Shown here in pieces: positions 1-64,000 of a stretch of DNA of 64,000 nt. The stretch covers positions 2,542,001 through 2,606,000 of the forward strand of contig NZ_PDJQ01000001.1 in the NCBI RefSeq assembly GCF_002563855.1. Reading direction: 5' to 3'. The notes below the pieces were generated by a model. That model was given only the letters and a program-made list of their open reading frames with translations. It did not search any database and had not been told where the DNA came from. This DNA is from Tepidiforma thermophila (lineage in GTDB: Bacteria > Chloroflexota > Dehalococcoidia > Tepidiformales > Tepidiformaceae). A program made the position numbers and the translations under genes. How positions within the stretch are numbered: the first letter of the stretch is position 1; the number at the start of each line of letters is the position of its first letter.

Positions 1-1
1 G

Positions 2-1009
2 TTTGCGGCGGCGGAGTTCGCTGCGCAGACGGTGCGGACGGGCGGCATTGTGGTGACGCGCTCGACGGTGCCGCCGGGGACCGGGGACCGGCTCGAGGCG
101 GCGCTGCGGGCAGCAGGGCGGGGCGACCTCTCTGTCGTGCATGTCCCGGAGTTTCTGCGCGAGGGGCGGGCCTGGGAGGACTTCCGGGAGCCGGACCGGA
201 TCGTCATCGGGGCTCGCGATGCCGCCCGGGCCGAGCGGGTGGCGCGGCTGTTCGCGGGGATTTCAGCACCGGTGTACTGCTGCGACCGGGTGACGGCGGA
301 GCTGGCGAAGTATGCGGCGAATGCATTCCTTGCGACGACGGTGAGTTTTGCGAACGAGATGGCCGACCTGGCCGCTCGGCTGGGGGCTGACCCGGAGATG
401 CTGTTCGAGACGCTGCGGGCAGACCGGCGCATCGGGCGGGAGGCGTATCTTGGCCCCGGGCTCGGATTCGGCGGCCACTGCCTGCCGAAGGACACCGCGG
501 CGCTGGAGTACGTCGCGGCGACGCAGGGGCTGCCGCTCCACCAGCTGCGGGCGACGATCCAGGTGAACCGCGAGCGCGTGGGGCGGGCCGTTGCCTGGCT
601 GGAGGAGACGCTGGGCGGGCTCGACGGACGCTGCATTGCGCTGCTCGGACTGGCGTTTAAGCCCGGGACGGATGACTTGAGGGAATCGCGGTCGCTGGCC
701 CTTGCAGCGGAGTTGACGCTGCGCGGGGCCGAGGTGCGGGGGTACGACCCGCTGGTGCGAGCGGCTGCCGGGGTCCACTGCCCGGGGACGCTCCCGGCAG
801 CGATCGAAGGGGCGGACGCGCTGGTCGTCGCGCATCGTACGGAGTGGGTGCGGGCAATCGACCCTGCTGATGCAGCGAAGCTGATGGCGCGGCATGCGGT
901 GTTCGACGCGCCGGGCGGGATCGACCACCGGGCGTGGACGGCGGCGGGGTTTGTCACGAACCGCTGCCTGCGGGCGCCGGTGGCAGCAGCGGACGGGGCC
1001 GACCGGTGA
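2..1009 (+). CDS. ugd: UDP-glucose 6-dehydrogenase, 5' end outside the window
   Basis: The reading frame is open to the left edge, so the N-terminal NAD-binding part is missing; about 335 residues remain of a family that is usually 430-450 long. UDP-glucose dehydrogenase oxidises UDP-glucose twice to UDP-glucuronate in the cytoplasm. Visible family marks are VTRSTVPPGT near the start of the visible part, the central helical domain (AKYAANAFLATTVSFANE) and the active-site loop GFGGHCLPKD with the catalytic Cys. The C-terminal UDP-binding domain follows (ALLGLAFKPGTDDLRES). The stop overlaps the GTG start of the next glycosyltransferase by 4 bases, so the two are probably co-expressed and UDP-glucuronate may feed that enzyme (inference). 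Confidence 0.9.
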   Translation, partial: FAAAEFAAQTVRTGGIVVTRSTVPPGTGDRLEAALRAAGRGDLSVVHVPEFLREGRAWEDFREPDRIVIGARDAARAERVARLFAGISAPVYCCDRVTAELAKYAANAFLATTVSFANEMADLAARLGADPEMLFETLRADRRIGREAYLGPGLGFGGHCLPKDTAALEYVAATQGLPLHQLRATIQVNRERVGRAVAWLEETLGGLDGRCIALLGLAFKPGTDDLRESRSLALAAELTLRGAEVRGYDPLVRAAAGVHCPGTLPAAIEGADALVVAHRTEWVRAIDPADAAKLMARHAVFDAPGGIDHRAWTAAGFVTNRCLRAPVAAADGADR

Positions 1010-2145
1010 GGGTTCTGCTGGCGACGGATTCGTTTCCGCCGAAGATTGATGGGGTTTCCGATACCGCCGCTATTGTGGCCCGCGTGCTGGGCCGGTTCGG
1101 GCATACGGCCCGGGTGATTGCGCCGGCGCCGGGGCCCGAGGAGGTGGAAGGGGCGCGTGTTGCGCGGATCGGTTCGATACCGGCGCCGCTCTACCCTGAG
1201 CTGCGGCTCGGGGTGGCGCTCGACCGGGTGGTGCGGATTGCGCGGTCGCGGTGGGACGGGGCGATTGTCCTGACGCCGGGCCCGATCGGGGCGACGGTTG
1301 CGCTGGCGCTGCGCAGGGAGACGCCGCTGCTCAATATCTACACGACGGATATCCCGCGGTATTTGCAGACGTACGGCATGCACCAGTTCGTGGGCGCGGC
1401 GACGTGGCTGCTGCGGCGGATGGCGGAGCGGTCGGAGCGGACGCTCTGCCCGACCCGGTTTGTGGAGGAGGAGCTGCGGGCGCTGGGGTTTCCGCGGCTG
1501 GAGGTCTGGGGCCGGGGCGTCGATACGGAGCTGTTCAACCCGGGCCGCCGGAGCGCGGCAATGCGTGCGCGCCTGGCCGGGGGCGAACCGGAACGGCCGC
1601 TCGTGCTGTACGTGGGGCGGCTGGCGAAGGAGAAGCGGCTGGAGACGCTGGCTGAGGTGGCGGAGGTGCTGCCCGGGGTGCGGCTGGCGCTGGTCGGCGA
1701 TGGTCCGGAGCGGGCGCGGCTGGAGGAGCTGTTTGCCGGGAAGCCGGTGGTGTTCACCGGCTATTTGCGGGGGGTGGAGCTGGCGGAGGCGTTTGCTTCA
1801 GCGGATGTGTTCGTGTTCCCGAGCTGGACGGACACGTTCGGGCAGGTGGTGCTGCAGGCGATGGCGTGCGGGCTGCCGCCGGTGGTCGTGACGGGCTCGG
1901 CGACGGCGGAGCTGGTGCGTCCCGGGGTGTGCGGGCTGCATGTGGCGCCGGGCCGACCGGGGGCGCTGGCAGCTGCGGTGCGGCGCCTGGTGGAGGACGA
2001 GGGGATGCGGCGGTCGATGGGGATGGCTGCGGCCGCGCACGCACGGCGGTATTCGTGGGAGGCGCTGGTGCAGCGCCTGGTAGAGCTGCTCTCTCCCGGG
2101 GATGCGCCCGGGCAGGTGGATGTGCCCGGGGCACTGGCGAAGTAA
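1006..2145 (+). CDS. GT4-family glycosyltransferase
   Basis: A 379-residue retaining GT-B glycosyltransferase of family GT4, similar in layout to MgtA/SqdX/PimB-type lipid glycosyltransferases. The start is the GTG in the GTGA overlap with the upstream dehydrogenase; it gives an N-terminus (VRVLLATDSFPPKIDGVSDT) that matches family starts. The nucleotide-sugar half contains GRLAKEKRLETL and SWTDTFGQVVLQAMACGLPP. In this last motif the family usually has E..7..E; here the second Glu is Gln (LQAMA), which is odd but not clearly inactivating. Its acceptor is unknown. With UDP-glucose dehydrogenase beside it, a role in glucuronosyl or related glycolipid/cell-surface synthesis is a reasonable inference. 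Confidence 0.85.
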   Translation: MRVLLATDSFPPKIDGVSDTAAIVARVLGRFGHTARVIAPAPGPEEVEGARVARIGSIPAPLYPELRLGVALDRVVRIARSRWDGAIVLTPGPIGATVALALRRETPLLNIYTTDIPRYLQTYGMHQFVGAATWLLRRMAERSERTLCPTRFVEEELRALGFPRLEVWGRGVDTELFNPGRRSAAMRARLAGGEPERPLVLYVGRLAKEKRLETLAEVAEVLPGVRLALVGDGPERARLEELFAGKPVVFTGYLRGVELAEAFASADVFVFPSWTDTFGQVVLQAMACGLPPVVVTGSATAELVRPGVCGLHVAPGRPGALAAAVRRLVEDEGMRRSMGMAAAAHARRYSWEALVQRLVELLSPGDAPGQVDVPGALAK

Positions 2146-2153
2146 GGCGCGAG

Positions 2154-2255
2154 TCAGTCGCCGGGGGCGGGGGCGAGGAAGTCAGCTGCGTCGCTGAGGA
2201 GCGCAGCGATCCAGGCAACGGCGGACGCGGCGAGCGCGGCGACGATGAGTTTCAT
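2154..2255 (-). CDS. possible 33-residue hydrophobic small protein
   Basis: On the - strand, 23 bases after the stop of the pyruvate kinase-like gene, an ATG opens a 33-codon frame starting MKLIVAALAASAVAWIAALL. Residues 2-20 form a single likely membrane helix and the tail ends in APAPGD. No strong ribosome binding site is visible; translation could be coupled to the upstream gene. I do not recognise a family. It might equally be a chance frame in GC-rich intergenic DNA. Confidence 0.3.
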   Translation of the reverse strand: MKLIVAALAASAVAWIAALLSDAADFLAPAPGD

Positions 2256-2278
2256 ACTGCAATCGTCGGATGGCGTGG

Positions 2279-3775
2279 TTAACAGCCGTGGAAGGCGGCG
2301 GAGGGCACGGGCTCGACGTCGCGAGGGGCCTCTTCGAGCGAGATAAACTCGCGGAAGAGTTCACGCTTCTTCTGGCGGTGGCGGTGCTCGGACGAGAGGA
2401 GGCGGTCGAGGAAGCGGGCTGCGGCGACGACGTGCGGGCCCTTATTCAACATGACGCAGTCGGCGCGGGTCGCGGCGGCAGCGTCGGTGATCTCGGGCCG
2501 GGCGGGCATGCCGTGGCGGGCGAGGGTCTCGAGGACCTGGGTTGCCCAGATCGAGGGGAGATGGGCGGCCTCGGCGAGGCAGAGGATGGCCTCCTGGTAG
2601 AGCGCGAGGTCATCCCAGCCGACTTCGATGGCGAGGTCGCCGCGGGCGACCATGACGCCGAACGACGGTCGGCGCAGCCCCTCGAGCAGGATTGGGACGA
2701 GCCGCCGAGCGGCGGCGCGGGTTTCGATCTTGGCGACGATGCCGTTGTTGTGGAGGCCGCGGAGGTCGAGCTCGGCGGCGAGACGCGCGATATCGGCCGG
2801 GGCGTGGACGAAGGAGAGGCCGACGAGGTCGGCGAAGCTTGCTGCGGCATCGAGACTGGCGATGTCGTCGGCAGTAAGGGCAGGGAGGGGGAGAGGGACG
2901 CCCGGGAAGTTCAGCCCTTTTTCGGGACGGAGGCGACGCCGCCGGCCGACCGGGGCTTCAAGGAGGATTTCGACCCAGGCTTCGGTCACTGCCACGACGG
3001 TGCCGGCGAACTTGCCGTCGTCGATCGCGACCGGGTGACCCGGGGCGATGACCCGGAGGGCTTCAGGATGACTGCAGGGGAGCGCGGGGATGTCGTCGCC
3101 CGGGGAGCCGGCGAGCGGTTCGGCGGAGCGAAGGAGGCGGAGGCGGTCGCCGGCACCGAGGCGGATTTCGCCGGCGAAGGTCCCGATGCGGAGGCGGGGG
3201 CCGGAGAGGTCGAAGAGGATATGGCAGCGCCGGGGCGGGGGTGTGCCCTGGCGTTCGAGCTCGAGCTCCGCGTGGCGGACTGCATCGGCGAGGGCCTGCC
3301 AATCGGCGGGGCGGCCGTGGGCGGCGTTAATGCGGGCGACGTCCATGCCGGCGCGGAGGAGTTCGATGCAGTGGAGCACCGGGTCGGGGACGGTGTGGTC
3401 GAGGGTGACCATGATGCGGGTCGTCCGGCCGGGCCTGGGACGGCCGAAGAGGCGGACGGTGCGCTCTTCCTGGAGGCGGAGCGCCTGTTCGCGCGAGGGG
3501 ACGAAGGCGCGGGGCGCCGTGCCGGCCAGCCAGGCGCGGACCTGCTCAAGTGAATCCAGGACGTTCGGTTCGAGGCGGCCGAGCGAACTGAGGCCGAGGT
3601 CTGCGAGGGCGACCTGGATATCGGCGATATCACGGGTGCGGAGGGCGCGGTAGGCGAGGAGGTTGGCGGCACTGGTTGCGGCATCGCCGACCAGGCTTGG
3701 CGGGACGGCTGCGGCAGCACGCAAGGCCTGGTCCTGGAGTTCTTCCAGGCGGCGCAGGAGAACCGAGCGCTCCAT
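2279..3775 (-). CDS. pyruvate kinase-like protein, atypical
   Basis: A 498-residue protein with a pyruvate kinase TIM-barrel preceded by about 120 helical residues not found in normal pyruvate kinase. Recognisable family motifs: ARINAAHG (normally R-N-SHG), VAKIET, MVARGDLAIEVGW, and ATQVLETLARHGMPARPEITDA. The usual SGETA phosphate-binding loop near the end is replaced by MLNKGPH, and the C-terminal allosteric domain of typical bacterial enzymes is absent (only ~35 residues remain). The core lysine/glutamate KIE and the Mg-site residues appear kept, so some phosphoenolpyruvate chemistry is possible, but glycolytic pyruvate kinase activity is uncertain. It is followed closely by a tiny hydrophobic frame. 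Confidence 0.75.
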   Translation of the reverse strand: MERSVLLRRLEELQDQALRAAAAVPPSLVGDAATSAANLLAYRALRTRDIADIQVALADLGLSSLGRLEPNVLDSLEQVRAWLAGTAPRAFVPSREQALRLQEERTVRLFGRPRPGRTTRIMVTLDHTVPDPVLHCIELLRAGMDVARINAAHGRPADWQALADAVRHAELELERQGTPPPRRCHILFDLSGPRLRIGTFAGEIRLGAGDRLRLLRSAEPLAGSPGDDIPALPCSHPEALRVIAPGHPVAIDDGKFAGTVVAVTEAWVEILLEAPVGRRRRLRPEKGLNFPGVPLPLPALTADDIASLDAAASFADLVGLSFVHAPADIARLAAELDLRGLHNNGIVAKIETRAAARRLVPILLEGLRRPSFGVMVARGDLAIEVGWDDLALYQEAILCLAEAAHLPSIWATQVLETLARHGMPARPEITDAAAATRADCVMLNKGPHVVAAARFLDRLLSSEHRHRQKKRELFREFISLEEAPRDVEPVPSAAFHGC

Positions 3776-3827
3776 CCCAACGATCGTCGCGAACCGTCGG
3801 AAAACAGGCCGTTAACGGCCGGCTCCG

Positions 3828-4817
3828 TCAGGCGAGGCGGACCAGCGTGCGGCCGCGGACTTTGCCCTGGAGGATATCGGCGCAGACGGCGGGGACGCCA
3901 TCGAGGTCGGTTTCGACGGCGATGGAATCGAGCAGGCCACGGGGTTTGAGGTCGGTAGCGAGGCGCTGCCAGGTGCGCTGCCGGCGGTCCATCGGCGTGA
4001 AGACGGAGTCGATGCCGAGGAGGTTCACGTTGCGCAGGATGAAGGGGTAGACGGTGGTGGTGATGGCGTTGCCGCCGGTGAGGCCGCTGAGGGCGATGCT
4101 GGCGCCGTACTTCATGGTGCGGATGAGGTAGGCGGTGGTGGCGCCGCCAACGGGGTCGACTGCGCCGGCCCAGCGCTCGGATTCGAGCGGGCGGGTGCTT
4201 TCGGCGCTGACCTCTTCGCGGGAGAGGATTTCGGAGGCGCCGAGTTCGCGCAGGTAGGCGTGTTCGGAGGCTTTGCCGGTGCTGGCCGCGACGGTGTAGC
4301 CGGCCTGGGCGAGCATGGCGACGGCGGTGGAGCCGACGCCGCCGGTGGCGCCGGTGACGATGACGGTGCCGTTTTCGGGGCGCAGGCCGTTATGTTCGAG
4401 GGCTTCGAGGGAGAGCGCGGCGGTGAAACCGGCGGTGCCGATGGCCATCGCCTCTTTGAGTGTCAGGCCGGGCGGGAGGGGCATGACCCAGTCGCCGGGG
4501 ACGCGGGCGAGCTCGGCGAAGCCGCCGGGGTGGCTGACGCCGACGTCGTAGCCGGTGACGACGACCTCCTGGCCGGGAGCAAAGCGGCTGTCGGAGGATT
4601 CCAGGACGACGCCGGCGAGGTCGACGCCGGGGACCATGGGGTAGGTGCGGATGACGCGGCCAGTGGGGGAGAGGGCGAGGCCGTCCTTGTAGTTGATGGA
4701 GCTCCAGTGGACGCGGATGGTGACGTCCCCGGGCGGGAGGTCGGCCTCGGAGAGTTCGCGGACGGCGACAGAGAAGGCGTCGCCCTGCTTATCAACGACG
4801 AGGGCGCGGTAGGTCAT
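3828..4817 (-). CDS. acuI: acrylyl-CoA reductase / YhdH-type quinone oxidoreductase
   Basis: A 329-residue zinc-free medium-chain dehydrogenase/reductase of the YhdH/AcuI group, which reduces acrylyl-CoA to propionyl-CoA with NADPH. Start ATG at 4817 has a good AGGAG 8 bases upstream. Residues around 33-45 (WSSINYKDGLALS) and the NADPH-binding GATGGVGS (about residue 150) are typical, followed by TGKASEHAYLRELGASEIL, a diagnostic AcuI stretch. No paired zinc cysteines are seen. It stands alone, divergent from the epoxide-hydrolase-like gene. The exact substrate cannot be read from sequence; related enzymes act on other enoyl compounds or quinones. Confidence 0.85.
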   Translation of the reverse strand: MTYRALVVDKQGDAFSVAVRELSEADLPPGDVTIRVHWSSINYKDGLALSPTGRVIRTYPMVPGVDLAGVVLESSDSRFAPGQEVVVTGYDVGVSHPGGFAELARVPGDWVMPLPPGLTLKEAMAIGTAGFTAALSLEALEHNGLRPENGTVIVTGATGGVGSTAVAMLAQAGYTVAASTGKASEHAYLRELGASEILSREEVSAESTRPLESERWAGAVDPVGGATTAYLIRTMKYGASIALSGLTGGNAITTTVYPFILRNVNLLGIDSVFTPMDRRQRTWQRLATDLKPRGLLDSIAVETDLDGVPAVCADILQGKVRGRTLVRLA

Positions 4818-4862
4818 GCGGAGGCTCCTGGGGAGGGTGTGGGGGAAAGGGTGCGGTGCAGC

Positions 4863-4942
4863 GGGAAGAGAAGCAAGGAGGGAGGAGGGAGCACCGCCCG
4901 GCCGCCCGGCCAGCCCCGAGGGAGGAGGGAGGAGGTTGGAGG
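4863..4942. repeat. purine-rich GGAGGGAGGAGGG repeats
   Basis: Between the divergent acuI-like and hydrolase genes, two copies of an AGGAGGGAGGAGGG-type run lie at about 4876-4891 and 4919-4937, separated by a GC-rich spacer. Runs of two to three G could form a quadruplex on the + strand. Downstream, TAGAAT at 4975-4980 could be the -10 element of the hydrolase gene. Confidence 0.4.
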
Positions 4943-5011
4943 CTGGAGCCGGCAGCGGGGAGCGGTGAGCGGGGTAGAATGCGGGGACGTGCCGTTTGGG
5001 AGGGAGCGCCG

Positions 5012-5938
5012 ATGAGTGAGGAGCTGCGGGCGGACCGGTTCCGGGTGGAGGTCGCGGCGCCGCGGGGGTTCCGGCAGGCGTTCGTGCGGGAGGGGGTCGG
5101 CGGGGTGCCGCTGCTGCTGGTGCACGGCTGGCCGGAGACGAAGCGGATCTGGTGGCGGAACATCGGGGTGCTGGCCGCGGCGGGCTTCGAGGTGATTGCG
5201 CCGGACCTGCGCGGCTTCGGCGATTCGGACGTGGGGCCCGACGGCTTCCACGATGTGCCATCGCACGCGCGGGACCTGTATGCGCTGGTGCACGATGTGC
5301 TGGGGCACGAGCGGGTAGTGGCGGTCGGCGGCGACCTCGGCGGGCCGGTGATCCAGGACCTTTCGCTGCGGTACCCGGGGTTCGTTGACCGGATGGTACT
5401 GTTCAATTCGCCGCTTCCGTACGACCGGGAGCTGATGGCGGGGCTGCGGACGCGGTCGCCGCGGGAGGCGATGGACTACTACATCCGGCAGGGGACGGAT
5501 GCCGACGGGCTGGCGGCGGAGCTGGCGACGCCGGAGATGCGGCGGCGGTACATTGCGACGTTCTATACGTCGCGGTTCTGGGCGCACCCGGGGGCGTTCA
5601 CGCCGGAGGCGGTGGAGTTCATGACGGAGCCGTTCGCGGACGGGGCGAAGCTGCGGGCGAGCTTCGGGGCGTACGAGGCGTCGTTCCGGGAGTCGGCGCG
5701 GAGCGAGCCGTCAGCGATGGCGGCGCCGAACCCGACGCGGACGTTCATCCTGTTCGGGCCAAGCGACCACGTGATCTATCCGGACTTCGACCTGATGGCA
5801 GCGCGGGTGTTCCCGGAGCATGCGGGGCCGTTCCTGCTGCGGGATTGCGGGCATTTCGTGCAGTGGGAGGCGGCGCACGCGCTGAACTCGGCGGTCATTG
5901 CGTGGTGCGGGGACCTGCTGGCGGCGGGGCGTCAGTAG
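5012..5938 (+). CDS. epoxide-hydrolase-like alpha/beta hydrolase
   Basis: A 308-residue alpha/beta-hydrolase fold protein. The start ATG at 5012 has AGGGAG a few bases upstream and gives MSEELRADRFRVEV. The oxyanion-hole motif is LLVHGWPETKR; the nucleophile elbow is GGDLGG, so the nucleophile is Asp, as in epoxide hydrolases and haloalkane dehalogenases rather than esterases. The acid is probably Asp in FGPSDHVIYP and the base His in DCGHFVQWEA. HGWP and the Asp elbow favour an epoxide hydrolase. A TAGAAT at 4975-4980 may be its -10 box. The substrate is unknown. Confidence 0.8.
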   Translation: MSEELRADRFRVEVAAPRGFRQAFVREGVGGVPLLLVHGWPETKRIWWRNIGVLAAAGFEVIAPDLRGFGDSDVGPDGFHDVPSHARDLYALVHDVLGHERVVAVGGDLGGPVIQDLSLRYPGFVDRMVLFNSPLPYDRELMAGLRTRSPREAMDYYIRQGTDADGLAAELATPEMRRRYIATFYTSRFWAHPGAFTPEAVEFMTEPFADGAKLRASFGAYEASFRESARSEPSAMAAPNPTRTFILFGPSDHVIYPDFDLMAARVFPEHAGPFLLRDCGHFVQWEAAHALNSAVIAWCGDLLAAGRQ

Positions 5939-6018
5939 TTCGAGGGTCGCCAAGCGGCGACAGCCCGGTCGACGCGCGATCGAGCGGCAGTGGACCTGGA
6001 GGGAAGAGCTGGCCTGCC

Positions 6019-6840
6019 TCACCGGCCTCCGCGGAGGATGTGGTCGCCGACGGCGAGGAGGGTCTCCAGCGGGACCTCGCCCCGAATAACCGTCAGGATG
6101 CCGTCGCGGTAGGTCACCAGCGCTGCCTCGCCGACCCCATGGTCGGGGAGAATCGGGACGGCAACGGCGGCCGGGCCGCCGGCCACCTCCATCTCCCGCA
6201 CGCGCGGAGCGGGCACCCGGAGAGACGCGGCCGGGGGACCGTTCCTCGGTTCGAGGCTGCTTTTGGTGACGGTGAGACCGCCTCCCCGGAACACCCCGGC
6301 CGGGTCCGGGTCGAACGCGTAGTCAACAGTCACCTCGAGGGGCCGGCCATCATCCTCACAGACGATCACCCACCCGAGATGACCGCCTTTGAACCCCTGG
6401 AGGGGGAGGCTGAGCGGGAGGTCGAGCCGGGTGCCGGCTGCGTCTTTGAGCGTTCCCCAGCGGGCTTTGGAGCAACGGGGCAACTGGTCGACGCCATGGT
6501 CGGCGTCGGGCCCGATGCGGACGCCGGCGAGCACGCCGTCGAACCGGGGCAGCTCACGGTCGGCATCCTGGTAAGGCACGTACCAGAGCGGCTGGCTGGT
6601 GTCGGGGTCGAGGGGGAGGCCGGTGTACGGGTCGACCCCGGCGGAGCCTGTGGGTGTGGCTGTGGCTGTCCCGGGCGCCGGGGTCGCCGTGGCTGCCGGA
6701 GCTGCCGGCGTACCGGCCGCAGCCGCCGGGGCCGACCCATCATCGCCGCCGAGCTGGCGGCCGACGGCGAAACCCACCACGCCAAGCGCCAGCACCGCCG
6801 CGAGGGTGCCGGCGACGCCCAGGACACGTTTCTTCGTCAT
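6019..6840 (-). CDS. secreted or membrane-anchored hypothetical protein
   Basis: A 273-residue protein of unknown function. The ATG at 6840 has GAGGAG just upstream and begins MTKKRVLGVAGTLAAVLAL, a Lys/Arg start followed by one membrane helix (about residues 5-26). A low-complexity Ala/Pro/Thr linker (about 30-65) leads to a C-terminal extracytoplasmic part with DPYTGLPLDPDTSQPLW and two regularly spaced Cys. Upstream TACTCT (6870-6875, - strand) is a likely -10 with a normal leader. Its DNA lacks the strong G excess on the + strand seen in neighbours, that is, it is not C-ending like other - strand genes here, which hints at recent inversion or acquisition. Confidence 0.65.
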   Translation of the reverse strand: MTKKRVLGVAGTLAAVLALGVVGFAVGRQLGGDDGSAPAAAAGTPAAPAATATPAPGTATATPTGSAGVDPYTGLPLDPDTSQPLWYVPYQDADRELPRFDGVLAGVRIGPDADHGVDQLPRCSKARWGTLKDAAGTRLDLPLSLPLQGFKGGHLGWVIVCEDDGRPLEVTVDYAFDPDPAGVFRGGGLTVTKSSLEPRNGPPAASLRVPAPRVREMEVAGGPAAVAVPILPDHGVGEAALVTYRDGILTVIRGEVPLETLLAVGDHILRGGR

Positions 6841-6970
6841 CTCGCTCCTCAGTTGAAACGGATGGAGCCAGAGTACCGAATTGCGGGGGGAGGGGTGCGT
6901 CAACTATCGCCGGTTGGCGCGCGGTCACGATTGGGCGGACGCGCCGGGCGGGAATGGCGCGGGCAGTGCT

Positions 6971-10174
<3,204 letters not shown>

Positions 10175-10252
10175 GTAGGGCCTTTCCGGCGGGGGAGCAT
10201 GTGGGCGCGGGAGGGCGCCGGGATCGAGTGTACCGCCGTCGCGCCCATGTGG

Positions 10253-10282
10253 ATGGTAGCGCCGACACGAACGTTTGTTCAA
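10253..10282 (-). promoter_or_regulatory. uvrA promoter with LexA/SOS box
   Basis: On the - strand a -35 TTGAAC (10282-10277) and -10 TACCAT (10258-10253) are 18 bases apart. A palindrome GAAC-N4-GTTC (10269-10280), the core of the Gram-positive type SOS box, overlaps the -35, exactly where a repressor would block polymerase. It lies in the 263-base gap before uvrA. LexA itself is not in the window. Confidence 0.65.
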
Positions 10283-10437
10283 TGCGCGGCGGCTACCGCA
10301 GAAGGGGCGGGCGGCCGATGCTGTGGGCGTGCAGGCGCTGCAGCTCGGGCTGGGACTGCCGGCGACGGTGGCGGTGCCCTGCCTGCAGCCGTTCGGGGCG
10401 CGGGACTGGCAGGTTGCGGCGGCCGGCGGGGCAGGGG

Positions 10438-11169
10438 CTAGCGTCGCACCCGATAGCGGCAGTAGAGCTCGCCGGTGGCTTCGTTCGGGACGGCGGAGAC
10501 GAGTTCGAGCTGCTTCATGGTGCGGCGGGTGAAGGCGCGGTCGCCTTCGACCGGGGTCAGGGTGTCTCGGCCGGCGACGATGCGGGGACCGATGGTGATG
10601 AACAGCTCGTCGACGGCGTCGATAGCGAAGAGGCCGGCGTTCAGGGTGGGGCCGCCTTCGCAGAGGAGGAGGCTGGCGCCGAGTTCGCTGCGCATGTGGC
10701 TGAGCATGGCGGCGAGGTCGTTGCGTTTCGGGAGGAGGACGACCTGCCGGCCGGTGGCGCGGAGTGCGCGGACGCGGTCGGCGGGGGCGCCGCGGGCGAC
10801 GTAGACCACGGCGTCGAAGTCGGGGGCGGTGAAGAAGATGCGGTCGAGGGGGAGATTGGCGGAGGCGGTGATCGTGGCGGCGATGGGGAGCCCCTCGCGG
10901 CCGCGGGCCGCGCGGATGGTTTCGAGGATGGGGTCGCCGAGGCGGGATGAGGAGCCGCTGACGCGAAGGGTTTCGGCGCCGTTGAGGACGATATCGGCGT
11001 GGACGCGGAGCTCGCGCATGAGGCGCTGGTCGATGCGCGAGCCGAGCCCCTGCTCGGTGCCATCGACGACGGTCTTGCCATCGACCGACATGACCATGTT
11101 GATGATGACGTAGGGGCGGCCGTCCGGCGGGGCGGGGAATTCGAGCGCGGTGTAATCGGGCTTGGGCAT
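10438..11169 (-). CDS. RibD C-terminal-domain reductase
   Basis: A 243-residue NADPH-dependent reductase of the RibD-C/dihydrofolate-reductase fold, without the deaminase half. Family marks are [15 protein letters not shown] near residue 20, [27 protein letters not shown], and [15 protein letters not shown] near residue 168 (the NADPH-binding GGP). Such stand-alone proteins can act as 5-amino-6-(5-phosphoribosylamino)uracil reductases in riboflavin synthesis or have unknown substrates. A full-length bifunctional RibD is encoded separately at 59537-60652, so this may be a divergent paralogue. It is the last gene of the his-DUF2905 run, 9 bases after DUF2905. Confidence 0.85.
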
Positions 11170-11178
11170 GGGGGCAGG

Positions 11179-11400
11179 TTACTGGAAGCGGCGGAAGATG
11201 GCCGCGAGGAGGGAGAGGACGACGGAGAGGAGGACCATGGTGGTGATGGGGATGTAGACCCGGGTGTTGCCGGATTCGATGCGGATGTCGCCGGGGAGGC
11301 GGCCGAACCACGAGAAGGCGCCGATGGCGACGAGGGCGCCGATGACGACGAGGGCGACGCCGACGATGACGACCAGGAGGCCGAGGCTGCGGGGTTCCAT
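11179..11400 (-). CDS. DUF2905 membrane protein
   Basis: A 73-residue protein with two predicted membrane helices (about residues 6-30 and 50-68). The connecting segment [20 protein letters not shown] is the hallmark of DUF2905, a small family of unknown function in many bacteria. It starts 6 bases after the hisI stop and is followed 9 bases later by the reductase, so it is in the same transcript. Confidence 0.85.
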
Positions 11401-11406
11401 CGCGGT

Positions 11407-11754
11407 TCAGGCTGAGCCGGGGAGGTCGCGTGCGGGGTCGAGGGGGCGGTAGTAGCAGGTCGCATGCCCGGTGTGGCAGGCGGGGCCGGCGGGCCGCGCT
11501 TTGACGAGGAGCGAGTTGGCCTCGCAGTTCTTGGCGATGGAGACGAGGGCGAGGGTGTTGCCGGAGGTTTCGCCCTTCTGCCAGAGCTGGCCGCGGGAGC
11601 GGCTCCAGAAGGTGACGAGGCCGGTTTCGAGGGTGCGCCGGAGGGCCTCTTCGTTCATGTAGGCCAGGACCAGGACCTCGCCGGTGTCGGCATCCTGCAC
11701 GACTGCGGGCACGAGGCCATCGGGGCCGAAGGCCAGGCGCTCGACTTCGCTCAT
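11407..11754 (-). CDS. hisI: phosphoribosyl-AMP cyclohydrolase
   Basis: Histidine pathway step 3: hydrolysis of phosphoribosyl-AMP to ProFAR precursor. The 115-residue protein has only the HisI domain, not a HisI-HisE fusion. Conserved metal-site residues are visible in [20 protein letters not shown] (Cys) and GHATCYY (His, Cys). [17 protein letters not shown] is the substrate-binding signature. The ATG overlaps the hisF stop (ATGA), so it is translationally coupled. Confidence 0.96.
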
Positions 11755-12539
11755 GGGACGGGCTCCGGTTCGGGCACGGGCCGGACGGGGATGCCGCGAG
11801 CCGCGAGGTACTCCTTCACCTGCCGGATGGTGTAGGTGCCGAAGTGGAAGATGCTGGCGGCGAGGACGGCATCGGCGCGGCCTTCGGTGAGCGCGGCAGC
11901 CATGTGCTCGGGGCCGCCGGCGCCGCCGGAAGCGATGACGGGGACGGGAACAGCGTCGGAGATGGCGCGGAGGAGTTCGAGGTCGTAGCCCTGCTGGTGG
12001 CCGTCGGCGTCCATGCTGGTGACGAGGAGCTCGCCGGCGCCGCGGCGGGCTGCTTCGACGGCCCATTCGACGGCATCGAGGCCGGTCGGCATGCGGCCGC
12101 CGTGGGAGTAGACCTCCCAGGCGCCGGGGACGCCGTCGATGCGGCGGGCATCGATGGCGACGACGATGCACTGGCTGCCGAAGCGGTCGGCGCCGCTGGA
12201 GATGAGGTCGGGGTCCTGGATGGCGGCGGTGTTGATGCTGACCTTTTCGGCGCCGAGCTCGAGCATGACCTTCATGTCGGCGGTGGAGCGGATGCCGCCG
12301 CCGACGGTGAAGGGGATGAAGACCTGTTCGGCGGTGGCGGCGACCATGTCGTACGTCGTGACGCGGTCTTCAGCGGAGGCGGTGATATCGAGGAAGACGA
12401 GCTCATCGGCGCCGGCGGCTTCGTAAGCGCGGGCGAGTTCGACGGGGTCGCCGGCGTCGCGGAGCTGGACGAAGGAGACGCCTTTGACCACGCGGCCGCG
12501 GTCGACGTCGAAGCAGGGGATGATGCGCCGGGTGAGCAT
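11751..12539 (-). CDS. hisF: imidazole glycerol phosphate synthase, cyclase subunit
   Basis: A 262-residue TIM-barrel that with HisH makes imidazole glycerol phosphate and AICAR from PRFAR and ammonia. N-terminus [20 protein letters not shown] with the catalytic Asp in CFDVD; second catalytic Asp in [14 protein letters not shown]. Phosphate-binding GGGIRS and SGGAGGPEH are present. It follows hisA after 53 bases; CACAAT 6 bases before its ATG could be a secondary -10, but coupling to hisA is as likely. Confidence 0.97.
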
Positions 12540-12592
12540 GATTCGATTGTGGGGCCGGGAGACGGGCGATGTCGACCGCGGGCCGTCCGTGG

Positions 12593-13314
12593 CTACGGCG
12601 CAGCTACAGCTGCGAGGGCTTCGCGGAGGGTGAAGCGGCGTTCGTAGAGGGAGGTGCCGACGATGGCGCCCTCGCAGCCGATGGCGGCGAGTTCGCGGAG
12701 GTGGTCGAGGGAGGAGATGCCGCCGGAGGCGATGACCGGGCAGCGGACGGCCGCGAGGAGGTCGCGGTAGGCCTGGAAGTTCGGTTCGGAGAGGGTGCCG
12801 TCGCGGGAGATGTCGGTGAACATGATGCGGGCGACGCCGGAGGCATCGAGCCGGCGGGCGAGGTCGAGCGCTCGGACGTTGCTACCGTGTAGCCACCCAT
12901 CGGTGCGGACCTCGCCGTCGCGGGCGTCGATGGCGACGACGATGGCGGGCCCGAACCGTTCGATGGCGGCGCGGGTGAGCGCGGGGTCTTTGACGGCGAT
13001 GGAGCCGAGCTGGACGCGGTCGGCGCCGCGGGCGAGGGCGGCCTCGATGGCCTCGAGGGTGCGGATGCCGCCGGAGACTTCGACCGGGATGGCGACCGCG
13101 CGGCAGATGGCTTCGATGACGGCGGTATTGACCGGGCGGCCTTCGCGGGCACCGTCGAGGTCGACGACGTGGAGGCGCGGGGCGCCCTCGGCCTGCCACT
13201 GGCGGGCGACGGCGACGGGGTCATCGCTGTAGGCGGTTTCGCGGCTGTAGTCGCCCTGGCGCAGGCGGACGCAGCGGCCGCCGCGGAGGTCGATGGCGGG
13301 AATGATTTCGAAGC

Positions 13315-13318
<4 letters not shown>
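12593..13318 (-). CDS. hisA: phosphoribosylformimino-AICAR-phosphate isomerase
   Basis: ProFAR isomerase of histidine synthesis, 241 residues. The GTG at 13318 overlaps the hisH stop (GTGA) and gives [18 protein letters not shown], the standard start with the catalytic Asp in AIDLRGG. The second catalytic Asp is in [17 protein letters not shown] and IASGGISS bind the phosphates. No sign that it is a dual HisA/PriA enzyme beyond the general fold; trp genes are not in the window. Confidence 0.96.
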
Positions 13319-16091
<2,773 letters not shown>

Positions 16092-16092
<1 letters not shown>

Positions 16093-16110
16093 ACGGTTGT
16101 AACCGTTTTC
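16092..16110 (+). terminator. short palindrome after ligA, weak terminator
   Basis: AACGGTT-gt-AACCGTT immediately overlaps the ligA stop and is followed by TTTC. A 5-bp stem with a 6-base loop and short U-tract could be a weak intrinsic terminator; it could also be a protein-binding palindrome ahead of mreB. Confidence 0.35.
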
Positions 16111-16155
16111 GAAGCACGGAATGTGGCGCGGTTCGCCGGGCGTGGTGATGGCGGG

Positions 16156-16161
16156 TATACT
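16156..16161 (+). promoter_or_regulatory. mreB promoter (-10)
   Basis: TATACT lies 53 bases before the TTG start of mreB, giving a normal leader of about 45 bases, unlike the leaderless genes nearby. The -35 is poor (TTCGCC at 16132-16137, 18-base spacer). Confidence 0.5.
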
Positions 16162-16214
16162 CTGAATCTGACTACCCCGCGGGTTTCTGCGGTTCGGAAG
16201 ACAGGTTCACGCCC

Positions 16215-17276
16215 TTGGCGTTTCCCAATATTTTCGGTTCGCTGTTTGGGTTTTTATCGCACGATATCGCCATCGACCTGGGGACGGCGAACACCCTGGT
16301 GATGGTGAAAGGCCGGGGGATCGTCATCGACGAGCCGTCGGTGGTGGCGATCGACCGGACGACGAAGAAGATCCTGGCGATTGGCGCCGAGGCGAAGCGG
16401 ATGGTGGGCCGGACTCCGGCGAACATTGTGGCGGTGCGGCCCCTGCGCGACGGGGTGATTTCGGACTTCGAAGTCACCGAGAAGATGCTGAGCTACTTCA
16501 TCCGGGCGGTGCACGACCGGAGCTTCCTGGCGCAGCCGCGGGTGGTGGTGGGCATCCCGAGCGGCGTGACGGAGGTTGAGAAGCGGGCGGTGCACGACGC
16601 GGCGCTGAACGCGGGCGCGCGGGCGTGCTACCTCATCGAGGAGCCGATGGCGGCGGCGATCGGCGCCGGTTTACCGGTCATGGACGCGGCCGGGTGCATG
16701 ATTGTCGACATCGGCGGCGGCACGACGGAGGTGGCCGTCATTTCGCTCGGGGGCATGGTCGTGAGCACGTCGATCCGCGTTGCCGGCGACGAGATGGACC
16801 AGGACATCATCGCGTATGCGCGGCAGGTGCATAACCTGCTCATCGGCGAGCGGACCGCGGAGGAGATCAAGAAGCTGGCGGGTTCAGCGGCGCCGCTGGA
16901 CCCGGAGGAGACGATCGAAATCCGGGGGCGCGACCTTGCCACGGGGCTGCCGAAATCGGTCGAGGTGAGCACCGTCGAAATCCGGGACGCGCTGGCGGGT
17001 TCGATTGCGGCGATTGTGGAGGCGGTCCGCTCCTCTATTGAAGTGACGCCGCCGGAGCTGGTGAGCGACCTGATGGCGCACGGGATTGCGCTTGCGGGGG
17101 GCGGTGCGCTGCTGCGGGGGCTCGACCGGCGGCTTTCGCAGGAGACGCGGTTCCCGGTGTATGTGGCGGAGGACCCCCTGCTCTGTGTCGTGCGGGGCGC
17201 GGGCGAAGTGCTGGAAGAATCGGCGCTGCTGGAGAAGGTGCAGTCGCAGCTGGTGTCGCGACGGCCCGGGCGGTAG
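16215..17276 (+). CDS. mreB: rod shape-determining protein MreB
   Basis: Actin-like ATPase whose filaments guide the elongasome. A TTG at 16215 gives MAFPNIFGSLFGFLSHDIAI; it is the best-placed start although no strong ribosome binding site precedes it. Actin-fold motifs: phosphate 1 DLGTANTLV, connect/phosphate 2 IVDIGGGTTEVAV, and adenosine loop GIALAGGGALLRGLD. The N-terminus has an amphipathic membrane-binding stretch (FGSLFGFL). 353 residues, standard length. First gene of mreBCD-mrdA-rodA. Confidence 0.96.
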   Translation: MAFPNIFGSLFGFLSHDIAIDLGTANTLVMVKGRGIVIDEPSVVAIDRTTKKILAIGAEAKRMVGRTPANIVAVRPLRDGVISDFEVTEKMLSYFIRAVHDRSFLAQPRVVVGIPSGVTEVEKRAVHDAALNAGARACYLIEEPMAAAIGAGLPVMDAAGCMIVDIGGGTTEVAVISLGGMVVSTSIRVAGDEMDQDIIAYARQVHNLLIGERTAEEIKKLAGSAAPLDPEETIEIRGRDLATGLPKSVEVSTVEIRDALAGSIAAIVEAVRSSIEVTPPELVSDLMAHGIALAGGGALLRGLDRRLSQETRFPVYVAEDPLLCVVRGAGEVLEESALLEKVQSQLVSRRPGR

Positions 17277-17303
17277 CATCGCCGTGCGCCTCGAGGGACC
17301 GTC

Positions 17304-18140
17304 ATGCTCATTCTGAACCGGTACTCGTGGTGGCTGGGAGCCATGGTGGGGCTGGCGATTCTGCTCGGGATCGCCGGGCAGGTCGGCGTGCTGAGCCCGG
17401 TGCAGGGCATTTTCCTGCGGGTCACGTCACCGTTCGAGGCGGTGCTAAGCGGGATCTTCCGGCCCGTGGCGGGGCTGCTTTCGAGCGCGGGCGAGGTGGA
17501 CGACCTGCGGGCGGAGAACGCGCGGCTGCGCGTCGAGAACGAAGGGCTCCGGAATGAGCTGGCGCAGCGGCAGCAGGACGCGCAGCGGATTAAGGAGCTG
17601 GAGGCGGCGCTCGGGCTGGCGCAGGGCGACACCTCGCAGTCGCGGCTTGCGGCGAACGTGGTCCACCGCGACAGCTCGCCGTTCACCGATGTGATTACGA
17701 TCGACCGCGGTTCGAACGACGGTATCGTGAAGGGGATGGTGGTGACATCGACGCAGGGGTCGTTGATGGGCACGGTGACGCGGGTGACGCCGACGCGGTC
17801 ATTTGTCCGGCTGATTACCGACACGCGGAGCAACGTGCGGGCAGCGGTGCTGGGCGGAGAGGGCGCTGACGGTATTTTGCGCGGCAACCCGGGGCGGACG
17901 CTGACGCTCGACATGGCGCAAGGGGATATCAAGGTTGGCGACACGATTGTGACGGCCGGGCTCGGGGGCGCATTCCCGTACGGTATCCCCATCGGTACGG
18001 TGACATCGGTGGAGGGTACGACGCAGGACCTGTTTCCGAAGGTGCGGGTGGAACCGCTAACGCGGCTGGGGACCGCAACGACGGTGCTCGTGCTGATGAG
18101 CTTCGTGCCGGAACGGCTGGACCTGGAGGCGGGGCCGTGA
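17304..18140 (+). CDS. mreC: rod shape-determining protein MreC
   Basis: Bitopic elongasome scaffold, 278 residues. One membrane helix near residues 10-28, then a coiled coil at about 63-100 (DDLRAENARLRVENEGLRNE) and the beta-rich periplasmic/extracellular domain with FTDVITIDRGSNDGIVKGM. MreC is thought to activate PBP2 and RodA. The start has GAGGGA 9 bases upstream, 27 bases after mreB. Confidence 0.94.
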   Translation: MLILNRYSWWLGAMVGLAILLGIAGQVGVLSPVQGIFLRVTSPFEAVLSGIFRPVAGLLSSAGEVDDLRAENARLRVENEGLRNELAQRQQDAQRIKELEAALGLAQGDTSQSRLAANVVHRDSSPFTDVITIDRGSNDGIVKGMVVTSTQGSLMGTVTRVTPTRSFVRLITDTRSNVRAAVLGGEGADGILRGNPGRTLTLDMAQGDIKVGDTIVTAGLGGAFPYGIPIGTVTSVEGTTQDLFPKVRVEPLTRLGTATTVLVLMSFVPERLDLEAGP

Positions 18141-18661
18141 AGCCGCTAGCGCTGGTTGCGCTGGTCTTCGGGGCGGCGATCGGCCAGGTGACGGTGGCGC
18201 CGCTCTTCCCGGTCGACGGGGCGGTGCCGGAGCTGGTGCTGCTGAGCCTCTGCCTGGTTGCGGCGTTCAGCGGACCGGTGCCGGTGATGGTGCTGACGCC
18301 GCTGGCGGCGGTGATGCACGGGATGCTGGCGGACCGGGATGCCGGGCTGCTGCTCATCGCCTATCTGCCGGTGCTGCCGCTCGGCGCACTGCTCGAGGAT
18401 GGGCCGCTGCCGCTGGGGCATGCGGCACGGACGTACCTGGTGCTTGCCGGGGCCGGGGTCCTGGCGCGGAGCGTGCTGGCCATCGGCGCGATGCTTGGCG
18501 GGGCACCGGCGCTGTTCGGGCCGCTGCTGGTTGACGTGCTGCTGCCGGGGCTGTTCCTGGATGTGCTCCTCCTGACGATCTGTTATCTGCCGCTGCGGCT
18601 GGCGGGCCTCGAAGGGGGCAGCTTCCGGCTGCAGCGGGGAAGGTACTTCGCTTACCGATGA
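18137..18661 (+). CDS. mreD: rod shape-determining protein MreD
   Basis: 174-residue integral membrane protein with five to six predicted helices and little else conserved, placed in the canonical mreC-mreD-mrdA order. Its GTG start overlaps the mreC stop, and its own stop overlaps the mrdA ATG. Assignment rests on position and topology more than on motifs. Confidence 0.85.
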   Translation: MKPLALVALVFGAAIGQVTVAPLFPVDGAVPELVLLSLCLVAAFSGPVPVMVLTPLAAVMHGMLADRDAGLLLIAYLPVLPLGALLEDGPLPLGHAARTYLVLAGAGVLARSVLAIGAMLGGAPALFGPLLVDVLLPGLFLDVLLLTICYLPLRLAGLEGGSFRLQRGRYFAYR

Positions 18662-20586
18662 GCCTGCTGGGTGAAGGGCTGCGCACGCCTGCGGGGCCGT
18701 CCCGCAACCGGCCGCACGGCAATGTGGCGGTGCTGCGAGCGTTCATCCTGCTCCTCTTCGCCATCCTGACGGTGCGGCTGGTTGATATGCAGATCCTGCG
18801 GGGCGAGGAGTTTGCGCAGCGGTCGCGGGAGAACCACATCGTCCGGACGAACATCCTGCCGACGCGGGGGCTGATTACGGACCGGAATGGGGAGCCGCTG
18901 GTGAAGAACGTCGGGGTGTACGCGGCGACTATCCTGCCGGAGATGCTGCCGGCGTCGCCGGAGGCGCGCTACCGGATTTACCTGCGGCTGCAGGAGCTGA
19001 TCGGGGTGTCGCCGCTGGAGGTGCAGACGAAGGTCGATGAGGCGATTGCAGCGGGGCGGGACTACATTGCCATCCGGATAGCGACGAATCTGCCGCGGGA
19101 GGCAGCGCTGGCGCTGGAGGAGGCGTCGTCGGACCTGCCGGGGGTGAGCCTCGAGGTGACGCCGGGGCGGCTGTACACGGCCGGTGCGGCATTCTCCCAC
19201 GTCCTCGGGTATATCGGGCCGCAGACGGCGGAGGAGGCGAAGCGGCTGCGCGAGAGGGGATACCAGCTGAACGAACCGGTGGGGAAGGAGGGGATCGAGG
19301 CATGGTACGAGGCGGACCTTCGCGGCCAGATTGGGTACACGGCGGCGGAGCAGAATGCGCAGGGGAAGCTGATTACGCTGCTCGGGCAGCAGGACCCGGT
19401 ACCGGGAAACACGTTGCGGCTGAACATCGATGCGGGCCTGCAACGCTACGTGGCGGAGCTGCTTGAGGCTTCGATGGAGGACAACGGTACCGGCTGGGGC
19501 GATGCGAAGCAGGCTGCGGCGGTGGTGATGAATGCGAAGACCGGGCAGGTGTATGCGCTCGTTTCGATCCCGACGTACGACAACAACGTCTACGCGGATG
19601 CGGAGCGCCGGGCGGATGAACTGCTGCGCATCCAGAACGACACGGTGACCTACACGCTGCTGAACAAGGCACTGAACCCGGCGGCGCCGGGCTCTACCTT
19701 CAAGCTGGTGACGGCGACCGCGGGGCTGGCGGAGGGGAGCATTACGCCGAACACGGCCTTCCAGATCGGCTGCAGCCTCGACATCAAGGGCGAGAACGAC
19801 GTCATCTATAACTACCCCGACTGGCGCTGCCACAACATGGTGATGGACGTGCGGACGGCGATTGCGTGGTCGTCGAACGTATTCTTCTTCCTGACGGCGG
19901 GCGGCGACCTGGAGCGGCAGCGCGGGCTGGGCAAGGATGTCGAGACCTCGGGCGCGGTGCTGGCGGCGTGGGCGCGGAAGTTCGGGTTTGGGAAGCCGAC
20001 GGGCATCGACCTGTTCGGCGAATCGCCGGGGCGCGTGCCCGACCCGCAGTGGAAGCGGCGGACGAAGGTCGGCGAGGGCTTTGCGCCGGGCGAGAACGAG
20101 TGGTTCCTGGGCGATACCTACAACACAGCGATCGGCCAGGGGGATGTGCTGGCGACGCCGCTCCAGATCGCGCGGATGACGGCGGCGATTGCGAACGGCG
20201 GGACGCTCCCGGTGCCGCACGTAGCGGACGCAGTCATTGGGCCAGACGGCAGGGTGGTCCGGACGATTGCCCCGGAAGGCGAGAGGGTCGATGTTGACCC
20301 GCGGTGGCTGGAGGTAGTGCGCGAGGGGATGCTCGGTTCGGTGCAGTACGGGGCCGGGGCGCGGGCCGCGAGTTCACGGACGACGGTGGCCGGGAAGACT
20401 GGGACGGCGGAGTTCTTCAAGCCGGACGGGACGAAGTCGCAGCACGCCTGGTTCACGGGCTTCGCGCCCTACAATGACCCGGAGATCGTGGTGACGGTGT
20501 ACTTCGATATCGGCGTCGGCGGCGACAAGGCGGCGCCGGTGGCCGGGAAGATTATCGACTATTACATGGAAAAGGTACGCCGGTGA
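18658..20586 (+). CDS. mrdA: penicillin-binding protein 2 (elongasome transpeptidase)
   Basis: Class B PBP, 642 residues, cross-linking peptidoglycan with RodA during elongation. One N-terminal membrane helix (LRAFILLLFAILTVRLVDM), a pedestal region with RENHIVRTNILPTRGLI, and a transpeptidase domain with the three penicillin-binding motifs: SxxK in PGSTFKL, SxN in AWSSNVFF, and KTG in VAGKTGTAEF. Start and stop overlap mreD and rodA by 4 bases each. Confidence 0.96.
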   Translation: MSLLGEGLRTPAGPSRNRPHGNVAVLRAFILLLFAILTVRLVDMQILRGEEFAQRSRENHIVRTNILPTRGLITDRNGEPLVKNVGVYAATILPEMLPASPEARYRIYLRLQELIGVSPLEVQTKVDEAIAAGRDYIAIRIATNLPREAALALEEASSDLPGVSLEVTPGRLYTAGAAFSHVLGYIGPQTAEEAKRLRERGYQLNEPVGKEGIEAWYEADLRGQIGYTAAEQNAQGKLITLLGQQDPVPGNTLRLNIDAGLQRYVAELLEASMEDNGTGWGDAKQAAAVVMNAKTGQVYALVSIPTYDNNVYADAERRADELLRIQNDTVTYTLLNKALNPAAPGSTFKLVTATAGLAEGSITPNTAFQIGCSLDIKGENDVIYNYPDWRCHNMVMDVRTAIAWSSNVFFFLTAGGDLERQRGLGKDVETSGAVLAAWARKFGFGKPTGIDLFGESPGRVPDPQWKRRTKVGEGFAPGENEWFLGDTYNTAIGQGDVLATPLQIARMTAAIANGGTLPVPHVADAVIGPDGRVVRTIAPEGERVDVDPRWLEVVREGMLGSVQYGAGARAASSRTTVAGKTGTAEFFKPDGTKSQHAWFTGFAPYNDPEIVVTVYFDIGVGGDKAAPVAGKIIDYYMEKVRR

Positions 20587-21746
20587 CGAGCCTGACCTTC
20601 GGCAGCTTTGGGCGCACGCGGGCGGGGACCTCGTTCTGGCGGGGCTGGGACCGGTTCGATTACGTGATGGTGGGTGCTGCGCTGGCGCTCGTCGGGTGCG
20701 GGTTGGCGCTCATCCACAGCGGGTCACGGCCGTGGTACGACGGGCCGATCACCAGCCTCTCGAGCCCGGTGGCGAAGCAGGCGCTGTTCGCGGCGGTCGG
20801 CATCGCAGTGATGCTGGCCATCTCGCGGGTGGACTACCACCGGTTCCTGCATTACGCGTGGCTGCTGTACGGGCTCTCGATCCTGTCGCTGGTGGCGCTC
20901 TTTGCGCTGGGGAGCACGGCGTACGGGTCGACGCGGTGGTTCGACCTGGGGCCGGTGCAGGTGCAGCCGTCGGAGTTTGCGAAGGTGGCGGCGATCCTGT
21001 GTCTTGCGCGGTTCTTTTCGGAGCACGGGGGCGATGCGCGCGACCTGCGCTCGCTGCTGCTGTCGCTGGCGATTGTGGCTCCGCTGGCGGGGCTGGTGTT
21101 CATCCAGCCCGACCTGGGGACGAGCATTGTGTTCGGGGGCATCTGGCTGGGGATTGTGGTGATTGCCGGAGCGAACCGGAGTCACCTTGTGGTGATGGGG
21201 GCGATATTTCTTGCGGTGCTGCCGTTTGTGTGGACGTTCGCGATTGCGGATTACCAGGTGGAGCGGGTGGCGGTGCTGGTCGACCCCAACGAGGACCCGC
21301 TTGATGCGGGCTATAACGTTCTGCAGTCGCAGATTGCGCTGGGGTCGGGGCAGTTGTTCGGCAAGGGGTACATGCAGGGCGACCAGACGCAGCTGGAGTA
21401 CCTGAAGGTGGCGACGAAGGACTTTATCTTCAGCCTGCTGGGCGAGGAATTCGGCTTCGTGGGCGCGATGGTGCTGTTCGCGCTCTTCATTCTGCTGCTG
21501 ATGCGCGGGGTACGGGCAGCGCAACTGGCGGGCGACACGGCGGGGCAGCTGGTCGCCGTCGGCATCACGATGCTGATCTTGATGCAGACGTTCATCAACG
21601 TTGCGGTGAACGTGAGCCTGTTCCCGGTGACGGGCATTCCGCTGCCGTTTGTTAGCCAGGGAGGGTCGTCACTGGTCAGCCTGTTCGCCTCGCTGGGGCT
21701 GCTGCAGAGCATCGTGATGCGGCATCGCTCGTACCGGCAGACCTGA
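20583..21746 (+). CDS. rodA: SEDS glycosyltransferase RodA
   Basis: Peptidoglycan polymerase of the SEDS family, 387 residues with about ten membrane helices. The C-terminal signature NVSLFPVTGIPLPFVSQGG is complete; WFDLGPVQVQPSEFAKVA near residue 120 is the other family block. GTG start overlaps the mrdA stop. The last 78 bases also encode the end of radA on the other strand. Confidence 0.96.
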   Translation: MTSLTFGSFGRTRAGTSFWRGWDRFDYVMVGAALALVGCGLALIHSGSRPWYDGPITSLSSPVAKQALFAAVGIAVMLAISRVDYHRFLHYAWLLYGLSILSLVALFALGSTAYGSTRWFDLGPVQVQPSEFAKVAAILCLARFFSEHGGDARDLRSLLLSLAIVAPLAGLVFIQPDLGTSIVFGGIWLGIVVIAGANRSHLVVMGAIFLAVLPFVWTFAIADYQVERVAVLVDPNEDPLDAGYNVLQSQIALGSGQLFGKGYMQGDQTQLEYLKVATKDFIFSLLGEEFGFVGAMVLFALFILLLMRGVRAAQLAGDTAGQLVAVGITMLILMQTFINVAVNVSLFPVTGIPLPFVSQGGSSLVSLFASLGLLQSIVMRHRSYRQT

Positions 21747-23102
21747 GAGCCCCACCCGTTCGAGCGCATCGGCGAGAGATGCGACCCGGGTGAGCTGGAG
21801 CCCCTCGACAGTGGGGGTGCCGGCCGGGACGACGGCGCCGCGGAGGCCGAGGCGGGCGAGTTCGGCGAGGCGGCGGTTCGCCTGGTGGACGGGGCGGACG
21901 GCGCCGGAGAGCGCGAGTTCGCCGAGGAAGGCGGTGCCGGCCGGGAGCGGGCGGTCGCGGATGGCAGAGGCGAGGGCGAGACAGATGGCGAGGTCGGCGG
22001 AGGTGTCGCGCAGGCGGAGGCCGCCGGAGACGCTGGCGACGATATCGAGCGCGCCGGAGGGGATACCGCCGCGGCGTGCGAGCACGGCGAGGAGGAGGTG
22101 GAGGCGCGCGGGTTCGATGCCGGCGGCGATGCGGCGCGGCGCGGCGAGGGAGGACGGGACGGCGAGGGCCTGGACCTCGACGGCAAGGGGGCGGGAGCCT
22201 TCGATGACGGCGGTAATGGCGCAGCCGGAGGCACCGGGTGTGTGCGGCGCGAGGAAGGCGGCGCTCGGGTTCTCGACGCTCTGCAGGCCGGTGCCGGTCA
22301 TTTCGAAGAGGCCGAGTTCGTCGGTGGCGCCGAAGCGGTTCTTGACGGCGCGGAGGAGGCGGAGGACGCCGCCTTCGGCGGATTCGAAGTAGAGGACGAC
22401 ATCGACGAGGTGCTCCAGGAGCTTCGGGCCGGCGACCTCGCCGCCCTTGGTCACGTGGCCGGTGACGAGCGTGGCGGTGCCGGTCCCCTTGGCGAAGGCG
22501 AGCAGGCGGGCGCCGGCTTCGGCGAGCTGGGCGGGGCCGCCGGCGCGGGACTCGAGCCCTTCGACGGTGACGGACTGGATGGAGTCGACGACGAGGACGT
22601 CGATGCCGGCGGACTCGGCAGCGGCGAGGGCGGCATCGAGGGACGGGTCGGCGATGAGGTCGACGGGGGCATCGGCGACGCCGAGGCGTTCGGCGCGCAT
22701 GCGGACCTGGCGCGGCGATTCTTCGCCGCAGAGGCAGGCCACGCGGAGGCCGCCGCGGGCAAGGCTGGCAGCGGCCTGGAGCATGAGGGTGGACTTGCCG
22801 ATGCCGGGGTCGCCGCCGACCAGGATGAGCGAGCCGGGGACGATGCCGCCGCCGAGCACGCGGTCGAGCTCGGAGATGGCGGTGGCGTGGCGTTCGGCGG
22901 TATCGCCCTCGACGGCGCCGAGGCGCACGAGCGAGGCGGCCGGGGCCACGGCACCGGCACGCCTGGAGGCAGCGGTCCCCCGGGGGGCATCGGCGAACGG
23001 CTCGAGGGTGTTCCAGGCGTGGCAGCGGGTGCAGCGGCCGACGTAGGCGACGGTCGTCCAGCCGCAGGAGGAGCAGCGGTAGCCGCGTTCGGTGCGGGGC
23101 AC
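21669..23102 (-). CDS. radA: DNA repair protein RadA (Sms)
   Basis: RecA-like branch-migration ATPase, 477 residues. GTG at 23102 begins PRTERGYRCSSCGW. The N-terminal zinc finger is CSSC...CTRC, then Walker A GGDPGIGKST, the RadA-specific KNRFG motif (AVKNRFGATDELGLFEM) and a C-terminal Lon-protease-like domain (SGGLRLRDTSADLAI). The last 26 codons overlap the 3' end of rodA on the opposite strand. A TATACT sits 6 bases before the start, so the mRNA is probably leaderless. Confidence 0.95.
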   Translation of the reverse strand: MPRTERGYRCSSCGWTTVAYVGRCTRCHAWNTLEPFADAPRGTAASRRAGAVAPAASLVRLGAVEGDTAERHATAISELDRVLGGGIVPGSLILVGGDPGIGKSTLMLQAAASLARGGLRVACLCGEESPRQVRMRAERLGVADAPVDLIADPSLDAALAAAESAGIDVLVVDSIQSVTVEGLESRAGGPAQLAEAGARLLAFAKGTGTATLVTGHVTKGGEVAGPKLLEHLVDVVLYFESAEGGVLRLLRAVKNRFGATDELGLFEMTGTGLQSVENPSAAFLAPHTPGASGCAITAVIEGSRPLAVEVQALAVPSSLAAPRRIAAGIEPARLHLLLAVLARRGGIPSGALDIVASVSGGLRLRDTSADLAICLALASAIRDRPLPAGTAFLGELALSGAVRPVHQANRRLAELARLGLRGAVVPAGTPTVEGLQLTRVASLADALERVGLSGLPVRAMPHHDALQQPQRGEQADQ

Positions 23103-23114
23103 CCGGCGAGTATA
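23103..23114 (-). promoter_or_regulatory. radA leaderless promoter (-10)
   Basis: TATACT (23114-23109) followed by 6 bases and the GTG of radA. It lies in the 25-base gap after the membrane glycosyltransferase-like gene. Confidence 0.65.
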
Positions 23115-23127
23115 GGGGCGGCCGGCG

Positions 23128-24549
23128 TCAGGGCGCGACGAAGAGGACGTCGCCGGGGCCGAGTTCGGGGCGAATGCCGGGCGGGATGTAGACAGCGCCG
23201 GCGGCGTCCGGGTAGTACCAGCGGACGGCAGGGGCGAGGTTGACGCCGTCGAAGAGGGTGAGCCAGCCGGGGACGTTGCCGGTGCAGTAGACAGTCGCGC
23301 CGGGCGGGAGCTCCGGGTGCCGGGCGCGCAGGGCGTCGACCCACTGCTGCTGCTGGCCGGGCCCCCATGCGGTCCACTCGTCAATGCGGTCGAACGTGGC
23401 GAAAGTACCGAAGCCGAGGAGGAGGATGCCGGCAGCGGGTGCAGCGGTGCGGAGGCGGAGGGGGAGGAGCGCGAGGAGGTCGGCCGCGACGATGGCGAGG
23501 CCAAGGGCGACCCACGGGACGGTGAAGTAGAGGTAGCGGGGGCCGATGCCGAGCAGGTTCGGGGCAACCGCGAGGAGGGAGATCAGCGCGCCGACGAGGA
23601 GCACTGCCGGGCGCCACCGGCCGAGCAGGGCACAGGCAACCGTAAGGAGCGGGATGACCGGGGCGGAGACTTCCTGGAGCAGCTTCCGCCAGCCGTGGAG
23701 CCCCTCGACCCGCTCGCGGAAAGGGAAGAGGAGGAGTTCGAGGAGGGTGCGGTAGTTGCGCCAGGCGTGGTTGCCCCAGTCGAAGATCTCGCGGTTGGCG
23801 AGGGGCTCGGTGAAGAGGCGGGTGCGGATGACGGCGTAGGCGACGGCGAGAGCGGCGAAGGGGAGGAGCGGCAGCCAGGCAGCGCGGCTCCGGAGCTGCC
23901 ATCGGCAGGTGACTGCGAGGTGCCAGCCGGCGATCACGGGGAGGGCGACCCAGCCGGATTCACGCGTCATGACGGCCAGGGCGAGGAGCAGGACCGCGAG
24001 GACGACGGGCCGCCAGCGGACCTTACCCGGGCGGTCCGTTCCGTAGAGGAACGCGAGCCATGCCCCGAGGGCGAGCGGGAGGGCGATGCTGTTGACCGAG
24101 GAGATCCAGGTGACGGCCTGGTAGGTGCCCGGGTAGACGGCGACGATGCCGGCGGCGATGGCGCGGACGGCGCGGCGCTCGTCGATGCGGGCGGCGACGA
24201 GCCAGGTGAGGACGACGGCGGCGAGGTGGCCGGCGAGGACAAGGAGGTGGTAGGGCAGCGGGTTTCCGCCTGCAAGCGGCTGGAGCAGTTCGAACCAGAG
24301 GAAGGCGAGCGGCCGCCAGAAGTCGCGGGTGAAGGGGAGCAGGGGCTCACTGCCCCAGGGGGTGAAGACGGCGCGGACGTAGTCGGGGGTGGAGAGTTCG
24401 CGGGCGGCGAGGAGGTAAAAGTAGTCGTCGAGCCAGAACGGGGAGGTGAGCGAAGGCGCGAAGGCGGTGACGGCGGCTGCGAGGGTCAGCAGGAGTGGCC
24501 AGTTTGTCCTTGCCCCGCTCGCGAGCCTCCGGCGCATCCGCGGCAGCAT
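23128..24549 (-). CDS. GT-C-like multi-pass membrane protein
   Basis: A 473-residue protein with roughly ten to twelve membrane helices. The first external loop has FWLDDYFYLLAARELSTPDY, an acidic DD motif placed like the catalytic loop of GT-C (PMT/ArnT-type) lipid-linked sugar transferases. The C-terminal ~90 residues are soluble and end GDVLFVAP. No closer family is evident, so the glycosyltransferase call is an inference from topology and the DD loop. The chosen ATG (24549) is 13 bases after the recG stop; an internal ATG at 24537 is possible. Confidence 0.6.
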   Translation of the reverse strand: MLPRMRRRLASGARTNWPLLLTLAAAVTAFAPSLTSPFWLDDYFYLLAARELSTPDYVRAVFTPWGSEPLLPFTRDFWRPLAFLWFELLQPLAGGNPLPYHLLVLAGHLAAVVLTWLVAARIDERRAVRAIAAGIVAVYPGTYQAVTWISSVNSIALPLALGAWLAFLYGTDRPGKVRWRPVVLAVLLLALAVMTRESGWVALPVIAGWHLAVTCRWQLRSRAAWLPLLPFAALAVAYAVIRTRLFTEPLANREIFDWGNHAWRNYRTLLELLLFPFRERVEGLHGWRKLLQEVSAPVIPLLTVACALLGRWRPAVLLVGALISLLAVAPNLLGIGPRYLYFTVPWVALGLAIVAADLLALLPLRLRTAAPAAGILLLGFGTFATFDRIDEWTAWGPGQQQQWVDALRARHPELPPGATVYCTGNVPGWLTLFDGVNLAPAVRWYYPDAAGAVYIPPGIRPELGPGDVLFVAP

Positions 24550-24562
24550 ATCGGACGGGGCC

Positions 24563-27007
24563 TCAGTTGGCTTCGGCGGCACGGTCGAGGAAGGGCCGGA
24601 CAGCGGCAGCGAGGGCGGCGTGCTCGGGGAGTTCGAGCCGGGGGTCGCGTTCGAGGATGCGGGCGGCGAGTTCGCGGGCGCGGAGGAGGATGTCGCGGTC
24701 GGTGAGGCGGGCGACGCGGAGCATGGTGTTGGTGCCGCTCTGGAGGCGGCCCCAGGTTTCGCCTTCGCCGCGCATGCGGAGGTCGACCTCGGCGAGGGCG
24801 AAGCCGTCGGTGGTTTCGCACATGGCGTTGAGGCGTTCGCGGGCGTCGGGGCCGGGGTCCTCTTCGCTGGAGAAGAGGAGGCAGTAGCTCTGTTTGGCGC
24901 CGCGGCCGACCCGCCCGCGGAACTGGTGGAGCTGGCTGAGCCCGAACCGTTCCGCGCCTTCGATGACGATGACGGTGGCGTTGGGGACGTCGATGCCGAC
25001 CTCAATGACGCTGGTGGAGACAAGGACCTGGGCCTCGTTGCGGGCGAAGCGGGTCATGACGTCGTCCTTCTGGCGGGCGGACATGCGGCCGTGGAGGAGT
25101 TCGACGGCGTAGCCGGCGAGCGGGCCGGTGCGGAGGTACTCGTACTCTTCCTCGGCGGAGCGGACATCGAGGGATTCGGACTCTTCGACGAGCGGGCAGA
25201 TGATGTAGGCCTGTTCGCCGGCATCGAGGCGCTTGCGGAGGAAGCGGTAGGCATCGGGGCGTTCGTCGGGGCGGTACCAGCGGGTGCGGATGGGCTGGCG
25301 GCCGGGTGGGAGTTCGTCGAGGGTCGAAACTTCGAGGTCGCCGTAGACGGTGAGAGCCAGGGTGCGGGGGATCGGCGTTGCGGTCATGACGAGGAGGTGC
25401 GGGTTGCGGCCTTTCTGGCGGAGCCGGGCGCGCTGCATGACGCCGAAGCGGTGCTGTTCATCGACGATGGCGAGGCCGAGGCGGGGAAACTGGAGGTCGT
25501 CTTCGATGAGGGCGTGGGTGCCGATGACGATATCGGCGCCGCCGTGGATGGCATCGCCGCGGACCTGAGCGCGCTGGGCCGGGGTGAGCGAGCCGGTGAC
25601 GAGGAGGACGCGGAGGCTGCGGCCGAGCCACGAGGGGCTGAAGACGCCATCGAGGGCGGAGAGTTCGCCGCCGCCGAGGAGGCGGGCGAGGGAGCGGTAG
25701 TGCTGCTCGGCGAGGATTTCGGTGGGCGCCATGAGGGCTGCCTGGTACCCGGCGGCGACGGCGGCGAGCATGGCGGCGAAGGCGACGACCGTCTTGCCGG
25801 AGCCGACGTCGCCCTGGAGGAGGCGGAGCATGGCGTTGGGGCCGCGGAGGTCGCGTTCGATGTCTGCGAGGGCTCGCAGCTGGGCGCGGGTGAGGGGGAA
25901 GGGAAGGCTTTCGATGAATGGCTGGCGCAGTGCGCCGAGGTCGATGCAGGGGGCGTCGACATTGCGCTGCCATTCGGCGCGGCGGAGGAGGACGGCGCAC
26001 TGGATCGCGAGGAACTCGCCAAGGGCGAGGCGCCGGCGGGCGCGCTCGGCGTCGTCGGGTTTCGCCGGGGCGTGGTAGGTGCGGATGGCGGCGGCGATGC
26101 CGGGGATGCGCTCCTGTTCGCGCAGCCAGCCGGGGACGGGGTCGACGACGGCGTCGGCGACGGCCTCGACGGCGCGGGCGACGACGGTGCGGATGGTCTT
26201 CTGTCCGAGCCCGGCGGTGGCCGGGTAGACCGGTTCGAGGCGGGCGAAGCTATCGCCGGCGCGCTCGAGCTTCTCGAACTCGGGGTTCTCGAGCTGGAGG
26301 CGGCCGCGGTAGCTGCGGACCCGGCCGGCGAGGACGAGGCGGTCGCCGGTCTTGAGGGCGCGAGCGACGTAGGGGGCGTTCCACCAGATGACGGGGAGGG
26401 CGGCGGAGCCGTCGGAGACGAGCGCGCGGGTGCCGCGCAGGCGGCCGCGCGCCTTGAACTCGGCGGCCTCAAGCACGTCAGCGACGATGGTCTGGAGTGT
26501 GGAGGAGGGTTCGAGGTCGGCGATGCGGCGGAGGTTGGTGTAGTCGTTGAAGCGGCGGGGGAAGAGGAAGGCGGCATCGCCGACGGTGGTGACGCCGAGC
26601 TTTTCGAAGCGTGCGGCGATGGCGCGGCTCACGCCGGGGAGGTCGGTGAGCGGGCAGGCGGGGCCGAGGGGCGGGGGCGGCGGGTCGGCGGGGCGGGCCG
26701 CGCGCTGGCGGCCGGGGACGGCTTTCGGCGCGGCCGAGGCGGGGCGCGGTGCGCCGCCGGCGAGGGCCGCGAGAACTGCATCGACCCAGCGCTCGCGCTC
26801 GTCCGGGGAGAGGGAGCGGTAGCCGCCGGGGGGGAGCTGCCGGGCTGCGGCAGCGAGCGGGGAGTTGCGGAGGTGGCCGTCTTCGGCGAGCTGGACGAGG
26901 AAGCGGTCGAGGCCGCCGATGACGGCGGTGTTCCGGCAGCCGCCCTGCCGTTCAAGTTCGAAGACGCGGCGGAGGCGCGCGGGGTCAAGTGTGCGGGGGG
27001 CGGTCAT
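24563..27007 (-). CDS. recG: ATP-dependent DNA helicase RecG
   Basis: Remodels stalled forks and Holliday junctions. 814 residues: N-terminal extension (~150) with a GVSRAIAARFEKLGV helix-hairpin-helix-like part, wedge OB domain (VSDGSAALPVIWWN), helicase motifs I QGDVGSGKTVV, II DEQHRFGV, III MTATPIPRTLALT, and VI QFRGRVGR. The N-terminal ~100 residues before the wedge (FELERQGGCRNTAV) are longer than in E. coli RecG, as in some other phyla. The ATG overlaps the degV stop, so the two are coupled. Confidence 0.96.
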   Translation of the reverse strand: MTAPRTLDPARLRRVFELERQGGCRNTAVIGGLDRFLVQLAEDGHLRNSPLAAAARQLPPGGYRSLSPDERERWVDAVLAALAGGAPRPASAAPKAVPGRQRAARPADPPPPPLGPACPLTDLPGVSRAIAARFEKLGVTTVGDAAFLFPRRFNDYTNLRRIADLEPSSTLQTIVADVLEAAEFKARGRLRGTRALVSDGSAALPVIWWNAPYVARALKTGDRLVLAGRVRSYRGRLQLENPEFEKLERAGDSFARLEPVYPATAGLGQKTIRTVVARAVEAVADAVVDPVPGWLREQERIPGIAAAIRTYHAPAKPDDAERARRRLALGEFLAIQCAVLLRRAEWQRNVDAPCIDLGALRQPFIESLPFPLTRAQLRALADIERDLRGPNAMLRLLQGDVGSGKTVVAFAAMLAAVAAGYQAALMAPTEILAEQHYRSLARLLGGGELSALDGVFSPSWLGRSLRVLLVTGSLTPAQRAQVRGDAIHGGADIVIGTHALIEDDLQFPRLGLAIVDEQHRFGVMQRARLRQKGRNPHLLVMTATPIPRTLALTVYGDLEVSTLDELPPGRQPIRTRWYRPDERPDAYRFLRKRLDAGEQAYIICPLVEESESLDVRSAEEEYEYLRTGPLAGYAVELLHGRMSARQKDDVMTRFARNEAQVLVSTSVIEVGIDVPNATVIVIEGAERFGLSQLHQFRGRVGRGAKQSYCLLFSSEEDPGPDARERLNAMCETTDGFALAEVDLRMRGEGETWGRLQSGTNTMLRVARLTDRDILLRARELAARILERDPRLELPEHAALAAAVRPFLDRAAEAN

Positions 27008-27843
27008 TCGCGCTCGAGGGCGGCGACCCCAAAGGCGCCGGGGCCGGTGTAGGTGCCGACGACAGGGCCAAGGTAGGCCGTGTGGAGGGTGGTATGGGGC
27101 AGGCGGGGCCGGAGCCCTTCGGCGGCGGCAGCGGCTTCGGCGGGGAGGTCGCCGTGGGCGATGAAGAGCTCTTTGGCGCGCGGCATGGCGGCGGCGAGCT
27201 CGAGGATGCGTGCGTGGGCGCGGGCGCGGGTGCGGACCCGCTCGAAGGGGGCGACTTCGCCCTGGTCGACGGTGAGGATGGGCTTGATGCTGAGGATGGA
27301 GCCGAGCAGCGAGCGGGCGCGGCCGATGCGGCCGCCGCGCTGGAGATATTCGAGGGTGTCGACGGCGACGTAGACGGTGACGCGGTCCATGGCGCGGCGG
27401 GCGACGGCGACGACCTCGGGGAGGGATGCGCCCTCGGCGGCGGCGCGGGCGGCTTCGAGGACGATGAGGCCAAGGCCGACGCTGACGTTGTAGGAATCGA
27501 TAAGGTCGATGTGGAGGTCGTGCTTCAGTGTTTCGCGGGCGACTGAGGCGGAATTGAGCGTGCCGGAGAGCTTTGACGAGATGTGAATGGAGACAATATC
27601 GGCCCCGTCGGCGCCGGCGGCGCGGTAGGCCTGCTGGAAGCGCTCGACGGAGGGCTGGCTGGTACGAGGGAGGACCGGGGAGGTGCGGAGCCGCTGGTAG
27701 AAGTCAACCGGTGTGATGGTGACGCCGTCTTCGAAGGCCTGTTCGCCGAAGATGACGGTGAGGGGCACGACGGTGATGCCGTGCGCTGCGACGAGGTCGG
27801 GCGGGAGGTCGCAGGTGGAATCGGTGACGATGCGAACGGTCAT
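27004..27843 (-). CDS. DegV family fatty-acid-binding protein
   Basis: 279 residues. DegV/FakB-type proteins bind fatty acids and present them to a FakA kinase. VRIVTDSTCDLPPDL is the N-terminal signature; TSQPS and SSKLSGTLNSA are the ligand-site loops, and YLQRGGRIGRA is also conserved. No fakA partner is in the window. TATACT at 27874-27869 could be its -10, with a leader of ~20 bases. recG follows with a 4-base overlap. Confidence 0.88.
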   Translation of the reverse strand: MTVRIVTDSTCDLPPDLVAAHGITVVPLTVIFGEQAFEDGVTITPVDFYQRLRTSPVLPRTSQPSVERFQQAYRAAGADGADIVSIHISSKLSGTLNSASVARETLKHDLHIDLIDSYNVSVGLGLIVLEAARAAAEGASLPEVVAVARRAMDRVTVYVAVDTLEYLQRGGRIGRARSLLGSILSIKPILTVDQGEVAPFERVRTRARAHARILELAAAMPRAKELFIAHGDLPAEAAAAAEGLRPRLPHTTLHTAYLGPVVGTYTGPGAFGVAALERE

Positions 27844-27893
27844 AAATGTTCAGGCGCCTATGCGGGAGAGTATAAGGCCTGCGGATCGGCGGG

Positions 27894-27906
27894 TAGAATA
27901 GGCGGC
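27894..27906 (+). promoter_or_regulatory. rpe leaderless promoter (-10)
   Basis: TAGAAT (27894-27899) then 7 bases and the GTG start at 27907. It is arranged back to back with the degV -10 (27874-27869). Confidence 0.6.
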
Positions 27907-28572
27907 GTGGCAACAGTAAAGCTAGCGCCATCGATATTGACTGCAGATTTCGGGCGGCTGGCGGACGAGGTCCGGGCCGCGGAGGCAGGCGGCGCGGATA
28001 TGCTGCACCTGGATGTGATGGACGGGCGGTTCGTCCCGAACATTACGTTTGGTGCACTGGTGGTGGAGGCCCTGCGGAAGGTAACCTCGCTGCCGTTCGA
28101 CATCCACCTGATGACGGTGGAGCCGGAGCGGCTGATTGAGCAGTTTGCGGACACGGCGGACATCATCAACGTGCACATCGAGGTGTCACCGCACATCAAC
28201 CGGACGATCGACGCCATCCATCGGCTGGGGAAGAAGGCCGGTGTGTGCATCAACCCGGGGACGCCGGTGGCCGCGATCGAGGAGTCGCTGCCGGACGTGG
28301 ACCAGGTGATGGTGATGACGATCAACCCGGGCTGGGGCGGCCAGCAGATGATCCTCCGGCAGCTGGAGAAGGTGGCGCAGATCCGGCGGCTGCTGGATGC
28401 GGGCGGCTTCAGGGCGGACATCGAGATCGACGGGGGCGTGAAGGCGCACAACGCTGCCGCCTGCGTGCGGGCAGGCGCAACGGTGCTGGTGTGCGGTTCG
28501 TCGGTCTATAACGCGGAGAAGAGCGTGGCCGAAAACCTGGCGGAGCTGCGGCGGGCGGCGAGCGCCGGGTAA
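27907..28572 (+). CDS. rpe: ribulose-phosphate 3-epimerase
   Basis: Interconverts ribulose 5-phosphate and xylulose 5-phosphate. 221 residues, a complete TIM barrel: KLAPSILTADFGRL start, metal-binding and catalytic residues in MLHLDVMDGRFVPN and FDIHLM, NPGWGGQ loop, and EIDGGVK with the second catalytic Asp. The GTG at 27907 fits family length; longer upstream frames do not add conserved sequence. Confidence 0.96.
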   Translation: MATVKLAPSILTADFGRLADEVRAAEAGGADMLHLDVMDGRFVPNITFGALVVEALRKVTSLPFDIHLMTVEPERLIEQFADTADIINVHIEVSPHINRTIDAIHRLGKKAGVCINPGTPVAAIEESLPDVDQVMVMTINPGWGGQQMILRQLEKVAQIRRLLDAGGFRADIEIDGGVKAHNAAACVRAGATVLVCGSSVYNAEKSVAENLAELRRAASAG

Positions 28573-28577
28573 GGGGC

Positions 28578-28790
28578 TCAGCCGATTTTGATGCCGGCCT
28601 CGCGGAGGCGAGCAAGCAGACCGATCGCCTCCTCGAGTTCGGGGTCGTGCTCGGTCGTCTGGCCTTCGTAGAGCAGGTAGTCGAGGTCGGCGGCGGTGTA
28701 GCCGTAGCGGTCGAGGATATCGAGGGCCTGGCGGATGGCTTCCTGCGTATCCGGGACGTGGCGGGCGATCCAGTCGTCTGTGGTGCGCAT
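28578..28790 (-). CDS. small acidic hypothetical protein
   Basis: A 70-residue, highly acidic, predicted all-helical protein, MRTTDDWIARHVPDTQEAI at the start. GGAGGT precedes the ATG by a few bases. It is convergent with rpe (6-base gap) and divergent from the flagellin promoter region. No family recognised. Confidence 0.6.
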   Translation of the reverse strand: MRTTDDWIARHVPDTQEAIRQALDILDRYGYTAADLDYLLYEGQTTEHDPELEEAIGLLARLREAGIKIG

Positions 28791-28910
28791 GGGGACCTCC
28801 GTCGGCGGGTGTCTTTCCATCATGACACAGGCGCCGCGCACGGGTGCGGGCGAACGGCCGCAGCACCGGGGACCGAATGGGGGCAAACCCTGATTTTGGG
28901 CGAGAGGTGC

Positions 28911-28933
28911 GGATTGTCACTCAACGTCCACCG
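28911..28933 (+). promoter_or_regulatory. element shared upstream of flagellins 1 and 2
   Basis: A 23-base block with core GATTGTCAC and CGTCCACCG, about 90 bases before the flagellin 1 start. The copy at 30677-30699 before flagellin 2 differs at two positions only. A second ATTGTCACC follows at about 28933. It may bind a flagellar regulator. Confidence 0.5.
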
Positions 28934-29021
28934 TGTTCACCCGATTGTCACCGTAGAAGCCCGGGAGGGCGGCAACCTCGCCGGGAGCAATCACGAACCG
29001 GGAGAACCGGAGGAGACGACA

Positions 29022-30566
29022 ATGACCCGGATCATGACGAACGTGAGCGCCATCAACGGGCAGCGGAACCTTGCGCGGACGGGCCTGAAGATGGGGAAGA
29101 CGCTCGAGAAGCTGGCGAGCGGCTACCGGATCAACCGGGCGGCGGACGATGCCGCGGGGCTCGCCATCAGCGAGAAGATGCGGGCGCAGATCCGGGGCAA
29201 CAAGCAGGCGCTCCGGAACGCGCAGGACGGCATTTCGATGCTGCAGACGGCCGAAGGCGCGATGGACGAAGTGCACGCCATTCTCCAGCGGATGCGGGAG
29301 CTGGCAGTCCAGGCGGCGAACGGGACGTATGCGGACAACGGGCCGGAGCGGACGAGCATCGGCGAGGAGATCGTCCAGCTGCGGAAGGAGATCGACCGGA
29401 TCGCCTTCAGCACGGAGTTCAACGGCCAGAAGGTGCTGACCGGCGCGCTCTCGAGCGTGGCGGCAGGCGTGGCGGGCACCAACCTGGTCCAGGGCGAGAC
29501 CATCGGCTACGTGAATGCCGGCGCGAGCGGCACCCACCTGGTCTCGGGCGACTCGCTGCCGTCGGGCGGCACCCGCACGGTGACCTTCGCGACGGCGCCT
29601 GCTGGCGACTACGTGTTCGTGAACAACGGCGGGGTGCTGGAGATGCGGCTGGGCGGCGCGAGCGGGACGCTGGTGGCGACGGCAGCCGGCTTCGCCTCGG
29701 GCTCATCGATTGCGGGCGGCTCGGCCGGGTCGGTGGTGTTCTCGAACGGGTTCACGCTGACGATTACGACCGACCCGAACCCGTACAGCTGGACGAGCTT
29801 CCTGGCCGATATGGCGGTTGGCGGCAACCAGAACCTTTCGATTAACGGCCTGACGGCGACGACGATTACCGCGACGACGGCGCGGCCGCAGACCTACACG
29901 TTCACCTCGCCGGGTGCCGGGCAGCTGACGCTGACGGGCGCGGACGGGACCTCGCAGACGCTGACGATCACGAACATGGCGCCGAACGAGACGCGGACGC
30001 TCGACTTCAACCAGCTCGGGGTGAGCGTGACGCTGCAGACGGGGCCGGCGGGGCGGACGGCAGCGCAGGTGATCACCGACCTGACGGGGGCGACGAACAA
30101 CACCATCATCATCGAAGGGACGGGGAACACGTCGACGCTCCAGGTGGGGGCGAACGTGCCGGACACGCTGCAGCTGGAGTTCGTGAGCATGCTGAGCGAG
30201 AACCTTGGTTCGCCGGCCTACAAGCTGGGCGGGTCGTCGGGGCTGATCACGACACTGGGGGACCAGGTGGTGAAGACGATCCAGGACGCGCACAACCTGA
30301 TGAGCGCGCTGGACGGGGCGATCCAGACGCTGAACAGCCGGCGCGGCACGCTCGGCGCGGCGCAGAACCGGCTGGAGCACACGATCAACAGCCTGGGCGT
30401 TTCGGTGGAGAACCTGACGGCGAGCGAGAGCCGGATCCGCGATGCGGACATCGCCGAGCTCTCGAGCGACCTGGTGGCGCAGAACATTCTGCAGTCGGCG
30501 GGCGTGGCGGTGTTGGCACAGGCGAACCAGACGCCGCAGGCGGTGCTGAGGCTGCTCCAGAGCTAA
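29022..30566 (+). CDS. fliC: flagellin 1
   Basis: Filament subunit, 514 residues, with GGAGGAG 8 bases before the ATG. Conserved N-terminal D0/D1 (RIMTNVSAINGQRNLARTGL, then SGYRINRAADDAAGLAISEK) and C-terminal D1/D0 (LGAAQNRLEHTINSLGVSVE ... VLAQANQTPQAVLRLLQS). Residues ~145-400 form a longer, Thr/Gly-rich variable surface domain than in flagellins 2 and 3. Codons end mostly in G like other + strand genes. A terminator hairpin follows. Confidence 0.95.
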   Translation: MTRIMTNVSAINGQRNLARTGLKMGKTLEKLASGYRINRAADDAAGLAISEKMRAQIRGNKQALRNAQDGISMLQTAEGAMDEVHAILQRMRELAVQAANGTYADNGPERTSIGEEIVQLRKEIDRIAFSTEFNGQKVLTGALSSVAAGVAGTNLVQGETIGYVNAGASGTHLVSGDSLPSGGTRTVTFATAPAGDYVFVNNGGVLEMRLGGASGTLVATAAGFASGSSIAGGSAGSVVFSNGFTLTITTDPNPYSWTSFLADMAVGGNQNLSINGLTATTITATTARPQTYTFTSPGAGQLTLTGADGTSQTLTITNMAPNETRTLDFNQLGVSVTLQTGPAGRTAAQVITDLTGATNNTIIIEGTGNTSTLQVGANVPDTLQLEFVSMLSENLGSPAYKLGGSSGLITTLGDQVVKTIQDAHNLMSALDGAIQTLNSRRGTLGAAQNRLEHTINSLGVSVENLTASESRIRDADIAELSSDLVAQNILQSAGVAVLAQANQTPQAVLRLLQS

Positions 30567-30597
30567 TCCGCGACCTGATCGAGGCCGCTCTCCCGGG

Positions 30598-30640
30598 ACG
30601 GGGAGGTCACGCGAGGTGACCTCCCCGTTGCCGTGTGCGG
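30598..30640 (+). terminator. hairpin terminator after flagellin 1
   Basis: A perfect 13-bp stem (ACGGGGAGGTCAC / GTGACCTCCCCGT) with a 5-base loop, 30598-30628, followed by a weak T-poor tail. It ends the flagellin 1 transcript and insulates flagellin 2. Confidence 0.65.
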
Positions 30641-30676
30641 GGGCGCTGGCCGGTCGGCAGTGATGACCGGGACGGG

Positions 30677-30699
30677 GGATTGTCACGCAGCGTCCACCG
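30677..30699 (+). promoter_or_regulatory. second copy of the flagellin upstream element
   Basis: Matches 28911-28933 at 21 of 23 positions; here it lies 180 bases before the flagellin 2 ATG and upstream of the sigma-28-like promoter. Confidence 0.5.
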
Positions 30700-30750
30700 G
30701 GGGCACTGAATCTCCACCGGTGTACCCCCGGCAGTTCCCTTGCTGCACCC

Positions 30751-30780
30751 CTAATCGTTCGTGACGGGGCCGATACCCAA
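30751..30780 (+). promoter_or_regulatory. sigma-28-like promoter of flagellin 2
   Basis: CTAA (30751-30754), 14 bases, then GCCGATAC (30769-30776), close to the enteric sigma-28 consensus TAAA-N15-GCCGATAA. GATACCCAA continues to 30780 and is repeated before flagellin 3 and at the right end of the window. The ATG is 77 bases downstream of this motif. Confidence 0.55.
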
Positions 30781-30856
30781 GGCGTCAGGCCTGCCCAAAT
30801 CCACACGCGGGGCAGGGCCGGGGGCATCCCGGCAGAACGAGAAGGGGAGACGCAGG

Positions 30857-32050
30857 ATGTCTTCGATCGTCACGAACGTTGCTGCCCTGAACGGTCAGCG
30901 CAACCTCAACATCACGGCAGCGAAGATGGGGAAGGTGCTGGAGAAGCTCTCCAGCGGCTACCGCATCAACCGCGCCGCCGATGATGCCGCGGGCCTCGGC
31001 ATCTCCGAGAAGATGCGCGCCCAGATTCGCGGCAACAGCCAGGCCATCCGCAACGCCAAGGACGGCATCTCCATGATCCAGACCGCCGAAGGCGCCATGG
31101 ACGAGATCCACTCCATCCTCCAGCGCATGCGCGAGCTGGGCGTCCAGGCCGCGAACGACACCTACGACACCGCCGCGCGGACCTCGATCGGCACCGAGCT
31201 CGTCCAGCTCCGCCAGGAAATCGACCGCATCGCCAACGCCACCAACTTCAACGGCCAGAACCTCCTCACCGGCGCCCTCACCGGCACCCTCGGCGGCACC
31301 TCCGCCAACGACCTCGTCGTCAATGACGCCGTCGGCGCCGCCATCGCCACCGAGATCAATGTCGCTGGCGCCAAGCCCGGCACCTACACCTTCACCTACA
31401 ACGCCACCACCGACGAGCTCACCCTCACCGGCCCCAACGGCCAGGCGCAGGTCATCACCGTCTCCGCCATCGCCGCCAACGGCTCCCAGACCCTGAACTT
31501 CAACCAGCTCGGCATCTCCATCAAGCTCGCCTCCACCGCCGGCGAAACCGCCGACAACATCGGCGCCGCCCTCACCGCCGCCGCCAACGACACCATCGTC
31601 GTCACCGGCTCCGGCGCCGCCGCGCTCCAGGTCGGGGCGAACACCACGGCCTACGACGTCATGAACGTCTCCTTCAACGACGTCCGCGCCACCCAGTCCA
31701 CCGGCCTCAACCTCCTCTCCGGCGGCGGCGTCGACTGGACCTCCGCGTCCACGATTGTCGCCGACAATGCCGCAGCCCAGGCGTTCATCGACCAGATCGA
31801 TGCCGCCATCACCACCCTCAACACCCGCCGCTCCGACCTCGGCGCGGCCCAGAACCGGCTCGAGCACACCGTCAACAGCCTCGGCGTCGCCGTCGAAAAC
31901 CTCACCGCCAGCGAAAGCCGCATCCGCGATGCCGACATCGCCGCGTTGTCGACGCAGATGGTCAGCAGCCAGATCCTGCAGCAAGCGGGCACGGCGGTCC
32001 TGGCGCAGGCGAACCAGTCGAGCCAGGCGGTCCTGAGCCTCCTCCGGTAA
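30857..32050 (+). CDS. fliC: flagellin 2
   Basis: 397-residue flagellin with AAGGGGAG upstream of the ATG. D0/D1 blocks as in flagellin 1 but a shorter central domain (NVAGAKPGTYTFTYNATTDE). From about residue 24 to 360 it differs from flagellin 3 at only about seven positions, while the first 23 and last ~37 residues differ more. In the shared block codons end in C (GCC, ACC, CTC), opposite to flagellin 1 and other + strand genes, whereas both ends are G-ending. This looks like a recombined cassette. A terminator follows. Confidence 0.95.
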   Translation: MSSIVTNVAALNGQRNLNITAAKMGKVLEKLSSGYRINRAADDAAGLGISEKMRAQIRGNSQAIRNAKDGISMIQTAEGAMDEIHSILQRMRELGVQAANDTYDTAARTSIGTELVQLRQEIDRIANATNFNGQNLLTGALTGTLGGTSANDLVVNDAVGAAIATEINVAGAKPGTYTFTYNATTDELTLTGPNGQAQVITVSAIAANGSQTLNFNQLGISIKLASTAGETADNIGAALTAAANDTIVVTGSGAAALQVGANTTAYDVMNVSFNDVRATQSTGLNLLSGGGVDWTSASTIVADNAAAQAFIDQIDAAITTLNTRRSDLGAAQNRLEHTVNSLGVAVENLTASESRIRDADIAALSTQMVSSQILQQAGTAVLAQANQSSQAVLSLLR

Positions 32051-32078
32051 TCAGCCGGCCCGGCCGATAACGCCCAAG

Positions 32079-32116
32079 GCGCCCCTCCCGGTGACGGGAG
32101 GGGCGCTTCGGTTTGT
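32079..32116 (+). terminator. intrinsic terminator after flagellin 2
   Basis: 12-bp perfect stem GCGCCCCTCCCG / CGGGAGGGGCGC with GTGA loop (32079-32106), then TTCGGTTTGT. Confidence 0.8.
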
Positions 32117-32240
32117 CCCGGAGCGGGGACGCGGCGGCGCGTTCACCCTCCTGTCACCGGCCGTTCCCCAGGCCGCAACCGCGGCCACCTGTTTGCCACC
32201 CGGACGCACCCGTTTCGCCCCCGGATGCGGGTCTGCAACC

Positions 32241-32253
32241 GGGCGATACCCAA
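32241..32253 (+). promoter_or_regulatory. GGGCGATACCCAA element before flagellin 3
   Basis: Same GATACCCAA as at 30772-30780 and at nearly the same distance (72 bases) from its start codon. The -10-like GGGCGATAC is one base off the flagellin 2 version; no clear -35 is seen. Confidence 0.45.
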
Positions 32254-32324
32254 GCTGACACCACTGCCACCGAGGTGGCACCGGCCAGGAGGCCGGGGGA
32301 ACAGCAAAGGGGAGAACAGGTCAC

Positions 32325-33521
32325 ATGTCGTCGATTGTCACCAACATCGCTGCGCTCAACGGGAACCGGAACCTCGGGATCACGAACGCGAAGATGGGGA
32401 AGGTGCTGGAGAAGCTCTCCAGCGGCTACCGCATCAACCGCGCCGCCGATGATGCTGCGGGCCTCGGCATCTCGGAGAAGATGCGCGCCCAGATTCGCGG
32501 CAATACCCAGGCCATCCGCAACGCCAAGGACGGCATCTCCATGATCCAGACCGCCGAAGGCGCCATGGACGAGATCCACTCCATCCTCCAGCGCATGCGC
32601 GAGCTGGGCGTCCAGGCCGCGAACGACACGAACGACACCGCCGCGCGGACCTCCATCGGCACGGAGCTCATCCAGCTCCGCCAGGAAATCGACCGGATCG
32701 CCAACGCCACCAACTTCAACGGCCAGAACCTCCTCACCGGCGCCCTCACCGGCACCCTCGGCGGCACCTCCGCCAACGACCTCGTCGTCAATGATGCCGT
32801 CGGCAACGCCATCGCCACCGAAATCAACGTCGCTGGCGCCAAGCCCGGCACCTACACCTTCACCTACAACGCCACCACCGACGAGCTCACCCTCACCGGC
32901 CCCAATGGCCAGGCGCAGGTCATCACCGTCTCCGCCATCGCCGCCAACGGCTCCCTGACCCTGAACTTCAACCAGCTCGGCATCTCCATCAAGCTCGCCT
33001 CCACGGCCGGCGAATCCGCCGACAACATCGGCGCCGCCCTCACCGCCGCCGCGGACGACACCATCGTCGTCACCGGCTCCGGCGCCGCCGCGCTCCAGGT
33101 CGGGGCGAACACCACGGCCTACGACGTCATGAACGTCTCCTTCAACGACGTCCGCGCCACCCAGTCCACCGGCCTCAACCTCCTCTCCGGCGGCGGCGTC
33201 GACTGGACCTCCGCGTCCACGATTGTCGCCGACAATGCCGCAGCCCAGGCGTTCATCGACCAGATCGATGCCGCCATCACCACCCTCAACACCCGCCGCT
33301 CCGACCTCGGCGCGGCCCAAAACCGGCTCGAGCACACCGTCAACAGCCTCGGCGTCGCCGTCGAGAACCTCACCGCCAGCGAAAGCCGCATCCGCGACGC
33401 GGACGTCGCCCAGCTGTCGAGCGAACTCGCGAGCAAGACGATCCTGCAGCAGGCGGGCGTCGCGGTCCTGGCGCAGGCGAACCAGTCGGCGCAGGCCGTG
33501 CTGAGCCTGCTCCGCGGCTAA
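32325..33521 (+). CDS. fliC: flagellin 3
   Basis: 398-residue paralogue of flagellin 2 with AGGGGAG upstream. Central ~350 residues almost identical to flagellin 2 at protein and DNA level and C-ending in codon use. The C-terminal ~37 residues (VAQLSSELASKTILQQAGVA) differ at about ten positions from flagellin 2 and return to G-ending codons. Which of the three flagellins dominates the filament cannot be told from sequence. Confidence 0.95.
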   Translation: MSSIVTNIAALNGNRNLGITNAKMGKVLEKLSSGYRINRAADDAAGLGISEKMRAQIRGNTQAIRNAKDGISMIQTAEGAMDEIHSILQRMRELGVQAANDTNDTAARTSIGTELIQLRQEIDRIANATNFNGQNLLTGALTGTLGGTSANDLVVNDAVGNAIATEINVAGAKPGTYTFTYNATTDELTLTGPNGQAQVITVSAIAANGSLTLNFNQLGISIKLASTAGESADNIGAALTAAADDTIVVTGSGAAALQVGANTTAYDVMNVSFNDVRATQSTGLNLLSGGGVDWTSASTIVADNAAAQAFIDQIDAAITTLNTRRSDLGAAQNRLEHTVNSLGVAVENLTASESRIRDADVAQLSSELASKTILQQAGVAVLAQANQSAQAVLSLLRG

Positions 33522-33545
33522 GCGGCTGAGGGAGCACGTGCCCGT

Positions 33546-33579
33546 GCGGGCCCGGGGTCGCCCCCGGGCCCGCTTTTTC
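33546..33579 (+). terminator. strong intrinsic terminator after flagellin 3
   Basis: 12-bp stem GCGGGCCCGGGG / CCCCGGGCCCGC with a 4-base loop (33546-33573), immediately followed by TTTTT. Confidence 0.9.
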
Positions 33580-33593
33580 GCGCGCGGCCGGGC

Positions 33594-33621
33594 TCAAGGT
33601 CGGGGAGGCGGGGGCCGATGA
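33594..33621 (+). promoter_or_regulatory. sigma-28-like promoter before flaG/fliD
   Basis: TCAA (33594-33597), 16 bases, GCCGATGA (33614-33621). It is 30 bases before the flaG-like start and probably drives flaG-fliD. Confidence 0.5.
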
Positions 33622-33650
33622 TCAGGTAGTTTCCGGAAAGGATGGGCGCC

Positions 33651-33980
33651 ATGCAGGAGCTTAGACTGGAGGGCATCGACCCGGTCCGGCTTTCGCCGGC
33701 GCCCGCATCGTGGGGCCAGGGACGGCGGCAGGACCGGCCGAAGCCGGGGCCGCGCCGGGAGGGCGGCAGCCGCGAACGGATGATTCGGATGCTGGCGCCC
33801 GGGCATGACCCGGCAACGCTGGAACTGGAGTATGTCGTGGACCACGAAGGGATGATGGTCGCCATCCAGGTTCGCGACACGGCAACGGGGGACGTCATTG
33901 CGCGGGTGAGGGCAGAAGACCTCTGGCGGCTGGCGAGCGAGGAGGCAGCCAACGGACTTCTCCTGGAACGGCGAGGGTAG
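33651..33980 (+). CDS. flaG: FlaG-like flagellar protein
   Basis: 109 residues. The N-terminal half is basic and disordered; the C-terminal half LEYVVDHEGMMVAIQVRDTA then TGDVIARV matches the FlaG domain, which influences filament length in other bacteria. Start ATG at 33651 has AAAGGA at proper spacing; an ATG at 33642 overlaps it. The gene ends 3 bases before fliD, the usual flaG-fliD-fliS order. Confidence 0.8.
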   Translation: MQELRLEGIDPVRLSPAPASWGQGRRQDRPKPGPRREGGSRERMIRMLAPGHDPATLELEYVVDHEGMMVAIQVRDTATGDVIARVRAEDLWRLASEEAANGLLLERRG

Positions 33981-33983
33981 ACG

Positions 33984-36344
33984 ATGAGCGACCCGGTTCG
34001 GATCGGCGGGTTTTTCGCGACGTTCGATACGGAGGCGGTCGTCCAGCAGCTGACCGCCATCCGGATGCGGCAGGTGACGCTGCTGGAACGGAAGGGTGCG
34101 GACAACCAGGCGAAGAAGAACGCCGTCAATTCCGTGCAGACGGCGATGAAGGCGTTCCTCGAGCGGGTGAAGGCGCTCGCGGCGCCCCAGTCGGTGAGCG
34201 GAATGACGGCGACGGCGAGCGGCGCGGCGGTGAGCGTTTCGGCGCTGCCGGGAGCGCAGGCTGGAAGCTTCACCGTGAACGTCACCCAGCTGGCGACGGC
34301 CACGCGGCTGCAGGGCGCGCCGGCGGCGGCGGGGATCGATGCGACGAAGGCGATGAACCGGTCGAACTTCGGGACGGCGCCGACCAACGGGACATTCACC
34401 ATCGCCACAGCGAACGGGGGCTCGCAGACGTTCACGGTCGGGCCGGCGGCGGCGCAGACGGGCGTGGCGCTGCAATCGGCGAACATCGAGATGGCGGTGA
34501 CGAGCGGGACGTTCACCATTGGGACGGTGGGCGGCGGCACGCAGACGATCACCATCGATGTGACGACGGACACGCTGAATGACGTTGTGAATGCGATCAA
34601 CGGTGCCGGGGTCGGGCTGACCGCGAGCATCGTGAACGATGCGAACGGGCGAGCGAACCGGCTGGAGCTGACGTCGAGCAACGGGGACATCATCCTCGGC
34701 GGTTCAGGCGACAGCTCCAATTTCCTTTCTGCGATGCGTCTGCTGAGCACGCCCGCGGGGACAACGCGGACGGGCCAGGCGTTCACCCAGCAGATGTCGC
34801 TGAACGACGTGATTGCCGACATCAACGCGAGCGGCATCGGGGTGACGGCGAGCATCACGAACGACAGCTACGGGCGGCCGAATATCCTGACGGTGACCTC
34901 GACGCAGGGGAACATCTCGTTCGGGAGCGGGTCGGACACCTCCAACTTCCTTGCTGTGACGGGGCTGCTGACCTCGGCGCCGGGCACGACGCGGTCGAGT
35001 TCGAACCCGCTGTCGCGGCTGAGCACGTCGGCGAAGCTGCAGGATGCGGGGTTCAACGGCGGGGCGCCGAACCCGGGCGACCAGGCTATCGTGATCAACG
35101 GGGTGAGCATCAGCTACAACGCGGCGACGGACTCGCTTGCGGACCTCATCAACCGGATCAACGCAAGCCAGGCAGGTGTGACGGCGCGGTACGATTCGCT
35201 GACCGACACGGTGCGGCTGCAGAACAAGGCAACGGGCGACCTGATGCTGACGGTGGAGGACGCCCCGGGCGGCAACCTGGCGGCAAAGCTCGGGCTGACG
35301 ACGGGCACGCTCACGGCGGGGCAGAACGCGGAGTACAGCATCGACGGGGGGCCGACACAGCAGTCGGCATCGAACTCGGTTGGGTTCGGCGGGGTGACGA
35401 TGACGTTCAAGGAGACGACGAGCGCGCCGGTGACGGTGACGGTCTCGCAGGACACGTCGAGCGCGGCGAACGCGATCAAGGCGTTCGTGGCCGAGTTCAA
35501 CAACGTGATGAAGGCGATCGACGCGGCGACAAAGGCGGACGGGTCGAAGACGAATAACCAGTCGGGGCCGCTGAGCGGTGATGCGTCGCTGCGGCAGCTG
35601 AAATCGGACCTGCGGAGCATTCTGACGAGCCCGGGCACGAACCTGGAGGGCGGATTTGCGACGCTGTCGCAGATTGGGCTGACGTTCGGGGCGGTTGGGT
35701 CGGCCATCGGGACGACGAATACGCTGCAGTTCGACGAGGCGAAGTTTGCCGAGGCGGTGCGGACGAACCAGGCGGGGGTACAGGAGCTGCTGAGCCGGCT
35801 GAGCCTTGCGGCGACGCTGGAGCCGGGCGGGACGGGGTCGATTACCGGGATCTCGGGAACGTATGCGGGGACCGAGCCGGGGAAGTGGGTGATTACGGAT
35901 GACGGCGCGGGGAACCTTTCGGCGGTGTTCACGCCGGCGAACGGGGGCCCGCCGATTTCGGCTTCGGGGACGATTGCGCCCAACGGCTCGAATTCGGGGC
36001 TGATCCCGGGCCTGACGCTGACGGCGGGGCCGACCCTGCAGGCCGGGACGCACACCATCACGGTCGGTGCGACGGCGGAGAGCGTCATCCAGCGGCTGAA
36101 GCGGTTTGCCGAGAACCAGGCGGGCATTGGGGGGACGCTGGACAAGCGGAAGGCGACGTATGACCGGATCGCCTCGGACATTTCGGAGCGGATTGCGACG
36201 CTGGAGAAACGGATTGAGGCCGAGATGGAGCAGCTGCGGCGGAAGTTTGCCGAGATGGAGCGGGCGCAAGCCCGGAGCCAGAGCATCCTGGGGAACCTGC
36301 AGCAGCTGGCGAACCAGCTTTCGGGGAACAGCGGCCGAAAGTAG
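33984..36344 (+). CDS. fliD: flagellar hook-associated protein 2 (filament cap)
   Basis: Caps the filament and folds exported flagellin. 786 residues, longer than the usual 450-700. N-terminal FliD domain (RIGGFFATFDTEAVVQQLTA), then three copies of a flagellin-IN type repeat: about residues 190-260 (LNDVVNAINGAGVGLTASI), 270-345 (LNDVIADINASGIGVTASI) and 380-450 (LADLINRINASQAGVTARYD). C-terminal FliD domain and coiled coil (RIATLEKRIEAEMEQLRRKF). The repeats explain the extra length. Confidence 0.95.
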   Translation: MSDPVRIGGFFATFDTEAVVQQLTAIRMRQVTLLERKGADNQAKKNAVNSVQTAMKAFLERVKALAAPQSVSGMTATASGAAVSVSALPGAQAGSFTVNVTQLATATRLQGAPAAAGIDATKAMNRSNFGTAPTNGTFTIATANGGSQTFTVGPAAAQTGVALQSANIEMAVTSGTFTIGTVGGGTQTITIDVTTDTLNDVVNAINGAGVGLTASIVNDANGRANRLELTSSNGDIILGGSGDSSNFLSAMRLLSTPAGTTRTGQAFTQQMSLNDVIADINASGIGVTASITNDSYGRPNILTVTSTQGNISFGSGSDTSNFLAVTGLLTSAPGTTRSSSNPLSRLSTSAKLQDAGFNGGAPNPGDQAIVINGVSISYNAATDSLADLINRINASQAGVTARYDSLTDTVRLQNKATGDLMLTVEDAPGGNLAAKLGLTTGTLTAGQNAEYSIDGGPTQQSASNSVGFGGVTMTFKETTSAPVTVTVSQDTSSAANAIKAFVAEFNNVMKAIDAATKADGSKTNNQSGPLSGDASLRQLKSDLRSILTSPGTNLEGGFATLSQIGLTFGAVGSAIGTTNTLQFDEAKFAEAVRTNQAGVQELLSRLSLAATLEPGGTGSITGISGTYAGTEPGKWVITDDGAGNLSAVFTPANGGPPISASGTIAPNGSNSGLIPGLTLTAGPTLQAGTHTITVGATAESVIQRLKRFAENQAGIGGTLDKRKATYDRIASDISERIATLEKRIEAEMEQLRRKFAEMERAQARSQSILGNLQQLANQLSGNSGRK

Positions 36345-36353
36345 GCGCGGCGC

Positions 36354-36380
36354 TGAAGATGCGTGAAAACCGGCCGATAA
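36354..36380 (+). promoter_or_regulatory. sigma-28 promoter of fliS
   Basis: TGAA (36354-36357), exactly 15 bases, GCCGATAA (36373-36380): one mismatch from the enteric sigma-28 consensus. The fliS ATG is 34 bases further. Confidence 0.7.
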
Positions 36381-36414
36381 CCGAAACGACACCGAACACG
36401 GGAGAACGAGCCTG

Positions 36415-36825
36415 ATGACCACCAATCCCTACGCCGCGTACCGCACCGTGGAGACGATGACCGCCGACCCGGTGACGCTGACCACGATGCTCTTCGATGG
36501 CGCAGTGAAGGCGCTCCGGAAGGCGCGGCTGCACTGGGAGAACGGGAACCGGCGGGGGTTCGACGATGAGACGAACCGGGCGTACCTCATCATCGGGGAG
36601 CTGCGGGCGACGCTCGACATGAGCCAGGGCGAGATTGCGGAGAACCTGGCTGCGATTTACGCCTACTGCCTGCGGCGGATTGTCGAGGGGTCGCTGGGCG
36701 ACCTGGCGAAGCTGGAAGAAGTGGAGCGGCACATCGGGCAGATCGGCGAGGCATGGAAGACGGCGACGGGAGCGCTGCGGGCGCAGGCCGCGGCAGCCCG
36801 GCCGGGAACGGAAGCGGCGGCGTGA
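36415..36825 (+). CDS. fliS: flagellin export chaperone
   Basis: 136-residue four-helix bundle that binds the flagellin C-terminus before export. Family marks are NPYAAYRTVETMTADPVTLT near the start and MLFDGAVKALRKA. LRATLDMSQGEIAENLAAIY is the third helix. The Ala-rich tail is unremarkable. It has its own sigma-28-like promoter 35 bases upstream. Confidence 0.95.
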   Translation: MTTNPYAAYRTVETMTADPVTLTTMLFDGAVKALRKARLHWENGNRRGFDDETNRAYLIIGELRATLDMSQGEIAENLAAIYAYCLRRIVEGSLGDLAKLEEVERHIGQIGEAWKTATGALRAQAAAARPGTEAAA

Positions 36826-37142
36826 CGGAGGCCGGCCGGCCGATCGAGCGGGCGCTGGCGCTGGCCCGTGCGCGGCTGGCGCTGCTCCAGGCCGGCGGGG
36901 AGTTCGCAGGCCTGGAGGAGCTGGACCGGGCGCTGGAGGCGGCGTGCCGGGCGGCAGCGGCGGACGGACGGCCGGGGGATGAGCAGCCGCTCGGCGAGCT
37001 CCTGGCGCTCCAGCGGGCCGGGGACGCGATCATTGCGGCGGAGCTGGCGGCGACTGGCGCGCGGCTGCGGCGGCTGCGGGAGGGCCAGGCCGGCAACGCC
37101 GCCTACCGTGCGGGGAGCGAAGGGTTTGGGGGCGCCCGGTAA
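36822..37142 (+). CDS. small helical protein after fliS, FliT/FlgN-like by position
   Basis: 106 residues, Ala/Leu/Arg/Glu-rich and predicted helical, from a GTG that overlaps the fliS stop. There is no diagnostic motif, but size, helical content and position immediately after fliS match FliT or similar secretion chaperones. The function is inferred from context. A terminator follows directly. Confidence 0.6.
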   Translation: MTEAGRPIERALALARARLALLQAGGEFAGLEELDRALEAACRAAAADGRPGDEQPLGELLALQRAGDAIIAAELAATGARLRRLREGQAGNAAYRAGSEGFGGAR

Positions 37143-37162
37143 CCGGGCGCGCCGCGTTTTTT
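37132..37162 (+). terminator. terminator after the fliS pair
   Basis: GCGCCCGG-taa-CCGGGCGC overlaps the stop codon, with TTTTTT at 37157-37162 six bases past the stem. Confidence 0.75.
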
Positions 37163-37320
37163 CGCCCCGGGAGGCACGGCCGGAGCAGCCAGCGGCGATG
37201 CACCAAGTCGTCACCGGGCATTCATCGAATGGCGCCTGACCGACCACCGTCCGCGAATCAAGAATGACGCGCGACGTGCCGACACTCTCGGCAGCGCGCA
37301 CCAGCGCGGGGAACAGTTGC

Positions 37321-37956
37321 ATGAGGAAGCAGCAGGGCAGCCAGCGGGGGTCGACGGTGATGGCCGTCGGGATGGTCCTGGCTGCGGGCGTGATCGCCTG
37401 GTTGGGCGGGCGGGGGGACCAGCCGGTCCAGACCAGAGCCGAGGCCTCCGCGACCCTGCCGGGCAGGGCGGCGGCGCAAGAGGCGCAGGTTGCCTACCGA
37501 TCGGTCTCGCACGGGGGTCTACCGACGCGGATTGTGATTCCTGCGGCGGGCATCGATGCGCCGGTCGTGGAGGTCGGCGTGGTGGTCGAGGACGGCGAGG
37601 CCCGGTGGGAGACGGCGTGGCACGCAGCCGGGCATCACATCGATTCGGCGATGCCGGGGCAGCCGGGGAACATGGTGATTACGGGGCACGTTTCGGTGGC
37701 CGACCGGCGGAATGCGCCGGTCTTTGCGACGCTCGACCGGGTGCGGGAGGGCGATGAGATTGTGGTGTACGCGGGGTCGGCCGCCTATCGTTATGTCGTA
37801 GAATCGATCCAGGTGGTCGACCCGGACGCGACGGAGGTGCTCCGCTCGGACGCGCGGGCGACGGTGACACTGATTACCTGCACGCGCGACCTGCGGCACC
37901 GCCTGGTGGTCACCGGGCGGCTGGCGGGCGAGGTCACGCCCGGGGACCCGGCGTAG
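37321..37956 (+). CDS. sortase
   Basis: A cysteine transpeptidase of the sortase fold, 211 residues from ATG 37321 (an upstream in-frame ATG at 37264 would add 19). RKQQGSQRGSTVMAVGMVLA is a basic N-terminus leading into one membrane anchor. The barrel carries the catalytic His in VITGHVSV, Cys in TLITCTRD and Arg in RHRLVVTG, as in class D/E enzymes. No LPxTG-like substrate is visible in the window. It sits between the fliS unit and flgM, an unusual neighbourhood for a sortase; whether it acts on surface appendages is unknown. Confidence 0.85.
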   Translation: MRKQQGSQRGSTVMAVGMVLAAGVIAWLGGRGDQPVQTRAEASATLPGRAAAQEAQVAYRSVSHGGLPTRIVIPAAGIDAPVVEVGVVVEDGEARWETAWHAAGHHIDSAMPGQPGNMVITGHVSVADRRNAPVFATLDRVREGDEIVVYAGSAAYRYVVESIQVVDPDATEVLRSDARATVTLITCTRDLRHRLVVTGRLAGEVTPGDPA

Positions 37957-38014
37957 GGCCTGGCACGATGGTGGGGAGGAGCGTGCCGGACCGAGCGATA
38001 ACGAGGAGCAGCGC

Positions 38015-38305
38015 ATGACAGGAGTACGGAAAACCGGAGGGCCGCGGGGGGTTGCGTTTGACCCGGTGCCGCTGCGCGGGCCGCGGCCGGCGCCTGCGCC
38101 GGAGCCGGCAGACCGGGCAGGCATCACCGACGAGGCGCGCGAGCTGGCCCGGGCGCTCGAAGCAGTCCGGGCGGCGCCGGAGGTGCGTGAGCTGCGCATC
38201 GCTCAGCTGCGCCGGGCGATTGCGGAAGGGCGCTACCAGCCGGACCCGGCGGAGATCGCGCGAAAGCTGCTGGAACGCGGCGGCTTCGACCGCGGGGGAA
38301 CGTAA
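38015..38305 (+). CDS. flgM: anti-sigma-28 factor FlgM
   Basis: 96 residues, with a disordered Pro-rich N-terminus and the helical sigma-binding C-terminus VRELRIAQLRRAIAEGRYQP followed by DPAEIARKLLERG, the typical FlgM end. FlgM holds sigma-28 until it is exported through the finished hook. GAGGAG precedes the ATG. AGCGATAA at 37994-38001 resembles a sigma-28 -10 without a clear -35. This fits the sigma-28-like sites before fliS and flagellin 2. Confidence 0.88.
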   Translation: MTGVRKTGGPRGVAFDPVPLRGPRPAPAPEPADRAGITDEARELARALEAVRAAPEVRELRIAQLRRAIAEGRYQPDPAEIARKLLERGGFDRGGT

Positions 38306-38397
38306 GGGAGCGGGCGGGGTTCGCACCCCGTCGAGTGGTGCCGGTTAACGGGACGAAGCGGGGGATGCCCCAATGCCACGACGGGCCTTTCGGCGGG

Positions 38398-38411
38398 TAG
38401 CCTGAAGATCG
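38398..38411 (+). promoter_or_regulatory. leaderless promoter of the response-regulator-like gene
   Basis: TAGCCT (38398-38403), 8 bases, ATG at 38412. Confidence 0.45.
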
Positions 38412-39164
38412 ATGACCGGACACCAGATGCGTTCGAGAGCGGGCCGGGATGCTGCGCAGCAGGAGGTTGCAGCGGGAGCGATGGCACGGGTGCTGATTAT
38501 CGACAGCGGACTCCCGCGGGCGCTGGAGGGGCGGTCGCTCCTCGGCGAGGGGCTCGACGCCCACCTGGTGCGCGAAGCGGAGGGACCGCTGGCGAGGGCC
38601 GACGGCGACGTCTTCGACCTGCTGGTCCTGTGCGGAATGTCGGCCGAACAGCAGGCGGAGATTGCCAGCGCGTTCCACGCGCACCGGCGATGGCGGCTGG
38701 TGCCGGTGCTGTACGTGAGCGACCCGGCGGCACCGGGGCTGGCAATCCCGGGGACGTTCCGCCCGGAGATCGACGGCATTGTGCGCGGGCACCGGACGAG
38801 CGCGGCGGTGGAGCGGAAGATGCGGGAGCTGGCGAGGGAAGGGGTGAGCGAAGCGGTTGCCGTGGCGGCAGGGCCGTTCGAGCTGGACCCGGTGCGGCTG
38901 CGGCTGGCGGCGCCGGGCGGGGCGATCGCCCTGACCGAACGGGAGGCGGAGGTGCTTTCGATGCTGCTGGCGCGGGCGAACCGGACGGTGCCGGCTGCGG
39001 AGATCATCGAACGGGGCTGGGGGCTCGAAGTGGACGAAAGGTCGCTCCAGATCCTGCGGCGGCACGTTTCGAACATCCGCCGGAAGCTGGCGGAGAAGGG
39101 CGCGGCGAAGGCGGTGCGGACGGTGCGCGGGACCGGGTACCGGTTCGAGGTGCGGGCGAGCTAG
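38412..39164 (+). CDS. winged-helix regulator with degenerate receiver domain
   Basis: 250 residues. The C-terminal ~95 residues are an OmpR/PhoB-type DNA-binding domain (ALTEREAEVLSMLLARANRT, then RHVSNIRRKLAEKG, TVRGTGYRFEV). The N-terminal half has a receiver-like fold (ARVLIIDSGLPRALEG) but the phospho-acceptor position reads LLVLCGMS instead of an Asp, and the usual Lys is missing (DGIVRGH). It is probably a phosphorylation-independent pseudo-receiver; no kinase is nearby. An internal ATG at 38481 is an alternative start. Its stop shares CTAG with the convergent next gene. Confidence 0.8.
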   Translation: MTGHQMRSRAGRDAAQQEVAAGAMARVLIIDSGLPRALEGRSLLGEGLDAHLVREAEGPLARADGDVFDLLVLCGMSAEQQAEIASAFHAHRRWRLVPVLYVSDPAAPGLAIPGTFRPEIDGIVRGHRTSAAVERKMRELAREGVSEAVAVAAGPFELDPVRLRLAAPGGAIALTEREAEVLSMLLARANRTVPAAEIIERGWGLEVDERSLQILRRHVSNIRRKLAEKGAAKAVRTVRGTGYRFEVRAS

Positions 39165-40906
39165 GAGCGGCCGCGGAAGGTGGGGTCGCTGGCATCGATC
39201 CAGCAGCTGGCGAGGCGGTCCTGGTAGCCGTCGGTCGTATCGAGGGGATACCCCTTGACGTAGGGCCAGGCGAGGGCGACGACGCGCTCGCTGACGAGGT
39301 TGGCGCCGGGGTTGAGCGCGAGGATGCGCCGCTGGATTTCATAGCCGAGGCTGCGGCGGGCATCTTCGTCGAGTTCGACGCGCTGCTTTTCGATGAGGGC
39401 ATCGAGGTCGGGGTCGCGGAGCGGGAAGCTATTGCGGGTGCCGGCGCTGTGGAAGTAGGGGTAGACCCAGTCGTCGAGGTCGATCCAGCCGGTGTCGGGG
39501 CCGGCGGCGAAGGGGGCTTCGGCGGAGAGGAGGAGGCCGACGAGCTGGCTGAGCGGCATTGGGACGACGCGGATATCGAGGTCGAGGGCGGCTTTGAGCT
39601 GGTCGCGGATGAGCGAGCCGAGGCCGATGGCGTTTTCGGTCGCGTCGACGACGAAGAGCGGCAGGGGGTCGGCGGGCAGCTGTTTCTCGGAGCGGAAGGC
39701 TTCGAGGGCGGCGCGGGCATCGCGGAGGTCGGCTTCGCGGCCGCCATCGCCGGGGCGGTAGCCGGGCACGGTGGTGAGCTCGCTCTCGGGGAGGGTCCAG
39801 CGGGTGACGGGCCAGCTGATCCAGGGGCTGAGGCCGCCGGAGCCGTCGAAGAACTTACGGACCATTTCGCGGCGGTCGAGCGCCCAGGTGATGGCGTTGC
39901 GAAACCGCTGGTCGTTATACGGGTGATTGACCAGCGAGTAGCGGACGCTGAAGAACATCGAGTGGCCGACGGTGTATTCGACGAGCTGGGGCAGCCCGCG
40001 CTTGAGGTGGTCGGCGAGGGTGCGGCTGACGACGGCGACGTCGAGGGCCCGGGTGCGGAGTCCGCTCTCGACTTCAGCGGTGGTGCGGGGCTGGACGAGG
40101 GAGATGCCTTCGAGGTAGGGGCGCCGGTCGCCGCCGAACCAGGCGGGGTTGCGGCGGACGCTGGCAAAGCGCTGGTCGCTCCACTCGACCCAAAGGAAGG
40201 GGCCGCTGCCGACCTGGGCGTCCAGGGAGATGTCGCGGCCGTCGGGAGCGATCTCCGGGGCGACGATGAAGGAGGCGACGTCAGCGAAGAGGTGATGCGC
40301 GGCGGCGAGGGGCGCCTTGAGCTTGAAGGTGATGGTCTGGGGCGAGGTGACCTCAATGCTGTCGATGGCGGCCCACTGGGGCGCGCGGACAAAGGTGGTG
40401 TCACCGGAGCGCTGGCGTTCGATGCTGAACTTGACGTCGTCGGCGGTCACCGGGCGGCCGTTGAGGGGCGGGAGGTCGTGCCAGCGGGCCTGGGGGTTGA
40501 TGCGGAAGACGAGGGTGGTGGGGTCGGGACGCTCGGGGAGGGCGACGGCGAGGTCGGCGGCGATGGTGCCGCGCGCCTGGTCCTGATAGGTGAGGAGGCG
40601 ACTGAAGACCATCGCCTGGTGGCCGAGGAGCGGCCCGGCCTGGGTCTTGTGGGGGTCGGCGAAGGCGTCGCGTTCGACGAAGCCGGTGTGGCGGAGGGTG
40701 TGGCCGTGGCGGGGGGAGAGAGTTGTCGGCGAGGGCGACGGCGCGCGGGTGGGCGAAGCCGATGGCTCCGCTGTGGGGCTGAAGGGCGTGGGCTGGCCAC
40801 CGCCGCCGCGGGAGCAGGCGGCGGCTGCGAGGGCCGCGGCGGCGCCGGTTGCGCCGAGGAGCCTGCGGCGGGTAAGCCGCCGCTGCCATGGTGATTCGAA
40901 CGCCAT
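39161..40906 (-). CDS. ABC transporter substrate-binding lipoprotein, family 5
   Basis: 581 residues. SBP family 5 (oligopeptide/nickel type) extracellular receptor. The N-terminus has a twin-arginine motif TRRRLLGATGA and a lipobox LAAAAC, so it is likely exported folded and lipid-anchored. A Pro/Ser-rich linker follows, then the binding domain with GRPVTADDVKFSIERQ and FRNAITWALDRREMVRKFF. No permease or ATPase genes are adjacent, so it is an orphan receptor here. TAGTAT lies 10 bases before the ATG at 40906; an ATG at 40918 overlaps that box. Confidence 0.88.
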   Translation of the reverse strand: MAFESPWQRRLTRRRLLGATGAAAALAAAACSRGGGGQPTPFSPTAEPSASPTRAPSPSPTTLSPRHGHTLRHTGFVERDAFADPHKTQAGPLLGHQAMVFSRLLTYQDQARGTIAADLAVALPERPDPTTLVFRINPQARWHDLPPLNGRPVTADDVKFSIERQRSGDTTFVRAPQWAAIDSIEVTSPQTITFKLKAPLAAAHHLFADVASFIVAPEIAPDGRDISLDAQVGSGPFLWVEWSDQRFASVRRNPAWFGGDRRPYLEGISLVQPRTTAEVESGLRTRALDVAVVSRTLADHLKRGLPQLVEYTVGHSMFFSVRYSLVNHPYNDQRFRNAITWALDRREMVRKFFDGSGGLSPWISWPVTRWTLPESELTTVPGYRPGDGGREADLRDARAALEAFRSEKQLPADPLPLFVVDATENAIGLGSLIRDQLKAALDLDIRVVPMPLSQLVGLLLSAEAPFAAGPDTGWIDLDDWVYPYFHSAGTRNSFPLRDPDLDALIEKQRVELDEDARRSLGYEIQRRILALNPGANLVSERVVALAWPYVKGYPLDTTDGYQDRLASCWIDASDPTFRGRS

Positions 40907-41003
40907 ACGATCCTTCATACTAGGTCGAAACGCAGGTACGGACCGGCAATGGACGGTTCAGACCGCGGATTCGCACGGTTTAGGAGCGCTGGAGGCAGTA
41001 GCT

Positions 41004-41300
41004 ATGGCTGAACGGCTGACGGAAGCGGCAATCGGGGAGGGGCTGGCGGGCCTCAGCGGGTGGAAAGCGGAGGGGACGGCGGCGATTTCGAAGACTTTCC
41101 GGCTGAAGGACCATGTGGCGGCCGTGGGGCTGGTGATGCAGGTGGCCGTGGCGGCCGAGGTGATGAATCACCACCCGGAGGTTGCGTGGGTGTACAACCG
41201 GGTGACGTTTCGGCTGAGCACTCACGATGCCGGCGGGGTGACTGCGCTTGATCTGCAGCTCGCGCGGAAAATTGAGGAGCTGGCCGGCGGGGCGGGCTGA
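41004..41300 (+). CDS. phhB: 4a-hydroxytetrahydrobiopterin (pterin carbinolamine) dehydratase
   Basis: 98 residues, GGAGG 9 bases before the ATG. The active-site signature is complete: NHHPEVAWVYNRVTFRLSTH followed by DAGGVTALD. The enzyme recycles oxidised pterin cofactor. No aromatic amino-acid hydroxylase is in the window; in many bacteria the protein stands alone, with a possible role in molybdopterin or folate metabolism. Confidence 0.92.
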   Translation: MAERLTEAAIGEGLAGLSGWKAEGTAAISKTFRLKDHVAAVGLVMQVAVAAEVMNHHPEVAWVYNRVTFRLSTHDAGGVTALDLQLARKIEELAGGAG

Positions 41301-41329
41301 CCGGGGATGACCCGGTCTTCCTGGCACGA

Positions 41330-41360
41330 CAACGGGCCGCCTTTTCGGGGCGGCCCGTTG
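41330..41360. terminator. bidirectional hairpin between convergent genes
   Basis: 12-bp perfect stem CAACGGGCCGCC / GGCGGCCCGTTG with a T-rich 7-base loop, between the dehydratase (+) and ferredoxin (-). U-tracts are lacking, so it may work with Rho or as an mRNA end protector. Confidence 0.65.
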
Positions 41361-41382
41361 CGGTGCACGCCGAGCGCGAAGA

Positions 41383-41889
41383 CTAGACGACGCCGAGCGC
41401 CTTTCGGGCGCGTGCGACGATCTGCTTTTCCTCCTCGGTGAGCTCGGACCAGTCTTTGATGATCTCTTCCTTGAGCGGGAAGATGTGGATGGCGTCCCAG
41501 CCGCAGACGTCCTCGCAGAGGCGGCAGCCGGTGCACTTCTTCTCGTCGACGGTGGAGACACCGAAAAAGTCGTCGACCCGGTCGGTGTGTTGGAGGGAGA
41601 GGGCATCGAAGGGGCAGATGTTGATGCAGAGCTCGCAGCCGGAGCCGATGCACTTCTCTTCGATGACGACGGCCCTGGGCCACTGGTCTTTTTTGAGGGA
41701 GCGGCAGACGTTGCCGTAGGTATCGAGGATGGCTTCGGGCGGACAGACGACGCCGCAGGCGCCGCAATCGATGCAGAGGGTGGGGTCGATGACGTGGAGC
41801 TGGTTGCGCTCGCCGGTGATGGCGTTCGTCGGGCACCGCTTGGTGCAGGCGGTGCAGCCGATGCAGGTTTCGACGATAGAATAGGGCAC
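41383..41889 (-). CDS. ferredoxin-type protein with four [4Fe-4S] motifs
   Basis: 168-residue iron-sulfur protein. Four cysteine groups: CIGCTACTKRCP (residues ~9-20), CIDCGACGVVCP (~39-50), CIGSGCELCINICP (~80-93, with an unusual C-x4-C spacing) and CTGCRLCEDVCG (~118-129). This suggests four cubane clusters and electron wiring rather than a simple two-cluster ferredoxin. Start GTG 41889 with GGGGGA upstream; TATGCT at 41927-41922 is a likely -10. The partner is unknown; similar proteins feed photosynthetic-type or membrane-bound reductases. Confidence 0.88.
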   Translation of the reverse strand: MPYSIVETCIGCTACTKRCPTNAITGERNQLHVIDPTLCIDCGACGVVCPPEAILDTYGNVCRSLKKDQWPRAVVIEEKCIGSGCELCINICPFDALSLQHTDRVDDFFGVSTVDEKKCTGCRLCEDVCGWDAIHIFPLKEEIIKDWSELTEEEKQIVARARKALGVV

Positions 41890-41951
41890 GAAGCGTCCCC
41901 CTGCGCGGGTGTTGGGGATTCAGCATAGCATGCCGGGCAGGGAGAGACCCG

Positions 41952-42710
41952 TCAGGGGAGGGCGGCGAGGAACGCTTCGACGGCAGCGTTGAAGGCTGCC
42001 GGGTTATCGATGTTGGCGGCGTGACCGGCGCCGGGGATGACGACTTTCTGCGCTCCCGGGATCTTCGCGGCCATGTAGTCGGTGGCGCCGAGGAAGGGCT
42101 CATCCTTTTCGCCGACGAGGACGAGGGTGGGGACGCGGATCGTTTCGAGCGATTCGATGACGCGGCTATCGAACTGGGCGAGCATGCCGCGGGCGGCGAG
42201 GGCGAGGCCTTTCGCCGAGCGGTGCTGGGCGATGCGGACTTCGGCGCCGGCGCCGAGGGCGTCGAGCCCGCGGGTTTCGAAGGCGACGGCGCGGGCTTCG
42301 GCGGTGCGGTTCCAGACTTCGCGGCCGGCAGGATTCCGGTAGCCGGGCCCGGTATCGAAGAGCATCAGTGCCCGGACACGGCCGGGGTGGGCGAGGTGGA
42401 AGGCGAGCGACATGTAACCGCCGAGGGAGAGGCCGCCGATGACGGCCGTATCGATGCCGAGGGCGTCGAGGATCGCGGCCATATCGGCGACGGTGGCGGC
42501 CTCGGAGTAGAGGGCCGGGTCATCGGGGCTGTCGGACTGGCCGTGGCCGCGCATGTCCCAGGTGATGATGCGGTAGCGGGGGGCGAGCACCTCAACCTGC
42601 CCGCGCCACATGCGCGAGGTGGCGCTGTAGCCGTGGCTGAGGAGGACGGGCGGGCCTTCGCCTGCTGCTTCGTAGAAGATGCGGACGCCGTCGCGTTCGA
42701 GGAAGGGCAC
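41952..42710 (-). CDS. alpha/beta hydrolase
   Basis: 252 residues, a compact alpha/beta hydrolase. Oxyanion loop LLSHGYSATSRMW, Ser nucleophile in GLSLGG (about residue 95), acid in VGEKDEPFLG, His in GAGHAANIDNP. It resembles 3-oxoadipate enol-lactonase-type hydrolases in length and motif order but the substrate is unknown. GTG 42710 has GGAGG upstream; TACAAT (42746-42741) is the likely -10. Confidence 0.85.
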   Translation of the reverse strand: MPFLERDGVRIFYEAAGEGPPVLLSHGYSATSRMWRGQVEVLAPRYRIITWDMRGHGQSDSPDDPALYSEAATVADMAAILDALGIDTAVIGGLSLGGYMSLAFHLAHPGRVRALMLFDTGPGYRNPAGREVWNRTAEARAVAFETRGLDALGAGAEVRIAQHRSAKGLALAARGMLAQFDSRVIESLETIRVPTLVLVGEKDEPFLGATDYMAAKIPGAQKVVIPGAGHAANIDNPAAFNAAVEAFLAALP

Positions 42711-42765
42711 AGGAGCCTCCGGGTTCGAGTCGTGGGCGGGATTGTACGCGCGGTCTGAGCCAGCG

Positions 42766-43290
42766 TCAGAGCGGGCCGCGGGCGGCGAGTTCGCGGCCGA
42801 GGAGCGCCTCGGGGGTGCCGTCGAAGGGAAACCGGCCGCGACGGACCATCCGGAGGGCGTGGAGGATGCCGCACCAGGCGGCGCGGCGGACGTCATGCGG
42901 GTAGCCCATGGCAGCGGCGCGGGCTTCGAAGACGTCGCGGTCGCGGATGTAGTGGTGCCCTCCCGGGAGGACAATGACGTCGAGATCGAGGTCGACGAAG
43001 TCGATGGTGCGGCCGGCAAGGGCGGCGGGGAGGGCGGCGTCGCACTTGGCTTCGAGGAAGCGGCCGAGTTCGTCGAACCAGTGGAGCACCGTGAGCGGCT
43101 CGCGGAGGCCGATGGTATGAATGCCGAATCCGCGCGGTTCGCCCGGTTCAGGCGGCTGTTTCTGGTGGCGCTCGGGGTCGTGAAAGACGATGAGCCAGTC
43201 GTCGCCGCGGGCGTCGATGAGGTCGCCGGGCCAGGCGGAGCGGAGGGAGCCGTCGTACTTCAGCTTGCGGACGAGGACCGGGTTCAGCAT
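42766..43290 (-). CDS. DUF402 protein
   Basis: 174 residues. The region GIHTIGLREPLTVLHWFDEL and FVDLDLDVIVLPGGHHYIRD match the DUF402 beta-barrel, whose studied members hydrolyse nucleoside di- or triphosphates with divalent metal. It starts 2 bases after the Rdx gene stop, so both are in one transcript with the nitroreductase. Confidence 0.75.
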   Translation of the reverse strand: MLNPVLVRKLKYDGSLRSAWPGDLIDARGDDWLIVFHDPERHQKQPPEPGEPRGFGIHTIGLREPLTVLHWFDELGRFLEAKCDAALPAALAGRTIDFVDLDLDVIVLPGGHHYIRDRDVFEARAAAMGYPHDVRRAAWCGILHALRMVRRGRFPFDGTPEALLGRELAARGPL

Positions 43291-43292
43291 GG

Positions 43293-43592
43293 TCAGCCGG
43301 CCGCGGGCGGATGGGGATGGCGTTTGAGGGAGGCGGCCTCTTCCGGTTCGAGGCGGGCGGCAAGGGCCTCCTTCAGCTCGGCGATCTCGGGGTAGCGGCC
43401 GGCCTGACGGCGGGAGAAGATGCGCTCGCCGTTGACGTCGACGTCGAAATCGCCGCCGCCGGCGGGGATCAGGCGGAGGTCGGCGATGTATTCACCGAAG
43501 GTGTGGAGCAGCTCGTGGGCGACCCAGAGGGCGCGCGGGAGGAAGTTGCATCGCCGGCAGTAGGTAATGGAGACGGAGAGGCGGCTGGCCAC
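43293..43592 (-). CDS. Rdx family (SelT/SelW/SelH-like) protein
   Basis: 99 residues, thioredoxin-like fold. The N-terminal motif SITYCRRCNFLPRALWVAHE has a CxxC with Cys in place of selenocysteine. GGDFDVDVNGERIFSRRQAG is the conserved C-terminal block. These proteins are thought to be redox-active but no substrate is established. GTG 43592 with GGGGGAG upstream; 20 bases after the nitroreductase. Confidence 0.9.
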   Translation of the reverse strand: MASRLSVSITYCRRCNFLPRALWVAHELLHTFGEYIADLRLIPAGGGDFDVDVNGERIFSRRQAGRYPEIAELKEALAARLEPEEAASLKRHPHPPAAG

Positions 43593-43612
43593 GGAACGGC
43601 TCCCCCGCGGGG

Positions 43613-44263
43613 CTACTGGCGCTTGTTGCCCCACTGCTCCCAGTAGGTGACGTCTTCGACGGGCTTGCGGAAGCCTTCGCCGAACTTCCCCTTCGGCCAG
43701 CCGACGGGGATGAGGGCCGCGGTTTCGACGGTTTCGGGGATGCCGAGGAGCTTGCGGATATCGTCCTGGCGGAAGCGGTGGAGCGTGGTGAGCGCGGTGC
43801 CGAGGCCAAGGGCGCGGGCGGCGAGCATGAGGTTCTGGACGGCGGGGTAGATGCTGGAACCGGCAGTGATGTCGGGCCGCTGGCCGGGGTCGACGAGGAG
43901 GCAGGCGAGGATGAGAACGGGGACTTCGTGGAGGTGGTCGGCGAGGTACTGGGCGGAGCGCATGACGCGTTCGTTGCTGGCGGCCTCTTCGGGCGGGAGG
44001 TCGGGGCGGTTGCCGTAGCCGCTGGCGACGAGGCGGTCCCAGCCTTCTTTGTACCACTCCTGAATCTGCTTCTTCTTCTCGGGGTCGGTGATGACGAGCC
44101 AGCGCCAGTTCTGGCGGTTGCCGCCGCTGGGCGCACGGGTGGCAGCCCAGAGGATCTTTTTGATGTACTCCTCGGGAACAGGGTCAGGCTTCAGGCGGCG
44201 CATGGCGCGCTGGGTTCGGATCACTTCGAAAATGTCAGTCTCGACAGGCTGGACGTCGGACAT
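43613..44263 (-). CDS. nitroreductase family FMN oxidoreductase
   Basis: 216 residues. IRTQRAMRRLKPDPVPEEYI and TRAPSGGNRQNWRWLVI are the FMN-binding start of the nitroreductase fold; LGLGTALTTLHRF and IPVGWPKGKFG close it. Members reduce quinones, nitro compounds or flavins with NAD(P)H. TAGGAT upstream plus GGAG near the ATG indicate an ordinary leadered promoter. Heads the nitroreductase-Rdx-DUF402 unit. Confidence 0.9.
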   Translation of the reverse strand: MSDVQPVETDIFEVIRTQRAMRRLKPDPVPEEYIKKILWAATRAPSGGNRQNWRWLVITDPEKKKQIQEWYKEGWDRLVASGYGNRPDLPPEEAASNERVMRSAQYLADHLHEVPVLILACLLVDPGQRPDITAGSSIYPAVQNLMLAARALGLGTALTTLHRFRQDDIRKLLGIPETVETAALIPVGWPKGKFGEGFRKPVEDVTYWEQWGNKRQ

Positions 44264-44327
44264 GGCAGTGCTCCAGGGAGGGATGTGGCGCTGATCCTAC
44301 AGGGTCAGCGGGGAGGCGCGAGGGGGC

Positions 44328-44342
44328 TATAATCCGGCGGCG
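44328..44342 (+). promoter_or_regulatory. CoA-transferase pair promoter (-10)
   Basis: Perfect TATAAT (44328-44333) with 9 bases to the ATG at 44343, so at most a few bases of leader. Confidence 0.65.
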
Positions 44343-45578
44343 ATGACGGAGCTGCCGCTTGCGGGCATCCGAGTGTGCGACCTGACGTGGGTGATCGCGG
44401 GGCCGACGGCGACGCGGATCCTGGCGGATTTCGGCGCGGAGGTGGTCCGGGTCGAGCATGGGCAGGCGGCAGACCCGATCCGGTTCGGGCGGCCGATTGC
44501 GGGAGAGCGGCCTACGCTGAACAACTCGGGATTTTTCAACTACTTCAACCGGAACAAAAAGAGCGTGCTGCTGAATGTGCGCCACCCGCTCGGGATGGAG
44601 GTGCTGGAGCGGCTGATCCGGGCGAGCGATGTGGTGATCGAGAACTTTTCGAGCGGGGTGCTGGAATCGTGGGGGCTCGACTACGCGGCGCAGCGGGCGA
44701 TCAACCCGGGGATTATCTACTGCTCGATCTCGGGGTTTGGGCACACCGGGCGGGACCGGCACTACACGACCTGGGGGCCGACGGCGCAGGCGCTCAGCGG
44801 CCTGACGCTGATGTCGGGGCTGCCGGGGAAGCCGCCTGCCGGGTGGGGGTATTCGTACCTGGACCACACCGCGGGCTACTACGCGGCGATCGCGGTCATG
44901 ATGGCGCTGCACCACCGGAATCGGACCGGCGAGGGGCAGTGGGTCGATATCGCCCAGGTTGAGACGGGGATGGTGCTGGCCGGCCCGGCAGTGCTGGACT
45001 TTACGGTGAACGGCCGGAGCTGGCTCCGGGAGGGCATGCCGCCCGGCAACCGGGCGTGGGAGCCGGCGATGGCGCCGCATAACACCTACCGGTGCGCGGG
45101 CGAGGACCGGTGGGTGGCGATTGCGGTGCGGAACGATGCGGAGTGGGAGGCGCTGCGCCGGGCGATGGGCGAGCCGGCCTGGACGGCCGATGCGCGCTTC
45201 GCAACGGCCGCGGGGCGGCTGGCGCACCAGGAGGAGCTGGACCGGGGGATCGAGGCGTGGACGCGGGAGCGGGATGCCTACGCGGTGATGGACACGCTCC
45301 AGGCCGCCGGCGTTCCGGCGGGGGTCTGCCAGACGGCGGGCGACCGGGTGGAGCGGGACCCGCAGCTGGCGGCTCGGGGCTGGTGGACGACGATGCCGCA
45401 CCCGGAGCTGGGGGATGCGGGCATTGATGGGGTGGCGCCGCGTCTCTCGAAGACGCCGGGGACGAACCGTACGGCGTCGCCGCTGATTGGCGAACACACG
45501 TACGAGGTGATGACCTCGATGCTCGGCATGAGCGCGGAGGAGTACGCGGAGCTCGAGGCGCAGGGGGTGTTCATGTGA
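44343..45578 (+). CDS. class III (CaiB/BaiF) CoA-transferase A
   Basis: 411 residues. Class III CoA-transferases move CoA between carboxylic acids through an aspartyl-CoA intermediate. GIRVCDLTWVIAGPTATRIL is the N-terminal CoA-binding part; the catalytic Asp is in SYLDHTAGYYAA near residue 175, and GEGQWVDIAQVE follows. The next gene is a second family member overlapping by 4 bases; such pairs can form heteromers, as in Chloroflexus succinyl-CoA:malate transferase. Substrates are not evident. Confidence 0.92.
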   Translation: MTELPLAGIRVCDLTWVIAGPTATRILADFGAEVVRVEHGQAADPIRFGRPIAGERPTLNNSGFFNYFNRNKKSVLLNVRHPLGMEVLERLIRASDVVIENFSSGVLESWGLDYAAQRAINPGIIYCSISGFGHTGRDRHYTTWGPTAQALSGLTLMSGLPGKPPAGWGYSYLDHTAGYYAAIAVMMALHHRNRTGEGQWVDIAQVETGMVLAGPAVLDFTVNGRSWLREGMPPGNRAWEPAMAPHNTYRCAGEDRWVAIAVRNDAEWEALRRAMGEPAWTADARFATAAGRLAHQEELDRGIEAWTRERDAYAVMDTLQAAGVPAGVCQTAGDRVERDPQLAARGWWTTMPHPELGDAGIDGVAPRLSKTPGTNRTASPLIGEHTYEVMTSMLGMSAEEYAELEAQGVFM

Positions 45579-46795
45579 GCGGGCCGCTGGCGGGGCTGCG
45601 CGTGGTTGAGCGGTGCGGGGCGCTTGGCCAGTACGCGGGAAAGCTGCTCGCGGATATGGGCGCGGACGTGGTGAAGGTGGAGCCGCCCGGGGGGAGTGAG
45701 GCGCGGGCCATCGGGCCGTTCGTCGACGACGTTCCCGGGCCGGACCGTTCGCTGAACTTCTGGTACTTCAACACGAACAAGCGGTCGGTAATGGTCGACT
45801 TCGCGGAGCAGGACGGCGCGGCGACATGGCGCGAGCTCGCTGCAGCCGCGGATATCGTGATCGAGGACGGGAAGCCGGGAGAGCTCGACCGGCTGGGGGC
45901 CGGGTACCGGGCGGTCGCGCCGCGGGCGCCCGGCCTCATCTGGTGCGCGATGACGCCGTTCGGGCAGGACGGGCCCTGGGCGCACTACGAGGCGACCGAC
46001 ATGGTCTCGCTGGCGCTGGGCGGGGCGATGATGATGAACGGGTATGACCCTGAGGACGCGGCGGACGCGCCGCCGATCCGCGGGCACGGGGACCAGGGGT
46101 ACCTGACCGCGTGCCACTATGCAGTGCAGGGCATCCTTGCCGCGCTGCTCTGGCGGGACCGGACGGGCGAGGGCCAGTTCATCGACTGCTCGGCGCACGA
46201 GGCGATCAGCAGCACAACGGAGGTTGCGCTGCCGTACTGGTTCACGCAGCGGATCAACGTCATCCGGCAGACGGGGCGGCACGCGGCGGCAACGCGGACG
46301 GAGCGGTGGCTCTACCGGGCGGGCGACGGGCGCTGGGTGCTGGTGTTCGGGGTGGGGCGGGACAACGCGAGCTGGAAGCGCATAAAGGAATGGTTCCAAT
46401 CGGAGGGGTTCGGGCTGCAGTTCGACGAGCCGCGGTTCGATGACCCGCTGAACCGGCAGGCGGCGCGGGGGAGCCCCGAGGCGGCGGAGATCTTCGCGGA
46501 GCTGGGGCGGTTCATCGCAGCGCATACGGCGGAGGAGGTGTACCGGGGCGGGCAGGAGCGGCGGCAGGCCTGGGGCATCGTCCGCAGCCCGGAAGAGGCG
46601 CTCTTCGATCCGCACTGGGAGGACCGGGGTTTCTGGGTCGACGTCGAGGGAGAGGGCCGCGAGGGACGGCCGGTGCGGATGCCGGGCGCGCCATACCGGT
46701 TCGGTGCGACGGCATGGGAGCTGCGCCGGCCAGCTCCAAAGCTGGGAGAGCATACCGCGGAGGTGCTGGCGGAGTGGCTGGGGCGCGAAACATGA
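45575..46795 (+). CDS. class III (CaiB/BaiF) CoA-transferase B
   Basis: 406 residues from a GTG in the GTGA overlap. GLRVVERCGALGQYAGKLLA and MGADVVKVEPPGGSEAR form the CoA site; the Asp of HGDQGYLTAC is the likely catalytic residue; TGEGQFIDCSAHEAIS is conserved. It is clearly homologous to, but diverged from, the gene before it. A strong terminator lies ~110 bases downstream. Confidence 0.92.
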   Translation: MSGPLAGLRVVERCGALGQYAGKLLADMGADVVKVEPPGGSEARAIGPFVDDVPGPDRSLNFWYFNTNKRSVMVDFAEQDGAATWRELAAAADIVIEDGKPGELDRLGAGYRAVAPRAPGLIWCAMTPFGQDGPWAHYEATDMVSLALGGAMMMNGYDPEDAADAPPIRGHGDQGYLTACHYAVQGILAALLWRDRTGEGQFIDCSAHEAISSTTEVALPYWFTQRINVIRQTGRHAAATRTERWLYRAGDGRWVLVFGVGRDNASWKRIKEWFQSEGFGLQFDEPRFDDPLNRQAARGSPEAAEIFAELGRFIAAHTAEEVYRGGQERRQAWGIVRSPEEALFDPHWEDRGFWVDVEGEGREGRPVRMPGAPYRFGATAWELRRPAPKLGEHTAEVLAEWLGRET

Positions 46796-46839
46796 CCGAT
46801 ACGGGGTGATAACGCCGGGTTCACAGGCGGATGTGATGA

Positions 46840-46943
46840 TGCAGGCATCGGGACGTTCCCGATGCAGCCGCCTCCCCTGTCCCCTCCGGGCGTGCTGCGT
46901 AAGGGACCTGGCGTACGGTGCCGCCAGGTCCCTTTGTTGTTTT
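46840..46943 (+). ncRNA. candidate small RNA or structured 3' UTR
   Basis: Hairpin (46845-46865), unpaired C-rich segment with two anti-Shine-Dalgarno-like CCTCC motifs, then a perfect terminator. This layout is common in trans-acting small RNAs that pair with ribosome binding sites. No convincing own promoter is seen, so it may be processed from the CoA-transferase transcript. Confidence 0.35.
46902..46943 (+). terminator. strong intrinsic terminator
   Basis: 12-bp perfect stem AGGGACCTGGCG / CGCCAGGTCCCT with 8-base loop (46902-46933), followed by TTGTTGTTTT. Confidence 0.9.
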
Positions 46944-47142
46944 CCGGCGCCCGCAGGATTCGGGATTCGCACCGGGGAGCCCCGCAATCGGGCACGGAAC
47001 GTGAAATTTTGGTCGCTGCCGCTGACGGGAGCGGCGGGGCATCGTACGGTAGGGTTCCTGTGACATCCGAACTTCACGCGGATGTGACCCGGCTGTGATG
47101 CGGGGCGTGCAGGATACACGCCATTGTGTGGGGGTGACACGC

Positions 47143-47358
47143 ATGGTCAGTGGCGCAGCGATTGCGGAACGGGTTTCGCTATACGAGGTGCTGCGAGCGC
47201 AGCATGCGTCCGTGCAGCAGCTCCGGGCGTTCGGGCTCGACCGGGACGACCTCGGTGCTTCGCTGGCAGCGGCGGCGCGGAAGGCGGGGATCAGCCCGGA
47301 TGTGCTGGCGGCGGCAATCGGCCGGAACGACCGGGAGCCGGCAGCGTCCGTCCACTGA
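47143..47358 (+). CDS. small helical protein, ScdA-N/DUF1858-like shape
   Basis: 71 residues with GGGGG upstream of the ATG. The stretch SLYEVLRAQHASVQQLRAFG then LDRDDLGASLAAAARKAGIS and DVLAAAIG has the helix pattern of the small ScdA-N/DUF1858 domains, but the cysteines typical of those are missing. The similarity is my reading, not a proven match. Palindromic TTCAC...GTGA repeats lie upstream. Confidence 0.5.
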   Translation: MVSGAAIAERVSLYEVLRAQHASVQQLRAFGLDRDDLGASLAAAARKAGISPDVLAAAIGRNDREPAASVH

Positions 47359-47376
47359 GCGGGAGCGGCGCGCTGC

Positions 47377-48030
47377 CTAGGGGATTTTGACTTCCTGGCC
47401 GACCTGGAGCGGGCAGTCGGGGCTGAAGCCGTTGGCGGCGATGAGCTCCTGGAGGGAGACACCGTAGCTGGCGGCGATGTCGGCGCAGGTATCGCCGGGC
47501 TTGACGACGTAGACCTTGCCGGAGCCGCTGGAGGAGCCGCCTGAAGACCGCGGGACGGTCGGCGTGGGGCGGACGGTGGGGTTGGAGGTGAGGCCGCCGG
47601 TGCCGCCCGCGACCGGGGTGGGTGTGGGAGCAGGGATCACGATGGAATCGCCGGGGCGGAGGTTATCGCAGGCGGTGGGGTTGGCTTTGATGAGGGCGTC
47701 GAGGCTGATGCCCTCGGCGGCGGCGATGCCGGAACAGGTATCGCCGGGCTTGACGGTGTAGGTCTTGCGCGGTGTTGGGGTGGAGGCGCCGCCCGTGGGG
47801 GTCAGCGACGCGGAGTTGCCGCCTTCGAGGATGACCTGGTTGCCCTGGATCCGGTAGAGGACCGGGTTCTGCATTGGGGTGGCCGTGGGCACACGGGCAG
47901 GGTCGGTAATCCGTTCGCCGCCGGCGGATTCCGGCTGACCCCCGCCGCCGCAGGCGGCAGCGAAGAAGCCAGCCACCATCGCGAGGGCGGCGGCAGCGGC
48001 GGTGAGGCGGCGGGGTGCGGCAATGGCCAT
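47377..48030 (-). CDS. LysM-repeat lipoprotein
   Basis: 217 residues. Signal peptide and lipobox AGFFAAAC near residue 25 predict a lipid-anchored surface protein. Two LysM peptidoglycan-binding modules, TYTVKPGDTCSGIAAAEGIS and VYVVKPGDTCADIAASYGVS, are joined by a Pro/Thr linker; both contain paired Cys. No catalytic domain is attached. The ATG at 48030 is 7 bases after a TAGCAT, so it is preferred over the ATG at 48039. Confidence 0.88.
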   Translation of the reverse strand: MAIAAPRRLTAAAAALAMVAGFFAAACGGGGQPESAGGERITDPARVPTATPMQNPVLYRIQGNQVILEGGNSASLTPTGGASTPTPRKTYTVKPGDTCSGIAAAEGISLDALIKANPTACDNLRPGDSIVIPAPTPTPVAGGTGGLTSNPTVRPTPTVPRSSGGSSSGSGKVYVVKPGDTCADIAASYGVSLQELIAANGFSPDCPLQVGQEVKIP

Positions 48031-48043
48031 GGGAACCATGCTA
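48031..48043 (-). promoter_or_regulatory. LysM lipoprotein leaderless promoter (-10)
   Basis: TAGCAT (48043-48038), 7 bases, ATG 48030. Confidence 0.5.
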
Positions 48044-48059
48044 GGACCGGGCACGGGTC

Positions 48060-49394
48060 TCAGCCAACCTCGCGGAGGAGGTCGGCGACGAGGAGATACG
48101 CGGCGTCGCCGATGGCGTCGAGGATGGCGCGGTCGATGGCCTCGACGACGTCGCGGGGCGAGTGGATGGTGGAGAAGTCGCCGGAGGTGAAGAAGACCAC
48201 TTCGACGCCGGCATCGGCGAAGCTCATATGGTCGCTGCCGGAGTTGGGCGGCAGCCGCGAGGGGACGGCATCGAGGCCGGCCGCACGGGCGAGGTCGATG
48301 GCGCGGGCGGCGGCTGACGTGTCGCCGATGACCTCAATGCGCTGGCCGATGCCGGTGACATCGAGGTTGACCATGTAGCGCGGGAGGGCATTTTCGGCGC
48401 GGAGCCGTTCGACGAGGGCGCGGCTGCCGTGGAGACCGGATTCTTCGGCGCCGAAGAGGGCGAAGCAGAGGCCGGGGCGCGGGCCGCCGACGGCGAAGGC
48501 GCGGGCAAGCTCGAGGACGTTGGCGGTGCCGCTGGCGTTGTCGTTGGCGCCGGGTGCGCCGGGGACGGTATCGAAGTGGCCGCCGACGATGACGGCGCAG
48601 GCGGCGGTGCCGGGCGGGCGGGCGATGACGTTGTAGGCCCGGGTGCCGCCCGAGGCCGGGGGCGCTGTGAGGGTAACCGGCTCGCCGGCACGGGCAGCTT
48701 CGAGGAGGGCGGCGCCGGCTTCCTGCGCGACCGAGACCACGGGGAAACGGGCGGAGAGGGTGAGATTGCCGGAGAAGGGGCCTGGCTGGTTGTTCACGAC
48801 AACCAGCCCGATGGCGCCTGCGGCGGCGACGTTCTGGTACTTGGCGGCGAAGGTGAGGCCGCCACGCTCGGCGACGGCGATGCGGCCGGTGAGATTGCGG
48901 CCAGCGATGCCGGCGTCGTCGGCGAGGCCGACGAATACGGCGGGGGCTTCGACGGTGCCGCCGGGGCTGCCGGACATGGTGAGCGCTTCGAGGGCCGCGC
49001 CGCGGACACGGACTTCGCCGACACGGAAGGGGTCGTCCTCGAAGGTGAAAGGCATGCGTTCGACGTCATAGCCGAAGGAGGCGAGCTGCGCCTCGAGGTA
49101 CTCAACGGCGCGGAGTTCAGCGGGCGTGCCAGCGACGCGGGGTTCGCGCGCGAGGGCTGCGACGTGGGCGAAGGCGAGGTCGGCGTCGTGGCCGGCGGGA
49201 CCGGACGCCTGGCCGCGGGCGGGGGGCGTGCGCGTGACAGGCGGGGCGGATGGTGACGCCGGTGCCGGAGACGATGCCGCTGCGGGCGCGGCCGTGTCGG
49301 TCGCGGCCGGGGCCACGGCGGGTTCGCGGCTGGAGCAGGCGGCAGCGAGGAGGAGCGCCGGGAGGGCCGCAAGGAGCAGGAAAGAGCGGCGCAT
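48060..49394 (-). CDS. secreted M28 family metallopeptidase
   Basis: 444 residues. Lipoprotein-type signal peptide (RRSFLLLAALPALLLAAAC), low-complexity linker, a protease-associated insert (VGLADDAGIAGRNLTGRIAV) and an M28 aminopeptidase domain. Zinc ligands and catalytic residues: HFDTVPGAPGANDNASG (His, Asp), FGAEESGLHG (catalytic Glu and metal Glu), VNLDVTG (Asp) and a late His in IHSPRD. Probably a surface di-zinc aminopeptidase. A GTG directly before the ATG (49397) would fit the leaderless pattern, TACCCT plus 7 bases. Confidence 0.9.
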   Translation of the reverse strand: MRRSFLLLAALPALLLAAACSSREPAVAPAATDTAAPAAASSPAPASPSAPPVTRTPPARGQASGPAGHDADLAFAHVAALAREPRVAGTPAELRAVEYLEAQLASFGYDVERMPFTFEDDPFRVGEVRVRGAALEALTMSGSPGGTVEAPAVFVGLADDAGIAGRNLTGRIAVAERGGLTFAAKYQNVAAAGAIGLVVVNNQPGPFSGNLTLSARFPVVSVAQEAGAALLEAARAGEPVTLTAPPASGGTRAYNVIARPPGTAACAVIVGGHFDTVPGAPGANDNASGTANVLELARAFAVGGPRPGLCFALFGAEESGLHGSRALVERLRAENALPRYMVNLDVTGIGQRIEVIGDTSAAARAIDLARAAGLDAVPSRLPPNSGSDHMSFADAGVEVVFFTSGDFSTIHSPRDVVEAIDRAILDAIGDAAYLLVADLLREVG

Positions 49395-49397
49395 CAC

Positions 49398-49410
49398 GTT
49401 CCCGAGGGTA
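49398..49410 (-). promoter_or_regulatory. M28 peptidase leaderless promoter (-10)
   Basis: TACCCT (49410-49405) followed by 7 bases and GTG 49397 / ATG 49394. Confidence 0.45.
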
Positions 49411-49440
49411 CGGGGCGAGGGCGTAATGTGCCCGGAAAGG

Positions 49441-49854
49441 CTAGCGGCGCCGGAAAGGGTTGCGGAAGCGGCTGGTGTGCCCGGGCGGGCCGTAGTCGAT
49501 GTAGCGGTCGCGCCAGTAGACGCGGCGGGGGCGCGAGCCGCCGATGCTCCCGACGGGGCGGCTGCGGAAGGAGAGGAGGAAAGCGCTGATGAAGATGACG
49601 ACACCGGCGAAGGAGACCCAGATGAGCGGGCTCCAGAACATGGAGAGGAAGAGGCCGGCGATCATCGTGCCGGCGCCGGCGAGGAGGAGACGGGCAGGGT
49701 CGAGGTCGGGGAGCGAGAGCCGTGGAAGGGAGCGGCGCGGCTTCCGTCGGCGGCGGCGCTCCTCGAGCGAGATGGGCTGGCGGCCGCCCTCCGGGAGTTC
49801 GGTATCGAGCTTTGCGAGCAGCTCTTCGATTTCACGTTCGATCCGGTCGGCCAT
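49441..49854 (-). CDS. two-helix membrane protein, hypothetical
   Basis: 137 residues. An acidic helical N-terminus (ADRIEREIEELLAKLDTELP), a very basic segment (LEERRRRRKPRRSLP), two membrane helices (~62-78 and ~84-100) and a basic Tyr-rich tail ending FRNPFRRR. The ATG at 49854 is 9 bases after TACCGT. No family recognised. Confidence 0.6.
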   Translation of the reverse strand: MADRIEREIEELLAKLDTELPEGGRQPISLEERRRRRKPRRSLPRLSLPDLDPARLLLAGAGTMIAGLFLSMFWSPLIWVSFAGVVIFISAFLLSFRSRPVGSIGGSRPRRVYWRDRYIDYGPPGHTSRFRNPFRRR

Positions 49855-49902
49855 GACGGTTCCACGGTAGGACATTCGCAGCGGCGCGTCGATGGGGCGG
49901 GG

Positions 49903-50526
49903 TCAGGAGCCGGATACGGAGGGGGCAAGGATGGCCCGGGCGTGCGGGAGGAGGAGTTCGACCCAGCGCGCGTACATGGCGGCGGAGGGGTGAAGGCCGT
50001 CGCCGGCGAGGAGGCCGGGGTCGCGGGCCGCTTCGCGCGAGACGGGGGTGACATCGAGCCAGCGGGCGCCGGCGCCAGCGGCCGCTGCGCGGTTTACCTC
50101 GTTGAAGGCGTCGATTTCGGCGGCGATGCGGGCGCGGTCACGGCCGTTGGCGAAGGGGGTGACGCCCCAGTCGGGGATGGAGAGCACGACCACCCGGGAG
50201 GGGTCGCCGGCTGCGCTGGCGACCGCCCGGAGGATGAGCGCATCGAGGCGGGCGCGGTAGCTCTCGTCGCAGGGGAGGCCGCGATACTGGTCGTTGACGC
50301 CAATGAGCAGGGTGACGAGGTCGAAGGGGCCCGCGGGCGAGGCGGCATCGAGGGCGGCGGCCAGTTCGGCGGTAGTCCAGCCGGTGGTTGCGATGATGAC
50401 CGGGTCGGCGAGGTCGAAGCCGGCCGAGCGGAGCCGGCGGGCGAGCTGTGCGGGCCAGCGCTCGGCGGGGTCGACGGCTTCGCCGATGGTGTAGGAATCG
50501 CCGAGGGCGAGGATGCGGAGGGGCAC
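49903..50526 (-). CDS. SGNH/GDSL hydrolase
   Basis: 207 residues. Catalytic Ser in ALGDSYTIGE (block I), Gly in ATTGWTTAEL, Asn in LIGVNDQYRG (block III), and Asp/His in GDGLHPSAAMY (block V). The four blocks make an esterase/lipase of the SGNH type likely; no signal peptide is seen, so it is probably cytoplasmic. The GTG start is 6 bases after TACAGT. Confidence 0.9.
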   Translation of the reverse strand: MPLRILALGDSYTIGEAVDPAERWPAQLARRLRSAGFDLADPVIIATTGWTTAELAAALDAASPAGPFDLVTLLIGVNDQYRGLPCDESYRARLDALILRAVASAAGDPSRVVVLSIPDWGVTPFANGRDRARIAAEIDAFNEVNRAAAAGAGARWLDVTPVSREAARDPGLLAGDGLHPSAAMYARWVELLLPHARAILAPSVSGS

Positions 50527-50538
50527 CTCAACACTGTA
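50527..50538 (-). promoter_or_regulatory. SGNH hydrolase leaderless promoter (-10)
   Basis: TACAGT (50538-50533), 6 bases, GTG 50526. Confidence 0.55.
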
Positions 50539-50566
50539 GCGGGCCGGGCCGGAGCGGTCGCCGTGG

Positions 50567-52441
50567 CTAGAGCTGGGCTTTGACGCGCTCGGCGAGGGCG
50601 CGGGTGAAGCCGACGGTGGCGGCGATTTCGTCAACGTCGGCTTCGCGGATGGCCTTGACGCTGCCGAATTTCTTGAGCAGCGCCTTCTTCCGTTTCGGGC
50701 CGATGCCGGGGATGGTGTCGAGGGCGCTCTGGATGGTGGATTTGCCCCGGACCTGGCGATGGAAGGTGATGGCGAAGCGATGGGCTTCGTCGCGGATGCG
50801 CTGGACGAGGAAGAGGGCTTCGGAGCCGCGGGGGAGGATGATGGGCTCGTCGTCATCGGGCACGAAGATTTCTTCGTGGCGCTTGGCGAGGGCAACGACC
50901 GGGATATGGTGGACGCCGAGCTCGTGCATGACTTCGAGGGCAGCGGAGAGCTGGCCTTTGCCGCCGTCGATGATGACGAGGTCGGGGAGGTCCCAGGCGT
51001 CGGCCGGCGACTGTTCCGCTCCAGGGCTTTCGGCGGCCTGGAGCGACTCGGGCGTGCGGGCGTGGCGGCCGAAGCGGCGGCGGAGGACCTCCTGCATGGT
51101 GGCGAAGTCGTTGGCGCCCTGGACGGTTTTGACGCGGAAGCGGCGGTACTGGTTGGGCGCGGGGCGGCCGTCGACGAAGACGACCATGCTGGAGACGGGG
51201 CTCGTGCCCTGGATGTTGGAGTTGTCGTAGCACTCGATGCGGTGCGGGGTGGCGGGCAGGGAGAGTTCTTCGCGGAGCTGTTCGAGCGCCTGCTCCGTTT
51301 TGCTGGCATCGGCGAGCCAGCGGACGCGGGCGACCGCGAGGGCCTCGCGGGCGTTTTCGGCGGCGAGGTCGACGAGGCGGCGTTTTTCGCCGCGGGCCGG
51401 GATGCGGATTTCGACCCGGGAGCCGCGTTTTTCGGTGAGGAGCTCCTCGATGCTCTCGCGGTCTTCGGGCTCGGCAGGGACGGCGACGAGTTTCGGGATG
51501 TACTGGGCGCCCTCGTAGTACTGGAGGAGAAAGTTGGCGAGGACGGTGGCGTCGGGCTCGTCGCGGACGCCGGCGAGCATGAAGCTGTCGCGGCCGATCA
51601 TCTGGGTACCGCGGATGAAGAAGACCTGGACGCAGGCGTCGTCGCCGTCGCGGGCGAGGCCGAAGATGTCGGCGTCTTCGTTGCGGGTGGTGGCGACGTG
51701 CTGCCTTTCGACGGTGCGCTCAATGGCGCGGATCTGGTCGCGGAGCTGGGCGGCGCGCTCGAATTCGAGGCGCTCGGCGGCGTCGTCCATCTGTTTGCGG
51801 AGGCGGCGGAGCACGTCGTCGGCCTTGCCTTCGAGGAAGAGGATGACCTGCTGGATGACCTCGTCGTACTCCTCTTTCGTGCAGTAGGCGGTGCAGGGCG
51901 CGATGCAGCGCTTGATGTAGTAGTCGAGGCAGGGACGGGGGTCGCGGCCGGTGATCTCCTTGGTGCAGGAGCGCCAGGGGAAGAGCTTCTTGGTCAGGTC
52001 GAGGGTGGCGCGGACGGAGCCGGCGCTGGCGTAGGGGCCGAAGTAGCGGGCGCCGTCGTTTTCGATGCGGCGGGTGATGGAGACGCGCGGCCAGGGGTTC
52101 TGGAGGTCGATTTTGAGGTAGGGGTAGCGCTTGTCGTCCTTCAGGCGGATGTTGAAGAAGGGCTGGTGGCGTTTGATGAGCGCTGCTTCGAGGAGGAGGG
52201 CCTCGGCGGGGCTGGAGACGACGATGTATTCGAAATCGTCGATTTGTTCGCGGAGGGCACGGGTTTTCGGTTCGAGGCCGCGGGGCGAGCCGAAATAGGA
52301 GCGGACGCGGTCGCGCAGGCGGGCGGCTTTGCCGACGTAGATCACCTCGCCGGCGGCGTTGCGCATGATGTAGACGCCGGGCCGGGCGGGGAGGGCGGCG
52401 AGCTGCTTGCGAAGCTTTTCGGAGATCGTGGAGGACGCCAC
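50567..52441 (-). CDS. uvrC: UvrABC excinuclease subunit C
   Basis: Dual incision nuclease of nucleotide excision repair, 624 residues. GIY-YIG domain (PGVYIMRNAAGEVIYVGKAA) for the 3' cut, UVR domain (MDDAAERLEFERAAQLRDQI) for UvrB, RNase H-like domain for the 5' cut (ECYDNSNIQGTSPVSSMVVF, IDGGKGQLSAAL) and C-terminal helix-hairpin-helix pair (IPGIGPKRKKALLKKFGS). The start GTG is preceded by TACACT and 6 bases. Unlike uvrA, no SOS box is visible here. Confidence 0.97.
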   Translation of the reverse strand: MASSTISEKLRKQLAALPARPGVYIMRNAAGEVIYVGKAARLRDRVRSYFGSPRGLEPKTRALREQIDDFEYIVVSSPAEALLLEAALIKRHQPFFNIRLKDDKRYPYLKIDLQNPWPRVSITRRIENDGARYFGPYASAGSVRATLDLTKKLFPWRSCTKEITGRDPRPCLDYYIKRCIAPCTAYCTKEEYDEVIQQVILFLEGKADDVLRRLRKQMDDAAERLEFERAAQLRDQIRAIERTVERQHVATTRNEDADIFGLARDGDDACVQVFFIRGTQMIGRDSFMLAGVRDEPDATVLANFLLQYYEGAQYIPKLVAVPAEPEDRESIEELLTEKRGSRVEIRIPARGEKRRLVDLAAENAREALAVARVRWLADASKTEQALEQLREELSLPATPHRIECYDNSNIQGTSPVSSMVVFVDGRPAPNQYRRFRVKTVQGANDFATMQEVLRRRFGRHARTPESLQAAESPGAEQSPADAWDLPDLVIIDGGKGQLSAALEVMHELGVHHIPVVALAKRHEEIFVPDDDEPIILPRGSEALFLVQRIRDEAHRFAITFHRQVRGKSTIQSALDTIPGIGPKRKKALLKKFGSVKAIREADVDEIAATVGFTRALAERVKAQL

Positions 52442-52453
52442 GAGATCAGTGTA
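52442..52453 (-). promoter_or_regulatory. uvrC leaderless promoter (-10)
   Basis: TACACT (52453-52448), 6 bases, GTG 52441. Confidence 0.6.
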
Positions 52454-52478
52454 GCGAGGGCCGTGCAGGTGGGGCTGT

Positions 52479-53132
52479 TCAGCCGGCGGGTGCAGCAGCG
52501 AGGGCGGCGGTTACTTCTTCATCGGTGGTATGGGGGAAGGAGCGGTACCAGAGGCCGACGGCGTAGAACGGTTCGGGGGTGCGGAGCACGAGACATTCGA
52601 GGCCGGGGAATTCGGCGGCGAGCTCTTCGCAAACGCCCGGGGGTGCGACGGGGACCGCGACGATGACGCGCGCGGCTCCGAGGGCGCGCACGGCTTCGAC
52701 GGCGACGCGCATGGATGCGCCGGTGGCGAGGCCGTCATCGACGAGGACGACGGTGCGACCGCGGAGGTCGAGGGGCGGGCGGCCGCCGCGGTAGGCAGCC
52801 TCGCGGCGCTGGAGTTCGCGCTCTTCGTCGCGGGCGACGGCGGCAATCTCGGCATCGGTGATGCCGGCCTCGGCGATGACGTGGGGGTTCAGCACGCGGT
52901 GCCCGCCGGAGGCGATGGCGCCGAAGGCAAGCTCAGGCTGCCCGGGAACGCCAAGCTTCCGCACGACGAGGACATCGAGGGGGAGGCCGAGCGCGCGCGC
53001 AGCTTCGGCAGCGACGATGACGCCGCCCCGGGCGAGACCGAGGATGATGGTGCCGGGCGGGAGGGCGAGCCTGCGGAGGGCTTCGCCGAGCAGGCGGCCG
53101 GCCTCGCGGCGGTCGGCGAAACGGTCACTCAC
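52479..53132 (-). CDS. phosphoribosyltransferase family protein
   Basis: 217 residues. The PRPP-binding loop is TVVLVDDGLATGASMRVAVE; ILGLARGGVIVAAEAARALG is the N-terminal PRTase strand-loop. It belongs to the group of stand-alone PRTases annotated as possible nucleotide salvage enzymes; substrate unknown. GTG start; CACACT 7 bases before it may be a -10 of the leaderless type. Confidence 0.85.
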   Translation of the reverse strand: MSDRFADRREAGRLLGEALRRLALPPGTIILGLARGGVIVAAEAARALGLPLDVLVVRKLGVPGQPELAFGAIASGGHRVLNPHVIAEAGITDAEIAAVARDEERELQRREAAYRGGRPPLDLRGRTVVLVDDGLATGASMRVAVEAVRALGAARVIVAVPVAPPGVCEELAAEFPGLECLVLRTPEPFYAVGLWYRSFPHTTDEEVTAALAAAPAG

Positions 53133-53198
53133 GCGGAGGAGTGTGCTCCCGGCGGCGGGCCGCGTCGAGGGCCGGTGGGGCCGGGAGAGGGGGCCCGG

Positions 53199-53414
53199 TC
53201 AGCCGGCGAGGACGCCGTTGGCGGCGAGCTTTTCGCGGAGCGCTTCGAGGCTGGGGATGGGCTTGCCGTCGAGGGAGTCGATGGCGTCGATGGCGTCGTC
53301 GGAGAAGTCACCCGTGAAGGCGACTTCGAGCAGGTCGGAGCGGTCGGGCTGGATGCCCTGCTCGAAGAAGGGGCGGGCGAGGCGTTCGATTTCTTCCCAG
53401 GATGCTGCAGGCAC
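53199..53414 (-). CDS. small hypothetical protein
   Basis: 71 residues, PAASWEEIERLARPFFEQGI at the start, acidic, with a helix and a short SLEALREKLAANGVL end. GGAGGT lies about 10 bases before the GTG. It may share a transcript with the phosphoribosyltransferase (66-base gap). No family recognised. Confidence 0.6.
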   Translation of the reverse strand: MPAASWEEIERLARPFFEQGIQPDRSDLLEVAFTGDFSDDAIDAIDSLDGKPIPSLEALREKLAANGVLAG

Positions 53415-53476
53415 AGGTGGACCTCCGTGACAGGACCGTGTGGGGGCCCACCCGGTCGGGATGTGTGGTGCGTGTG

Positions 53477-54142
53477 TTAGCGGTCGCCGAAGGCGTCGCC
53501 CTGGGGCGGCCGGTCGTAGTCGATGTAGGGCGGCCAGAGCGACTCGAGCTCCTTGCGGATGGGGTCGCCCTCGGGCAGGTAGCGCTGAAACTGCGGTTCG
53601 ACGTCGCGGCGGACCCAGCCCTTGCCGATGGTGTCCTTCTTAATCTTGTCCTGGAGGAGCATGAGCCCGGTGAGGAGCGATTCAGGCCGGGGCGGGCAAC
53701 CGGGGACGTAGACATCGACGGGCAGGAGGGTGTTGACGCCGGGGGTGACGCTGTAGGCGTAGGCGAAGGGGCCGCCCATGATGGCGCAGCCGCCCATGGC
53801 GAGGGCCCACTTGGGTTCGGGCATCTGGAGCCAGATGCGGCGGACGGCGGGGGCCATCTTCCAGGTGACGGTGCCGGGGACGATGAGCAGGTCGGCCTGG
53901 CGGGGCGAGGCGCGGAAGATCTCGGCGCCGAAGCGGGCGATGTCGTACCGCGGGGTAGCGGTGGCGATCATCTCCATGGCGCAGCAGGCGAGGCCGAACA
54001 TGCAGGGCCAGAGCGAGGAGCTGCGCGCCCAGTTGAGGACCTGGTCGACGCTGGTGACGAGGATGTTTTGCTGGACTTCCTGCTCGACGTCGCTCTCGGT
54101 CCGCAGGGGCAGGGGCTGGTAGACCTTGTTGGGCTGTGCCAT
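53477..54142 (-). CDS. nuoB: NADH-quinone oxidoreductase subunit B
   Basis: 221 residues, 20-kDa subunit of complex I holding cluster N2. The ligands are in LACCAMEM (two Cys), [11 protein letters not shown] and [33 protein letters not shown] is the conserved quinone-site region. Other nuo genes do not adjoin it; it is alone, next to a small zinc-ribbon gene on the same strand. It could complement an incomplete nuo operon elsewhere or be a second copy. TAAACT about 9 bases before the ATG suggests a leaderless mRNA. Confidence 0.95.
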
Positions 54143-54204
54143 CGCTCGTTCAGTTTATCACAAGGCCGCGGTCCCGCGTGGACCGGCGGCGCGCCGCGCG
54201 CGAG

Positions 54205-54405
54205 CTAGCGGCGGACGTAGCCCTGGCCGTCGTTGATGGGCTCGTCGATGAAGATGTCGCCGTTGCGGATTTTGATGTTGTAGCCGCAATCGGGGTTGGT
54301 GCAGACCCAGGCTTTGAAGTGGATGGGTGCGCCCTGGCTGCCGAAATCGGAGAAGGGGACGAGGTCCCCGTAATCACATTTGCGGCATTTAGGAAACTGA
54401 TACAT
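54205..54405 (-). CDS. zinc-ribbon small protein
   Basis: 66 residues with two CxxC-type pairs: FPKCRKCDYGDLV and VCTNPDCGYN, which should bind one zinc. The C-terminal part NIKIRNGDIFIDEPI is strand-rich. GGAGG sits 9 bases before the ATG, and TAGTAT at 54434-54429 is a likely -10, so this gene has a normal leader. Function unknown. Confidence 0.8.
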   Translation of the reverse strand: MYQFPKCRKCDYGDLVPFSDFGSQGAPIHFKAWVCTNPDCGYNIKIRNGDIFIDEPINDGQGYVRR

Positions 54406-54537
54406 CCCTAACCTCCCCAAGTCGGGGGATACTATGGCACGGCTGCTGGAACGAGCAAGGTGGGGCGGGGCGATGGAGGTTTGGCGGGGGTGGTTGGTAC
54501 CATGCGGGCTTTGGGAACCGGGAACAGGGAGGCAGCG

Positions 54538-55446
54538 ATGCCGGGTACGGCCATAACCGTTCGTGTGCCAGCGACGAGCGCGAATCTCGGCGCGGGGTTC
54601 GATTGCCTTGGGCTCGCGCTGGATATGTTTGCATCGGTGACGGTGACATTCTGCGAGGCGGAGCAGCCGCCGACCGAGGACGTCGGTGAGAAGATGGTTC
54701 TTTCGGCGGTGCGGCACGCGTACCAGCGGCTGGGAAAGCCGTTGCCCGGGGGGGTGCGCGTGCGCTACCAGGTGGCGATCCCGCTCGGGCGCGGGCTGGG
54801 CGCGAGCGCCGTAGCGCGGGTGGCGGGGGTGCTGGCGGTGAACGAGCTGGAGCGCGGGGTGTTCGACGAGCAGGCGCTGCTGGACCTCGTAAGCGAGCTG
54901 GAGGGGCACGGGGACAACGCCTGCCCGGCGCTGTTCGGCGGGCTGCAGGTGTGCGTACAGGGGGCAGACGGGCACTATGTGCGCGCGGCATCGCGCTTCC
55001 CGGCGGACGCGCACATTGCGCTGCTGATCCCGGAGCATTCGATGCCGACGAAGGAGGCGCGGAAGGCGCTGCCGGAGAGCTATTCGAAGGCGGACACGGT
55101 GCACAACATCGGCCGGGCAGCGCTGTTCGTGGCGGCGATGGCCTCGGGGAGGATGGAGCTGCTGGCAGAGGCGACCGATGACCGGGTGCACCAGCGGCAG
55201 CGGGCGGCGCTCTTCCCGCCGCTGTTCGATATTTTCGCGGCGGCGCGGCAGGCCGGGGCGTATGCGGCGTGGCTGAGCGGCGCCGGGAGTTCCGTGGCGG
55301 CGATTTGCCCGGAGGAGCCCGCGCGGGCGGTGGCGAACGCGATGCTGGCGGCTTCGAAGGCGGCCGGGTACGACGGCCGCGCGCTGGTGACGCGGATTGC
55401 GAAGGAGGGGGCGACGGTCTCGCGGGTGGAGCTGGTGGACGCGTGA
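54538..55446 (+). CDS. thrB: homoserine kinase
   Basis: GHMP kinase, 302 residues, phosphorylating homoserine toward threonine. VRVPATSANLGAGFDCLGLA is the diagnostic N-terminus; the ATP loop is PLGRGLGASAVARV; WLSGAGSSVAAI is the third motif. The ATG at 54538 has AGGGAGG 7 bases upstream; an earlier in-frame start adds only unconserved residues. No other threonine genes are adjacent. Confidence 0.93.
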   Translation: MPGTAITVRVPATSANLGAGFDCLGLALDMFASVTVTFCEAEQPPTEDVGEKMVLSAVRHAYQRLGKPLPGGVRVRYQVAIPLGRGLGASAVARVAGVLAVNELERGVFDEQALLDLVSELEGHGDNACPALFGGLQVCVQGADGHYVRAASRFPADAHIALLIPEHSMPTKEARKALPESYSKADTVHNIGRAALFVAAMASGRMELLAEATDDRVHQRQRAALFPPLFDIFAAARQAGAYAAWLSGAGSSVAAICPEEPARAVANAMLAASKAAGYDGRALVTRIAKEGATVSRVELVDA

Positions 55447-55937
55447 TGCGGGTCCGTTTTGCCGGGCCGGGCGACCTCGACGTCATCATCGAGCTGATCC
55501 GGGCGCTGGCCGAGTACGAGCGCGAGCCGGATGCGGTCCGGCTGGAACGGGACCGGCTGGGGCAGCACCTGTTCGGGCCGCGGCCGTACGCGGAGGTGCT
55601 GCTTGCGGAAGACGAGGGCGGGGTGCAGGGGTTCGCGCTTTTCTTCCACAACTTCAGCACGTGGGAAGGGCGGCCGGGGATCTATCTCGAGGACCTGTTC
55701 GTGCGGCCGGGGGCGCGGGGGCGAGGGTACGGGCGGGCGCTGCTGGCGCGGCTGGCGGCGCTGGCGGTGGAGCGCGGGTGCGCCCGGCTGGAGTGGGCAG
55801 TGCTCGACTGGAACGAGCCGGCGATCGGGTTTTACCGGGCCCTCGGCGCGGTGGCGATGGACGAATGGACGACTTATCGGCTGACCGGCGAGGCGCTCGC
55901 GCGGCTCGCAGATGCGGGGCGCGACGCCGACGGGTGA
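55446..55937 (+). CDS. GNAT family N-acetyltransferase
   Basis: 163 residues, overlapping the thrB stop by one base (TGATG). Acetyl-CoA loop RPGARGRGYGRALLARLAAL, preceded by GIYLEDLFV and followed by WAVLDWNEPAIGFYRALGAV. This pattern is that of the diamine/spermidine N-acetyltransferase-like group, which acts on polyamines, thialysine or other amines. The function in the thrB operon is unknown. Confidence 0.9.
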   Translation: MRVRFAGPGDLDVIIELIRALAEYEREPDAVRLERDRLGQHLFGPRPYAEVLLAEDEGGVQGFALFFHNFSTWEGRPGIYLEDLFVRPGARGRGYGRALLARLAALAVERGCARLEWAVLDWNEPAIGFYRALGAVAMDEWTTYRLTGEALARLADAGRDADG

Positions 55938-55994
55938 GGGTTTTCCCCGAAAGACGGGAGCGTTCCGGGTTGGTTTGGTGGTGGGAAGCGGTGG

Positions 55995-56060
55995 TATAGT
56001 GGCCGACGGTGCCGGCGGGGTCCTGGCAGCTTTGGCTGCCGGGGGCATCGTGTCATTCCC
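55995..56060 (+). promoter_or_regulatory. promoter and structured leader of the large membrane protein
   Basis: TATAGT (55995-56000) is a good -10. The ~90-base leader has a GGCAGC/GCTGCC hairpin (about 56025-56040) and a GGGGG...CCCCC pair after it. A GTG 8 bases after the -10 (56009) opens a long frame in another phase, probably by chance. Confidence 0.45.
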
Positions 56061-56096
56061 CCGTGACCAACACTGTGAGCTGGAGGACGGTCGCCC

Positions 56097-58550
56097 GTGA
56101 CCGAGCCACTCCAGGTTGGCCAGTTCGCGATCGTGGATCACGAACCGGTCGACCGGGGGCCGAACGCCGGGGTATTCCACGGCCGGGGCCCCGCAGACGA
56201 CCGCGTGGAGCTCTTCATCGTTGCCGAGGGCACGACGCCTGCGGGCGAGGCGTTCGCCGGGCACGTCGTTTCGGCGATGGGGCAGGCGCTGGCAGGGCTC
56301 GATATGAGCCTGACGGGCATTCTCCGGCGGCTGTTCGCCGAGGCGGAGCGGGCGGTGGCCGACTGGAACCGGAAGAGTATTGCGCAGCACCGGGTAGCGC
56401 TCGGGGTCAGCTGCCTGGTGCGACGAGGCAGCCAGGTGGTCCTGGGGCAGGCCGGGCCGTCGGCTGCCGTCGCGGTGCACGGCGGACGGGCGGAGCTGCT
56501 CCGGCCGGAGCCGCCGTTCGACCAGCCGATAGCCGGCGGGAAGGGACCGGGGCCGCTGCTGCGGCGGCTCCCGTTCGGGGCGGGCGACCGGGTGGTGCTG
56601 CTTTCGACGCCGGCGCTGGCCGAGGTCGAGGATGAGGTGCTGCGGGGGATCGCGGCACTGCCGCTCGAGGAGGTGCTGCCGGACCTGTACCGGCGGGTAC
56701 AGCACCTGCGGCACCAGACGGTGCTGCTTGCGGCGCTGCCGGGAACGGGGCCAAAGGGCGGCAGGGCGCCGGCGGAGGATTCGGCGCCGGCAGGAGGCGC
56801 GGTCATCGATGCGACCGGCGGGGGAGCCGGGGCGTCGCGGGAGGAGCGGCTGTACCAGCCGAGCCTGTTCGTTGAGGACGAGCACCAGGGGGTGGTCCTC
56901 GAGGCGCGGCAGGAGCTGGAGCGGGTCACACCGCGGAGGCTGCCGGTAGCGGCGCCCGCCGCGGACGCGGGGGAGCAGGAGGCTGCGCTGCCGATGGCCG
57001 CGGGAGAGCGGCGTTCGGCGCTGGTTCGGGTGGTGAGCGAAAGCCGGGAGCGGGCCGAACGGGCACGGGCCGCGCTCGGGACCGGCGCTGCGGCCGGTGG
57101 GATGCGGCCCACGTGGGGCGCGGCGGCTGCGACCGCCGGGAGCCCACCTCCGCCTCCACCGCCGGCGCCGCGACGGAATCCGCGCGCGCAGAGCTTCACC
57201 CGGAGCCTCGCGCCGGCGGAGGGCCCGAAGCCGGGGCCTTCGGCAGAGGCGCTGGACCTGCCGCTCGTGGATGAACTGGCTGCAGAGCGGAGGGCGCGGC
57301 CGAACGGGGACGCGCCCTCGGCGGCGGCGGTCACGCGTGAGACGGGGCTCGCACCGGGCTCGGGATCGCTGGTGCGGGTGCGCTCGTCGATGGGGGGACG
57401 CTGGCGCGGGAGCGGGACGCTCGACCGGCCGCGGCTGGGGAGCTACCAGCTGCCGCCGACATGGGCGGTCATTATGGCCGGGCTGGCGGTGCTGGTGCTG
57501 CTGGTCGGGGTTTTGACGCTGCCCTCGATGCTGCGGGGAGACCCGGGAGCGGAGTATTCGAACCTGGTGACCGGGGCGGCCCAGAAGCTGGCAATCGCGA
57601 GGGTGGTCGACGACCCGGCGGTCCGGCGGACGGCGCTGGTGGAGGCGCAGGCGCTGCTGCTGAAGGCGCGCGAACTCCAGGCCGGCGACCCGCAGGCCGA
57701 GACGCTCTTCAACGAGGTTGCGGGCGCGTTGAACGAGATGGACCGGGTGATGCAGCCGTCATCGGTCGAGGTAGTGGCGTCGCTGGACCGGTTCGGCGAG
57801 CGGCCGGTAGCGCCGTCGCGCATGGTCGCCGGCCGCGACCACGTCTATCTGCTCGATGCGGCGACGCCGCAGGTAATCGCGGTGGCGCTGGCGGACGGGT
57901 CGGCGACGGCGGTGTACGGGGAGGATGCCGCGGCGCAGCGCGGACGGCCGGTGGCCATTGCATACCTCGAGGCGAGCGACCGGGGGTCGCCTGGCCTCCT
58001 GATCGTCGATCACCAGAACCGGCTGTGGGCTTGGGAGAACCGCGAGCTGACGGCGCTGGCGTTTAACACGCCGGAGGGGCTGGTGGTGACGGATATCGCC
58101 GTCCGGGGACGCGACCTGTATGTGCTGGATGCGGCGCACAAAGTGGTGTACCGGTACGCCCAGGAGCGGGACGGGTTCCCGAATCCGCCGGCGAAAGCGC
58201 TGGAAACGGCGGACCTCGCCAACGCGCGGCGGCTGTTCGTGGACAGCGAGATCCTGACGGCTGACGCCGACGGGACGCTCCACCGGTTCATCGGCGGGGG
58301 GGTGGCGCTGACGCTGTCGCAGGCGGGGATCGACCGGAAGCTGGTAGCGGCCGAGACGCCGCAGGCGCTTTCGGCGGCGGAGGTGGCGGTGCTGGACCCG
58401 GCGAACAGCCGCGTGGTGGTGTTCCTGCGCGACGGGGCGTTCGAGCGGCAGTACCGGCACCCGGATTTCGCGGGGGCGCGGGCGTTTGCGGTCCGGGGGA
58501 GCGATGCGTACATCCTGAGCGGGGGCGCCCTGCGGCGCGTTACGTGGTAG
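56097..58550 (+). CDS. large membrane protein: PPM-phosphatase-like N-terminus, extracytoplasmic propeller-like C-terminus
   Basis: 817 residues from GTG. Residues ~1-225 look like a degenerate PPM/PP2C fold (ALGVSCLVRRGSQVVLGQAG, then GDRVVLLSTPALAEVEDEVL), with metal-binding Asp residues missing. About 225-455 is low-complexity and Pro/Ala/Arg-rich linker. One membrane helix at about 460-482 (WAVIMAGLAVLVLLVGVLTL), then a helical stalk (TALVEAQALLLKARELQ) and ~260 residues of repeated strands (DHVYLLDAATPQVIAVALAD; GLLIVDHQNRLWAWENRELT; VRGRDLYVLDAAHKVVYRYA) resembling a beta-propeller outside the cell. I do not know its function; an inside-out signalling or cell-wall sensor is one possibility. 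Confidence 0.65.
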   Translation: MTEPLQVGQFAIVDHEPVDRGPNAGVFHGRGPADDRVELFIVAEGTTPAGEAFAGHVVSAMGQALAGLDMSLTGILRRLFAEAERAVADWNRKSIAQHRVALGVSCLVRRGSQVVLGQAGPSAAVAVHGGRAELLRPEPPFDQPIAGGKGPGPLLRRLPFGAGDRVVLLSTPALAEVEDEVLRGIAALPLEEVLPDLYRRVQHLRHQTVLLAALPGTGPKGGRAPAEDSAPAGGAVIDATGGGAGASREERLYQPSLFVEDEHQGVVLEARQELERVTPRRLPVAAPAADAGEQEAALPMAAGERRSALVRVVSESRERAERARAALGTGAAAGGMRPTWGAAAATAGSPPPPPPPAPRRNPRAQSFTRSLAPAEGPKPGPSAEALDLPLVDELAAERRARPNGDAPSAAAVTRETGLAPGSGSLVRVRSSMGGRWRGSGTLDRPRLGSYQLPPTWAVIMAGLAVLVLLVGVLTLPSMLRGDPGAEYSNLVTGAAQKLAIARVVDDPAVRRTALVEAQALLLKARELQAGDPQAETLFNEVAGALNEMDRVMQPSSVEVVASLDRFGERPVAPSRMVAGRDHVYLLDAATPQVIAVALADGSATAVYGEDAAAQRGRPVAIAYLEASDRGSPGLLIVDHQNRLWAWENRELTALAFNTPEGLVVTDIAVRGRDLYVLDAAHKVVYRYAQERDGFPNPPAKALETADLANARRLFVDSEILTADADGTLHRFIGGGVALTLSQAGIDRKLVAAETPQALSAAEVAVLDPANSRVVVFLRDGAFERQYRHPDFAGARAFAVRGSDAYILSGGALRRVTW

Positions 58551-58612
58551 AGGACCGAGCGGACGCCTGCGAACGGCACGAATGGCCGTGACGGGGCATT
58601 TCGCGCATGGCA

Positions 58613-58625
58613 TACTGTTTCTGCA
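58613..58625 (+). promoter_or_regulatory. DUF454 gene leaderless promoter (-10)
   Basis: TACTGT (58613-58618), 7 bases, GTG 58626; CATACT two bases earlier is an alternative reading. Confidence 0.45.
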
Positions 58626-59072
58626 GTGCAGGAGACCGGTTTCGCCGGTATGGGAGAATTGGAAGGTTCGGCCGCTGTGCCGCGGCAGGCGACAACGCGG
58701 GGCGTCCGCCGGTGGGTCTACGTGGGGCTGGGAAGCGCGCTGGTGGGTATCGGCATCCTGGGGCTGTTCCTGCCGCTGTTGCCATCGACGGTATTTTTCC
58801 TCGGAGCTGCGGGGCTGTACGGGAAGAGTTCGCCGGGGGCGTACCGGTGGCTCACGACCAACCGGTGGTTCGGGCGGCACCTGCGGGATTACAAGGAGCA
58901 GCGCGGGGCGACGGTGGGGGCGAAAGTGTGGTCCATCGCCACGCTCTGGGTCGGCATCGGGGTGAGCGAGTACTTTATCGACATGCCGTGGGTGCAGCTG
59001 GCGCTCATTGCGATTGGCGTAGCGGTGACGCTTCACCTGGTGACGCTGCGGACCATCCGGAAGTCATCCTAG
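58626..59072 (+). CDS. DUF454 (YbaN-like) membrane protein
   Basis: 148 residues. VGIGILGLFLPLLPSTVFFL and LTTNRWFGRHLRDYKEQRG are the DUF454 signature; four membrane helices are predicted, the last two in IATLWVGIGVSEYFIDMPWV and beyond. Family function is unknown. The GTG 58626 matches the -10 spacing; an ATG at 58650 is an alternative. Confidence 0.88.
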   Translation: MQETGFAGMGELEGSAAVPRQATTRGVRRWVYVGLGSALVGIGILGLFLPLLPSTVFFLGAAGLYGKSSPGAYRWLTTNRWFGRHLRDYKEQRGATVGAKVWSIATLWVGIGVSEYFIDMPWVQLALIAIGVAVTLHLVTLRTIRKSS

Positions 59073-59536
59073 GCGGTAGGGGCGGTTTCGCCGCGGGCGG
59101 CGCGTTCGAAATCGGCGAGCAGCAGGTCCATGTCTTCCTGCGGGATTTCGTGCAGGTTGCCCTGGTAGGCGAGGGTCCAGTTGGCGCGGGGCCAGCGCTG
59201 GGTCCAGCGGAAGCGGTCGTGGTAGGGCTCGGCATCGAGCCAGCGGTCTTCGGGCAGGACGATGACGGGTTCGATGCCGGCGCGGTAGGGGTAGAGCTCG
59301 TCGGGCTTCTTCGCGCTCTGCCAGATGCGCGTGTGCTCCTCGACGACCGGGGAAGTGACGCGGCAAATAGCGGCGAACTGCTTGCGTCCTGAGATGTAGA
59401 AAGCGAGCAGGTCGCCGGGCTGGATGCTGTTTGCCATGTTGCGGCGGGTGCTCTTGAAGCCGTGGCGGGTGAAGCCGAGGGCGCGGGTGGTTTCGAAGAT
59501 TTCGGGGGAGCCGACGACGATCCAGTTGCGCGGCAT
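59069..59536 (-). CDS. EVE domain protein
   Basis: 155 residues, one EVE domain (PUA-like, related to YTH), which binds modified bases in known members. NWIVVGSPEIFETTRALGFT, IQPGDLLAFYISGRKQFAAI and PYRAGIEPVIV are the conserved pocket segments. It directly follows ribD with no gap, so it is co-transcribed. EVE proteins are sometimes linked to restriction; no nuclease is near. Confidence 0.88.
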   Translation of the reverse strand: MPRNWIVVGSPEIFETTRALGFTRHGFKSTRRNMANSIQPGDLLAFYISGRKQFAAICRVTSPVVEEHTRIWQSAKKPDELYPYRAGIEPVIVLPEDRWLDAEPYHDRFRWTQRWPRANWTLAYQGNLHEIPQEDMDLLLADFERAARGETAPTA

Positions 59537-60652
59537 TCAGTGCTCCGGTGCGAGGATGGGCAGGGGCGGCTGCCAGCTGCCAGTGTAGCCGCGGATGAGC
59601 ACGTCGGGCGGCAGCGGGGCGATTTCGACGGGGTCGATGTGGATGACCGGCAGCTTGGTGCCGGCGGGCACGAGCGGAATGCCGGCGCTGCCGAGAAGCC
59701 GCGGGGTAACGTAGGCGTGGACCTCGTCGACGAGGTCGGCTTCGAAGAAGGAGGCATGGACCGTGGGGCCGCCCTCGACAACGAGCGACTGGATGTTGCG
59801 CTGGCCGAGGGTACGGAGGAGCTGGCGGAGTTCGAGGCGGCCAGCGCTTCGGTCGAGCTCAAGGAGGGTGGCGCCGCGCTGGACAAGGGCTTCGCGCCAC
59901 TCCGTCGGTGAGCCGTGCGCGGTGGCGACGATGACCGGCGCGCCCGGGGCGAAGACGCGGGAGTCGGGTGAGGTGCGGCCCCGGGCATCGAGGACGACGC
60001 GGACGGGCTGGCGCTCGGCGGGCTGGCCGCCGGGCCGGGCGGTGAGGGCCGGGTCGTCGGCGAGGACGGTGCCGCTGCCGACGAGGATGGCATCGACCCA
60101 GTCGCGGTCGCGGTGGGCGCGTTCGATGGCGGCCTGGCCGGTGAGCCAGGTAATACCGGCGGACGGGGCGCCGACGGCGCCATCGAGGCTGACGGCGAAC
60201 TTTGCGATGACGTACGGGAGGCCGAGCTGGCGCCACTTGAGGTAGGGCCGGAGGAGGTCGGTGACGGCCTCGGCGCCATCGCCGACGGTGACCTCGATGC
60301 CGGCGTCGCGGAGGCGCTGGACGCCGGGCCCGCCGACGTGGGGGTCGAGGAGGGCGACGACGACGCGGGCGACGCCGGCATGGATGATGGCGTCGGAGCA
60401 GGGCGGGGTGCGCTTGCCTTCGAAGGGGACGCAGGGCTCGAGGGTGCAGTAGAGGGTAGCGCCGCGGGCATCGACGCCAGCGAGGGCGGCGGCTTCGGCG
60501 TGAGGGCCGCCGTAGGGGGCGGTTGCGCCACGGGAGATGACCTGGCCGTCGCGGACGAGTACGGCGCCGACCCAGGGGTTGGGGGAGGTGCGGCCGCGGA
60601 CGGATGCGGCGAGGCGGATGGCCTCCTGCATGAAGGGCGAGGGAGCGCTCAT
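59537..60652 (-). CDS. ribD: bifunctional riboflavin deaminase-reductase RibD
   Basis: 371 residues. N-terminal deaminase with zinc-site motifs PHAEAAAL and CTLEPCVPFEGKRTPPC; C-terminal reductase with KFAVSLDGAVGAPSAGITWL and VVEGGPTVHASFF. It catalyses steps two and three of riboflavin synthesis. Other rib genes are not adjacent and no FMN riboswitch is seen; TACCCT 6 bases before the ATG implies a leaderless mRNA. Confidence 0.94.
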   Translation of the reverse strand: MSAPSPFMQEAIRLAASVRGRTSPNPWVGAVLVRDGQVISRGATAPYGGPHAEAAALAGVDARGATLYCTLEPCVPFEGKRTPPCSDAIIHAGVARVVVALLDPHVGGPGVQRLRDAGIEVTVGDGAEAVTDLLRPYLKWRQLGLPYVIAKFAVSLDGAVGAPSAGITWLTGQAAIERAHRDRDWVDAILVGSGTVLADDPALTARPGGQPAERQPVRVVLDARGRTSPDSRVFAPGAPVIVATAHGSPTEWREALVQRGATLLELDRSAGRLELRQLLRTLGQRNIQSLVVEGGPTVHASFFEADLVDEVHAYVTPRLLGSAGIPLVPAGTKLPVIHIDPVEIAPLPPDVLIRGYTGSWQPPLPILAPEH

Positions 60653-60664
60653 GCGACGAGGGTA
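60653..60664 (-). promoter_or_regulatory. ribD leaderless promoter (-10)
   Basis: TACCCT (60664-60659), 6 bases, ATG 60652. The whole 94-base gap upstream leaves no room for an FMN riboswitch. Confidence 0.55.
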
Positions 60665-60746
60665 GCGGAGGGACGGGCAAGATGCGTGCGGGGGCGCCCG
60701 CGGAGCAGCGCTTACCTGCGCGGGTCCGCTCAGCGGGGTCGGCGGA

Positions 60747-61406
60747 TTATTCGTCGGGGGTGAGTTCGTAGGTACAGATGGGGTCGCCGGCGAGGCGGTG
60801 TTCGACGCGTTCAACGGTCATGCCGGGCAGGACGGCGCGGAGGATTGCGCACTCGGCCTCGCAGACCTCGGGGATTTCGGCGGCGAGCTTCAGGAGCGGG
60901 CAGTGGCGGAGGACGATGCGGGTCGAGCGGTCGTCGGGAAGCTCCACGCGCGGAAAGTAGCCGAACCGCTCGAACAGTTCGAGGACACCGACGATGCGGT
61001 CGTCGCGGGCGAGGGCGAGCAGCTGGCTTTCGGCTGCATGCACTTGCTGCTCGACAACTGCGGCGAGTGCGCGATCGAGGAGTTCCGGAGATTCGCCGCG
61101 GATGGCGGCGAGGAGGGTGACGGCGAGGTCGGGATAGAGCTGCGGGAGCAGGCTTTCGCCGCGGGGGGTGAGGCGGAAGACATGGCGCGGGCGGCCGGGG
61201 CCTTCACGGACTTTGGTGAACGTGACGAGGCCCTGGGCTTCGAGAGAGAGGAGGTGCTGGCGGACGGCGCCAGGGGAGAGGAAGGTTTCGCGGGCAAGCT
61301 CGTCGGTGGTGGCTTCGCCGAGGACCTTGATGGCTACCACCAGCGCCTGCCGGGTGGGGGACAGGTAGTTGATGCTGGCGCCCTGGGGCGGTTCGCTCCC
61401 CAACAC
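60747..61406 (-). CDS. SufR-like iron-sulfur HTH regulator 1
   Basis: 219 residues from GTG. N-terminal winged helix (ATTDELARETFLSPGAVRQH, then GLVTFTKVREGPGRPRHVFR). The C-terminal part has four cysteines spaced like the cluster-binding site of SufR: RHCPLLKLAAEIPEVCEAEC and ICTYELTPDE. SufR represses iron-sulfur assembly genes; no suf gene is nearby. A paralogue is encoded 72 bases upstream. TATCGT 7 bases before the GTG marks a leaderless promoter. Confidence 0.85.
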   Translation of the reverse strand: MLGSEPPQGASINYLSPTRQALVVAIKVLGEATTDELARETFLSPGAVRQHLLSLEAQGLVTFTKVREGPGRPRHVFRLTPRGESLLPQLYPDLAVTLLAAIRGESPELLDRALAAVVEQQVHAAESQLLALARDDRIVGVLELFERFGYFPRVELPDDRSTRIVLRHCPLLKLAAEIPEVCEAECAILRAVLPGMTVERVEHRLAGDPICTYELTPDE

Positions 61407-61466
61407 GGGGGCAACGATACCGGCAGGGTTCGACTTGCGCGAACGCTGTCGCGAACGCTGCGACGT
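61407..61466 (-). promoter_or_regulatory. promoter and direct repeats before SufR-like gene 1
   Basis: TATCGT (61419-61414) with 7 bases to the GTG. Just upstream two direct copies of GCGAACGCTG lie at about 61439-61461, 13 bases apart, a plausible operator for autoregulation. Confidence 0.5.
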
Positions 61467-61478
61467 TTCCGAATTGAA

Positions 61479-62126
61479 TCAGTGGAAACCTTGCAGGAGA
61501 TAGGTGCAGGCCGGGGCACCCTCGCTCCGGGCGCAGGTGCGTTCGACCCGGCCGCCGGGCAGGGCGACCTGGATGACGCGGGATTCGATGGCGCAGATCT
61601 CGGGGTGGTCGGCGACGAGTTCGACGAACGGGCAGTGGCGGAGGGTGAGGCGCCACTTGCTGCCGGGGATGGTTTCAAGGAGGGGGTAGTAGCCGAGTTC
61701 GTCGAGGACGCGCACGAGCTGCTGGACCCGGCCGGCCGGAGCGGGGGCATCGAAGGCTTCGGCTGCCTGGCGGAGGCGGGCTTCGACGAAAGCGCGGAAG
61801 AGCGATTTCCGGAGAGCGGGGTCGGATTCGGCGGCCTCGAGGAGCCAGTGTGCGATGCGGGCGTAGCCCTGGGGGAAGAGGGCTTCTGCGCGCGGCGTGA
61901 GGGCGTAGCGGTTGCGGGGGCGGCCGGGGCCTTCGGGCTTCCGGGTGATGGAAACGAGGCCGTGGCGGGCGAGGCCGGCAAGGTGGGCGCGCACGGCAGG
62001 GACGGAGAGGTAGGCGACGCGCGAGAGGGACTCGGCGTCGGTTTCACCGAGCTGCTTCAGGCCGAGGAGCAGGAGGCGGCGCGCCGGGGGCAGGAGTTCG
62101 AGCTGGGGGGTGAGCGTTTCGGCCAT
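61479..62126 (-). CDS. SufR-like iron-sulfur HTH regulator 2
   Basis: 215 residues. Winged helix AYLSVPAVRAHLAGLARHGL and KPEGPGRPRNRYALTPRAEA, then RHCPFVELVADHPEICAIES and CARSEGAPACTYLL with cysteines like those of the neighbour, though the third SufR-type Cys (E-C in paralogue 1) is not at the same place (IES). It is a diverged tandem duplicate. The ATG at 62126 is 16 bases after TACCCT. Confidence 0.83.
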   Translation of the reverse strand: MAETLTPQLELLPPARRLLLLGLKQLGETDAESLSRVAYLSVPAVRAHLAGLARHGLVSITRKPEGPGRPRNRYALTPRAEALFPQGYARIAHWLLEAAESDPALRKSLFRAFVEARLRQAAEAFDAPAPAGRVQQLVRVLDELGYYPLLETIPGSKWRLTLRHCPFVELVADHPEICAIESRVIQVALPGGRVERTCARSEGAPACTYLLQGFH

Positions 62127-62199
62127 TGAAGGAATCGATTGGAGGGTAGGGCGAAACCTGCGCCCGGGTGAGGGCCGATCGGCCCACGGGAGGCGGGCC

Positions 62200-62232
62200 G
62201 GGAGGGCCGGATGCAACGGGGCCGGCCCTCCC
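62200..62232 (-). terminator. hairpin after the globin-coupled sensor gene
   Basis: 11-bp stem GGGAGGGCCGG / CCGGCCCTCCC with 11-base loop, 12 bases past the stop of the sensor gene; no U-tract. Confidence 0.45.
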
Positions 62233-62243
62233 CGGCGGGGGTG

Positions 62244-63890
62244 TCAGGCCGCGGCGGGCTGGCGGAGGGTGAAGGTTTCGCCGCGGGAGTTATGGGCGAG
62301 GGTGCCGAACCGGAGGATGAAGGATGCGAGCTCGGCGGTGCTGCCGGCGAGCGCCTGGGTTTCGCGGGCGATTTCGGAGACCTGGGCGGCGATCTCTTCG
62401 ACGCTGGCCGAAACCTGCTGGCTGGCGGCGGCAGACTGCTGGGCGACAGCGGAGGCATCGGCGACGGCGTGGCGGACCCGATCGGCGGCGGCCGTCATCT
62501 CGGCGGCGCGGGCGGCCGACTCACGGGCGAGGCCAGCGACGCGCTCGAGGATATCGACGACCATGGCCACGCTCTCATCGACGGAGCGGGCGGCTTCGGA
62601 GATGCGGCGGATTTCGTCATTGACGACCGTAGCGCCCTGTACGATGCGCTCGAGGGCGGCGCCGGCGCGCTCGGCGCGGGCCGCGCCTTCGTCGACGTTG
62701 GCCATCGAGGTCTCCATGGCGCGAACGGCGCGCTGGGTGCCGCCCTGGACGGCGCCGATGAGGGCGGCGATCTCCTTGGTGGCGACGGCGGTGCGCTCGG
62801 CGAGGGAGCGGACGTTCTCGGCGACGACGGCGAAGCCGCGGCCCTGTTCGCCCGCGCGGGCGGCTTCGATGGCGGCGTTCAGGGCGAGCAGATTGGTCTG
62901 CGCGGCGATGTCGTCGATAACCTGGACGATGGCGCCGATTTGCGAGCCCTGCCGGCCGAGGTCTTCGATTTCGGCAGCCGTCTGGCGAACGGTGTCGCGG
63001 ATGGCGGCCATGGCCTCGACCGTCTGCTGGACGGCCGCGGTGCCTTCGCGGGCTTCGGCGAGGGAGGCTTCACCCCGCTCGGTAGCGGAGGCAGCCGCAG
63101 CGCGGGCGCGTTCGAGCGCCTGCTGGACGGTATCGGTGGCGCGGACGGCTTCGTCGAGGGCAGCTGCCTGGCCGGCGGCGGCGCGGGCGACCCCCTCGCT
63201 GGCCTCGCCGAGGGCATCGATTTCGGCGTTGAGGGCGGACATCGTGGAGGTTTGCGTGGCGGCGCCGCGGGCGACTTCGGAGACGGCGCCGGCGATTTCG
63301 CGGGCGGCGACATCGACCTGGGCGATGTTCTGGCCGAGGTTCTGGAGGGGCTGGCCGAGGGTATCGTGGATATCGACGAGCTTCTCGAGGACACCCTCGC
63401 TGATGAAGGTTTCGACGGCGAGCGAAGCGTCGAGGACGAAAACCTTCATCAATGCGGCGATGGTGTCGGCGAGATCCTGGCCCTTGAGCTTCTTCGCCAG
63501 CAGCGGGAACAGGAGCTGGCCGTAGATGCCGTAGTTGCCGACGTTCCAGCGGGGCTCGATCTGGAGGCGGGCGTGGGCGGCGCCGACGCGGAGGCGGTGT
63601 TCGAAGTACTCCTCATCGAAGCGGGCGTCGAGGAGGCGGAGGAGGTAGTCCAGCTGGGCTGCTTCGAGGCGGGCGCGGGTGGAGCCGGCCTCCTGGACCT
63701 TGCGCTGCCATTCGGGGAAGGCCGCGGCGTGGTCGTAGAAGCGGCGGACGATCTCCTCGGCCTGGGGGCGGAGGAGGGCGGCGGCGCGGCGGACGAGCGC
63801 GGCGTCGCGGTCGGAGATGCCGACCCAGCGGAGGCGGAGGGCCTGGTCGGCGCGGTCGATGTGGAGGCGTTGGGTGAGGCGGTCGGACAT
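62244..63890 (-). CDS. globin-coupled chemotaxis sensor (HemAT-like)
   Basis: 548 residues, soluble (no membrane helix). Residues ~1-170 form a sensor globin with the proximal His in [17 protein letters not shown], as in HemAT. A methyl-accepting signalling domain follows; its hairpin tip is [20 protein letters not shown] then [15 protein letters not shown]. It probably senses oxygen and signals to CheA, linking to the flagellar locus at 29-38 kb. GGGAG 9 bases before the ATG. No che genes are in the window. Confidence 0.92.
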
Positions 63891-63960
63891 AGCGGGACTC
63901 CCGGGCAGGTGGTTTGCAACCGGGCTTCGCGGCCGATTGCCTCCTATCAATCGGTCACGG

Positions 63961-63969
63961 GATACCCAA
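63961..63969 (+). promoter_or_regulatory. GATACCCAA element at the right edge
   Basis: Exact copy of the 9-mer found 70-80 bases before flagellins 2 and 3, here reading rightward out of the window. It predicts a flagellar or chemotaxis gene starting about 70 bases outside. Confidence 0.4.
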
Positions 63970-64000
63970 CATGCCATCGGGAGAAACCCTTCAGGACGGC

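Follow-up and report, generated by a model that had tools for sequence, protein, structure and literature searches.

The palindrome in front of uvrA is, judging from sequence comparison, very probably a binding site of the SOS repressor LexA, and we consider it highly likely that the organism's own LexA uses it as an operator to repress the distal of two putative uvrA promoters (P1). This reading is based on the presence of the same box at lexA, recA and other damage-related genes, and on its conservation in the family. The finding is sound and of a well-known kind, since GAAC-N4-GTTC is already an established LexA box. A guess made from a single sequence has thereby become a comparatively supported SOS regulon for this bacterial group, with nucleotide excision repair probably wired to the SOS response in the majority of the family, though not throughout it.

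The window, i.e., the whole stretch of 64,000 nucleotides that was analyzed, contains an exact GAAC-N4-GTTC (GAACGTTTGTTC) upstream of uvrA, as the earlier note had described, and the arm GAAC of this box is common to the −35-like hexamer TTGAAC (Table 1). The segment 10253–10282 is exactly the unit formed on the minus strand by TTGAAC, a spacer of 18 bp and TACCAT. The RibD-like reductase gene ends at 10438 and the 263-bp gap between it and uvrA (10175–10437), correctly singled out before as the sizeable gap in front of uvrA, is therefore the natural uvrA promoter region. Within it, the operator lies 94 bp from the GTG start codon (10174–10172). The description of P1 as a well-spaced promoter held for the spacer and for the geometry, which is conserved in relatives, and not for the hexamers, which are weak: by our own count they match the consensus at 8 of 12 positions, the threshold of the scanner being 9, and the sigma-70 scan returned no promoter above this threshold. 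The uvrA promoter was therefore judged by comparison and conservation and not from the single sequence. In the alignment of six same-genus sequences TTGAAC was kept in five, and the GAAAGG of the Shine-Dalgarno-like sequence was unchanged in all six. A search of the ligA, recG and uvrC frames, covering the 300 nt that precede and the 200 nt that follow the first possible start, found no site even with one mismatch allowed. The probable radA frame was placed at about 22.5–23.3 kb of the window from a weak RecA match, and no purine-N-N-pyrimidine-type site with up to one mismatch was found between 12329 and 27733. The motif had been reported as missing at these four genes, and selective control of uvrA among the named repair genes of the window is supported as far as tested.

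Table 1. Features of the uvrA promoter region and the adjoining genes (window coordinates).
Feature	Position	Strand	Basis
LexA operator of uvrA (predicted), GAACAAACGTTC on the coding strand	10269..10280	-	Exact match and family conservation
−35-like hexamer TTGAAC of P1	10277..10282	-	GAAC common to the operator
−10-like hexamer TACCAT of P1	10253..10258	-	10 nt past the operator
−10-like hexamer TACACT of the putative second, operator-free promoter P2	10227..10232	-	Conservation
Shine-Dalgarno-like GGAAAGG	10181..10187	-	Read from the sequence
uvrA, 1067 aa, GTG start	6971..10174	-	NCBIfam NF001503 and TIGR00630 over cut-off
RibD-like pyrimidine reductase gene, upstream neighbor, outside the switch	10438..11169	-	Bounds the 263-bp gap

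Taken alone, the uvrA 12-mer is not beyond chance. The window contained two exact sites against 0.56 expected, and two or more were obtained in 9 of 100 shuffles. The second site, at 30200, is located inside a frame that resembles flagellin by eye, and is therefore presumably due to chance. A scan of the window allowing one mismatch was uninformative (8 matches, 5.97 expected). In the complete genome, a single contig of 2,743,337 bases, 42 exact sites were found compared to 11 for the reversed control pattern. Matches with one mismatch numbered at least 354 compared to 137, and the regulon was assembled without them.

The conservation of the uvrA box was investigated in a family set of 38 genomes from 18 genera, the own genome included. 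The uvrA upstream DNA was readable in 34 of these (29 of a first and 5 of a second set); of the other four, one was cut at a contig end, one had no N-terminus and two had no match. An exact box was present in 23 of the 34 genomes, and in all 23 loci a TA...T hexamer followed 7–10 nt past the operator, at 9 or 10 nt in 21 of them. Five of the six genomes of the same genus, each a different species, share the 12 bases while their flanks differ, and the sixth (G026, locus L131) has lost both the box and the −10 of P1. Across genera the inner bases vary and the palindrome arms stay. The exact box was also absent in G010 (L147), G017 (L268) and all eight readable genomes of genus g17 (L151–L155, L264–L266), which have a TAGAAT 15 nt before the ATG. 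The lexA gene of genus g17 keeps its box, with a mismatch in one genome, and uvrA therefore seems to be outside the SOS regulon in this genus. In a collection of named genomes, 3 of 79 readable uvrA loci (of 80) carried an exact box (control 0). Of these three loci, L046 and L047 represent the UvrA records of highest similarity and are possibly family members themselves; beyond the nearest relatives of the family, the uvrA box is rare.

These data bear on the possibility that the 12-mer is a chance palindrome and that uvrA is not regulated by LexA. The unremarkable count in the window, the location of most of the 42 exact genome sites inside reading frames (as far as the crude gene calls go) and the loss of the box in some relatives would fit such an explanation. 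It is contradicted by the footprint across relatives, that is, by identical bases between differing flanks, by a constant place at a near-fixed distance to the −10, and by arms that are maintained while the inner bases change. A chance origin was therefore rejected as highly improbable.

Of the 23 box-bearing uvrA loci, 17 had a second −10-like hexamer, TACACT or TAGACT, downstream of the operator. TACACT was invariant in the six-genome alignment of the genus and was retained in the box-less L131, which suggests that it belongs to a LexA-independent uvrA promoter, P2. A gated P1 combined with an ungated P2 would provide basal repair at all times and more of it after damage. In a variant that is compatible with the LexA-operator reading, the LexA-bound box would matter little, with most UvrA coming from the box-free P2 and induction being slight. 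The conservation of TACACT, its persistence where box and P1 −10 are gone, and the box-free arrangement with TAGAAT in genus g17 are in line with this variant. However, 23 of 34 genomes retain P1 together with its box as one unit. This implies selection, and we regard a negligible role of the box as unlikely.

The genome encodes a LexA protein of its own. A Peptidase_S24 profile search of the genome gave three matches, the best of which was LexA, a protein of 212 aa (TIGR00498, 176.1 bits, cut-off 110.95) with both a LexA_DNA_bind (PF01726) and a Peptidase_S24 (PF00717) domain over their cut-offs. The motifs TIAAGQP, GTSM and TLKR were recognized by eye, and the predicted Ala-Gly cleavage site and the Ser/Lys dyad are present, assuming that these residues can be assigned after E. 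coli LexA. The lexA promoter has GAACATCCGTTC 12 nt before the ATG. A different operator at lexA had been named in the earlier note as a finding that would speak against its proposal; since the lexA promoter itself contains this operator, the proposal stands on this point. The genome search near lexA, recA and uvrA that it had suggested returned the exact box at lexA and uvrA and a one-mismatch box at recA. The uvrA site could also be a real operator of another regulator that recognizes the same sequence, such as a LexA paralogue or a phage-type repressor, and weak LexA-domain-like matches do occur in some relatives. The LexA query, however, had a single match in the own genome, whose promoter carries the box, and the remaining two Peptidase_S24 matches were much weaker, which leaves only a very slim chance for another regulator.

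To delineate the regulon, the stretches around the 40 exact sites outside the window were taken, and 15 sites with a purine-N-N-pyrimidine center were read in detail. Genes near the sites had been called crudely, by taking the longest GC3-biased frames, and some of the calls were wrong, such as a 389-aa frame over lexA; the neighbors of the sites were then read one by one. Exact boxes were located close upstream of eight genes, namely lexA, uvrA and six further damage-related genes. The latter encode two proteins of 297 and 410 aa with an IMS (Y-family polymerase) domain, a DnaE2-type error-prone polymerase (first 662 aa within the examined stretch; best NCBIfam match PRK05672, below its cut-off), a helicase of the Lhr type with a WH_Lhr match, NrdJ (a B12-dependent ribonucleotide reductase; profile over cut-off) and an SbcD-like nuclease (47.8 bits with TIGR00619, short of the cut-off of 77.65). 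The recA gene (TIGR02012 over cut-off) is preceded, 80 nt from its start, by GAACAAATGTTT, a box with one mismatch. NrdJ is a less usual SOS member, and a title-level literature search found no paper title tying nrdJ to LexA. The inner four bases of the regulon sites were mostly purine-N-N-pyrimidine; several other sites of this type lie within coding sequence and one in CRISPR-like repeats, so that the pattern alone lacks specificity. By eye, three positions of the box could be distinguished. At uvrA and recA the first arm occupies the −35 position, with the −10 about 9–10 nt further on. In the case of nrdJ, the two Y-family genes and the DnaE2-type and SbcD-like genes, the box abuts or nearly abuts the −10. 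The lexA box, finally, is preceded by a TTGACG-N18-TAnnnT-like promoter. In all three positions, bound LexA would be expected to exclude RNA polymerase.

The boxes of the other genes were also conserved. The exact lexA box was found in 36 of 37 family genomes (30/30 in the first and 6/7 in the second set; G008 was left out of this count), and the lexA box of G035 had one mismatch by eye. All 30 family recA loci had a box with up to one mismatch, nine of them an exact one, while the reversed-pattern control gave 4/30 and 0/30, respectively. For nrdJ (L039 and L317–L345), 23 of 29 family loci were exact and 27 had up to one mismatch (control 0). The SbcD-like sample consisted of 13 clear orthologues among 30 loci, with weaker matches left out and one orthologue cut at a contig end; 11 of 12 had a box with up to one mismatch and 3 of 12 an exact one (control 0). 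Outside the family, the class was sampled through 95 genomes with a lexA gene, and lexA was read in 40 of them; in 23 of the 40 an exact box lay no more than 120 nt away (control 0).

Some sites are described here in their own right. The CRISPR-like array, with a repeat containing CCACCATCTGTTGATGGTGGAAAC, is located at about 264.9 kb of the genome (L007, around 1940–2080), and its GAAC-N4-GTTC sits in a spacer-like stretch. At 687633 (L014, 1991–2350) a perfect AGAACATCCGTTCT box precedes the gene of a 98-aa HTH protein, with a DNA polymerase III delta-subunit-type gene close by; this HTH gene is a possible SOS gene. At 569306 the LexA-like box GAACAAATGTTC stands amid several TTTCACGTG/TTCCACGTGGAA repeats (L012, around 1880–2060; about 569.2–569.4 kb) upstream of a gene for a BamB/PQQ-type protein. 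The repeats resemble the consensus of ParB parS sites. Both 687633 and 569306 were left out of the regulon count.

The lexA promoters of the family contain a further element. The everted palindrome GTTCSGAAC was present in all 30 family lexA promoters inspected (L156–L185; control 0/30). In 29 of them it was followed after 4–5 bp (16 in one) by TTGACGATAA, and in 29 of 30 its center was 48.5–52.5 bp from the center of the lexA operator. In the own genome the element lies at about 943640–943664 (L017, 1951–1976). As the LexA half-sites face outward, GTTCSGAAC is not an ordinary LexA box. A search of the 38 genomes for GTTCSGAAC-N1-8-TTGAC gave 41 matches in 35 genomes; judged by their place, 35 of the 41 were assigned to lexA and 6 to other sites. 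Among 40 lexA promoters outside the family, GTTCSGAAC was found in two and TTGACGATAA in none. The combination of the two is essentially lexA-specific. A role of GTTCSGAAC as a general SOS element was rejected: of its 18 copies in the genome only that of lexA has the TTGAC arrangement, and of the other 17, 16 overlap (crudely) called frames and one (L273) lies between frames. An assignment to the divergent PIG-L-like gene is not favored either, as the element is kept in the 7 of 30 lexA loci that show no match to this gene, although some of these absences may be contig ends. Its location just upstream of the lexA −35 would suit an activator or an auxiliary repressor. We tentatively propose, with slightly less than even confidence, that it is a second dedicated control element of lexA. 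It would serve either a second binding mode of LexA, on outward-facing half-sites, or a damage regulator that sets how much LexA is made, and would exist alongside a uvrA with two promoters, one of them SOS-gated. The XRE regulator DdiA was considered as a lead and dropped, as the passages of PMC12288472 gave no motif.

From these comparisons we infer LexA binding and cleavage, transcription from P1 and P2, and induction by damage as follows. In the undamaged cell, a LexA dimer on GAAC-N4-GTTC would mask the −35 together with the upstream portion of the spacer, barring RNA polymerase from P1. RecA on single-stranded DNA would trigger self-cleavage of LexA, the box would empty, and P1 would add UvrA on top of the basal level from the proximal, box-free P2.

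No LexA regulon of Chloroflexi/Chloroflexota was found by title or abstract start in the open-licence literature, and one may exist elsewhere. In PMC3323433, Chloroflexi come up once, among groups that have multi-chromosome genomes. According to PMC3323433 and PMC4234289, Bacillus subtilis and Gram-positive bacteria have GAAC-N4-GTTC as their LexA box. The site was accordingly rightly called Gram-positive in type before: arms and spacing are identical, and in both cases the box lies over promoter elements and occurs at lexA and recA. In contrast, the host here is of a high-G+C Chloroflexota/Dehalococcoidia type, and the inner four bases are mostly purine-N-N-pyrimidine. LexA of Clostridioides difficile binds the uvrBA promoter in vitro (PMC4234289). 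There, too, a nucleotide excision repair gene has a LexA operator in its promoter, but in the form of a uvrBA operon, whereas uvrA here stands behind an apparent promoter pair of its own. Mutasome-type SOS regulons include ImuB and DnaE2. The regulon described here likewise has LexA boxes at Y-family polymerases and at a DnaE2-type polymerase, but its genes are at separate places and include nrdJ.

Follow-up and report, generated by a model that had tools for sequence, protein, structure and literature searches.

Tandem flagellin genes of Tepidiforma carry core codons opposed to the composition of their strand

The window, by which the whole analysed stretch of 64,000 nucleotides is meant, spans G000:C1:2542001-2606000 of the 2.74 Mb single-contig genome (G000) of a hot-spring Tepidiforma species (Chloroflexota, Dehalococcoidia). 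It contains a flagellar locus in which rpe, degV and recG lie upstream of three flagellin genes, fla1, fla2 and fla3, which are followed by a gene for a 112-aa protein, fliD and fliS, with a sortase-like gene downstream; recG was named from its sequence and the other named genes by Pfam. Flagellin 1 (29022..30566, + strand, 514 aa) contains the Flagellin_N and Flagellin_C domains and is encoded by G-ending codons, as is the contrast gene fliD (33984..36344, + strand), whose C/(C+G) is 0.18. Flagellin 2 (30857..32050, + strand, 397 aa) and flagellin 3 (32325..33521, + strand, 398 aa), also recognised by Pfam, are presumed to be the major flagellins. Each has a C-ending, apparently gene-converted core on the + strand (30946..31930 in fla2; 32415..33400 in fla3, with 97.7% nucleotide identity to that of fla2) and two ends outside the putative conversion tract. 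The 5' end of fla2 (30857..30945) has mixed or G-ending codons and groups by orthologue; the 3' end of fla2 (31931..32050) and the 5' and 3' ends of fla3 (32325..32414 and 33401..33521), all on the + strand, were delimited by codon composition and by comparison of paralogues with orthologues. An inverted repeat 3' of fla2 (32074..32111, + strand, I10) would form a terminator-like hairpin.

Promoter-like elements lie upstream of both fla2 and fla3. The first is a sigma28 (FliA)-like promoter consisting of CTAA and then GCCGATAC (30751..30776, + strand), which is conserved in relatives; the second, found by an upstream scan, is a sigma28-like -10 element, GGCGATAC (32242..32249, + strand), for which the -35 element is less clear. 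We take CGATAAC and CGATACC to be the -10 core of sigma28 promoters. Elements of this CGATAMC type precede the scanned flagellins of the fla2/fla3 type by 70-111 bases; among 539 sampled G000 genes, 5 have one between -120 and -60. The upstream scan revealed no sigma28-type element for fla1 in four of five Tepidiforma, and fla1 of T. flava has an isolated CGATAMC-type match at -47 with no -35 match. The full -35/-10 pattern was present upstream of a single gene, fla2, among 559 called genes, although this count is not independent, because the -35 pattern was chosen after the fla2 promoter had been seen. With the sigma28-like element as a proxy, fla2 and fla3 may be highly expressed; they are probably the main filament genes.

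The composition of genes was measured mainly as C/(C+G) at 4-fold sites. The G000 genome was sampled in stretches, from which the skew map was built, and background genes were called by a purpose-written caller, so that individual starts and small genes are approximate. On the G000 chromosome, C/(C+G) is about 20% in + strand genes and about 85% in - strand genes, and throughout the window the values for single genes are 0.10-0.33 and 0.62-0.95, respectively; genes of the two kinds are called G-strand and C-strand genes below. A sharp switch of skew falls in the interval of about 0.4-0.66 Mb (G000:C1), which includes ParB (574 kb); a second switch at about 1.85 Mb is gradual, and dnaA, at 941 kb, lies away from both. 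The 16S gene and the ribosomal operon are on the C-rich strand, which, like the position of the sharp switch, suggests that this strand is the leading one. Departures from the local strand signature at 4-fold sites were also observed for further genes at G000:C1:661834-663858 and 670286-674391, and for a near-neutral block within a strongly C-skewed region, beside a flgL-like gene (G000:C1:1057416-1064634), which is possibly a recent import.

The reversed codon signature of fla2 and fla3 is real and extreme. Over the whole genes, C/(C+G) reaches 0.83 in fla2 (194 C:39 G) and 0.79 in fla3 (189 C:50 G), rising to about 0.9 in the cores; their codon usage resembles that of a C-strand gene. In a sample of 532 genes they deviate most from the local expectation (residuals of -0.68 and -0.64, with a robust standard deviation of 0.08; the next largest is 0.40). 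The GC skew of the cores is -0.28 and -0.27, against +0.1 to +0.3 around them, and at the four gene ends it is about 0 to +0.15, nearer to the local signature. The initial annotation had described this pattern of G-ending + strand genes, C-ending - strand genes and two exceptional cores with more local ends, and both the 4-fold counts and the skew bear it out; its count of 32 C and 13 G at 31261-31320 was reproduced exactly. Its extension of the C excess into the intergenic DNA is less well supported, since the fla2-fla3 spacer (32051-32324; skew -0.06, and -0.24 in the 100 bases it had named) is inside the spread of the other spacers between + strand genes (0.08 +- 0.10, with n of only 8), and the excess there is thus not significant.

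Five relatives (G001-G005, of which G001 is T. flava) were assigned to the genus Tepidiforma. A readable fla2 is available in five species (G000, G001, G003, G004 and G005); in G002, fla1 and its neighbours are located at a contig edge, which leaves the whole fla2 unreadable. In all five, fla2 has a C/(C+G) of 0.80-0.83, compared with about 0.1-0.3 in the co-oriented genes rpe, fla1 and fliD; fla1 itself has 0.25-0.33 in Tepidiforma, and 0.18 in G002. In the assemblies of T. flava (G001:C1:469098-470287) and G005 (G005:C1:875029-876220), the reading frame of fla3 is interrupted, and intact pairs were therefore compared in three species, G000, G003 and G004.

In these three species the cores evolve in concert, the paralogues within a species being closer than the orthologues between species. 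The cores of fla2 and fla3 differ by 2.3% of nucleotides in G000, 1.2% in G003 and 0.0% in G004, which corresponds to 97.7-100% identity within species (distance 0.000-0.023), compared with 88-96% between species (0.037-0.121), that is, a difference of 4-12% and mostly of 6-12%. Over the first 30 codons and the last 40, the sequences group instead by orthologue, and there fla2 and fla3 of one species differ by 17-24%. The two genes keep a conserved order in Tepidiforma and their ends are orthologous, which argues against independent recent duplications. The earlier suggestions that recombination homogenises the cores while the ends are kept distinct, and that the cores of G000 differ at seven residues (a count made by eye), are in agreement with these data. 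In fla2 of G005, a G-type stretch nearer the 3' end resembles, by eye, the fla1 of the same genome, and may represent a conversion from fla1.

The initial annotation had offered, as one of two readings, a block moved from the lagging strand and then duplicated. More broadly, inversion or ectopic conversion could have brought the fla2/fla3 block, or its core, across from the other strand, or another organism could have supplied it, with the old signature kept in either case. The codon usage and substitution spectrum of the cores, which match those of C-strand genes, and the local signature at the gene ends would fit such an origin. However, the order and orientation of the genes relative to rpe, fla1, fliD and fliS, like the codon pattern, are the same in the five Tepidiforma species with a readable fla2, and no opposite-strand flagellin orthologue was found in the Tepidiforma relatives. 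A DNA search of three genomes with the core found no donor copy elsewhere, the strong matches being fla2, fla3 and the conserved ends of fla1 only, and the rest short and weak. The rate of C>G change at C sites is 0.20 in the core and likewise 0.20 in recG, a C-strand gene, and 0.40-0.86 at the C sites of fla1, rpe, fliS and fliD, some of these rates resting on small counts (the G-strand genes offer 7 to 38 C sites). The equality of the core and C-strand rates indicates that the composition is maintained and is not ameliorating, despite a 4-fold divergence of 0.2-0.35 in most comparisons of neighbouring genes. Furthermore, the flagellins of Tepidiforma and of the sister genus g8 cluster in the tree, and the flanking inverted repeats are only imperfect pairs of 17-26 nt, mostly G+C-rich and within genes, none of which is convincing. 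The C bias is also found in a skew-poor relative, described below. The strand-origin explanation is thus already largely refuted and we regard it as unlikely; the 'lagging strand' wording is doubtful in itself, the C-rich strand of G000 being probably the leading one, opposite in sign to most bacteria. The C-rich fla2 and fla3 in all five readable species look like the outcome of selection and repeated copying between genes, not of flipped DNA.

Three related candidates were rejected: an invertible, phase-variable cassette (no convincing inverted repeats and one orientation across five assemblies), flagellin variation from silent cassettes (no silent partial copies in the three genomes searched by DNA), and a recently inverted or strand-switched segment (no opposite orientation in Tepidiforma relatives and no decaying signature).

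Outside the genus, G018, which represents another genus of the family, has almost no strand skew. Its flagellins, with C/(C+G) of 0.87 and 0.85, rank first and second of 408 sampled genes, the next having 0.74. A C bias without skew in G018, together with a C bias on the G strand in Tepidiforma, indicates that the bias is gene-specific and independent of the replication strand. Horizontal transfer of the G018 flagellins was rejected, as they form their own long branch, and none of the C-strand relatives in the sample is unusually close to them. Flagellins of G008, G010, G020, G021 and G026 are C-shifted relative to G-strand or neutral neighbours. On the C strand, the flagellins of G006, G012, G022 and G030 mostly contain slightly less C than the genes beside them, and so do those at the C-strand locus of sister genus g8. 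Elsewhere in the Chloroflexota there is little or no shift. Since the shift differs among genera, selection or another gene-level force must vary between lineages.

A codon bias shared among highly expressed genes would be one such force, and the initial annotation had named the same C-ending pattern in highly expressed + strand genes as its sign. The outcome is mixed: a shift towards C is present in G-strand ribosomal proteins and EF-Tu (0.27-0.47), but it does not approach the size of that in the flagellins (0.8-0.9). Ribosomal proteins on the G strand have C/(C+G) of 0.27-0.41, and EF-Tu (0.45), NusG (0.46) and L7/L12 (0.41) exceed the local expectation, as would be predicted for translational selection; the ribosomal genes of G018 are also slightly C-leaning in most codon families. 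However, the shift in these genes is several-fold smaller than in the flagellins, so that EF-Tu would have to be under far weaker ordinary translational selection than flagellin. EF-Tu, moreover, has 0.42-0.47 on either strand: the two tuf copies (G000:C1:1551806-1553005 and 2679647-2680846), one in each strand regime, show 97% identity at 4-fold sites and an equal value of 0.45, and such homogenisation across opposite regimes would give an intermediate value without selection. The codon preferences of ribosomal proteins and EF-Tu mostly lean in the same direction as those of the flagellins, at a much smaller size, but the Glu and Lys choices disagree in G018, where GAA and AAA reach 0.68 and 0.47 in the flagellins and 0.27 and 0.08 in ribosomal proteins. 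GroEL provides no test of G-strand bias, because both Tepidiforma copies are on the C strand. As a full account, plain expression-driven bias is weak, and it appears the least probable of the explanations considered.

Selection on the flagellin message itself is favoured by the synonymous sites of the core. In the closest species pairs, changes involving A or T amount to 0.03 per 4-fold site in the core, compared with 0.05-0.12 in recG, degV, rpe, fla1, fliD and fusA, and this deficit points to synonymous constraint and hence to selection. The predicted mRNA folding at 55 C is -0.184 kcal/mol/nt for the C-ending cores, versus -0.219 for the same protein coded in the manner of a G-strand gene. 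Selection on mRNA structure beyond codon composition was not detected, as the observed folding is no weaker than that of the cores' own permuted codons. In view of this result, of the GAA and AAA usage of G018 and of a flagellin bias far above that of other highly expressed genes, a message-level or conversion-level component may contribute.

One form of such a component would be a process at the DNA level, tied to the recombining tract, that turns G into C on the coding strand, such as strand-directional mismatch repair in heteroduplexes of the tandem copies. The boundaries of the C bias and of the conversion tract coincide across Tepidiforma, both genera with an extreme C bias have near-identical tandem copies, and the Glu and Lys codons of G018 look like a base-level bias. 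Against this, the tandem cores of G030 are nearly identical yet carry no additional C bias, the C bias of G018 is weaker in the last 100 codons although the copies match over most of that stretch, and the scarcity of A/T-involving changes in the core favours selection. We therefore consider a process of this kind rather unlikely. A more specific version holds that gene conversion in the tandem flagellins has a strand direction of its own: heteroduplex repair would prefer C to G on the coding strand, and the recombining tract would settle at a separate equilibrium of base composition, contrary to the signature of the replication strand. This version seems improbable.

The preferred explanation, to which we assign a probability of roughly 0.6, is selection that favours C-ending codons and weak structure in the presumed major flagellins fla2 and fla3, with gene conversion limited to their cores spreading the result. 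Local mutation pressure would favour G on the coding strand, and selection on the flagellin message, acting on translation and/or through low mRNA structure, would hold the cores at C-ending synonymous codons. Conversion between the tandem genes may then keep the cores near-identical and spread the favoured codons. It would halt before the terminal ~30 and ~40 codons, which could thus have diverged and stayed nearer to the local strand composition. Several observations count against this account: the much smaller shift in ribosomal proteins and EF-Tu, the GAA and AAA preferences in G018, the slightly lower C content of flagellins at the C-strand loci of g8, G006 and G022, the resemblance of fla2 and fla3 to a C-strand gene in codon usage, and the folding of the cores, which is no weaker than after permutation of their codons.

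The asymmetry of the replication strands in Tepidiforma is very strong: across much of the chromosome about 80-90% of C/G 4-fold sites follow the strand, and genes that resist stand out clearly. The two flagellins offer a clean case of strand mutation pressure, synonymous selection and gene conversion pulling against one another, and they illustrate that a reversed skew at the scale of a gene need not imply inversion. The pattern also suggests that fla2 and fla3 encode the major filament subunits among the three flagellins.

A literature search returned nothing on flagellins opposing strand skew. Flagellar cluster 1 of Tepidiforma, a genus shown to be motile with flagella, has been described as fliC, fliD and fliS (PMC10284905), a similar gene cluster in the same genus; in the available part of that article the word 'skew' does not occur, and codon usage and conversion were not encountered. 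The two-flagellin filament of Shewanella putrefaciens (FlaA/FlaB; PMC6299084) is similar in that several flagellin genes occur in one genome, one of which is plausibly more abundant. Further counterparts are the fla genes of Alteromonadales and the tuf genes of many bacteria, in which concerted evolution is recurrent and conversion can spread optimised codons (PMC6053082). There, as in Tepidiforma, paralogues within a species are more alike than orthologues between species; in Tepidiforma, however, the homogenisation stops before both termini, and the synonymous signature of the core is opposite to that of its strand.
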